A stretch of 46,896 nt of DNA, taken from the NCBI GenBank assembly GCA_027604005.1, contig JADGJT010000130.1, positions 1-46,896 of the forward strand, in the 5' to 3' direction. The translations under genes and the position numbers were made by a program. The notes below the pieces were generated by a model. That model ran no database searches. It worked only from the letters and a program-made list of their open reading frames with translations, and was not told where the DNA came from. The stretch is from Dinochytrium kinnereticum. Lineage: Eukaryota > Chytridiomycota > Chytridiomycetes > Chytridiales > Chytridiaceae. How positions within the stretch are numbered: position 1 is the stretch's first letter; each line of letters opens with the position of its first letter. Shown one piece after another: positions 1 through 46,896 of this stretch.

Positions 1-1
1 C

Positions 2-166
2 CTTGACCTGGCCGTGCCTCATGATATCTTTGTAGATACCCATGATGCACCTCCACAGATACCTTCTCGGATACCCTATCCTCAGCCCCAACTGCGCCGC
101 GTAGGGTGACGCGTAGGCCATGTTCCCACCCACCATGGCGCCTGGACGCGTCGCCTCACGCGTCAT
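2..166 (-). CDS. Partial unidentified protein, N-terminal part, runs off the left edge
   Basis: On the minus strand an ATG at 166 opens a frame that stays open for 55 codons to the window edge. The translation has balanced composition, unlike the surrounding low-complexity frames, and includes AYASPYAAQLGLRIGYPRR followed by a stretch ending GIYKDIMRHGQVK. I do not recognise a family. A TATA-like arm (minus-strand reading of 315-324) lies about 150 nt upstream of this ATG, which fits a promoter. The start is the first ATG and could be internal if an upstream exon exists. Too little is present to infer a function. Confidence 0.4.
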   Translation of the reverse strand, partial: MTREATRPGAMVGGNMAYASPYAAQLGLRIGYPRRYLWRCIMGIYKDIMRHGQVK

Positions 167-290
167 GTACAACAATTTAATGGTAGCTTAATATGGTAAA
201 AGCCAAAACGCCTAAAACGGCGGTAAAGTTACCTATTATGGGAAAAGCCCGCGGTGACGGATCAAGAAAACTTCTCCCCTTAATGCAGAC

Positions 291-324
291 ATATAAAAGC
301 CGTGCTCCCCACACGCTTTTATAT
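291..324. promoter_or_regulatory. Perfect inverted repeat of two TATA-like arms
   Basis: ATATAAAAGC at 291-300 is repeated as its exact reverse complement GCTTTTATAT at 315-324, with a 14-nt spacer. Each arm reads as a TATA box, one for each strand. The minus-strand arm faces the partial gene ending at 166. The plus-strand arm is followed by a CA-rich leader-like stretch (325-420) without a convincing ORF. A bidirectional core promoter, or a hairpin, is inference. Confidence 0.45.
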
Positions 325-424
325 AATCATCATCAACACAACTCAACAGATCAACCATCTCTGCATTGCTCCTCGCATCCCTCCTTACAACCCCTAGAAT
401 ATATCTCTGTTATTACAACATAGC

Positions 425-2256
425 TATTGAACGTAGTCTTTATTGTATTGTCCACTTTGGTTTCGCACAAATGAAGGGAAGTAACTCTTTTTGAAAATTC
501 CACAATACGCAAATATGTGATAGTGGTTTGTCATTCTGGCTTTCATTGTTGCTTGGTGGTACAGCATGCTTGAGCGGGGGAGTGATACAGAGGAACAAAA
601 CTCGCGATTTTGGGCCTATGTGCGACACAATTAATTGCTTGCTTGTTTTGCGGCTGGAATTAACTCTGCATGCCCTGCTGGTGGTGGGGGCCATATGACA
701 TTGTTGGCACGCAAAGGGCCGCGGTCCTTACGGGATCATCGACTCGTTGCGTTCGCATCAGGGGGGTGACGATTGAGGATGGAGGGAAAGCGAGGAGCTG
801 ATCCTATGTAGAAAGGTGAACTGGGCTCTCTGTGATGGACGCCTAACTCATGGCTCCTGGCTTGCTATTCACTTGTGTCCAGTAACGGCCATACGAAACA
901 GCGTGTTCCACAGCTTTCCACGATCAAGACATTGAATTTGAGCCTGGCAAAGCCAGCGCAAAAGTGCCTGAAACATCCAACTTTTTAATTCCTGGATATC
1001 CACAGAAAGCCCCCTTTCCTTCAGGGTCTGCTTACTACTTGTCTCTGAGAACACACCAAACGCAATCGGGTGAAGCTTAACATTCAAGACAAAACTTGCA
1101 GCAAACCGCACAATGTTTTATAACTCTTTGATGGACACCCTTGTTATGGTTGGAGTTGAAACACCCGTTCCGCTGTATATCCGTTCCGATCAATGGGCAG
1201 TTACGCCAAGATCAAACAAGAGCGTGCTCCCATCTGACTGCACCTCTTTGCAACATGTAGAGCGCCAGACCCACGAGTTGATTAGAGTAATGGGGTGATG
1301 GGATTGGGGGAGCGACATGCATGCAACCAACAAACGGCCGCCCCTGACCTGATTTGCTTTGCGGCGAGAAAGACAGGTAAGTTGTGCAACGCATTGGGCA
1401 AGCCGCAGCATGAAAAAATATGGCTAGATGGTCTTCTTTCCTTGTTGATTTGGTGAAGAGATTAACCGATATGTTCTATTAAAAGAAATTAAAAGTTAAA
1501 CATATATTATGTTAACTGATCTGGCCGAATTCTACAAAAATCATCCCGAAGCAATTGTTTTTTTTCTCTCTGCCGTATTGGTCAACTGGCAATTTCTCCT
1601 AGCCCCAACCAAGATTCACTCCCGCGCGATTCTCATCAAGACGGGACAGTGACCCCTATGACCAACAACAATGAGTCCTAGTGAGATTTACACAATTCAT
1701 GACACTCCCCTCTTTTGCCGGTGATCTCTACTCTCCTTGAGTGGGTGGGCTTTCCTTCCTTCCCTTGGACTTTGAGCGTGGGAGGTCGAGAAGAATTTTC
1801 CTCTTTTGTATGCTGCTTGGATGTACGCGCTTGCTGCTTGGAAATAGGTTGTTTTGTTTTATGATGAGGCGTGAGGTCGGAATTTAACACGAAATAATTA
1901 CAAAGCTTTTCTTTCTTGACATGCTTTTGGGAATGATATTCTGGACAGAAAGATGAGTGTTGAGATAGAGTGTGAATGGTGCTTGATGGACATTGTATTT
2001 GTTTGCTTCTTCCGTCATGTTGCGTCAAAAGATATAAGAAGAGAATATGAAAAAAGGTGTAATATGTAATCGCGAAAAGGCTTTAAACCGAGCCCAAATA
2101 AAAGTATAAAATACAAAAAATCCTCCCAGGATGCCCGTTTTCCTCCCACCGACTTTGACCCCCACCCCCTCCCCCCCAAAAAAAAAAAAAACAACGAAAA
2201 GAAAGGACAATTACGCCACAACCATTCCCCTCCACCTTTCCCCCAAAACAAAGAAA
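425..2256. other. 1.8-kb stretch without a supportable gene
   Basis: Only short overlapping ORFs without family similarity are visible, such as an 80-residue minus-strand frame at 869-1111. Homopolymer runs of C and A occur at 2166-2190, just beyond the 3' end of the zinc-finger gene. The 14-mer GCGATTTTGGGCCT at 604-617 recurs at 4728-4741. I see no transposon ends or RNA gene. Confidence 0.5.
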
Positions 2257-4158
2257 TCACTCTTCGTCATCCTCTCCACCACTCCTCTGAGTCTGAGCCT
2301 CATGCACGCTCCTCGCATGCCGATAAAGATCCTGCCGTCTTCTAAACCTCGCACTACACCCAGCGACATTACAAGCATTCGGTCTCTCCCCAGTATGGCT
2401 GGTGACATGGCATTGCATGTTCTGTCGTCTCGCAAATATCATCGAGCATCCAGGCCAATCGCACGCGTAAAGACGCGGCGGTGAACTCTTTCTCTGGTCC
2501 GGTGAGGAATTGGACCGTGATTTTTGGCGTCGTTTTGAGGGGGCCGGTGAGGATGACGTGGTGGAGGTGGAGGAAAAGGATTGAGAGGCGGGACGGGATC
2601 GTTTTTTAGTGGGGGGCTTGGAGGGTTGAGTTGGGGTCGGTGAGGTGAGTTTAGTGATTTCTGCTTTCGTCGTTGTTGATTCCGTTGCTGAGGATGGCTC
2701 GCGCATCAGCTCTGCTTCTGCCTCGATTATTGTTACTGCACCAGCAAGTGCCTCCTCCCTTTCCGCAACTAAAACGCAAGCTGGTAAATCTCCACTCAAG
2801 AGATAAACCTGATTCTGAACGTCTAGCGTCCCGACTGCCTCCACCTGTTGTTTCACCATGTCTTCGGACGGCCCAGTCGTCCCATCTGTCGGCGTTGTCG
2901 TGGGAGTGGGTTGAATGGACCCTACCGTTGTCGTTGTGGTGGGTGGAACGACGACAGTTATTGCTGGGCCAATTCCCTCCACCTGATTCGGAGGCGGCGA
3001 GAGTAGGCAGAGTTTCTTCACTGGAAGAGAAGTGACAGGATCGTCTCCTGGAAGTAAAAGACTCAAGACAGAAAAATCGGACCTTGGCGTTGACACAGTG
3101 GCGGATGCTGGCGGACTTATGCGGCTGAGAGTATGGGTGGCCTGGCGAATCGACGAAGAAGCAGCCATCGATGCCTCGGGGCGATTCAAATTGCTTCCCA
3201 CGTCGTAAGAAGACCCAGAAACGACGCTAGGCACCGCTGATCCCATTGCACTCGCCCCGGTCGATGCCACCCAAAATGGCACCTCCTTGTCCTCCTTCAT
3301 CTTTTGAATCTGCATCGTCAAAGCCGACAATGAGGGCAGCCTCACCCTCCTTTCCAGCTGTGGCTGAGACATGTAGCAGCGGAGGAATCTATGGCCACCC
3401 CTGAAGGGCTGATGAGGGTCCAAATTGTCAGAGTGATTGTAATAACTGGCCCTGGCAGTGTTGGTGGGAGGTGAGCGGCTATAACGGTACGCGATTTGGC
3501 TTTCCAGTGAGGAGCGTATGATGGAGCGTTGAGATGATGCGGTCGGTAGGGTGAGCGGTGACGGGATGTGGGCGATCAAATCTCCTGGAAAAGGATTTTG
3601 GAAATGATCGGGGGCGGGGGTTGCGGGTTGATGAGAGGGAAGGGGAGGTCCTTGGCAGTGGCGATGAAGATGGTCATGAGGAAAATCAGCATCCCAATTG
3701 CTTGAAGGATGATGATGGTGAGTAGGAAGAAATGCAGCAGATTCATAGCCGATAGTTGCTGGTCTTACTTCCACATTAAACTGTGAGGACCCAGCAGACA
3801 CCCAGCTGGATTGAATGCCTGCTGATGGCGCGGTGGTGGTTCCAGAAACCCGCTCCCATCGTTCGTAAGGAAATCTTCGCGACTCAGACATCTCTGCTCT
3901 GGTGTTGGATGCAGAAGAAGGTGGTGGTGGCGGGGTGGGATACGAGGAACAGATCGAGATCGCCGCAGATGGGGTTTCTGATAGGTAACCAGGGTAGGGT
4001 GTGCAGTGATTTTGAGGAGGGGTGGTGGATTGTAAGGTGATCAAATGCTGGCGAGTGTTTCTCTCTTGTTTCGTTTCCTTGAGGCAGTGGTGAGCGATAT
4101 CGGAGACGATGACGTTGGATGTGCAATGATGGTCAACGAGAGTAGAGACGTGGATCAT
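2257..4158 (-). CDS. C2H2 zinc-finger protein, two C-terminal fingers
   Basis: Probable DNA-binding transcription factor of 633 residues in a single exon. Almost all of it is Ser/Pro/Thr-rich low complexity, as in many fungal regulators. The recognisable part is the last 70 residues. Finger 1 is C-x4-C-x12-H-x3-H (Cys566, Cys571, His584, His588), followed by a TGERP linker. Finger 2 is C-x4-C-x12-H-x4-H (Cys596, Cys601, His614, His619), and the tail is acidic. Finger 2 shares the block ARFRRRQDLYRH with the second zinc-finger gene at 14261-15640, so the two are paralogues. This copy has no intron where the other has one and lacks the third finger. The first ATG (4158) is used; ATG 3891 (residue 90, starting MSESRRFPYER) is a plausible alternative because the residues before it are not distinctive. 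It is convergent with nothing and lies beside the minus-strand OPT gene; a role in controlling that gene is only inference. Confidence 0.75.
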   Translation of the reverse strand: MIHVSTLVDHHCTSNVIVSDIAHHCLKETKQERNTRQHLITLQSTTPPQNHCTPYPGYLSETPSAAISICSSYPTPPPPPSSASNTRAEMSESRRFPYERWERVSGTTTAPSAGIQSSWVSAGSSQFNVEVRPATIGYESAAFLPTHHHHPSSNWDADFPHDHLHRHCQGPPLPSHQPATPAPDHFQNPFPGDLIAHIPSPLTLPTASSQRSIIRSSLESQIAYRYSRSPPTNTARASYYNHSDNLDPHQPFRGGHRFLRCYMSQPQLERRVRLPSLSALTMQIQKMKEDKEVPFWVASTGASAMGSAVPSVVSGSSYDVGSNLNRPEASMAASSSIRQATHTLSRISPPASATVSTPRSDFSVLSLLLPGDDPVTSLPVKKLCLLSPPPNQVEGIGPAITVVVPPTTTTTVGSIQPTPTTTPTDGTTGPSEDMVKQQVEAVGTLDVQNQVYLLSGDLPACVLVAEREEALAGAVTIIEAEAELMREPSSATESTTTKAEITKLTSPTPTQPSKPPTKKRSRPASQSFSSTSTTSSSPAPSKRRQKSRSNSSPDQRKSSPPRLYACDWPGCSMIFARRQNMQCHVTSHTGERPNACNVAGCSARFRRRQDLYRHARSVHEAQTQRSGGEDDEE

Positions 4159-4904
4159 TTTTTTTTTCCCTCAGTGCTCAAGTCGGGGATGTTCCTCACT
4201 TCTTCCCTTTTTATCCTTCTCGATTTGTTTTTGTTTTTCTTTCTTCCTAGTTTGACGTCTCGACTTTTTTTGTACGCTCTATCGATGATGGACAGACGTA
4301 AAAAAAGGATGGAGCGTGCCTGATATATGAGGTGCGAGGGCAATCGTAAGCTGAGTGGGATAAAGCGGTGGGTTGAAGGGAAGGATGCGGATGGTCTGTG
4401 GGAGAGGCAAGGCCGGGATCAAAGCGTGTGCGTGGGTGAGTAAGAGTTTAAGGGGTCAGGAAGCGTTGAGGAGAGTGGATGTGCGTGTGGATGCGAATGC
4501 GATGAGGAGGATGGAGGGGATGAGTAGCGGCAGCCGGAGGAGGAGGGCTGTAGAGCCTTCTTCTTATGCACAGCTGCCGCGCAAATATCAGATAAATAAA
4601 TATTCAAAAGCTGCTGCAGCAGTTTGTCGCAGCTTTTGCTTGTTTCTTCCTTCCTTCTTTCCTCCTCCTCCTCTCGCCTAGGCCCCAAAACAGCAGAATT
4701 GACCCGCGACATCTTGCCCCAAAATGCGCGATTTTGGGCCTCTCGTGCAAAACGCTGAAAAGGATTTTCGCCGCCAAGGGACTTGAGTGACAAGTGAGTG
4801 ACAAGGGATATCCAAGGTCGGGGAAGCAGGAAAAGGAAAGAACAAACGCTGATGAATATCTCGCAACGTTTATTTTAAAGGATATTTGCTGAATACATCT
4901 CGCT
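4159..4904. other. Intergenic, upstream of the zinc-finger gene and downstream of the OPT gene
   Basis: Purine/pyrimidine-biased sequence without a convincing gene. Around 4719-4737 there is a near-palindrome CCAAAAT-GCGCG-ATTTTGG, and the 14-mer GCGATTTTGGGCCT at 4728-4741 repeats the one at 604-617. These could be protein-binding sites or chance. Confidence 0.4.
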
Positions 4905-7900
4905 CTACGCTAGCCCTAATGTGCCGAAACCCATGCAGTCTGGATCAGCAAGAGTGGCATTAATGCCAGACGTGATCATAAGCTCCGTGCACTGTTGTTG
5001 GATTCAGAAGAAAGAAAAGAGAGGAAGGAGGAAGTGTTGTTGGTCAGTGAGAAACGCTTAAAATGGAACCGAAGCTGGGACGTTTTTGGTTTGCGCATCA
5101 CACCGAAAAGCGGAGAGCTTGCATCAACGTGGCATCAACGGCAAAGGCAGCAAGCAAAAGACGCAAAGGGGCAAGTGCGGTCAGTTGAAAAACCCCCAGA
5201 ATGTGGGTTGGAAACGGCACACCGGTAGCATGGAAAAAGGCTCTGCCTCCCAAAAAACATGCATTCTCACATGCATAAAAATGAAAAGACGGCGAGGGGG
5301 AAAGGTGCAGGAAAAGCCTACAGGTTGCGCCTTGCGGCAGTGCCGACAACACAGATAAATCCGTGCATGCTGATTAAGGTTGCATTGACGGCAGCCGGCA
5401 AAAAACAACCAAATCTCACTCAGAGCCCTACAAACAACATACCTTGATATAATAATCTGGAGCACATCCGTCCAGGTCAAACCTGTTGAGTGGATGGAAA
5501 GGAATAGCGCTGAACATCTTCCCGCTCTGATCAGCCGCAGCCGCAAGAAAGATGATGGTGATGGTCACCGCAGCCCCCGAGTCAAAGGCAGCAGACATGA
5601 CATAAGCGTAGGTTCTCCACCAGTCTGGTCGATAATTCTTTAGCACCAAGTTCACCATGATTGCGAGGATGATGGGGGAGATCATGTCGGATCTCAGCGA
5701 GGAGACCGTCACAGGAAAGGAGACGAGTAGGGGAACGTTGACCAAGTGCCATGGCCAGTGAACTGGATTGAGGATTGTCGCAAGAGTGCTGCGAGGGCGG
5801 TTGGCGTCTTGGGAGCTGTTACGACGGGCCCCGAGGCGGTGGAAAGCATAGGGTATGAGAGGAAGAATGGCGCCGATAGCAAACCCGAGGAGAAGGGGCT
5901 GGTACGGTGATCCTGGCCCAAAGAAGCGTTTTGGCCCAATCAACCCCCAAATGGCTCCAGCATGCATGAACACCTCATACTGAACGGCTAGTTGTAAAGT
6001 TCGTTTGGATGATTCGTGTGGTGAGCGAAAGATGCAGAAATCATTAATGAAACGAAAGACCAAACTCACCATCCCAACCCTCCACCCTTCCTTCAATCTT
6101 CTCCCCAAACCTCACAAACACAATCTCCGCAACAACAACGTTAATCACAGCCGTCAGAGCAGTCGTTACGGTCTGCACCAGCATCAAAACCCTTGGGGGG
6201 ACTTTCAAGTAGTGACCCATTTTCAGATCTTGAGTCAACGCGAGGCCTTGGTAAACCCCCATGTAAGCCACCGTCTTGAACGCCATGACGGACCCCATGC
6301 GACCTTGGAGAACCCAGCCGGCTAGGAACTCGGAGATGACGTTCAGACCGATAGATTGGCCAGAGATGGCTTGGATCACTCCTAGGGGGATCATGGTGAT
6401 GCTAATCAGGAGGAGAGCGAGGATCGTTGACCACCAGGGAAGGTCGATGCCACCCCATTGACCAGAAGAGAGGACGAGAAGCGTCATCACAACCAAGAGC
6501 GCGCCGTACCAAATATCCGGAACTTCAGGGTATTGGTCCTAAATGATTCCAATACCAGTTTAAAGGTGGGTTTATGAAGCAGACTGGAAGATAGTAAAAG
6601 CCTACTCACCATCATCTTTGCATGGATATCCTCGGAATCCAAATCTCTAACACTGGTCCTAAACCTCATGACAATATCCCTCCCATACCACAACCAAACA
6701 TGAACCAAAGTCGCAGTGAAAGCCATAAACGCGGCACCATACTCCACCGCAAAGTAAGTTGAGATTCGAATCGGCTGCATCTCAGCATACCGCACCTCAT
6801 CCAACCTCATGGTCGCCTCCAGCAAACTGTGAGGGTGAATCTCAACCGTGCCATTATCAGCGCCAACCCCCTCGTCACCAACAACTTCTTCCTGTCGAAT
6901 CACATGGTAATTCGCCGCCATGTTCCATATGGATCGGTTTTGGTGTCTGCGGTGGCCGGATACATCTTCAAAGGTTGGCTCGGATCCGTTCGAGAGAGGT
7001 GAAGTGGGGGTTTTGGCGACCATCAGGAGAAGCTCCGTGACGTCGAAGGAGGTGCCGTCCTTGTCGAAGAGCGCGGCAGAGTTCATAGCGAGGCCCAGGG
7101 GGAATTCTCCCGTGCCGTTAGGTCCTTGCAAGGGGTTGGTGCCGACGATTCTGTCGCCACCAAATGCATTGCGAGACCAGAGGAGAGGGATGACGATCCA
7201 GAGCATGATGTACACTAGATTTTGGAAGTGGAGGTGATTGGTAACGCGTGAGTTTTGGGTAAGGCGACCGCAAGGAAAGAAAATGAATTCGATGAGGGGT
7301 CAGGCTTACATCCAAACACCTGGTTAAGGAGAGCCCAGAGAGGAGTCGTGATGGGTTGAACGACAGTGATAATTGTCCAGTCAAAGGTAAGTGAAAACAT
7401 TCCCAGCCCATGTCGAGCCGACCCCAACATCTTGCCAATCTGACTATTGGGGACGACATGACACATGAGGGACACAGCCGCCAACCCAGGCGCCAAATAA
7501 GAAGGTCCCAACTGATAGCAAAGCATACAGGCAGCCGCGATCCAGAAAGCCTTAAACTTTTTCTTCCCAGCGTCCCGAAGCGTCTGAGCAATCTTCTTTG
7601 CCTCCTCCTTCTCCTCGTCTTCTGTTGAAATTTTCTGTCCCTCTTTCTCGTCTTTCATAAACGCGTTCCCAGCTTGCCATCCTCCGCCGCGTCCACCAGT
7701 ACCCCATCCGCCACCGGCACCACGTCGCTCATCCACTGATTCCATGGAAGCCCAGGAAGCGGGTCTCCCATTGTTGTTTGACCTCCAAACTGGCTTGTCC
7801 GCCTCCTCCGCCGCCTTTGCCTCATCCTCCTCCTCCCATGTAGCATAAACATGCTTCTTTCCGGCATGAAGCGACGTCAAGATGGCGATGATGGACAAAT

Positions 7901-8866
7901 TCGCTGGCCAAAGCATCGCCGCGGGCCTCACCAAGAATCTTCTGCAAAGCCCTGCCATCCCGTAGCCGATCATTTGAGCACCAACTGCAAATGCTATGGA
8001 CCACCCCACTCGAGAGGTCATTGACATGCCGGCGTCACCTTGGATTCGACGTTGAGCGATAATGTTGTAGAGAGCGTAGGCGGGGTTGGCGGCGGCGGAG
8101 CTGATGATGTAGAGGAGGGCGTGCTCTTTTAGACTGAAGGGGCCAGGGTTTAGGGTGAATTCACCCAGGCTGAAGGGTAGGATGAAGTGGGTTCTGGGAA
8201 GGATTTTGCTGAGAAACGTGCCGAGCGGGTAACTGAGGAGGACACCAATAAGAGGGCTGATGAACTGGTTGTTTTTTTGGGGGAAAAGGGTCAAAATGAG
8301 ATGTTAGCATTTTCTAAAGAGCCACAAAAGGAGAAAGAAAGTTGAAGGGAATCGAATGGAGAGCATATCCAGGAAACGACACTATACAAATTCATTCGTC
8401 CTGAAGGTAAATAGTGTGTTGATGATCGACAAAGTTATCAGCAGAATAACCCCCATGATAACCACACGGAAAGTCAAAGCCGGAGTGTTGACATTATCGG
8501 TCTTGGGAACAACCGAGTCAACAATATCATAGATATCATCCATGAAGGTATCCCTCCCCACATCATCATCATCCGATGTGTCGCGTCCATTCTTCTTGTT
8601 GGACCGTGCGTTTGAGGGAAGCTCGAGATCATTATCATGAGCGTTGTCGAGGTCACCGTGCCAGGAATCTGTGGAGCCAGGGGAGATATCTATCAACATT
8701 TAGAAGAGTTGCCATCTCCAACATTATAAACACGAGCAAAAGCTCGCAGAATGCTCTCACCTCCATCCCTTGTCTTGATCTTGAACCTAAGATTCCGAAT
8801 ATCCTCTTCTTTGACCATCTTATCCAGCTTAAAGCCTTTTTGGCTCTGCTCCATAAACGGCGGCAT
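4905..8866 (-). CDS. Oligopeptide transporter, OPT family (PT clade), copy 1
   Basis: Proton-coupled uptake of small peptides across the plasma membrane is the known role of this family. Seven exons join in phase: 8761-8866, 8388-8689, 7310-8264, 6610-7214, 6070-6538, 5443-5987 and 4905-4991, giving 1022 residues. Two hallmark motifs are present: NPG (175-177, in LNPGPFSLKEH) and a KIPPR-type motif KVPPR (768-772). Many hydrophobic segments follow a hydrophilic N-terminus of about 100 residues. The final exon encodes 28 residues beginning CTELMITSG, matching the paralogue's last exon. Compared with the paralogue at 9345-12473, this copy lacks one intron and carries a long cytosol-like loop with a Gly/Trp-rich segment (translated from about 7660-7750). 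The last intron is 451 nt, far longer than its others. It is transcribed divergently from the paralogue, sharing 8867-9344. ATG 8854 is an alternative start. Substrate specificity cannot be read from sequence. Confidence 0.92.
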
Positions 8867-8911
8867 TACGGGGCTTTCTCACAGGGCTGAACAGGCGGTT
8901 GGGTGAGATTC

Positions 8912-8979
8912 AAAAGTCGCGTCGCGGCTTATCACGCGTTCTGGGGGGAATTAAAAGTCGCGTCGTGGCTTATCACGCG
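8912..8979. promoter_or_regulatory. Duplicated 27-bp element with GATA-factor sites in the divergent OPT promoter
   Basis: Two direct copies (8912-8938 and 8953-8979) differ by one base and start 41 bp apart, close to four helical turns. Both begin AAAAGTCGCG and contain CTTATCACGCG. CTTATCA is the complement of TGATAAG, a match to HGATAR, the site of fungal GATA factors of the AreA/NIT2/Gln3 type that act on nitrogen uptake genes. CGCG-rich flanks are part of the repeat. Position between two peptide-transporter starts makes a shared control element likely, but binding is inference. Confidence 0.55.
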
Positions 8980-9344
8980 CGTCTATCAGCCTGCTATGTG
9001 CCGTCTTGGGAGAGAGGATGAGGGGCTCTTAAGCTCCGCGGTGCATGACGCAACAGGAATGAAGGGAGGTCCCTATTTTTGACAAAAAAGGAAAAAGGAT
9101 TTGTTTTGTTTTGCCTGTTTTGGCTTTATTGTCTTGTGTAACAGCCTCTGTCGGAGGAACAAAACGTTGGACTTGAACTCGATTTTCCCTCACGACTTCC
9201 TCTGAGCAATCCCACCTGCCTTCAACCCCCGTTGCCCATCGCCGTTCTCCTCCTTCATCACCCTTCCTTCCCTGTCACTTTAGGCCGTCATCCCATTCTT
9301 CATTTACTTGCTCAGCATCTTATTGACGCTCGATTGAGGTAGAT

Positions 9345-12300
9345 ATGCCTATGAAGAAGGGCAGGAACTCTGTGGACATTGGCACGTCCGGCAGGAGAAA
9401 TCATGTCAATGCCTTTGTGGCTGCAAGTGAGGCTGAAAAGAACAAGCAGACTTTTTACTTTGATGTCGACAGTGGTAAGTAAAACCCTAATACTCTCAAT
9501 GCCCTTTACATTTGATCAAAGCTAACCTGTTTTGTATATAGACAGTGGATCGATTCGGGAGCGCGACATTGATGACCCATACTATGGTAACGGCAAGAGG
9601 CCTACGTCTTTTGGGGAGTTTTCTACAAATAGCGATAGCTCCTCAGAAGACACCAAGTTTGATGTTAACGACGATATATATGATATCGTTGACGCGGTGG
9701 TTCCAAGATATGACGACCCGACCACGCCCGCTTTGACATTCAGAGTTTGGGTTATTGGCATCTTCTTCTCAGTCATTCTCGCCTTTGTGAACACTCTCTT
9801 CACCTTCCGAACAAACTTCTTTGTAAGTTTCTCTTAAACTGCAAGACTTAACTATTTGTTTTCAGAGTTTGAACCCCTTCATTGCCGTTCTTGTTTCTTA
9901 TCCCTTGGGTTCCTTCATGGCATGGACCCTCCCGGTTGGCATCTTCACCATCCCCTTCACAAACGTCCGATTCCAACTCAACCCGGGTCCATTCAGTTTT
10001 AAAGAGCATACCCTAATTTACGTGTTCACGGTGAACGCCGCAAGACCCGCTTACTGTCTTTACAATATCGTGGTTCAGAAGTACATCTTGGGTCAACCCA
10101 TTTCGATTGGGTGGTGCCTGGCCTTTGCGGTTGCTTCTCAGTGTTTTGGGTACGGGCTTGCTGGCTTGACCAGAAAGTTTTTGGTGAGGCCCGCCTCCAT
10201 GCTTTGGCCGTCCAATTTGGGCACCATTGCGCTGTTGAGGTCTCTTCATGAGAAAGAGGGGAAGGATGACGAGGGGGAGAAGAAGGAGAAGAAGGTTGGT
10301 TGGCCGTCTTCCCTAATCACTTTTTATTTTTTTTTCTTCTCTATCTAACCACTTATTTTGCTTGTTGACTGTTGCAATAGGGGATGTCGAGAACACGATT
10401 CTTTTGGTTCTGCGTTCTCGGCATGGCTATTTACCAGTGGTTCCCGAGTTTTATTGCTCCAGCTCTAGGCGCGATCTCCCTCCTCTGCCATGTTGCACCT
10501 AATAGTCAAAGACTCAAGATGTTTGGGTCCGCCAAGCAGGGTCTCGGCATGCTCTCATTCACATTTGACTGGTCGTTCATCACCGTCTACTCACCAATCG
10601 TTACTCCACTTTGGGCTTTCCTTAACCAATTTGTTGGGAGTGAGTCTTCTTTTCTTACCGATCCCTTGATTTGCATGTATTCTAACACCTCATGTAATAG
10701 TTTGGATCACAATGTGGATCATCATCCCTTTTCTTTGGACCAGCAACGGCTTCAGAAACGACCAGCAGATCGGTGCCAACCCCTTTGACGGTGCGAATGG
10801 GACTGGCCAATTTCCCCTCGGTCAAGCTCTGAATAGCCCTACTCTTTTTGACAAGAGCGGTCGAACACTCTCGGCGATTGACATTCTCACCATCACCAAC
10901 CATACTGTCACACTCAATGAAGAGGCTTACCAAGCTGTCGCGCCAGTCCTTCTCACCACTTACTTTGCGGTTCAGTACGCAAGTTACTTTGTGATGTTCT
11001 CTGCCGTGCTGTGCCATGTCTGGTTGTGGTATGGAAAGGATCTTTGGTATCGGTTTAAAACGAGTATGAGGGATTTGGATTCGGATGATATCCACGCAAA
11101 GATGATGGTGGGTTGATTGTCAAAATTCTTTTCCCCTAACGACATTTTTCCTGAGCAGGATGTTTACCCTGAAGTCTCCAATCTATGGTATATCTCCATC
11201 CTCGTCATCACCCTCGGCCTCGCCATCGCTGCTGGTCAATGGGGAGGCTTTGATTTGCCTTGGTGGGCGGTTCTTCTTTCCCTTGGCCTCTCTGGTGTCT
11301 GCATGATCCCGATTGGAACTCTTGAAGCCATATCTGGGCAGCAGATTGGACTGAACGTTGTTTCTGAGCTTGTTATTGGATACATCTTACCGGGGAGGAT
11401 GATCACAGTCATGTCGTTCAAGACGCTGACTTACATTTCTACGATTAATGGATTATTCTTGGTGGAGGACTTGAAGTTGGGTCATTATGCAAAGGTGCCA
11501 CCTAGAGCAATGTTTACGGTGCAGTTTTTTAGCACGTTGATGACGACTATTATCAATGTGCTTGTGGCTATTGGGGTTTATGAGGTGATTGGTGTGGATC
11601 GTATGAATAATGACCCGCCACTTGGATGGTCCCGTAAGTCTACCAAATTCTCTTGCCGAACCCGCACACTGCCCACGTTAACAAAAAACAACTGTTTTTT
11701 TCTTTGCACCCGTCATCTGCTTTAATCCGCCATCATCCAACTAAAACTTACATAAACAACACACAGCCGTCGGCTACCAGATCTTCCTAAGCGCCGGCAC
11801 AATCTGGGGCGGCATCGGTCCCGCTCGTTTCTTCGGCCCGGACTCCCCATACCAAAAATGTCTCTACGGATTCATCATCGGGTTCATCGCACCCCTCATC
11901 TTCTGGGTTATCCACAAAATTCACCCATCAGGTCCCTGGCATCTGATCAACGTGCCGCTCCTTGCCGTCTTTCCGATGCAGGCAGGCACCACTCGATCTG
12001 ATCTCATCACTCCGCTCTTGGTGGCGATTTTGGTGAATTACGTTGTGAGAAAGTATCGGTCTGAGTGGTGGCAGAAGTATGCCTATATTATGGCGGCGGC
12101 TTTTGATACGGGGGCCGCGATCTCTTTGACGGTTATTCTGATGCTTATTGGGATTAATCCTAGTTATAATATCTTTATGCCGTTCTATTATTTAAACCGG
12201 GCTGATCAGGAATCTTGTGCTCCGGAGTTTTATTTGGAGGTTTGTTCTCTTCTTTCCTCCCGACCCTTTTGTCTGTCTTTTTGTTCGGCGGTAAATCGGG

Positions 12301-12473
12301 TGACTTCTTGGGGGTTTTTTGTAATAACCAATCGTTCTTCCTTCCCTGACCCCACCTTACAGTGCACAGAACATATGATCTGGGGAAGCGCCTTTGGGAG
12401 AACATACAACGTCTCTGAAGATTCCGAGCTTTGTCAAACATTCGGGGGAGACATGATGATGACTGAGCTTTGA
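9345..12473 (+). CDS. Oligopeptide transporter, OPT family (PT clade), copy 2
   Basis: Same family and role as the divergent neighbour. Eight exons join in phase: 9345-9474, 9542-9822, 9866-10294, 10381-10639, 10701-11107, 11159-11633, 11767-12239 and 12363-12473, giving 854 residues, a usual length for the family. The N-terminal 100 residues are hydrophilic. The NPG motif is at 176-178 (LNPGPFSFKEH) and the KIPPR-type motif KVPPR at 614-618 (GHYAKVPPR). The conserved core NPFIAVLVSYPLG opens exon 3. Five intron positions match those of copy 1 exactly, so the two arose by duplication of one intron-containing gene followed by inversion. This copy has an extra intron (10295-10380) within the loop where copy 1 has an uninterrupted, longer insert. 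The start is the first ATG after the promoter; a second in-frame ATG follows two codons later. The 3' flank is T-rich. Confidence 0.93.
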
Positions 12474-14260
12474 ATGCAGCAAGTCAAAAAGACGTCAAGA
12501 AACAGCATCTTTCCTTTTCTTTTTTTCAGCACAGTTCTTCTATCATTATCTTTTCTTTTCTTCATCCCTCTTTCTTTTTCTACAACTGCATTCATCACAT
12601 TGTTCTTTTAAATCCAGAATGAAGGATTCACATTGTTTTGTTCTATTTAATATTTTTTTATTCGAGATTGCGTGGGCATTGATACATATTTTTACTAGTC
12701 GTGTTCTAAGCTTCATTTTTTTCTCTCGTTATCCTTGCTTCGGTTCTGAATAGATCATTTCACCTTTTTTTTTTTTTTGCTTTCTCCCTTCCTTCTCGGT
12801 TTTTTACGACTACAAGCTATTATTCTGATTCTAACGTTGCTAACATTCATTTCAGTTCACCAAACCAAGCAAGAGAAATATTTCATCTTGTAATTAGCGA
12901 CCATGATGATACCATTTGACTCTCTGAACCGTTATGTTTTCTCTTTTTTTTTCGTTGGCTTGCTGGGCTGCGAATGTGAAAGAGGTTGGGAGATTCATTC
13001 ATCAGTTGTTCAAAAAAAAACGAACGAAGAGCGATGCGTTGAAACGTCGGGTTTCTCTCTCTCTTGTCTTTTTGTTTGATTTTTTTTTGCTTTTTCGGCT
13101 TCTTCTCGAGTTGGATTGAAAGTTGCTTTGAGCTCAAGTCTGCGCCGGGTGGTGGACGTTGCTGCGGGTACCTTTATTCGCACATCTTGCATCGAGAAAA
13201 TCACTCGAAACATGGCTTTAACCTCTTTTCACTTTTTTTTTTCGACAAGGAACTATCGATATTGTACACCAACATTCAATTCTTCCGTCGTTCTCCATCT
13301 CATTTATTTTCCTTTTCCTTTAAAGAGATTCATCAGGGCTCTGTGATCGGATCAAAATGAAGGCAGGGATCGATACTGTTCATCGCTGTTACTTTTTCAT
13401 CAATATTTGACGTTTTGTGTGAAGCGCCTCGCTTAAGGAAGTTAATCAGGAAGTTGAGTCCACCGTTCCTAATACTTTTTTCATTATTTTTGCGTGTTCG
13501 GAAATTGAAAGACGGGTGGCGGCCGGCTATGGATTGGGTATTTTGTTGTTGTTTTTTCTCTTTCGTTTGGATTGTCTGGTCTGGCTTCTTTCTTTTTTCT
13601 TTTTTTTTTTTTTGTGGTGGTGGGAAGGAGGTGAGTTTGTTTGCATTTCATATCGATGAAGCAGATGTAGGTATTGCTTTTGTTGTAAGGGGATTTTGTA
13701 TCTCCGGGTGGAGAATAAGCCCTTCTCCGTCAACTTGTTTTCTTATCTAATTGATTTTATTGTTTCCCTCCACACTTTTTTTTTCTCGAGTCAGGAGGAG
13801 TTTTCCGAGATTAATGGGAAAAAACAAAATTGAGGAGAAAGAGGTGTGGTTTGTTTGGTATTGCTGCTTTATCTTTCCTTCTTCTTTCCTTCATTCTTGT
13901 GAGATTGGTCGGTGGGGACGTGAGTTGTTTTTTTGTTGTTTTTTTTTTATTTCTGGTTTTATTTATTTATTTAATTGGTGGTTTGCTTGGAGATGTTGGG
14001 ATTAAGACGTCGAATAGAAGAAAATGGTAAAAAACAGAAAGAAGTAAACTTTGAATGGGATATGTGAAGTATGAAAGGCTGCAGAACAGAATCGCTTTGA
14101 TTTCTAGAAAAATATATAAACAAGCGACAAAAAAAAAAAAAAAAACATTAGAAATCTTCCATCAAACCAACACATGCAACAAACAAAAAAGGTATAATCG
14201 ATCTCAGACAACCCAAAACCCCATCTTGCCTTCAAGAAGAAGGGAAAGAATGGGAGGTGA
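12474..14260. other. 1.8-kb T-rich stretch without a gene
   Basis: Long runs of T and CTTT-like sequence on the plus strand (for example 12769-12780, 13597-13612, 13938-13949) and an A17 run near 14130. The ORFs here are Phe/Leu-rich consequences of the base skew and I do not accept them. The region separates two convergent 3' ends, so it is 3' flank for both the OPT gene and the second zinc-finger gene. Confidence 0.55.
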
Positions 14261-15640
14261 TCACCTCAACCCATGCTTTCGACGAAGATGAGAAGCTAAT
14301 CCGTCTGCTCTTGCAAAGCCTGTTTTTATGCGAGGCGATGAATGAAACGTCAACACAAACCCAAAAAACTCTCAACCAACCAAATTTAAAAGAAAAACAC
14401 TTACGCATCTCACACCGATCACACCCATGCGGTTTCCGTCCTCCCTCAATATGAACCGACCTGATATGCCGATACAAATCCTACCCAAAAAAAACAATGA
14501 ACGCGCAATAAGCATCCCTTACTCACACAAATAAAAAAACAAGCAAAATATCCCAACCTGTCTCCGTCGAAACCTTGCCCCACACCACTCCTCCCCCTCA
14601 ACACCCCCAACTTCACAAACAAACGGTCTCCCACCCTCATGCATCGTCTGATGACACACAAGATTGTGACGTCGCGAGAAGGTCATCCCACACCTTGGGT
14701 ACGTACATTCATACGCTTGGCCGGACATGGAGAGCATGGCCAGTGTCAGGGCTTGGGCTTGCGTTGGTTGTGGGCGGAGTGGTTGGTGACGTTGCATTTG
14801 TGATGTGGGTTTGGGTTGGCCCCGTGTCAGGTTGAGATTGGTGAGGGATGGAAGATTTGGCGTTGGGGTTTGGCTTGACCGGGAGGAGGAAGGTGTTATG
14901 AGCGGTTGGTCGTGGCGGGGTGGTTGGTAATGTGGGATTTGGGAGAAATTGGTGAGGGGCGTCGCGGGTGTAGGGTCTGGCGTTGGATTCAACGCGTGCT
15001 GCTGCAGGTGGAAAGGTGACGTGGGAGGACTATTGTCAAACTTCCACATCCCCTCATTCACTCCCACCAGTCTCCGTCTCTTCAACCCCTCTTCCATCAC
15101 CTCCACCGCATCATAATCCATCCTTCTCTCAATGGAAGTCAGGCTCGTTGCAGGCGGCACCTCGGTGTCGGTTGGAAGGAGGAGCCAGGAGACTGAACAC
15201 CGCGGGTCTCTCAATTGAGGAGTGTTGGTCATTGGCACTTTGATCGCGGGTGGATTGTTTGAAAGGAGGAGAAGTGGATGAGAATTCCCCGAGCTTGATG
15301 TTGGAATAGAGTGGAGTGTGCCAAGGTCATATTGCGGACCTTGAAACGTTTTGGAGTCGGTTCTTGAGCGCTCCCTAACGTCCCAACCCCCTTGCGATTC
15401 AATGGAGGTCATTCGCTCGGGCGATGTCGACCGTCTGATCTCGCGCGGCACGGCTGGTGGTGGGGACCTCAGCTCTGTACCTCCCACCCGCATCATGCTC
15501 GGCGATGCTGGGGGCGTTGACTTTTTGAGATTCGGAGACGAGGATCGGGACTCGCGTCGATGGAATGGCCGAGGGTCCATGCAGTCTTGGTGAGAAGGAG
15601 GTGGTGGAGAAGGGTAATAAGACAATGTTGGGTGAGACAT
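14261..15640 (-). CDS. C2H2 zinc-finger protein, three C-terminal fingers
   Basis: Probable transcription factor of 405 residues, paralogous to 2257-4158. Three exons join in phase: 14558-15640, 14405-14480 and 14261-14319. The N-terminal 300 residues are Ser/Pro-rich with a Gln/Pro/Thr-rich part. Finger 1 is C-x4-C-x12-H-x3-H (Cys312, Cys317, His330, His334). Finger 2 has an unusually long loop, C-x10-C-x12-H-x4-H (Cys342, Cys353, His366, His371), and contains the shared block ARFRRRQ interrupted by an intron and continued as DLYRH. Finger 3 is C-x2-C-x12-H-x4-H (Cys381, Cys384, His397, His402), and its second half is on the last 59-nt exon. The frame read without splicing would stop soon after finger 2, so splicing decides whether fingers 2 and 3 exist. 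The 5' end is the first ATG of the open frame. Confidence 0.8.
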
Positions 15641-16901
15641 GGAGTGCGCGCGGGTGCGTGTTTGCTAACAGCGGGAGGTATTTTCTTTTGTTACTAGAGC
15701 GGACTGGAGGAGGGGTGCAGGCGGTGGGTTGAATTTTATACTCGCAATAACTAAAGACAAAAGGGTGACGCTTCACCGCATTCCAACCTAACACTTCTTC
15801 CTATTCCCCCCCCTCCCCAAATAGGAAAAAGGCAGCAACAAAAACCTTCCATCCTCATCCACCACTACACCCTCACCGCAGGCAGACCGCAAGCCTCCCC
15901 CACCTTGGCGCGCGGGTTTCCCTGGATTATGGTGGTTGTCAAGTGAGATCTGAAACTTGAATGAAGTTGGTGTTGGTTTCAGACAAGACAATTCTCTTAT
16001 TTTACTTTTGGGGGGTTTGTTCATTTTATTTTCGTTTTGGTTTCTGGTGCGGTGAGGCAGGTTTGTTTCAGAGCGTTGCGTGGATTGGTTTTGTGTTGGT
16101 GCTGGTGGGATGGATGGATGGGATTTCATGGATGCATGACGCCGGATATGCAAAATAAAGAACAAGAAAGACAGAGGGGATCAAGAAGAGTAATGCAGAT
16201 CTTGTTTTCGTACTCTATAGTTTTCAATTTCCTCTCCAAATGTGGATCTATTACACCGACTTGAGAATAAAAAGAAAGACGAAAGAACGCCTCGCGTTCT
16301 TCAAAGCAATAATGTTAAAACAACAAGAAAGCAAAAAACAAAACAAAACAATCAAACAAACAAGAAAAATGGATGTGCATTGGCAACCCGATATTGTAAA
16401 GAAAAAAGACAAACATCCCAGGCATCCCAAATGTCTTAAAAAAAAGAGAGACAGAGACGATCAGATCGGAATGAAAAGTAAGGAAATGAAAATCAATATG
16501 TAACGCGTGAATTAAGGAAAAGATCAACGGGGAGAAAGAAAAAGAAAAGAAAAAAAAAGATATTTTTAGGATTGACGAGAAAGGAAAGAAAAGCGCAAAA
16601 GGGGCGCAATAAAAAATTGGTCCCCACATCAAAAAAATAACAAAAACAAAACAAACTAAACACATTCCTCCCCATCTAATAAATCATTTCCCGTCTAATG
16701 TCATCCAAAACAATACATCAAAAGAAACCACCGAACCGTCAATCTAGTCCCAAAAACTGGCATACAAAAATAAAATTAAATGACAGAATTAAGAAACAGG
16801 AAAGCAAGCGCCGCAAAAACAAAAAAAAAAAAAAAAAAAGAAAAACACACCCATCCACCCAAAATGCCTACCTCCTCCACCCTTTCATCCCCACAAAGCC
16901 T
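15641..16901. other. Intergenic 1.26 kb, no supportable gene
   Basis: Holds the 5' flank of the second zinc-finger gene and the 3' flank of the membrane-protein gene. Runs of A occur at 16550-16558 and 16822-16839. The ORFs are low-complexity shadows. Confidence 0.5.
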
Positions 16902-18434
16902 TCACCAAACAGGGTTCTCAAAATTCCATGTGTCCCTGCTCATCCAATCCGCATTCTTCGTCTCGGGTCCCTGCTTTGCGCCCGGTGGTGTCGGCGCGGC
17001 TCCACTTTTCACCGTATGCGTATGCGCGCAAACCCGCATCGGCGCGGCTCCACCCTCCCTTGCTGAATCCGGCGTGGCTCCACCCCTCGTCACCACCGAC
17101 CTTGCTGAATCCGTTGCATCACCACCAACACGTTTCCTCCCCTCCCCCTCCACACGCGCGGGGGGCCTCCCCAAATATGCAGCAGGAGGAGGTATCGCCA
17201 TTGAAGCAGAGGCCGGCGGATGAGGTTGACGCAACTGCGCAGAGGGATGACCAGACTGCGACGAGGCGGAAGGCGTGGTCAACAATGTCGATGATGGGGG
17301 TAACGGGGGTCTCGATGGATCGATGAAGGACCTTCGACTGTCCTCGCTGAACCGTGAAGAAGGGGGTGACGATGAGAAGGCGTTGAAGGGTCGAGGGTCG
17401 TGGGATTCTGTGAGTGAGATCTGCGACGTTGTGAAAGAGGAGGAGGAGGAGGAGGAGTCGTGATGAGGAGGAGGAGGACGTCGACGACTGGCTTCCAGCA
17501 CCAGCCGCTCCTTGCGAACCGCCCCACGCTTCGCAAACACCCACCACCCCACCGCGATGGCGAAAACGCTGACCACCACAGCGGCCAGGGCGATCGCGAT
17601 GACTGTCCATGGCGGTGAGCGGGTGGATGGTTCAGAAGAAGGTGTGAGAGCGGGTGGGGGGATCTGGGAGGAGGGAGATGGGGTTGAAAGGAGGGGCGTT
17701 GGGGAGGAGGGGACCGGGAGGGGACGGATGTTGGTGTCGTTCAAGAGTGGAGTTGTGGTGGAGGGGGAGAAGGAGAGAGAGAGTTGAGGGGCGAGGAACC
17801 CGACGCCTTGATTAAAGTCCTCCCAGGTACGGTTCAATGATGCCAAGGGAAACGCATTCATGGCGTTCTGAACGGCGGATTCAAACCCCTTCACTTCCTC
17901 GTCCATGTCCCTTCCAGCTGTTGGATCACGCAGGTGAAAGAAGAGGGGAGCGGGTGTGTCTGGCGGTGAGGTCCACCACCCTGATGCTGCTGTTGAGGAA
18001 GAGGGGTCCTGGTTGCTTGAGATGATGAGGATCGAAGAGAGGAGGTAGCCTGATCTTGAGAGGATGGATAGTTTTTCGGGGAGGGGGCATTGTGAGGGGT
18101 TGATGACGGCGGTTATTGGGATTGTGGGTGGGATGCGGGGGAGGAGGGAGGATGCGCAGGAGGGCCCGAGGTTGAGGAGGATGCCGGAAGCAGAGGAGGT
18201 GGATGTGGTGGTGGTTGGAGGGAGGATGAGGGAGAGGGAGAGGGGAGTGGATGAGCGAGCGATCTGCTGTTGCTGTTGAGAAGGCTGTTGTGGCTGTTGT
18301 GGTTGGAGGGTGGTGGAGGTGATTGTGTAGTCGACTGCGTAGAGGGGTGGTTGTTGTTGTTGTTGCTGAGGAGAGGAGGGAGAGGGTTGCTGTCTGCTGT
18401 CAGCAGGCAGAGGGTGGTGATCAGCAGCATGCAT
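16902..18434 (-). CDS. Single-pass membrane protein with a PA-like ectodomain
   Basis: Single open frame. A hydrophobic helix WTVIAIALAAVVVSVFAIAV is encoded at about 17540-17610 and followed by a basic stop-transfer stretch (FAKRGAVRKER). Before it, the segment ITAVINPSQCPLPEKL, continuing to LLSSILIIS (about 18020-18110), resembles the core of protease-associated (PA) domains, which in PA-TM proteins face the lumen or outside. The cytosolic tail of about 200 residues is Ser/Pro-rich and shows no RING finger, unlike PA-TM-RING ligases. The frame is open to an ATG at 18560, but that start lies inside a tandem duplication, so ATG 18434 is preferred. Neither start gives a signal peptide. A typical one (MLLITTLCLLTADS) begins at 18430 in another frame; see the findings. 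Function unknown; moderate confidence that it is a gene. Confidence 0.6.
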   Translation of the reverse strand: MHAADHHPLPADSRQQPSPSSPQQQQQQPPLYAVDYTITSTTLQPQQPQQPSQQQQQIARSSTPLSLSLILPPTTTTSTSSASGILLNLGPSCASSLLPRIPPTIPITAVINPSQCPLPEKLSILSRSGYLLSSILIISSNQDPSSSTAASGWWTSPPDTPAPLFFHLRDPTAGRDMDEEVKGFESAVQNAMNAFPLASLNRTWEDFNQGVGFLAPQLSLSFSPSTTTPLLNDTNIRPLPVPSSPTPLLSTPSPSSQIPPPALTPSSEPSTRSPPWTVIAIALAAVVVSVFAIAVGWWVFAKRGAVRKERLVLEASRRRPPPPHHDSSSSSSSFTTSQISLTESHDPRPFNAFSSSPPSSRFSEDSRRSFIDPSRPPLPPSSTLLTTPSASSQSGHPSAQLRQPHPPASASMAIPPPAAYLGRPPARVEGEGRKRVGGDATDSARSVVTRGGATPDSAREGGAAPMRVCAHTHTVKSGAAPTPPGAKQGPETKNADWMSRDTWNFENPVW

Positions 18435-18531
18435 GCTGATGCTGAGGGGAGAAAGCAGGGTGGGCAGAGTAGCGTAGCGTAGAGTAGAGCGCTGTGCAGG
18501 TGAAGGGAATGTGAAGCAGTTTACAGCACAC

Positions 18532-18597
18532 TGGAGGTGTTCCTTTAAAATATCCCTCACCCAGTTGGAGGTGTTCCTTTAAAATATTCCCCACCCA
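18532..18597. repeat. Tandem duplication of a 32-bp unit
   Basis: Copies at 18532-18563 and 18566-18597 both start TGGAGGTGTTCCTTTAAAAT and end CACCCA or a near match; they differ at a few bases. The duplication lies just upstream of the membrane-protein gene and could hold a duplicated promoter element (TTTAAAAT). Confidence 0.7.
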
Positions 18598-19318
18598 CTA
18601 TGAAAATGGCGCAAGAGGCGAGACATTTGGGCGAGATAACACCAAAAACCCACCCAACCATATTCAAAGTATAAACTTAACACCTACGTCCTCCCTTAAC
18701 CAACATCCAACCATTGACGCTAATGGTTTTCAGTTGTGGTTCATTCCCTCGAAGTCAACGTCCATACCAACTGCGTGGCAAAGAAACGACGATCTGCCAT
18801 CATCCCAGGGAAAACCAATGAGTGGAAAGGCGCGAGTGGAGAAAAAGTGCTCTTTTGTCATCAACAGTGAGATCAGAGTCTCTTGACATCACTGTCAGGA
18901 GGCAGGCACGTAAAAGCGTCTCGAGGTTGGAGACACGCATCGTTGCCGATGAAAATGCGTGAAGCCTCGGATTTCAGAGAGATCTCTGAGCGGTGGTCGT
19001 CTGGGACCGATCGAACTGGTTGGAAAGGCTGGAAGAGGGATTCAGCCACCTCCTGACAGGTCTTCATAGCCTGTGGAGCCGCTGGTTGTTTGGAATCACG
19101 TTGCCACCATGTTCTTTTGTCGACCTTCGATTACTGTAACTCTCTGGTCACTTAAGTTCATCATGTTTTTTTAAAAACATTACTGCACCAACAACCGCTT
19201 ATGTCTAATCTGCAATCATAACTAAACACACACTATTTATATATAAACATCAACGCTAAAAACAACAAACTAACCCACCAACCAACCATCAACGCCATGC
19301 TCTGCAATCACACACCCA
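18598..19318. other. Intergenic 720 bp
   Basis: A minus-strand frame of 64 residues (18873-19067) is open, with mixed composition, but has no family resemblance and no convincing splice partner. An AT-rich, TATA-like stretch is at 19236-19250. Nothing else is visible. Confidence 0.4.
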
Positions 19319-20296
19319 TCACCCATCCACCATCACAGCATTAGCTCCCCTCCTTCTCCTCACCACCCCACCTCCTCTACCACCACCAACACCACCCCTC
19401 ACAACTTCCACCCCCCGATCCTCCTCCCCCCCCAACCCCTTCATCGCCCTCCCACCTCCTCCCTTCACATCCCTCAACGGAGGATATGTGTGACGCGCCC
19501 TAAGACTCCCCTGGCGATCCTCCTCCTCCACTGCCTCCTCCATCCCGGGAGCCATCGACCTCGGAAAACATGACAGCGGAAGCGCCGAGGCGATCACGGT
19601 GGGTGCTGCTGAGGTGAGGTTCGATAGGACGGCCGTCACCGTTGTTGTGTGGGTGGAAGAAGACGGTGGGTAAGCGTGGTGAATGTGTTGAGGTTGATGG
19701 GGGTTGAAGTGGTTGGGGGGGGATGGTGGGGGCGTTCGCGTGTCCTCTTGGGATGAGGTGGCAGTGGGGAAACATGACATGGTGGGGAGAGTGGAGGAGA
19801 GGATGTTGGAGGCGTTGAAGGTGAGAAAGGTGGCGGTTGTGGTGAGGTAATTCCCCCATGATGATGATGATGATGATGATGATAATGAAAAGAACGTTCC
19901 GGTTGGTGATGGTGGGGGTGATGCTTGGTTTTTGGATGATGGGCCGGTCGGTGTTGACGGGGGCGTTGGGTTGCTCTTGGAAAAAGGTGCCACCCTCTCC
20001 TCCGTGGAGCAGGAGGGTGGTGCCATGACCACTGGTGGAAGATCGCGGTGGAGATGAGAGGAACCAGGAACGTCCCACTCCTCATCATCCTCAACATGAT
20101 GGTCGTCGTCTTGAACGCTTCTGAAATCATCCTCGTCGTTGATGATGTCCATGCAACGGTCCCATGACCCTGTGGTGGAGATGCTGAGACTGCGACTGCG
20201 GGGTGACTGCTTCCTTTCCCCTGTCAGGATCATGACGGGTGCGGTGACTCTGTGAGGGTGGATGATGCTGCTGCTGCTGCTGCTGGTGAGCGTCAT
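19319..20296 (-). CDS. Ser/Pro/Thr-rich hypothetical protein
   Basis: Open frame of 325 residues with no domain I recognise. It has a Ser run near the start, an acidic His/Asp stretch (about residues 50-75), and two similar hydrophobic-plus-Cys segments, one ending TMSCFPTA and the other ending LPLSCFPRS. The C-terminus is Gly/Arg-rich (VRGGVGGGRGGGVVRRRRG). Short repeats in DNA encode the Ser runs (GAT/ATC at 19857-19885, GCT at 20267-20284). The competing reading frames over the same stretch are also open but of poorer composition. An upstream exon is possible because the frame before the ATG is not closed by a strong context. Weakly supported. Confidence 0.4.
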   Translation of the reverse strand: MTLTSSSSSSIIHPHRVTAPVMILTGERKQSPRSRSLSISTTGSWDRCMDIINDEDDFRSVQDDDHHVEDDEEWDVPGSSHLHRDLPPVVMAPPSCSTEERVAPFSKSNPTPPSTPTGPSSKNQASPPPSPTGTFFSLSSSSSSSSWGNYLTTTATFLTFNASNILSSTLPTMSCFPTATSSQEDTRTPPPSPPNHFNPHQPQHIHHAYPPSSSTHTTTVTAVLSNLTSAAPTVIASALPLSCFPRSMAPGMEEAVEEEDRQGSLRARHTYPPLRDVKGGGGRAMKGLGGEEDRGVEVVRGGVGGGRGGGVVRRRRGANAVMVDG

Positions 20297-20495
20297 GGCG
20301 TCGTCGAGAGGGGTGTGGTTGAGGGTGAGGGATGATTTCAGGTGAGCTTTTTGTTTATTTTATTTTTATTTTTTATTCTTGAACTTTTGATGAAGGCACA
20401 GCACCAACCAACCCCGAAACAAGCCAAGCAACCCTCAGCAAAGCACCCTCACTGCCTTCCTGGCACCGACCAACCAACACGCCTCCACCCCACAA

Positions 20496-22066
20496 CTACT
20501 GCATCTTTGCAACGATCAACACCGTCGGCCATTCCACGTCCACGACGATGCTGTCCCATTCCTCACTCCTTGGATACTGCGTTTCAATCAACGCATCAAT
20601 GGGGTCCTTTTCGACCGTCGTGCTGTCATCATGGACGTTGAGGTAGGTTTTGTAGCATGAAAAGGTTTGGAGGTACCCTCGCAATGCAGCCACCGTCATC
20701 CGTTTACGCACTGGAGAGGGGCAGACAGGTGTTGGACGTATCAACCTTTTTTTTTTTTTTTGGCCATCACCCCACACATCACACATCAACCAAAAATTAA
20801 ACCAAAAACCAAAAAAAAGACTAGGAAAAAAAAAAAGGTAGGGGAGTAGGGTTCACCTTGGTGTTGAGATGAAAACAAAAAAAAAAAAACTAACGGGGGG
20901 GGGGGGAGAAGAAAGGGATGGAAACACACCTATGAACCTCGACAAACGGCGGTCGAATCTCCTCATAAAGTTCATCAAGCACCTTCCTCCCCTCATCCCA
21001 GTACCTTCCCATCGTCACCTTCCCCCACTCCAAAATCGCATCGCTAAAGGTCGGGTTGCCTTCAACCATGCAATAAGCGTACCCCCAGATCGCGAGCGTG
21101 CCATGGGGGCGGAGGATTCGACGGGCTTCTGCGTAGAAGGATGGAAGGTCGAACCCTGGTTTGAGTTAGGAGAAAAGGGGGGGGGTTAGAGCGGTTGAAA
21201 CCTACTTCTTTTTTTTTTGGGAGGAGGGGTTCGGAAGCCTTACAGTGTGCGGCTTGGGCTACTGTTATGAGGTCTGTGGAGGCGTCTGGGAGGGGGAGGG
21301 TGCTGGAGGTGCCGAGCTTGTAGGTTATGTTTGGGGCTTGGATTGATTCTTGTTTTTTTTTTTGTGGGAGGGAGGGATGGGGGGAATGATTCGTTAGATT
21401 TTAGGTATAGTGGAAAGAAGTGTTTTACCTTTTAGCATGACTTCACTGAGGAATAAGAGGCGTTTGCGGAGTTTGTAGTTTTTTTGTTTGTTTTTTTTAG
21501 AGTGTGTTTGTGGTGGGGGGGTGTGGGGTTGGATTGGGGAATGGTGTTTTTTTTTGGGATGTTGTTTTTTTGGGAGGAAGGTGGAGGTGGTGAGGAAAAA
21601 AAAAACAAACAACGGTGAGCGTTGAGAGAGATATGAAATCCGTTAAGGCGAAACCCAACAGAAGCAAACAAACTCCACATTCATGAGTAACTAGGGAAAA
21701 GAGCTCTCCACTCCTCCTACAACCAGCTACAAAAAAAAAAAAAAAAGGAAAAACAACAAACCTCATCTCAACCCCCACAACCTCCTCAAAATACCTTGCA
21801 ACCCCCACCGTCGCCTGTCCAGTCCCGCACCCAACATCCACAGCAACCTTCCTTGGAGTCTCTGTCCCATGATACTTTAAAATCGTTTCAAACAGCGAGT
21901 CATCGTATCCTGGTCTTCATAAAGGCATTCCCCGACCACATCACATTGTGTTAGAAAGTTATTGGGGGGGTGCTGGAATTTATGAATCGATCGCTTGCTT
22001 TTTTTTCCCTTACCGGTGGTCTCGGTATGCTGCCGTGTTGAAGGTTGGGTCTGCGAACGTTGACAT
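20496..22066 (-). CDS. SAM-dependent methyltransferase, Tmt1/Crg1-like
   Basis: Class I methyltransferase of 267 residues resembling the fungal trans-aconitate methyltransferase (Tmt1) and Crg1 group, which methylate small carboxylic or lipid-like compounds in the cytosol. Six exons join in phase: 22014-22066, 21762-21914, 21429-21445, 21244-21348, 20930-21155 and 20496-20745. The N-terminus (FADPTFNTAAYRDHRPGYD) matches the family's opening. SAM motif I is VDVGCGTGQA (43-52), the post-I acidic residue lies in GVEMSE, and AQAAHWFDL (about 104-112) is the family signature. The C-terminus holds VAALRGYLQTFS and VEWPTVLIVAKM. Exon 3 is only 17 nt. The last acceptor follows an A-tract (AAAAAG) and is the least certain junction, although it restores both phase and family alignment. 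It is divergent from the UBA gene, and a G-rich tract lies just upstream of its start. The natural substrate is unknown. Confidence 0.85.
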
Positions 22067-22084
22067 TGTGTTGAGTGTTTTTTT

Positions 22085-22108
22085 TGGGGGTGGGGTGGGG
22101 GGGGGGGG
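22085..22108. repeat. G-run cluster, possible G-quadruplex
   Basis: Runs of five, four and twelve G separated by single T on the plus strand, ending about 20 nt upstream of the methyltransferase ATG (on the C-rich side of that gene). More G-runs follow to 22213. Enough tracts are present for an intramolecular quadruplex; a regulatory role is inference. Confidence 0.5.
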
Positions 22109-22827
22109 TTTGATGGAACGATGGGGAGGGTTGGGAGAGGAGGTTGTTGTTGCGTTGTTGGGTGGTCGATGAGCGTTGACGGGGGAGGCCTGGGGGAGGG
22201 GGAGGGGGGGTGGGGTTCTTTAAGGTGGTGGATGGGGCGAGCTTTCTCGTTCAGGATTTTGGGAAGGAAAATGTCAAACTGGGGGCGGACGGGATGCGAG
22301 TTGTTCTTTGGAATTATTTGGGGGGAGGAGGGCGGCTGTGGCGTGTGGAGTTGGTTCAGGAAGGTTGGTTGGCTTGTGGGTGGGGAAGATGGACTTGAAT
22401 GGGGTTGAAGCTTGTGTGTTTGCATTGATGGTATGATGGTGTTTAGGGTGATGAGATTGTTTGCTTTTGTTTGTGGAGGGAAGCGAGGCTTCTCTTTCTA
22501 TTGATTGATGTATTTTGAATAAAGCGTGGAGATTGAGCGAGCATGGGGTGTGGTTTCGCGGAGAGCGTGATGGTGATGGTGGTGGGTGGGAGGGGGAGTT
22601 CTTGGGGGTTTGGATTTCTAAGACCGTGAAGGACGAAAACTCAGCAGTCCTCAGACCACCCGGTCCCCTCTTTTCTTTTTGAGCGACGCCATCTCTGCCC
22701 ATCCATCTCCGTCCCTCCATCCCACATCGCATCCATCACATCTCATGATGGGTGGTGATTACAAAAACTCATCCTTTGAAAGTTTTGGAAAAGATTTCCT
22801 CCCCCACCACCTTTCCTTGACACAAGC

Positions 22828-24355
22828 ATGCAGACGGTCCCAGGCATCGACCCCAATGAGAACTTTTCGGGGCAGCTGAGAATGCTGCATGGGATGGGGT
22901 TTTCGGAGGTTGCGAAGAATAGGATGGGTGAGTGTTTTTTGGGTGTGCGTGCGTGATGGTTTGGGTCTTTTGAGGACGGGGGGCGGTGGGATACCCCACC
23001 CTGGATGGATGTGGAATAAAACGTTGTGGGAGCCCGATGCGTGCTGCAGGGGGGAGATTCTTTTATTCTTCTTTGGTATCTGGAGCAGCCGTCTTTAGCT
23101 AGTTTCATAAAGTGATGGAGCTAACGACCTTTCCTCATGACGACCAGCATTGAAGCGCAGCAACGGTCGCATCCAGGAAGCCATTGACATGCTCGTCAAC
23201 GACAACATCCCCACCGAAGAAGAAGACCCCGATGAAATCCCTCTGGCCAACCTCGCCATCTCAACCCGAACCCGTGACGCATTGCGACAGCTCAAGTCCA
23301 TGGGATTCACCAACACCCACGCAAACCTCGAGGCCCTTCGTCAGGCAAGGGATGACGTTGACAAGGCCTACATCATCCTCATGGAGGCTGAGAACGGGCC
23401 CGTTGTCCCGGGGAGCGGGGCGAAGCTGGTTGCCGGGGGAAGGTCGGAGCCTGTCGCTGTGCCGAAGAGTGGTAAGAGGGGTAAGAAGGGGGTGGTGAAA
23501 TCTGTGTCGCCTGGTGCGAGGGAGGTTGGGGGGGAGGTGACCCTTGCGGATGTGCTTGGGAGCGCACCGGTTTGGAGGGAGGGTGGGGGGTCGTACCTTG
23601 GAGTCTCGGAGGAGAGGTTTGGGAGGTCTGTTTCTCCGAATCCTCGCGATCAGTTCTCTCGGTCTGTTTCCCCTGGGTATCAACCCACAGCGTCGCCTGG
23701 CACGTCGCCTTACCGATCCCCATCCAACAACGCCACCACCACCACTGGGATGGCGTCAAGGTCATCTTCTCACCTTTTGTCGTCGTCGTCGTCGTCAGGG
23801 ATTGGATCAAAGACCTACAACCTTCTCTCCGAGATTGATTTCACCGATCGCGGAGCAAAGAAGCACATCACGGTTCCCATGCCCCCGGCTCTTCGGTCTC
23901 AACGAAGCGGACACCTCGGCACCTCTCCCTCCTCCTCCTCCACCTCCACCACCACCTCCTTCACGGCAGCAGCAAACCCTCCACCTGGGAGCCATTTTCT
24001 CGACCTCGAAGAGCTTCAACGCGCGTCGTTGCTCCCGGATTTCGCGACGGATAATTACCTTTACGCTTCCTCTTTGACGGAGGAGGGCAGCAGGGGAGCT
24101 GGGGGTGGTCGGAATGGTGGTGGTTCCTCTTCTGTTGGAGCGTTCTCGTCGTCGTCGCTCTTGTCGACGCAGCTGAGTGGTGGGGAGAATGGGGCTGTTG
24201 CTCTGGAGGCGGCGTATGCATCTTTTAGGACACCTCGGACGGCAGGTGGTGGTGGAGGTGGAGGTGGAGGTGGAGGTGGTGGTTTGGGGGGAGGAGAAGA
24301 GTTTGACCCATTTGGGGATGAGTTTGCGGTGAAGGATCCGTTTGTTACCAAGTGA
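22828..24355 (+). CDS. Two-UBA-domain protein with C-terminal DPF motifs
   Basis: Two exons (22828-22927 and 23148-24355) join in phase into 435 residues. The first UBA-like helix bundle spans about residues 16-52 (LRMLHGMGF ... RIQEAIDMLV) and is split by the intron. The second spans about 77-113 (LRQLKSMGF ... VDKAYIILM). Both keep the MGF loop expected for ubiquitin binding. An acidic linker EEEDPDE separates them. The rest is Ser/Gly/Pro-rich with three SVSP sites (candidate phosphorylation sites) and a run of 13 Gly encoded by GGT/GGA repeats at about 24243-24282. The C-terminus has DPF at 420-422 and 430-432, motifs that in endocytic adaptors bind AP-2 appendage domains. A role as a ubiquitin-binding endocytic adaptor is inferred. 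Reading exon 2 alone would lose half of the first UBA domain, which supports the intron. The start ATG at 22828 is the only suitable one in the short first exon. Confidence 0.8.
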
Positions 24356-24960
24356 AAGTGAAGCAGAGGAATAACAATAACAATAGTAACAAATAATAAA
24401 TAGTAATACTGATGATACTGATGATGTTGATGATGTTGATTTGAATATGTAATGTAATAATCAATAGTATGTATGTGCATGTATATATATATACATTATA
24501 TATACTGATATTTTAATTTAATTTAATTTATTATTATTGTATAAATTAATTATAATTAATTAATTCTGTCTGTCTGTCTGTCTGTCTGCCCCTTTATAAT
24601 TGAATGAATTAATATATTTAATTAGTATAATTAATTATGTATTTATTTATTTATTTTACTATTTTACTTCCTTGCCTTGCTTGTTCACTTTCTTTCTTTC
24701 ACCAGCGATGATGAGCAAGCAAGCAGCAGCTGCCCCCAATAATTAATTAATTAATTAATGTATAAATTATTAATTGCCTGTTGGCTTCATTCAAGCCATC
24801 CCATCCTCTCTCTCTCTCTGCTCTCTCTGCTCTTTCTCTCTCTCTCTCTGCTCTCTCTCTGCTCTCAGCCCCTTCCTTCCCTTCTCCGATGGAATTGTCA
24901 CCCAGCAACGACGCGTCTGAGCTGAATTCTTTTTGAATAATTAATTATTTATTTATTTAT
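24356..24960. repeat. Microsatellite cluster between the UBA gene and secreted gene A
   Basis: Dense simple repeats: AT-rich TATATATA (24482-24492), CTGT units (24567-24590), TTTA units (24639-24655), AATT units (24741-24759) and a CT/CTCTGCT array (24809-24867). No ORF of interest. This is the 3' flank of the UBA gene and the distal promoter of secreted gene A. Confidence 0.7.
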
Positions 24961-24997
24961 TATTATTGACATGCCGCCCTTCCCCCCTCCCCGCGAC

Positions 24998-25004
24998 TAT
25001 AAAG
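24998..25004 (+). promoter_or_regulatory. TATA box of secreted gene A
   Basis: TATAAAG lies 83 nt upstream of the ATG at 25087, preceded by a C-rich stretch and followed by a CA-rich leader, the usual layout of a strong fungal promoter. Similar CA-rich leader sequence follows the TATA arm at 291-300. Confidence 0.6.
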
Positions 25005-25086
25005 CGCATGCATTATTTGCTTGACTTTTCAACAACACAACACACACCCCCTTCTCAGCCTGCTGCTGCAACCAACCAACCATCGA

Positions 25087-25870
25087 ATGCTCACCACCAC
25101 CCTCGCCGTCGTCCTCCTCCTTGGAGCCCCTGCCGCGCTTGCTACCCCGCCGGGCATCAACCCCGTCGTTGTCACCGGTGTTCCTTCCACCTTTGACCAT
25201 TGCGCTAGGCTGAGGGAGGAGGGCAACCGCGGGTGCATTCACAACTTTCCTGCTGCCGAGACCGACAATGACCCTATGACGAGCCCTGCTTGCATTGCTG
25301 CGAGTGGAAGGTGCGCTAAATGCGTTTTTTGTTTTTTTTTTGGTGTTGTTGTTTTCTCCTTCTTCTTTCCTTCCTTCCTTCCTTTGCTCTTTTCCTTCTT
25401 CTTTCTCTTCTTATTGCGGGCATGTTTGACTCATGGCTGACCTCTTCCTCTTGCTGCGTGCAGATACGCCGACAAGTGCATTCAATCCGTTAACCAGAAC
25501 AAGCCCTTCAACTACAACTTCAACTACCCTCCCAGTGCGACCCCTCCCACAACCCCACCAACCCCTCCTCCCACAACCCCTCCAACCCCTCCCGGGTCTC
25601 CAGATGGACCTTTGGTCTCTGGAACCGCAAAGTCCTACACTGATTGCACCGACTTTCAGCATAGGGGGAACAAGGCTTGCGAGGCATTCCCAGAGTGGAG
25701 CCCCGACCCGTCCACACCTGTTCGCTACATGTGCATGAACGCAAACGTTGAGTGAGTCTATTTTGAATCCTGTCATTGCTAGGGGCTCTCTCTCCACCGC
25801 GTCCTCTTGACTGGCCTCTTTTATTTTTTTTTTTTTTTTTTTNNNNNNNNNNCCCGCCATGTGACGGGCC

Positions 25871-25903
<33 letters not shown>

Positions 25904-26380
25904 GTGAGTGTTTTTTTGTTTGCTTGTTTGTTTTGTTTGTTTGTTTTTTCTCTCTCTTTTTTATCGGTTTTGGTTTCGGCAGAAGATGTTAATCGACTCT
26001 TTTTTTTGTTGCCCAAAAAAAAAAAAAAAAAAAAAGGATCGGAAACGCTTGCTTTGCCGTTCCTTATGAGCAGGGTGGGAAATCTTACTCGTGGTCTTTC
26101 ACGTTCCCTTCTGGAACCAGGAGCCGATGGTCCGAGGTCTTTGATGAGGATGGAGGGGAGGTGGTTGAACGTTCTCGCCGGTTGTCACCATGCGAACGGG
26201 CTAGGATGCAACAGTTCAGGCAATGCCGAAGTCGGCCCGCGAGCTTGGCTTGCAAGATGGCTGAGAGAGAGTGAGTTGTTTTTTTGGTTTCTTGGGTTTT
26301 GATTTGTTAATCTTTCTTTTTTTTTTTTTTTTCTCAATTCCCCACCTCCTTTCTTTAGTGTCAAATATAGATGTCGTTAG
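25087..26380 (+). CDS. Secreted protein A with three four-cysteine modules (family not recognised)
   Basis: Four exons, 25087-25310, 25464-25751, 26037-26270 and 26359-26380, join in phase into 255 residues. A signal peptide (MLTTTLAVVLLLGAPAALA) predicts secretion. Three modules follow, each C-x10-C-x(n)-C-x10-C: Cys39/50/69/80, Cys136/147/165/176 and Cys223/234/243/254. The first Cys pair reads CARLREEGNRGC, CTDFQHRGNKAC and CERARMQQFRQC. Modules 1 and 2 are followed by an aromatic strand, FNYNFNY and YSWSFTF. Modules 1 and 2 are joined by a Thr/Pro-rich linker (TTPPTPP units). Module 3 has a short middle (x8) and ends the protein one residue after its last Cys. Each module is split by a phase-2 intron in the codon of the sixth residue after the third Cys. 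Exon 3 begins after a run of 20 or more A, and intron 2 holds a 10-N gap. Only Cys residues of the modules occur, so two disulfides per module are likely. Function unknown; gene B is a homologue. Confidence 0.85.
25843..25852. other. Assembly gap of 10 N
   Basis: Ten unknown bases lie inside intron 2 of secreted gene A, directly after a run of T. The real length of the gap is unknown. The flanking exons join in phase, so no coding sequence needs to be missing. Confidence 0.95.
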
Positions 26381-27656
26381 TGTCCGATATCACTGAGATT
26401 TTTGATGATTGTTTGTGGTTGTGTTGTGGTTGTTGTTGTTGTTTGTTTTGTTTTTGTTTGTTTTTTTTGGTTCCTGGTTTGTTGTTTGTTTTTTTGTTGT
26501 TTTTCTTTTTGTGTTTTTCCCAACCCTGCCTTTTGAGCGAATTGTGTTCAATACAACAGCCATCAGCTCTACATTATATTTCTTTTCTCATCAAAGCCAA
26601 CCAGCCAAGCCAGCCATTAACATATCAAGGAAATGCTAAAAAGTGTTTTGTTCATCCACCCAAAATCCATTATTTCCAAACAACCCAACGGTACTGGAAT
26701 GAAATTGCAAAGCCATTTGATCATGAACCACACTGGTTGGTGGGTCACCACCACCAACCACCACCACCAACCACCAACAACCGACCACCACCGAGAATGA
26801 AGCAACGAGAAAAACCAACCTGTAAAGAAGATTTGCTTGACACATGAAAAAAAGAGGCGTGAATCAATCTCTGACCACACCATAACAAAAAAAAAAAAAG
26901 GGTGTTTTTGCGGAAAGATAAACGAGGGCTGATGATTAACACGCTGGGGTTTTTTTCGCAAAAACAAAAACATTCACCCATATAAAGCAAACGTGGAAGA
27001 GCGGTGATAAAAAAACGAAAAAAAGAAAGAACTGGTGGGAGGAAGCGGGGGTGGGGGTTAAGGGTGGGGGTGAAGAACATCAAAAAAAAAAACAACAAAA
27101 CAATCTGCTCCTACACAACACCATGATGGGAAGAGAGAAAAAAGAGGGCAAGGAAAACATTAATCCTTCGTTGGGGGGGGGAATAAATCCAGAGCAAAAC
27201 TGAATGAACAGGGAAAGGGTCGGTTCAGAATAGATGAGGAGGCGGGGGTCATGAAAAAAAGGACCTGGAAAACCGAAATAATGGGAAGAGACAATTACGA
27301 ATGAAAAAAAATGGGGGGAGGAGAGGGGAGGAGGGGAGGGGAAGGGGGAAGAGACAGGTACGAATATTAAAAAAAAAAAAAAAGGACAGGTTTAGGCCCA
27401 CCGAAAAAAAAATATTAGAATAAAGATAGGGGCATGAGAAAGAAACAGCTGAGGCAAACTCGTCGAGCTAAAAAAAAAAAAAAAAAAAAAAGATGATGGA
27501 AGCTCTAAGGGAATATCGACGAAGATGTGGGAATAATGCAAAAAGCGTAGATAATGATCAGACCCGGAAAAAATAAAAAAGAATAGAAGCTCACTTGGCG
27601 GCAACAACAACAACAAAAAAAAAAAAAAAGACAAGGAACCAGCCAAGGAATGGTAT
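26381..27656. other. 1.3-kb A/T-run-rich stretch without a gene
   Basis: T-rich to about 26520, then A-rich on the plus strand, with A-runs at 27369-27383, 27471-27491 and 27615-27629 and a G-rich stretch at 27314-27350. A repeated CCACCAACCA pattern lies at 26748-26790. The ORFs are shadows of the skew. It is 3' flank for two convergent genes. Confidence 0.5.
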
Positions 27657-29151
27657 CTAAAGCAACTCAAGAATATCCAGAATCTGCTCTCCACTGTACG
27701 GAATGATTCCCTCCCCTTTCTTCTCAACTTCTCTGATGAGCTGGACAACGCGGTCGCAAACTGGAGTGGCCACGTTGTGTTCGATGCCGAGCCTGCAGAT
27801 CTCACCCTGGAGGTAGTCAATCTCGGTGAGACGCTTGGCTTTCAGATCTTCGTACGTTGAGCTCGTGGCTGTCCATAAGAGGAGGAGGAGGAGGAGGAGA
27901 GAATGGAACAGTCAGATTTTTAACCGAAAAACCAATGAAAGAAAGACCAGTTCTGATAGATCAAGGATCCAAAAAAAAAAAATAATATATAAAAAAAAGC
28001 GACCCCCAACCTTTCTCATCAATGGAGAGCATGCTTGAGGCGATGCGGAGGAATGCAAAATCGGGGAGTGAGAGAACGTAGGGAATCATCCAGACAGGGA
28101 TGGAGGTGAAGGAGGCGGGGTGGATGCCAGAGGCGGTGTAAACCGCCAATGCTTCGGAGATGCACTTTGATAGAACGTCCCTGAACTGACGCTGCGACAG
28201 CTCAGCCTTCAACGGGACACCAGAGAGCGCTGAGACTGCGTTGTTGAGGTTCAAAAGAAGCTTGCCTGGGGGGGGGGAACAAGGTTGATTTTTGTTAGCT
28301 CTTGGGTTGAATTTTAAGGCTGTCTGAGACGAGAGAAGAAAAGGAAGAAGGGAAAAACGAGAAGAAGAAACCCCACCATAGAGGACATTGTCCATTTCTG
28401 AGGAGACCTTGCAATCAACACCCGCAGCCAAGAGCAGCTTCATGAACGCCCTCCCCTTATCCGAATCAGCGACATAAACGGGCCCAACGGAAGCCTGGAA
28501 AAAGTGAGCCTCCTCCGGCTCAACAACATTAAAAGGCCACATGCCCTCCACAACATCCATGGTCTCCCCAACCAAATCCCTCAAAAAGCCCGCAGCCCTC
28601 GCCCCATTCTGCAAAGTGATCACAGTGGTGTTCCTCCAGAACCACCCATCCCCCTCTCGATCCCTCACCTCCTCCGAGAACCCAGCCTCCCTCAACTCCC
28701 TCGCGACCTCGACACTCGAAGTCCTCTTGACACACACCGCCAAGAACTCTGGCCCAACCTCCAACGACTCCTTGAACGCTTGAAGCGAGGTGTGAGGGTT
28801 AACCTGTGATGGATCCGCGTGACGGGTCTTGGGGACCGATGCGGCGTTGGTGCGAATCGTCACGGTTAGACCGTTGGCTTTCTTGATCTTTTCCATGAAC
28901 TTTGGTCGGCCTATGAAGTGAACCTTTGGGGGGAAGCTGGCAGGGCTTGTTGCGAGAGATGCGCCGAGATAGGATCCGATCAACCCTGCGCCGTAGATGG
29001 CGACGATGGGGGTCGCGGTCTGCGTGGAACCGGATGATGATGGGGCGGCGCCGTTCATTGCGTTTTTTTTGGGGAGAGTGGGGAAGATGGCGTGTGGGGA
29101 TGGGGATGCGTGCGTGCGTGCTTGCTGCGTAGAGGGAGTCGTCGTCGCCAA
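27657..29151 (-). CDS. Ketopantoate reductase family protein (ApbA/PanE)
   Basis: Family members reduce 2-dehydropantoate to pantoate with NADPH, a step of coenzyme A synthesis, although fungal genomes hold several divergent paralogues. Three exons, 28377-29151, 28011-28265 and 27657-27868, join in phase into 413 residues. The Rossmann nucleotide-binding loop is GAGLIGSYLG, preceded by the strand IVAIY. LQNGARA and the downstream helix GKLLLNLNNAVSAL match the conserved N and K/N positions of the family. The C-terminal helical domain contains SSTYEDLKAKRLTEIDYLQG, the usual substrate-side signature (S-S-x-x-x-D-x-x-x-x-R-x-T-E-I-D-x-x-x-G). The N-terminus has about 45 extra residues before the Rossmann strand, Ser/Thr/Pro-rich; Met32 (MNGAAPSSSG) is an alternative start, or the extension may be a targeting sequence. 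Whether this paralogue makes pantoate or reduces another keto acid cannot be told. Confidence 0.9.
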
Positions 29152-29750
29152 GGGAGGGTCGGGGTCGAAGGTAGCACTCGGTTGATGGGGGTGAAGTGAA
29201 GTGAAGGTGGGAAGTCAATGACGGGCGGTCGTCTGCCTCGTCTCTCGTTCTCGTTCTCGTTCTCGTCTGGCGATGATTGCGCTCGCTGATTTGCCGTTTG
29301 ACGCCGATCACAAGAAGGAGCCAAATCCTGGGGGGGGGTGTGACAGCTGCGTTTCCTTCAATGCCGTCACACCTGCCTGCCCCCTCGGCCCTCCTCACCT
29401 GACCTTCGCATGTCGTCGTTCCAAATGGGCGCTGAGCGACGCGTCTGCTGCTCAACGACGCGTCTGCTGCTCGCGTTTGCGCTGGATGCATGGCGGAAAC
29501 ACGGCGGGCGGTCCGTCCGTCAGTGTGTGGTTGTTGTTGTTGTATTAAAGGTTGGTGGGTTGAAGAAAATGACATGACACTGGGTAGAACAAAAGGAAGT
29601 TGGAAGCTCGGAAGTCAATGGATGTCCTTGCTCATCAATTCCCACCTTCTGGCGTTTGAAATAGTGAAAATAATAAGAAGAAGAAAAAACAATACAGTAG
29701 AAAATAGTTCGACTAGCCCACCAATCCCCCCTTCCCCTCCCCTTTCCCCC
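29152..29750. other. Intergenic 0.6 kb with two tandem repeats
   Basis: Promoter side of the ketopantoate-reductase-like gene and 3' flank of the GDPase gene. TTCTCG is repeated at 29243-29266. A 19-bp unit is repeated at 29437-29455 and 29456-29474; each copy contains ACGCGT, the MluI cell-cycle box core. Confidence 0.55.
29437..29474. repeat. Tandem 19-bp repeat carrying ACGCGT
   Basis: Two adjacent copies beginning CGACGCGTCTGCTGCTC differ only at the last bases. ACGCGT is the core of fungal MCB elements bound by MBF-type factors; it is here about 290 bp upstream of the reductase ATG. Regulatory use is inference. Confidence 0.6.
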
Positions 29751-31740
29751 TCAAGCCTTGCAAAGCCCACCGGCAAGCCCTTCACTCGTCATCTCATCCA
29801 ACACACGGATCGCAGCTCCAAGGCACCACCCCGTCTCCACCCCGTCAATCTTTTTAGCTGTCTTAATCTCTCTCCCTCCCCTGATCTCATAACCAGTCGC
29901 AAGGAGGTGATAAATAAACCCCAGATCCATGCAGACCGCCGGCTCATTCTTAACAGCCAATCCAGGTCTACCGTCCACCCCCTTCGCTGCACCCTTCCTG
30001 CCTCCGTGAGGTTTACCATCCAAACCAACAGCACAGATCTGATCTCCAACATCGCGAATGCCGTCCACGCTGAACGGGGTTGGGTCACCATTGCCGTCAA
30101 CAAAGTATCCGAGCTCCACTGTTCGATCGTAAATGTAGCTGAACGCGTAGATGTCTCCATCGGGTTCTGGGAACGCGACCGCCATCGGGGGTTGGTGAAC
30201 GCCATCCCATGAGCACGGATCGACGGAGCATCTTGAAGGGTCCTTGTCAAAGAGATGGGCAGAGACGTACTGCGAGCAAGCGGCAAACCCAGACCCGCTG
30301 CCTTTCACCGTGACCTCGACCACCTCCTTCTTCTCTTCATCTTGGACAGTCTGAAAAGCGGACCGGGGAAGGGAGACATTCATGGCGTATCCGTGGGGAA
30401 GGCAAGGTAGGATGGGATCGGTAGACGACTTTTGCTTTGTGGCACTTTTGGTCACTGCTGCTTTGAGGAGGGACTTTCGACCCTCCATCAGGCCGTAGCC
30501 GAGGTAGGAGTGCTGGTAGAGGACGTAGCTTCGTCCGTTGAACTTTAGGTCGTAGCGGTGGTCTCCCGGGGCAAGAGGAGGGTCAGCGTTGAGTGGCTCA
30601 AAGACGATTTGGGTTGAGCCGCCTCCGAGATCCATAATGGCGGCAGTTGGTTTCCGATCCTTGGAGGTGATTCGCTTCAGGAGATAGTTGACCGTGATCC
30701 ACGCATAGACGCCTGAAATGTTGAACGAATCAAGCAGTGAGTACTTTGGCATATCTGGCGGTTGAAGCATGACAAAAACAGACCTTCATCACGACCATCC
30801 ATGACACCAACCCCATCATCCCCAGAAATGACTTGAAACTTGTACTTATTCTCCAATCTGTTCCTCACTGCCGCAAGAATGTCCTTACTCTTCTTCTCCC
30901 CGATAAGCCTCAACCCCGCCGTAGCCTTCACAGCCACCGGCGTGCACCCTCTCATCTCCTCATCAATAGCCTCCTCCGCCTTCTCCATCAACTTATCCAA
31001 GCTGGCGGCGGCACCCTCCGGATCATCGGCAAAAGAAGACAATCCAGGCTTCAACTGATGAAAAATCTCCCCAAGGAGAGTTGGCTGGGGACCATCGCAA
31101 AAGTGGAATCGATAGACATGGATTCGGGATCCTGTTGACCCTGCATCGATCATGATCGCATGCTGGAGGAGAGGTCGGCCTGGTGTCAAAGGCTTTTCAC
31201 ATGGAGGTTTGGTGTGGAAAGTCGTTGGGACCTTGGCGATGGTTGTGGCCTTCTTCTTGGTGGAGTTTGGACCGACGGCGATGTTGGGCTTGGGGTTGGC
31301 CTTTTGGGGAGACACCTCACCTTGTCCCTTAAGGGCTGCATTGGGGAATGATTAGGCATGTTAGGTTCGATTGGGCATTCCAACGCCTCGTCAAGGCATC
31401 AAGAGGGGGAAGGAGAGGTGGGGGGGGGGCTCAACAAGAAAAGGCCAAATCCGCATGATGGCGATCGATTCCATCTCCATCACCCTCATCTCAGCTACGG
31501 CAACAAAAAAGAAACCAACTTTGGAAGCGAAGCAAACATACATGGATTCGGAATCACGAACGCGAACAGCAAGAAAGTACAGAGCGCAAAGATCCCAAGG
31601 CATCCAACGATCCTTCTCACGGGATAAACGTACGACAAATTCGCCGAAGCAGGTTGATACGCAGCTGTCGTTGGGAGTCGTTCATAAGGTCCAGCGATTC
31701 CAGCGTTGCTTCCCCTTCTCCGCGACTTTGGAGATGCCAT
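29751..31740 (-). CDS. GDA1: Golgi-type guanosine/nucleoside diphosphatase, GDA1/CD39 family
   Basis: Hydrolyses GDP (and often UDP) in the Golgi lumen, which permits nucleotide-sugar exchange for glycosylation. Three exons, 31542-31740, 30784-31335 and 29751-30712, join in phase into 570 residues. Type II topology: a basic cytosolic tail (SPKSRRRG), one membrane helix (about residues 43-63, IVGCLGIFALCTFLLFAFVI), then a lumenal stem. Apyrase conserved regions are in order: ACR1 DAGSTGSRIHVYRF (from residue 130), ACR2 VKATAGLRLIG, ACR3 GRDEGVYAWITVNYLL (split by the intron at 30713-30783), ACR4 MDLGGGSTQIVFE and ACR5 around AFSYIYDR. Length and single N-terminal helix fit yeast Gda1 better than the two-helix CD39 proteins. 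Without the first exon the protein would lack its membrane anchor; the first exon joins in phase, which supports the model. Confidence 0.93.
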
Positions 31741-32266
31741 GATCTTGCGCAGCATAAACATCCGATGTTGGGGGGGAGGGTGGCGATCGTGGGCTATGGA
31801 GGTGACGGTGGAGAAGGAGGGAAGACCCCGATGAGTCGGGGGGCGAAAGGGAAAGGTATCGACAGGGCAGAAGGTTTTGGTTTGCGTCCGTCAAAGAGCC
31901 TTTTCCTTGTGACCAGACTCAAAAACAACAAATTTGCTCAATTGCCTGCGTTAAAGACGGTGGAATATTTGCGGCTGCTGCGAATGGAGTCGACCAAGGA
32001 CGCATTCGATGGTTTGGTTGCTAAGAGACCAGCGCAGTGAAAGTGAGAGGAAATTGAGTGCGAGCGCGCGAGTGATAAGCGTTTTCGAAATGGATGAAAC
32101 TCATTTGGGTTGAGCCAAGGCGCGTAATGGGAAGTGGGAAGAAAGAAAAGGAAAAGACGAAAAAGAAATATGCACCCCCGTCGAAGAAACACAACGATAT
32201 TTGTATAGTAGAGCCTCTAGTCTGAAAGAGATGAAGACATCAAACAAAAGAATGTTTATTGTTGAT
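31741..32266. other. Intergenic 0.5 kb
   Basis: Promoter side of the GDPase gene and 3' end of secreted gene B. No repeat or motif stands out and the short ORFs are not convincing. Confidence 0.45.
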
Positions 32267-32935
32267 TCAAAAGGGAAATTGCAGGTTGTAATGATATGGG
32301 GGAAACCGAGTTCGCGTGCACAGCATGTATTGCAAGCCATTGGCATCAAAGCAATATTTCCTGGTGGGACCTCTATCCGGCCTCCTCGTTGGGACCGCCA
32401 TGCATGCCCCACGTCCCATTTCGAAATACCTTGAGCAATCCGACCGCCTGAAAGCCATCTGCGAGATAATAACCGTTCCTAGCCGAACTCGATTCACGAT
32501 GTCATATTGTAGACGCTCCGACAAGCCTTTTTCATTCGCTTCGATGGGAGGTGGGGGTCCGGGGTTCGGTTCGCCTTGAATAGCCGGTGGTGGAATCTCG
32601 GTGGGAGTGGGGAAGGGATCAAAGGAAAAGTCGTAGTCAAACCTTCCCGTTTGAGCAATGGATGAGAGGCACTTTTGGGAATACCTTTAGGTTGTGCGTC
32701 AGGTTAACTATTGGCATGGGTCACCTCAAGCGAGGGCCACCTGGAGAACTTACATGTAACTGTCTCCATAGCACTTTGACGAACCTAGCTCCGGAGTCAA
32801 CGAGTAGCACGCCATGTTGCTGTCAGAGCGAAGGCGTACGCAGTCGTCCTCGTTCCGAGCGGTACCAGTCACCTGAACGGCGGCAGCGGATTGAAGAAGC
32901 GCGATGCTGATGATGGCGAGGAGTTCTGGATGCAT
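32267..32935 (-). CDS. Secreted protein B with two four-cysteine modules (homologue of A)
   Basis: Two exons, 32754-32935 and 32267-32684, join in phase into 199 residues. A signal peptide (MHPELLAIISIALLQSAAA) predicts secretion. Module 1 has Cys32, 43, 55 and 66 (CVRLRSDSNMAC, then x11, then CYGDSYMYSQKC) and is followed by FDYDFSF. Module 2 has Cys144, 155, 172 and 183 (CSRYFEMGRGAC, then x16, then CFDANGLQYMLC) and is followed by YHYNLQF at the extreme C-terminus. All Cys pairs are spaced x10, as in gene A. The linker is Pro-rich (PNPGPPPP). The single intron is phase 2 in the sixth residue after the third Cys of module 1, identical to the three introns of gene A; module 2 lacks it. Without the intron the frame stops after 61 residues. 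Function unknown. Confidence 0.85.
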
Positions 32936-33869
32936 GTATGGCTGATGAATAAAAAAATGCGCAGGTGCGAGGCTGCATGTCGTTTTAAAGCCTTGCTAAT
33001 ATTTAGGGTTTTGGCAATATTTTAAAGTCAGCTGCATGCGTTTGAAAGCGCACGCTGCAGCACGGGGGCTGCCTAAACGCGGCGGAGGCTATAAATATTT
33101 ATGTCTGCTTGTTAATGTTTTGTTCAAGGCGCGTTGAGTCATAAGCAATCTCAATGACGCCTTCCCTTCACTTTTGAGGGTCATATACATATCTTAGCTT
33201 CCTCGTCTCACCGGCGCATGTCTCCTCTGGCGCAGCCCCAACTGGAGTGTGTGATAATGGGTGCACTGACTTAATGCCCATCTCCCTTTCAGAGAAACGT
33301 TGAGGGTGTCATAGTAAAAGTTCAAGTGAATAAGCACGATGAAATGCTCGTGAACGAAGCATATGGAGAATTCTCGAGGATTGGTAAGGGTGAGCAGCCT
33401 TCAGGGATATAAATACCAACCATTTGCCCGATCACAAAGGGAGAAAGTTCATGTGGTCCGTTAACAATGTAAGAAGACGAGGAGCCTCCCGGGGTGGTAT
33501 CACAGTGAAGAGCTTTGGAGAAACAGCGTTGGATCGAACGTGTTTGCTGAGGGTTTTGATGATATCCGAGAAGGTTTGGGTTTCTGTCGATCAACAGCTG
33601 AATCGGGAGCTGCGAATTAGCTGCAAAAGTGAATTCAGGCCTATGATTTAGTTTCAGCAGAGCCTGTTCGCTATCGTCACTGTGCGTTCTGAGGCTGACT
33701 GGTTGGGTGGTTGCCAGGTTGGTTAGCCTCAGTGCATCTCGCAAGGAAGAGCTTGTGCACCCAAAAGGCCTTAATTCAAATACTGACAATTCCGCAAACA
33801 TTAGTGACAAGCTTTGTTTTGTTGTTGCTCACCTCACGCAAGGCCATCATCCATCGCTGACCCAAAGCA
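32936..33869. other. Divergent intergenic region, 0.93 kb
   Basis: Separates secreted gene B (minus) from the carrier gene (plus). ATAAATATTTAT at 33091-33102 is a perfect 12-bp palindrome that reads as a TATA-like element on both strands, about 155 bp upstream of gene B's ATG. A 162-residue minus-strand frame at 33322-33810 overlaps this region but has no family resemblance and runs against the upstream part of the carrier gene. Confidence 0.45.
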
Positions 33870-36364
33870 ATGTTCAACATCACCGCAAAGATCGCATGGG
33901 CATCGACTCGCCCAATACTCAAGTTAATGTTTGTCATGGGTGAGTGGGGCATTCTTTAACCCGTCTCTCTCACCGAGGCTGTCATGTTGTTATTCATGAC
34001 GGCTCAAAAAAAAAAAAAAAAAGATGGCGAGTTAACTTTATTGTTCTCTCAATAACTCTCATTTCGGTTTCTTTTTGAAGGTATCGGAATGATTATGTCA
34101 AAGAGGCGAACTTTAAGTCCAGAGGGCTCGAAGATCCTTGCTACAGTGAAGTATCGATTTGAAAGGCCCTTTCTCCCAGTTATTTGCTTTAAATACATTC
34201 TACTTACCGATTCAAACTTGGCCCCTCCTGTTCACCTTCTTTTTTATTTATCACGGGACTTGAGTTTATTTTTATTTGCGAATGTCTAACTTTTAAGTTA
34301 TTTAGGTTTTGATTTGGGTGCTTTACCCAAGTCTGTTGTTCACAAAAGTTGTGGTTGGGCTTGATTTTAATAACATTACGCAATTTGGCATTATGAGTAT
34401 ATCTTCCGTCGTTATGCTGTGTATGGGTCTTGTCATTGGATATATTGTGCTTCGGCTTACGAATCCGCCAAAAGGCTTTCGATATGGAACTATGCGTGAG
34501 TTGCTTTCTCAATTCTTCCTCTATATCATGTTGGCTGCTACGGGCGAGAATAAGAGGATATCTCTTTTTTAGACATGCTATTCCAATCAACTTACTGTTG
34601 ACCAAATGAAACGATGAATTTATCGATATGCATTCATAGTTGCGGTCGCAATGGGAAATCATGGAGACTTGCCGATTGCGAGTATGTACTTAATTTTAAA
34701 AAAAAAAGAAATATTCCTAACTGTATCCAAAAGTTGTTTTGTCCCTTGGCGACTACCCCCCATTTAGCTCTGGGGATGCAGCAAAAGGCATAGCGTGAGA
34801 TTGTTTTGATTATTCTCTCATCAAAAGTCTTGAGCTCTCTAACTCAGTTTCCTATTTCAGCTATATTTCAGGGTTCCTCTGCCTGACCAACCTCTTCTTC
34901 TTCTCTGTGGGATATAAACTCTTCGGAGAGGACTTCCGCGACGCGGATAACTCCCCAGGACCTTCTATGATGGACATATCTCTTACTAATAATATCCATG
35001 AGGCAAGAGAAGGTGGAAAAATTATCGCATCGGCTCGGGCCGAATCTCCGAGCAACATATCTGCATCTCCTTCTCTTAAAGCTGTTCCGTCGATCATTCC
35101 CACTCCATCTGCTAATGCCGTCAACGTTGGAAATATGCTGCCCTCTGCAATGGCATTGACAAGGGCTAGTTCTTTTAAGAATGTCTTGCCTTCTGGTCTC
35201 ATTCGACGAGAATCATTCTCTCTGACAAGTCGCATGGCTGACGCGGGTTCCGACCTGAACTCTTATAATGGAGAAGCGCATGGGTCGAACAACTCTAGTT
35301 TAAATCAGATTGCGTTGAGAGAGAGAGACGAGCGACCTGTGTCGACTGCTAACGCTGGAGCGGGACAGCAGAAGGAGCAGAGTCAGGATGCGCTTGGAAA
35401 GGGATCTTCTACAGTTTTGACGGTGGATGAACCTTATGGGTCTACTTCTCCGCTTGATGCGCAGGGGAATGGGAAGAGGCCTTTGGCAGTGGGGTGGCTT
35501 TTAAGACCGACTACTAAGCCCAGCGTTTCGCCATTGAAAAAAGTTCATATCTCGGAGGAGACTTGGTTTTGGATTAAGGCGCTCGGCAATCTTGCTAACA
35601 TCGCTGTGAGTGATTCCATTGACTTGCTAATATTTGGTGGCTTTTGCTTAAGGCTACTTTTTGTTAATTCAAGGTTTTTCTTTAGACTATCGTCGGGCTA
35701 ATCGTAGCTGTCTCGTCACCACTCAAAGCCCTTTTCATCGAGGATAAAGGATCTAACGGCGGCGAGCCTCCCTTCTTATTCGTGTTCGAAACATTAAAAT
35801 TCCTTGGAGATGCTGCGGTGCCTTTAGGACTTGTCAACCTTGGTGCGGCCTTGGGTCGATTGAACATTCGGTCACTGCTGCCAATTAGAATCACACTTGC
35901 TATTGCATTTGCGAGACTTATCTTGTTCCCGACTATCGGCTTCTTGATCATCACCCAGCTTGTTAATGCGAGAGTTATTGATCCTGAAGATAAGATTATG
36001 AGATTTGTGTTGATGGTGGGTCATGCTATTTCACTCCTCTTGTCGCTTTTGATCTGTTTCTACCTTTATGAACCAAGAAAAAAAGAAATCCTGATTTACC
36101 TTGAATCTTTTTGCTGTATTCTGAACCTGCAATATTCGAAATAGATCGAAACTTGTGTCCCGACAGCATCGTCTACAGTTTTCTTCACGCAATTATGGCA
36201 TCCCAGAGGTGAAGCCGATAATATTGCGAGCGTGGTTCTCATTGAATGTAAGTTAAAAGCAATGGTTTTTTAAAAGCACGCTGACTGATGCTTCGAAAGA
36301 TACCATCGCTGCCTTTACTATGATCGTTTGCCTTACTATGGCATTGTCTATTGTGTCAGCATAG
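33870..36364 (+). CDS. Auxin-efflux-carrier-like membrane transport protein (Ecm3-like)
   Basis: Membrane_trans/PIN-like family; yeast members (Ecm3, YNL095C) are ER or membrane proteins of unclear substrate. Nine exons, 33870-33939, 34081-34145, 34306-34495, 34640-34681, 34734-34794, 34861-35605, 35686-36015, 36145-36247 and 36300-36364, join in phase into 556 residues. The N-terminal half has the family's WASTRPILKLMFVMG, YPSLLFTKVVVG and NHGDLPIA segments; the C-terminal half has VPLGLVNLGAALGRL, LARLILFP-like helix residues and a TCVPTASSTVF segment with the conserved PTA. A hydrophilic loop of about 210 residues, Ser/Pro-rich, separates the two groups of helices, as in fungal members. 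The acceptor of exon 5 is at 34733, not the closer TTTAG at 34767, because only the former keeps the frame and the conserved VLSLGDYPPF. The first exon's ATG opens the conserved N-terminal segment. Substrate not predictable. Confidence 0.9.
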
Positions 36365-37078
36365 CGTTAGACCGGATTTCTGATCCGATACGGACAGTGG
36401 ATGAGTCCAGCCAGACCTTCATTCAAAACCATTTTTGAGGTTGTTTTTTTATTTTTATTTTTATTTTTTTGATCCCGCATCGCATCTCGTTTCTTCGTTA
36501 AGGGCGGTTGGCATTAGTCACCATCAATAGTTAACATCTTTTGATTTAAGTTCTTATTTCCCGCTTTGCTTACTGCAGTCTAAACGCTCAGCTTTGAAAG
36601 AAAGAATACCACAATTTCATTTCTTAATGTTCTTTTTTCTGGAGGGTGGTTGAATGACTTCTTTCTTAACTCCTTTTCTAACATTTGTACCGTGTTTGTT
36701 GTTTTTTTTAATGTTCCTCTGCTTCCTTCTTTTTGGATTCTCTATGTAAGGGGCCCCTATCTATGAGAAACCGTTTGGTGGTTGAAGTATGCAGTGAAGG
36801 CAAGGTGGTTTCTTATTATGGCTCAATCAAAATGTGGTTTTGGGTGTTCAAATAATAATAATGTCAACTCCACAAATAGACTTTCTGACATTGGCATCAG
36901 CGCCTCATTTCTTTGACACTCTCCAGCCTTTGCAAATCAAAGCGAGGCAGACATCAGGAAAGCATCTGCGATACTGACTGAGAAGAGCTGATAGTCAAAG
37001 GAATAGCTGCAATCTCTGCATATTTCGTTTCAATAGAGTTGCTTAGAAGTGCCCAACAAGGCCATCCAGATAACCAAG
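36365..37078. other. Intergenic 0.7 kb
   Basis: T-rich 3' flank of the carrier gene, then the promoter of the F-box/LRR gene. No gene or clear motif seen. Confidence 0.45.
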
Positions 37079-39531
37079 ATGAAGGAGATTCCTGATGAGA
37101 TCCTCATCGCTATATTTGCTGCCGCCGACTTTGCTTCATCATTCAGATCAGTGATCCTGGTAAATAAGATTTGGCATCGGGTGGCCTTTGATGCAAAGGT
37201 ATGAATGGACACTTTTACGAACCACTACCTGGACAGTCTTAACCTTTGAACTCCCTCCAAACGTAACAGAGAATCAACGTCACAGCAACTCCAGCCGTCA
37301 AAAAGTTGACCCTGGACGTTCTATTGAGGAGATTCCCTGTTGTCGAAGATCTTGTTTTGACACCGTCGTCTCGGAACCTTGAGTTTGGGCCTGACCTTAT
37401 CCATGAAATCGCAAAGCAGTTTACAGGGCACCCCACTCTTCGACGGATCTTTTGTGGGAGCGATTTCATTGTCCCTGGAGCTTTGGAAGGCTGCCCCCGC
37501 ATGGAACACCTCAACTTGAGTTACCTACACACCTGGTTTAACGCTAGTGATGGGGACAGAGATGAACTAGGCAACTTTGATGGCGAGGAGGAGGAGGATG
37601 AAGAAGTTGGGAATGATGGATTTGTGGAAGATGGTCATCGGGAGTCAACATCATCGCACAGGAGGAATCTGGCCGGGATTTTGAAGCGCGGAAAGGCTCT
37701 TCGAGTGCTGGATATTGAGTCGGCGACGTTTTGGCATCGCGGACCCAGGACGGATTTCCTGAGCAACAGCATGAGGATGGATGGTGAAATGTTTGGGTTA
37801 AACTTGGAGGTGTTGAAGCTTGGAAATTTCAGTGGATGGTCGCTGCAGAACTTCACCATTTGGCTTGGGAAGGCAGGGAGTGGAGGATTGCCGGTTTTGA
37901 AGGAGTTTCGGCTTGATGCTGATTACCTTAATCTTCCTCAGCAGTTCATTCGGAATCTCGCTATTGGGTGCCCATCTCTAAAGTCCCTTCGCATCAAGTA
38001 CGCCAACTTAGCTCCAATGCATATGATTGAGATGGCTGATCAATTGCCGAACCTTGAGCTTTTATCGCTTGGAAAGTGCGAAATCTGGTTTTATCCCTCG
38101 AAGTCTGAGGAGCATGCTAAGATGACGACGGCTTTAATTCAACAATGGCAACAAGATGGTGAAGAATCGGCTGAAGAGGAAATCCTCGCCTCTAATGGGT
38201 CGTCGGCTGTGCATTTCGTGTCATACAGCGAACTAGTGCATCACCTCACCGCTTCCATGCGAAATCTCGAATGCCTTCACTTCAACCAAAACACCCTTCA
38301 TGCCCTCGCATCCCCTCCACCTCATTCCCGGTCTCTTAGAAACGTTGTGACCTCGCATCCACTTCAAAGCCTTAAGGTTTTTGATACAAACGAGACGCGA
38401 CCAACGTCAGAGCAGTTTGAGGAAATGTTGGGAGCATTTCCTCACCTACAGACCTTGAGACTTGATGTTCCTGTCCTGGAAGATATTAGGAGGGAAGGGT
38501 CTCGACCGAGATCGTGGAGTTTCATTCATGAACTTCTACCGAATTTGAAGGTCCTTGAGTTAAGGTGTGCGAAACCAAAGATGGCGGTAGGCGAGGATGC
38601 TTATAGTTTTCATGTGAAAGAGGAGGAGAGTAGTTTGATACCATCTACGAAGTTTGGCAAGATATCTACTTTAGCGGTTTGGTCGACACACCCTTCGTCG
38701 CTTCCGAGGTTATTGTCCCTTAACGCAGCCACCTTGACCACCTTAACGCTTAATTACCTTCCGGGATGCTCTATGTCCCAAGATTCTTACAAGGGATCCA
38801 TACCATTGCTGCCAAGCCTAAAGACCCTCGCTATAAAGACCCTCACTCATGTGGCTGTTTTTGACGCAATGTATCTCCTCGATGCCATTCTTGGGGAAGA
38901 AGGATGTCCTTCTCTTCGCAATCTGACTATGGAGGCCCTTCATCGATCTCCTCTTCCCCCCGTCAATGTTCAGGAACTCATATCTGTGGCCACGAGGACT
39001 CCGTCGCTTACGAGTTTGAAGCTCAATAATTTGAAGCTGCCCAAGGAGATTTTTGGGAAGATTAGAGGGTTATGGAAGGCTCTGGAGAGTTTGGAGGTTG
39101 TTGGAAGATTTGGCGGCGTTGGAGTGATCGCCGACCACACTTGGGTTGAGTCGTTTGATGGTAAAGGTTTTCGAAGTCTCATCGAGTCCAAACCTTGCCT
39201 GAAAATCATCCGAATGCATTTGGAGGGTGTAAACGTTGATTTTGATATGACAACCTCCAATCCAGTATCAGGATCCAGGAACCCCATCCCAGAGTCCATC
39301 ACTGATTCTGGGACAAGTCATCATTTTGCAGGTGTATTGACCTTGGGGCCTGTTTTGACAGATTCAGTTGAGATTGGAGATGTGGGATGGAGGCAGAGGT
39401 TTAGAAAGGTTATTGATCGGAGGGTCGCGGATATGTCTGGGTATCGGATGTTTTCAGAGTGGATTGCGGCAAGGTGGCCGCATTTACAGGAGGTGGACTT
39501 TACGGGGCCTTTAAGCGGGGTTGAAAGATGA
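37079..39531 (+). CDS. F-box protein with leucine-rich repeats
   Basis: Likely substrate receptor of an SCF ubiquitin ligase. Two exons, 37079-37198 and 37270-39531, join in phase into 793 residues. The first exon encodes the F-box (IPDEILIAIFAAADFASSF ... VNKIWHRVAFD), which would bind Skp1. The rest shows irregular leucine-rich repeats with recurring L-x-x-L-x-L patterns (for example LRRIFCGSDF, LEVLKLGNFSG, LKSLRIKYANL, LELLSLGKCEI, LKVLELRCAKP). An acidic insert EEEEDEEVGNDGF lies near residue 130. The F-box is lost if only the long second exon is read. No partner or target can be named. Confidence 0.85.
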
Positions 39532-40005
39532 TGATGTTTTTTTTTTGTTGTTTTCTTTCTTCTTTCGTTTTATTTGCGGTGGTTTTGACCTTTTGTTTTT
39601 CTTTCAAATTCATTTTTTTGATCTCGCTTCTCGGTCTTATTACCTTCTTTATTTAACAATCTGGCGCCTTTCTCTTCGCTCTATGATTATTTCCCCCTTT
39701 ATCGATCCTTTCGCTCGTTTCTTTACCTTCTTCTCTCGTTTTTGTTTTGCTTATTTCAATTGAAGCTTGAGTGATTTTTTTCGATTTATCAGTCCACTAT
39801 ATATGATATTCTGCTGAATGAGGTGAAAACCACGGGGGCTCTTGACGTCGAACAGGATGTGATCTGAGAAGGAAAATTAGCTTTGCAGGCAGGAGGGAGC
39901 CTCAACACATTTTTTTTACTTCGTTGGCCAACAGAAAAATTGTCCACTCATCAAACAAAATAAATAATAAAACAACTTCTGCCCCTTCAAAAGGTGGTCG
40001 TTTAG
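39532..40005. other. Intergenic 0.47 kb
   Basis: T-rich 3' flank (poly-T just after the stop codon) followed by an A/C-rich leader before the next ATG. Nothing else seen. Confidence 0.45.
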
Positions 40006-42387
40006 ATGGAGGGGCTTCCGAGAAACGCCATCGAGGGCATCGCATACTACCTGAGCCCTCTGTGCGCTTTAAAGCTTACGCGTCTATCGGCGTCATTACG
40101 GAGGACATGCATCTTTGCCCGTGATTTCTACTTTGCTCTTAGACACTCAAGGGCATTCATTGCTCGCTCGTCTTCATCAACTCTGAACCCTTCATCATCA
40201 AGACGAGAAGAGATGGAATTGGATTTCAAGGAGCTGAATGTGGTATATGTGGCCGCCCTGATCTATGTGGACGGCGAGCTTGGGAGCCTCAAAATGATTC
40301 TTCCTATCAAAAGCTGCAAGGCTGCCTCGAGATGTTTTTTCGCCGATGATGGACCTTATTGCTATGATCACAAGAGAATGTTTGCGATGGCCTTTGAGTT
40401 TCTCATAGATCAAATTGGGTTGGACGATTTATCGTTTCTCTGGACTAGGACTATTTTCAGCCTTTCTTCTGTCGATTTGCTTCATAAAGTTCCGTTGGCC
40501 GTTGCAAGAGTACAGAGCTATTACGAGATATTCGACTGCGAGTCTGCAGCATGCGATGGTTCCCATCACGTTCCCCATTTGTGTGATGGGAAATTCGTGA
40601 CGGACGCTATTTATCGAGCCGTTCTTTCCAGGAGCCTCCAGGCGTTGCGAATTCTATGGGTGGGCCGGCTTCCTCCCCATCTTGATATTGGATATTTGGT
40701 TCAGCATGTCGCCGCTTGGGGCTGGGCTGATGTCTTAAAAGTCATAATGGAGTTGGAGGATATCTATCAGGAAAACCCAGGGACTCACTTCATCAAGTCT
40801 GCCGGGGGTTATGATGTGTTGAAGTTCGTGACTTATCATCCCCGACTGTCGTTTGATGCGGGGCGATTTTGCAGGAACTTGAGGGTTGCAGATTCCCTTG
40901 ATGCGTTTCTTGCGTCTTACTCGAAATCGTCCTTGAAGCCGGATTTCAATGTGGTCGCCTATGACCTCTATCATCGCAGAGATGGTCGAAAGCTAATAGT
41001 GCAGCTCGAAGTACCGGAATCTTGTAAACGCGCGTATTTGAATTATGCACTGGCTCGGACAGATGTGGATAATATGGAGGGCCGTATCTGGGGTGTCCTG
41101 GGTTTAATTGATCAGCTAGGGGATCTGGATATCGAATTGTCGTCAATTTTAGAGCTGGCTGTTTGCTCGCGTGACGCCAGCGCTGTGCGCTATATATTTA
41201 CAAATTTCAGCGAGGCAAGACCCTCAGTTTACTTGGTTTGGCAGGCTTTCCGTTTCATGGATGGCAATGTATTAGATTTACTAGTATCTGATCCGCGAAT
41301 CGACATCTATAGTTTAGCTGACCATTCTATGCTGGCGGCAGCGGCGAAGTCTAGTTTGGAATTAGTATTGAGATTTCTTCGTGGCCCCCGGTTAGCAGAT
41401 CAAGGCGATTTCGAGAAATTTGTTTGCCTGGTGCGAGAGTCCGTTCCTAACAGAATCAGATCAGATCTCTTAGATTTTTCTAAAATGGACCTGAATCCAC
41501 ATGCGTTTAGATTTGCCTGGATCATTTTCGAGCTTTACCCGCGCTACCTTTCCGATAACGAAATGCTTTCGGTTCTCGAGGCTATCGTAGACGAAGACTT
41601 ATTTAATGGTGACGAACCGACTCAGCTCCTGGATGCCAAGATAGTCCTTGAGCGATTGGACGATGATCGAATACATCAGGCCCTTTGCTATTCGCCAGAT
41701 CTTATCCTTCAGCTTCTTTGCTTTGCTGCTCAAGTCGGAAGCTGTGCAACGATCAGCTCCATCATCAATGAGTTTATTATTATTCTGGATGATCAGAGCG
41801 TTATCGAGTACCTCGGCACATCGCTTGCCGTAGCGATTAAGTTCGATCAAGTTCAGGCTGCACATACTATTCTGTCCTCCACCATACCTAGTGGAAGAGC
41901 CATGACAGTGAAACCTAAAGCGATTTCTGGAGCTTTTATTCGATGCAATGAGGAGATGATGATGTTATTGCTGTGTTTTTCGAATACCAACCTGAATTTC
42001 CTGGGAGAGAACGAGCTTCAGATAGCCTTTGAGATTGATCCAGAATTTGTGAGCAGGATGATGAAAGATCAGAGATTCTCTCATCTTTTACCTTTCTGGG
42101 ACAATTATCTTCCATTAGGATCGTCGGATTCCTCACCGTGTTGCGATAATCCGTTTTTCTCCTGCTGTGATGAATCCCCTAAACCATTTCTGTATTCTCC
42201 CAGTGTCAAACCCGAGCAACCCAGATGCCCGTCTCCTCTGGTCTTTTTCGATTCGTTTCTTTCGTCGACTGCAAAGTCCCTTAACATATATAGCGCTATC
42301 GCCTGGACAACGCCATTAAAACAAGAGCAGAAGGTAAAGCCTTTCATTTATCACTCTACTAACTTATCTCCCAACTATGACTCATAA
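40006..42387 (+). CDS. F-box-like protein with degenerate ankyrin-type repeats
   Basis: Single open frame of 793 residues. The N-terminus (LPRNAIEGIAYYLSPLCALKL, then LSASLRR) has the pattern of a divergent F-box. Downstream, helical repeats such as GNVLDLLVSDPRIDIYSLAD followed by SMLAAAAKSSLELVLRFL resemble the degenerate ankyrin repeats that accompany such N-termini in large families of early-diverging fungi. A Cys-containing segment (SSPCCDNPFFSCCDES) occurs near the C-terminus. The frame stops at 42387, but an intron from 42334 (GTAAAG donor after QEQK) to an ATAAG acceptor at 42393 would extend the same frame through a basic 95-residue tail ending at 42676. That tail has poor composition, so the unspliced end is preferred. 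Function: probably an SCF receptor, by analogy only. Confidence 0.65.
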   Translation: MEGLPRNAIEGIAYYLSPLCALKLTRLSASLRRTCIFARDFYFALRHSRAFIARSSSSTLNPSSSRREEMELDFKELNVVYVAALIYVDGELGSLKMILPIKSCKAASRCFFADDGPYCYDHKRMFAMAFEFLIDQIGLDDLSFLWTRTIFSLSSVDLLHKVPLAVARVQSYYEIFDCESAACDGSHHVPHLCDGKFVTDAIYRAVLSRSLQALRILWVGRLPPHLDIGYLVQHVAAWGWADVLKVIMELEDIYQENPGTHFIKSAGGYDVLKFVTYHPRLSFDAGRFCRNLRVADSLDAFLASYSKSSLKPDFNVVAYDLYHRRDGRKLIVQLEVPESCKRAYLNYALARTDVDNMEGRIWGVLGLIDQLGDLDIELSSILELAVCSRDASAVRYIFTNFSEARPSVYLVWQAFRFMDGNVLDLLVSDPRIDIYSLADHSMLAAAAKSSLELVLRFLRGPRLADQGDFEKFVCLVRESVPNRIRSDLLDFSKMDLNPHAFRFAWIIFELYPRYLSDNEMLSVLEAIVDEDLFNGDEPTQLLDAKIVLERLDDDRIHQALCYSPDLILQLLCFAAQVGSCATISSIINEFIIILDDQSVIEYLGTSLAVAIKFDQVQAAHTILSSTIPSGRAMTVKPKAISGAFIRCNEEMMMLLLCFSNTNLNFLGENELQIAFEIDPEFVSRMMKDQRFSHLLPFWDNYLPLGSSDSSPCCDNPFFSCCDESPKPFLYSPSVKPEQPRCPSPLVFFDSFLSSTAKSLNIYSAIAWTTPLKQEQKVKPFIYHSTNLSPNYDS

Positions 42388-43278
42388 GGCAAATCTTTTG
42401 CGGATGTCGAGACATGTTTTTTCCAAACATGACATCGTTGACCCACGCCGTAAGATTCTCTTGTACCGCACAAATATTTCTGTGAGATGCTCACGACGAA
42501 AGCAAAGGCGCTGGCACCGTCATGTCTTGCGGGTGACTTTAGCAGATGGGGGGTTTGGGCGCCGAGCGCGGCGGAGATTGTGTTGCTGGGCGGTACGGAG
42601 GGTTAGAAGGTTTAAGGGGAAATGGGTTAGGATGTGGGTCAGATTCGTTGTCAAGGTTATAGTGCGGGGATATTAGGCGGATACCGATATGCATTCTTTT
42701 TTGTTTGTGTATGAATGTGGTACCTACTTTATTTTGTTATGTATTTCTCTGCCCACTCCTTTCTTATCTCCGATTCCGCATATGTGTCGTTCCCTTTTTT
42801 TTTCGTTGTTTATAGTTTTCATATTTTGTTTTGTCTATTGTGCTTCAAGTTAAAGATGCCACTGTACTTTGTGAAAATCATTACAGAAACAATATTTCTG
42901 CACATTTTCATTCACCTGAAGCGCCGTTGGTTCGTTGCGGCGTGTCGTGCGATTAGCTCGCTGAGAGCATTATTTACTGATTGCCCTTCAACGTTGATCA
43001 TGGCGCAAGGCAGCAAGGGCAAGAAGGACAGATGGCATGGTTGGACCAGGAAGGTTCTCCTCCAACGACAATAGGGTTGCATGCCTCTTCACCATTGGCT
43101 GCTTTTTTCTTTTTTATTAATAAATAATAAATTTTATTTATTTATTTATTATTATTTTCTTTTCTTTCTTTCTTTTTTGCGGGTTGGCTGGCGAGTACCT
43201 TCCCGGCTGCTGCTGCTTGACCTCCCTCCCCCGTTGCCTGCATCCATCCATCCATCCATCCATCCATCCATCGATACC
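42388..43278. other. Intergenic 0.9 kb, with a tetranucleotide repeat
   Basis: May include the alternative last exon of the preceding gene (42394-42676). A TTTA-rich stretch lies at 43122-43155 and a CATC microsatellite (about eight units) at 43241-43272, ending six bases before the ATG of the OB-fold gene. No independent gene is convincing. Confidence 0.5.
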
Positions 43279-43914
43279 ATGGTGACCATTAGCCGTCTCA
43301 GCCTCGGCTGCAGCGTCAAGGACCTTGTTGCCAAAGTCCTTCATGTCCGGTCCATCAACACCGACGCTGAGGAAGCCAGCGCCCGCAAGGGGAACACTCT
43401 CTTTGAAGGTAGGTGGGGTTTGATACCTGCTGCTGCAGCAACGCCAAAGGATGCCGTGAGAGGCTAACTCGCAGCGTGTTTTCACTTCAACCGCTCCTTT
43501 CGAACAACAAGCCCTACTATCAGACAGAACGGGTCAGGTTATCTTGGTTTTTCGCTCGAGTATGTGAACAAAACGTCTTTCCAATTTGGTTGAGAGCCTC
43601 CTCGCTTTCTATGTTTCTTATGTTTGTCTCTGGACTAACAAACATTCAAACACTTTATGATAGATCACTCGGATATTGTCAAGCCTGGTCGTGTCATTAA
43701 GGTTCGCTCTGGAAGGGTTGCATCTTACAATGGAAGGATGCAAATCCAAGGTAAGCATTTCTGGGTAGCCTCCGCTGTTAAGTGTTAATTGAGATTTGAA
43801 ACAACCTTGATTTCCATCAATGTAGTTGGAACGACCTGGGGTGAAATCACAAGGACCTTTGGCGAGTCCTTTGACACCGTGCCATCGAATGCAATCAGCA
43901 ACCTGTCGGCCTGG
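43279..43914 (+). CDS. SOSS-B-like OB-fold nucleic-acid-binding domain (four exons; probably continues into the CobW gene)
   Basis: Four exons, 43279-43408, 43512-43559, 43664-43750 and 43826-43914, join in phase into 118 residues. The product aligns with the OB fold of SOSS-B1/B2 (NABP), which binds single-stranded DNA: VKDLVAKVLHVRSI, then ALLSDRTGQVILVFRS where SOSS-B has a KVADKTGSI-like strand, then IVKPGRVIKVRSGRVASY and GRMQIQVGTTWGEI. The micro-exon of 48 nt carries the DRTGQV core strand, so the fold is complete only with it. The last exon ends at a perfect donor (TGG-GTAAGT). Read-through would stop after 16 more codons at 43965; spliced to the CAG at 43979, the frame runs on in phase into the exons of the CobW gene. 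Whether this is a separate short protein or the N-terminus of a fusion is open, and the fusion is favoured. Confidence 0.65.
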
Positions 43915-44030
43915 GTAAGTGTGGCTGAATCACATCTCCTTTGGGTCTACATGAAAGAAAACTAAGACTCGAAACCCAGACCCGCCGATTTGGTGTCGTT
44001 GTTGCTCGTCAGCACACCGCGCCTGGGTCC

Positions 44031-46666
44031 ATGGAAGGAAGGGATCCAACTGGCATTGAGTTTTTGTTATCATTGGACCACGTTCATGACGTCAAAAGCG
44101 AGTCTGATAGTATTGCTCGCATTCCCATCGACATTGCCAACTATGGGGATACCGAAAAGGATGCAGGTATGAGTGATTTGGAAAGAATATCCCCCTCAAT
44201 GCTTTCTTTGTACTTCCTTTTCTCAGAGCTAATATTGCTTGCTTTTCTAAGCCGTTCGAGCTTTGATCAACATGACAGATATGGAGGAAGACGATTTCAC
44301 GTTGATGAGCTGGGCGCCACCGATTCGTTATGAATCTGTTGCAGCGTTCCCTGAGTTGTTTAAAAAACAATGCGGTACCGAAGACGCTTCGCCATCACTA
44401 GATTCGACCAAACGTTTGATTACTGAACCGGAGCGATTCTACACGCTCATATACTGCGCCACAGTGTCCGGCCATTACCTTCAACAACAATGCCAATCAG
44501 CTAGCAAACCTGAAACCCCTACCACCACGCATTCAAGTTCAGTGAAACATCATCACAGTCATGAGCATGGCGGATGTGACAATACTGGCGGCATTTGGGT
44601 TCCGTTGACCCAAATACATGCTGGCCATGTTAAGGTTTGTTCATCACCGGGAGAGATCCCCAATTCTGTGCCTGTCGAAGCCGAAACGCGGCGCGTCATA
44701 CTTGAGTTTGCACAGACCGTGTTCAGTGCGGGCCCGTGCGTTGATGGCGGTGAAGGAGTCGCTGTGCCTGGTACAGAATCCAACACTTTTCACGATGAGC
44801 AGGACGCTGGATCGGATGGGGGAAGTTCTGGAGCACAAACGGTTGTTGCAACAGATGGAACTGGTGAGAGCGACATCGGGATGACAGATTCCTTGGTGGG
44901 ATCTCATGAGAAAGGTCAATTGAAGGAAAAGCTCCCAGTGACGGTTTTGTCAGGATTCCTCGGAGGTGAGCCTCCAATTGGACGAACTATCACTAACTGT
45001 GACTTCTGGCTATAGCTGGAAAAACGACACTTATGAACAATATCTTAAACCAGGTTAATGGCGGGTTAAAGGTCGCCGTTATTGTCAACGACATGAGTGA
45101 AATCAACATTGATGCCAAGCTTATCGCGCAAGGTATTTGTGAAAAGTCATTTCCATCTTCTCCACCCCATTTGGTTAACATTTTTCTCGCAGGATCGTCT
45201 CTGAACCGTGTAGATTCCAAGATGGTGGAAATGAGCAACGGCTGTATTTGGTAAGAACAAACTTAAGGTCATACGGTCGTTTAACAGGTGTTTATTGAAA
45301 ATCGTTGACACACGTCAGCTGCACTCTGCGGGAAGATCTTCTGATTGAGATACGAAAGCTTGCGCTTGAGGGACGATTCGATTACTTGCTTATCGAATCC
45401 TCTGGAATCAGCGAGCCTCTTCCCGTGGCAGAAACTTTCACGTTCTTGGATGAAGCGACGCAGCAATCCCTGTCGGATGTGGCTGTTTTGGACACCATGG
45501 TCACGGTTGTTGATGGTGTATGTCATCCTTTATTCCCTTATTTTCTGTGCTTTTCAGGCTCATCCGTCTTGCAAAAGAGACAGTTTGTGAGAATCTCACA
45601 TGAAAAGATATCTAACTTATCCACGTGCCTAATAAATCCGCAGTTCAATTTTATCAGACAGTTCAAGTCATCCGACTCGCTCAAACGCTTAAACCTTGCC
45701 GCCGACGCTGGTGATGCACGTAATCTCGTCGACCTTCTTCGCGATCAAGTTGAATTTGCTAATAGTAAGACGTCACATTTTTATTTATTACTAATCTTTT
45801 TCAGTTATTCTCCTAAACAAGACCGATCTACTTGAGCCAGCTGAGACGAAAAAGGTTCAAGATTTAATTCGAGCTATGAACCCCTTCGCCGAAGTTATTC
45901 CTATGTCGTTTGGCAACGTTCCGTACGAGAAGATACTTAAAACCGGGAGGTTTTCTATGGGTGACGCGGAAAAGGCGGATATGTGGTTGAAAGAGCCAAG
46001 GTACATTTGGTTTTTTTGTTATTCAATTTAAACCCAAACTTTGATGATTTTGATAGGATTGGCGCGCATACACCTGAGACCCTCGAATACGGCGTATCGT
46101 CATTCATCTTCCGCTCCCACAAACCCTTCCACCCACAGCGACTCTGGAAAATCGTCCACGAGGGTAAAGATGAAGGAGCCTTAGACACGGTGATCCGATC
46201 CAAAGGGTTTATTTTTCTTGCAACTCAGATGGAATCTGCCATCACTTGGTCACAGGCCGGACTTGTTTATCGATTTTCTGTTGGGCAATTTTGGGATGAA
46301 GATGAGGGACATGATCATGATACTTTTGCGGAGGGCAGCAAACATCAACATTTGGGGATTGGCACTCAAGTGGTGTCAAAGAAGAAGAAAAGTCAGCGAA
46401 AAAGGATGGAGGAAAGCGGACCGGCGCTTTATGGCGGGAGAAAGCAGGAATTGGTGTTTATCGGGATCGGAATGAACGAGGCAAAGGTAAGAATAACCTT
46501 TTTTTTTATGTTGGTGCTGGAGTGTGTCTGATTTTGAAATGCTCAGATTCGAGCTGTGTTGGAGAAAGCGCTTGTCACGAATAAGGAGATGAAGTACAGT
46601 CCCAAAGACTGGAAGCGTAACTGGGTGGATCCTTTTGACGATTTTATGTTTAGAACGACGGCGTGA
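44031..46666 (+). CDS. CobW/COG0523 GTPase, putative zinc metallochaperone
   Basis: G3E-type GTPase of the COG0523 group, which delivers zinc or other metals to enzymes. Exons: 43980-44166 (this start uses Met at 44031), 44252-44965, 45016-45132, 45193-45250, 45319-45517, 45644-45764, 45805-46000, 46057-46486 and 46547-46666, all in phase. Walker A is GFLGAGKTT (split by an intron), and the switch region is VIVNDMSEINIDAKL. The metal site is CICC (CxCC, split between two exons). Walker B and its surroundings read DYLLIESSGISEPLPVA, and the G4 motif is NKTD. The C-terminal CobW_C domain includes FRSHKPFHPQRLW, SKGFIFLAT and WSQAG. The end matches bacterial members (LVFIGIGMNEAK ... WVDPFDDF). 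His-rich clusters (HHHSHEHGGC, and HDHDTFAEGSKHQH) are likely metal-binding. About 270 residues precede the GTPase domain and I do not recognise them. A stand-alone protein would be 696 residues; joined to the upstream OB fold it is 831. ATG 44272 is another possible start. Confidence 0.85.
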
Positions 46667-46896
46667 TTTTTATTGATAAATAGCCACGAATTAGCCCCCC
46701 CCCCCACTCTCTTCTTTTTTTGTTTTCAATATAAGAGCGTTTACAATTCTTTCTTAAAAGTTGCTTGTCAATGCCAATGAGCCAAAGACGTTTTTTTCCT
46801 CAACCTGTGCCTTCTTTCAGCGCCATCAGAGCAGACAGTCAGAGGCTCTCGCAAAGACTGGGCATGACCGTACCGTGCTCCAGCGCGCCTCAGCAC
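46667..46896. other. 3' flank to the window end
   Basis: A C-run (46697-46705) and T-rich sequence follow the CobW stop codon, then mixed sequence. No further gene can be called in the last 230 bp. Confidence 0.4.

Follow-up and report, generated by a model that had tools for sequence, protein, structure and literature searches.

A repeated four-cysteine module encoded by gene A

What kind of protein is encoded by a locus whose predicted product repeats a single cysteine spacing six times over, and does that protein stand alone? We addressed this question for gene A, which lies in a window of 46,896 nucleotides (the whole stretch of Dinochytrium kinnereticum DNA that was analyzed). The initial annotation had proposed a product of 255 residues, spliced from four exons and built from three modules with six exact C-x10-C pairs. 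Re-reading the DNA returned the same model: the reading frame begins at the ATG at 25087, its stop codon ends at 26380, and the 12 Cys residues of the predicted product fall at positions 39/50, 69/80, 136/147, 165/176, 223/234, and 243/254 (Table 1). The four Cys of each module (C1 to C4) are thereby separated by gaps of 10-18-10 in module 1, 10-17-10 in module 2, and 10-8-10 in module 3. The alternating aromatic strands said to end modules 1 and 2 (FNYNFNY and YSWSFTF) were found in both of these modules and in these only; module 3 forms the C terminus of the protein and carries no such strand, and no Pro-rich linker separates it from module 2. The signal peptide claimed for the product is supported by eye.

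Table 1. Exons of genes A and B in window coordinates (C3+6, sixth residue past the third Cys of a module).
Feature	Position	Strand	Content
Gene A exon 1	25087..25310	+	Signal peptide (by eye) and module 1 as far as C3+6; recovered by own-genome search
Gene A exon 2	25464..25751	+	Phase 2-2, 288 nt; remainder of module 1, FNYNFNY (25507-25527), Pro/Thr linker, module 2 as far as C3+6
Gene A exon 3	26037..26270	+	Phase 2-2, 234 nt; remainder of module 2, YSWSFTF (26086-26106), module 3 as far as C3+6
Gene A exon 4	26359..26380	+	Final Cys of module 3 and stop; weakest exon
Gene B exon 1	32754..32935	-	Signal peptide (by eye) and module 1 as far as C3+6; donor GTAAGT, phase 2
Gene B exon 2	32267..32684	-	Remainder of module 1, FDYDFSF, Pro-rich linker, intronless module 2, YHYNLQF, stop

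The repeated spacing is not a product of coincidence. If 12 Cys are scattered at random over 236 residues, the six alternate gaps all come out equal with a probability of 2.4e-8, and among 1,000,000 simulated arrangements the maximum was five equal gaps, reached 9 times, with six never seen. The earlier assertion that a six-fold exact x10 spacing is very unlikely by chance was therefore well founded, and this probability, together with the common intron position described below, rules out a chance origin.

The three introns of gene A, with donors GTGCGC, GTGAGT, and GTGAGT, are all in phase 2, and each interrupts the codon of the sixth residue beyond its module's third Cys, which is residue 75 in module 1, 171 in module 2, and 249 in module 3. 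Because the introns share one codon and phase per module, and recur in five modules of other genes, they support the exon model, and we rejected a splicing artifact in the main. Exon 4 is the least secure part, since the frame that lacks it simply stops soon afterwards, two codons past KMAER; of six AG acceptors tried in 26290-26560, only the one at 26358 (TTTCTTTAG) yields a Cys at x10. Exons 2 and 3 are symmetrical 2-2 units and can therefore be duplicated without a frame shift. Intron 2 (25752-26036) contains 10 N flanked by long T and A tracts, either an assembly gap or a stretch that was withheld.

The module recurs in a second gene of the window and on M43 proteases

Gene B, a second family member in the window that was absent from the initial annotation, lies 6 kb from gene A and faces it. 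It was first seen as a weak within-window match to the gene A protein (E 0.009, and 0.016 in another search), and its predicted product of 199 residues contains two modules with gaps of 10-11-10 and 10-16-10. Between genes A and B lie a ketopantoate reductase-like gene (27964-29151, minus strand) and a GDA1/CD39 nucleoside phosphatase recognized by Pfam in two overlapping frames (29754-31315, minus strand). Elsewhere in the window, two adjacent divergent genes (5428-8294, minus strand, and 9869-12473, plus strand) appear by eye to be oligopeptide transporter-like.

When the gene A protein was searched against its own genome (22.4 Mb in 558 contigs), three significant matches were obtained elsewhere, at C246 (E 1.6e-12), C32 (E 1.2e-9), and C82 (E 2.4e-8), each to the stretch encoded by exon 2. 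Reading of these loci revealed a single layout, in which one module leads into a strand of the FNYxFxYP type, after which come a linker, a Cys motif, and an M43 domain, so that in three genes the module is fused to a metalloprotease. The spliced C246 product matches Pfam Peptidase_M43 with E 2e-17, contains the motif HEVGHWVGLHH, and carries the module outside the Pfam match; the C32 and C82 frames hold the same zinc motif, as judged by motif. A putative pro-segment Cys lies before the catalytic part, in the context CRTVSR in C246 and C32 and CGAVSR in C82. The linker that joins module to pro-segment is long only in C246, where it consists of Pro, Ser, and Thr, and that of C82 is rich in Ser/Thr rather than Pro. 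A search with the C246 N terminus as query also found C80 (E 0.04), in which the module, an intron, and the strand are followed by a stop; this order was judged by reading, with the 5' exon boundary left undefined.

The M43 profile (PF05572) matches 11 places in the genome: seven on C261, plus C246, C86, C32, and C82. The module is present at three or more of these 11; the gene on C86 begins at the contig end, its N terminus lying beyond the contig. The module was not seen in the M43 genes of C261 (seven of the 11 matches), and for this reason M43 enzymes do not require it. The C261 matches fall inside ~10.4 kb as a tandem protease cluster, in which two of the frames read have a different Cys-rich N-terminal stretch. 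Neither the zinc site HExxHxxGxxH nor the M43 profile is found in genes A and B, and there is no M43 match on contig C130.

The single protein with an unusual module that had been reported is thus confirmed, and is now one member of a family of nine modules in six genes with a common intron. C-x10-C holds in 18 of 18 pairs, the middle loop varies from 8 to 18, an alternating aromatic strand follows C4 in eight of the nine modules, and all six genes have N termini that by eye resemble signal peptides. The same intron (C3+6, phase 2) interrupts eight of the nine modules, including module 1 of gene B and the modules of C246, C32, C82, and C80, and these introns are homologous across modules; module 2 of gene B is the sole module that lacks it.

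Likeness among the modules extends beyond the cysteines. We scored each non-protease module against the three protease modules (C246, C32, and C82) and against 1000 shuffles in which Cys were held fixed and all other residues were permuted. Five of the six non-protease modules resemble the protease modules by this measure: no shuffle in 1000 reached the score of gene A module 1, gene A module 2, gene B module 2, or the C80 module, and 2 in 1000 reached that of gene B module 1. Gene A module 3 does so weakly (17 of 1000 against the protease modules; 110, 226, 462, 768, and 741 of 1000 against the other five), and it is counted in the family because both of its Cys pairs are spaced x10 and it has the intron. 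Module 1 of gene A is nearest to module 1 of gene B (z 8.0), and the second modules of the two genes pair with z 5.2, a pattern that may reflect duplication of a two-module ancestor and the gain of a third module by gene A.

The module is absent from the catalogs searched

Neither gene A nor its modules had a Pfam match at E <= 1, and at E <= 10 there was none for the three protease modules or for gene B, module 3, and the C80 pieces, in searches where HMMER filters drop weak matches; its PAN/apple models left the modules unmatched. Four modules searched against NCBIfam gave no match. A phmmer search of the PDB with the whole gene A protein returned chains of the viral protein Ac66 (E 0.008), a match to residues 54-121 that includes the Pro/Thr linker and was taken as compositional, and the best PDB match to module profile A1 had E 0.53. 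In viral and prokaryote contigs, each scanned with two degenerate peptide patterns derived from four modules, 32 and 52 stretches matched and none was confirmed, in a search that reaches near relatives only. Among the papers listed in literature searches, titles and abstract openings held no description of the module. Three further matches were set aside as chance: C210, which is Pro-rich; C93, in a Pro-rich linker region; and C275, which encodes a flagellar protein resembling CFAP61 (Pfam E 5.6e-15).

The view that no known domain is involved held for Pfam, for NCBIfam (four modules), and, in that no match was convincing, for the PDB; it extends to prokaryote and viral contigs, eukaryote proteins being outside the scope of the search. 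Our best reading is that the module is uncatalogued relative to these resources and that its kind, a small disulfide-rich accessory module with probably two disulfides, is a known one. The Cys pattern, also put forward as new, matched no named family, but its x10 spacing is not unique and has counterparts in CBM1 and in Cox6B and Coa6.

A candidate tether for secreted proteins

We tentatively favor, at somewhat less than an even chance, the view that the module, uncatalogued as it is, acts outside the cell as an accessory domain by which secreted proteins are tethered or targeted, as CBM1 does elsewhere. Gene A encodes a probably secreted protein of three tandem four-Cys modules (C-x10-C, loop, C-x10-C), and the module would have spread by duplication, helped by the phase-2 intron inside it. 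We infer the tether role because the module precedes a linker and a putative Cys pro-segment in three M43 proteases. There it would hold the secreted zymogen to a surface or polymer, probably via the aromatic strand, and cleavage of the pro-segment would free the catalytic domain from its tether. In genes A and B, what the module would hold in place in this way is the multi-module protein. The conserved aromatics could also be core residues, which counts against binding by the strand.

Comparison with described proteases places this arrangement in context. The account of unicellular pappalysins in PMC6949598 describes zymogens whose latency depends on a short Cys-switch pro-segment. Three genes of the family resemble M43 pappalysins (PF05572) in having a complete M43 domain, here after the module, whereas no protease domain occurs in genes A, B, and C80; the occurrence of the module without an enzyme in these genes favors, at the level of gene layout, an independent binding function. 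Accessory domains on the secreted proteases of eukaryotes are described as rare in PMC10084794, whose account of the oomycete Aphanomyces euteiches includes secreted C1A-CBM1, C1A-CAP, C1A-ML, and subtilase-PAN modular proteases. As in those enzymes, a secreted protease is joined to a non-catalytic domain, but the accessory domain is C-terminal there and N-terminal here, and the oomycete examples involve other protease families and known domains.

A module that is absent from Pfam and is used alone, in tandem, and on metalloproteases would offer a handle on the extracellular machinery of zoosporic fungi; its intron records its duplication, and its 45-65 residues make it a defined target for structure and binding work. 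A more ambitious version of the tether model is doubtful as a whole, namely that the modules constitute a new domain family with its own small fold, which arose in a flagellated fungal lineage, spread by phase-2 exon duplication, and, up to the release of the enzyme, anchors pappalysin zymogens and multi-module scaffolds to a polymer or to the surface of a host.

Alternative accounts of the module

The tether model competes most directly with the idea that the module belongs to the pro-region of the protease, serving as a folding aid or inhibitor, in which case the products of genes A, B, and C80 would resemble free pro-regions and act as inhibitors or decoys of M43 enzymes. Because the module precedes the putative Cys pro-segment in all three fusions, it would depart with the pro-region on activation; this order of elements fits a tether shed on activation, and it fits a plain pro-region too. 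We nevertheless consider the pro-region account unlikely: genes A, B, and C80 lack the pro-segment Cys and the stretch that follows it, a tandem, linker-separated layout is unlike that of a compact inhibitor, and the C261 M43 genes show no sign of the module.

Quite unlikely, in our judgment, is a helical hairpin with C1-C4 and C2-C3 bonds, which would make the modules secreted look-alikes of the mitochondrial twin-CX9C (CHCH) proteins. Cox6B and Coa6, presented in PMC6743065 as CX9C-CX10C helical hairpins, have that fold and those bonds, and their paired Cys, like those of the modules, are about three helical turns apart. AlphaFold, run with few or no relatives, likewise placed a helix over C1-C2 of module 3 in a model of gene A exon 3 (pLDDT 67.2) and around C1 in gene B module 2 (pLDDT 57.5). 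The same models contain strands, however: past C4, including YSWSFTF, in the former and around C2, C3, and C4 in the latter. Neither model had a PDB fold match at E <= 0.001 (the best were at E 1.2 and 0.1), a result that says little for queries of such low confidence, and the new small fold suggested in the initial annotation stays a conjecture. In a periodicity test using Chou-Fasman and Eisenberg values, the helical moment of the C-x10-C stretches was not above shuffles for segment 1 (P 0.59) and was borderline for segment 2 (P 0.05), whereas the strand-like moment (180 degrees) was raised in both (P 0.005 and 0.0035), so that periodicity leans toward strand over helix. No module stands out for likeness to Cox17 beyond the Cys (504-1895 of 2000 shuffles), and CHCH proteins belong to the mitochondrial intermembrane space, whereas family N termini look by eye like signal peptides.

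CBM1 is a cellulose-binding domain with a three-stranded fold and C1-C3 and C2-C4 bonds. That the modules are far-diverged, cellulose- or chitin-binding CBM1 domains with a longer middle loop we hold to be decidedly unlikely. They resemble CBM1 (PF00734) in having four Cys with a C-x10-C first pair and in being linker-joined accessory domains of secreted enzymes, and they share with the Cel7A CBM1 a Gly at C1+7 and an Asn at C3+4, each in six of the nine modules. The spacing given for CBM1 in PMC3145793, Cx10Cx5Cx9C, differs from theirs in its loop (5 against 8-18) and its second pair (x9 against x10). Against Cys-fixed shuffles, the three protease modules score above expectation with Cel7A CBM1 (62, 12, and 91 of 2000), but these are close paralogues compared with a single CBM1 reference, and the other six modules are not above shuffles (149-687 of 2000). 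Moreover, the idea arose after the spacing was seen, Pfam CBM_1 matched neither the modules nor anything else in the genome at E <= 10, the modules have an aromatic strand of their own past C4, and the binding aromatics of CBM1 are not in place. Kinship with CBM1 is therefore unproven, and the two may be alike in role without it.

Finally, the modules diverge fast (16-41% identity to gene A module 2 in alignment A1), as might lineage-specific proteins that are effector-like or form a structural coat and bind no specific ligand, their M43 fusion being chance exon shuffling, but this reading is very improbable given that the module is retained beside M43 in three paralogues and that the four best modules share 12 invariant columns in addition to the 4 invariant Cys.

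Elsewhere in the genome, chitin synthase matches, which together with the CFAP61 flagellar domain suggest a flagellated, chytrid-like fungus, reach E 7.9e-199 with a model that also matches 4 of 14 controls from bacteria and archaea, and contig C30 carries, at about 69-100 kb, many Peptidase_S8 (subtilase) matches that apparently form a tandem cluster.
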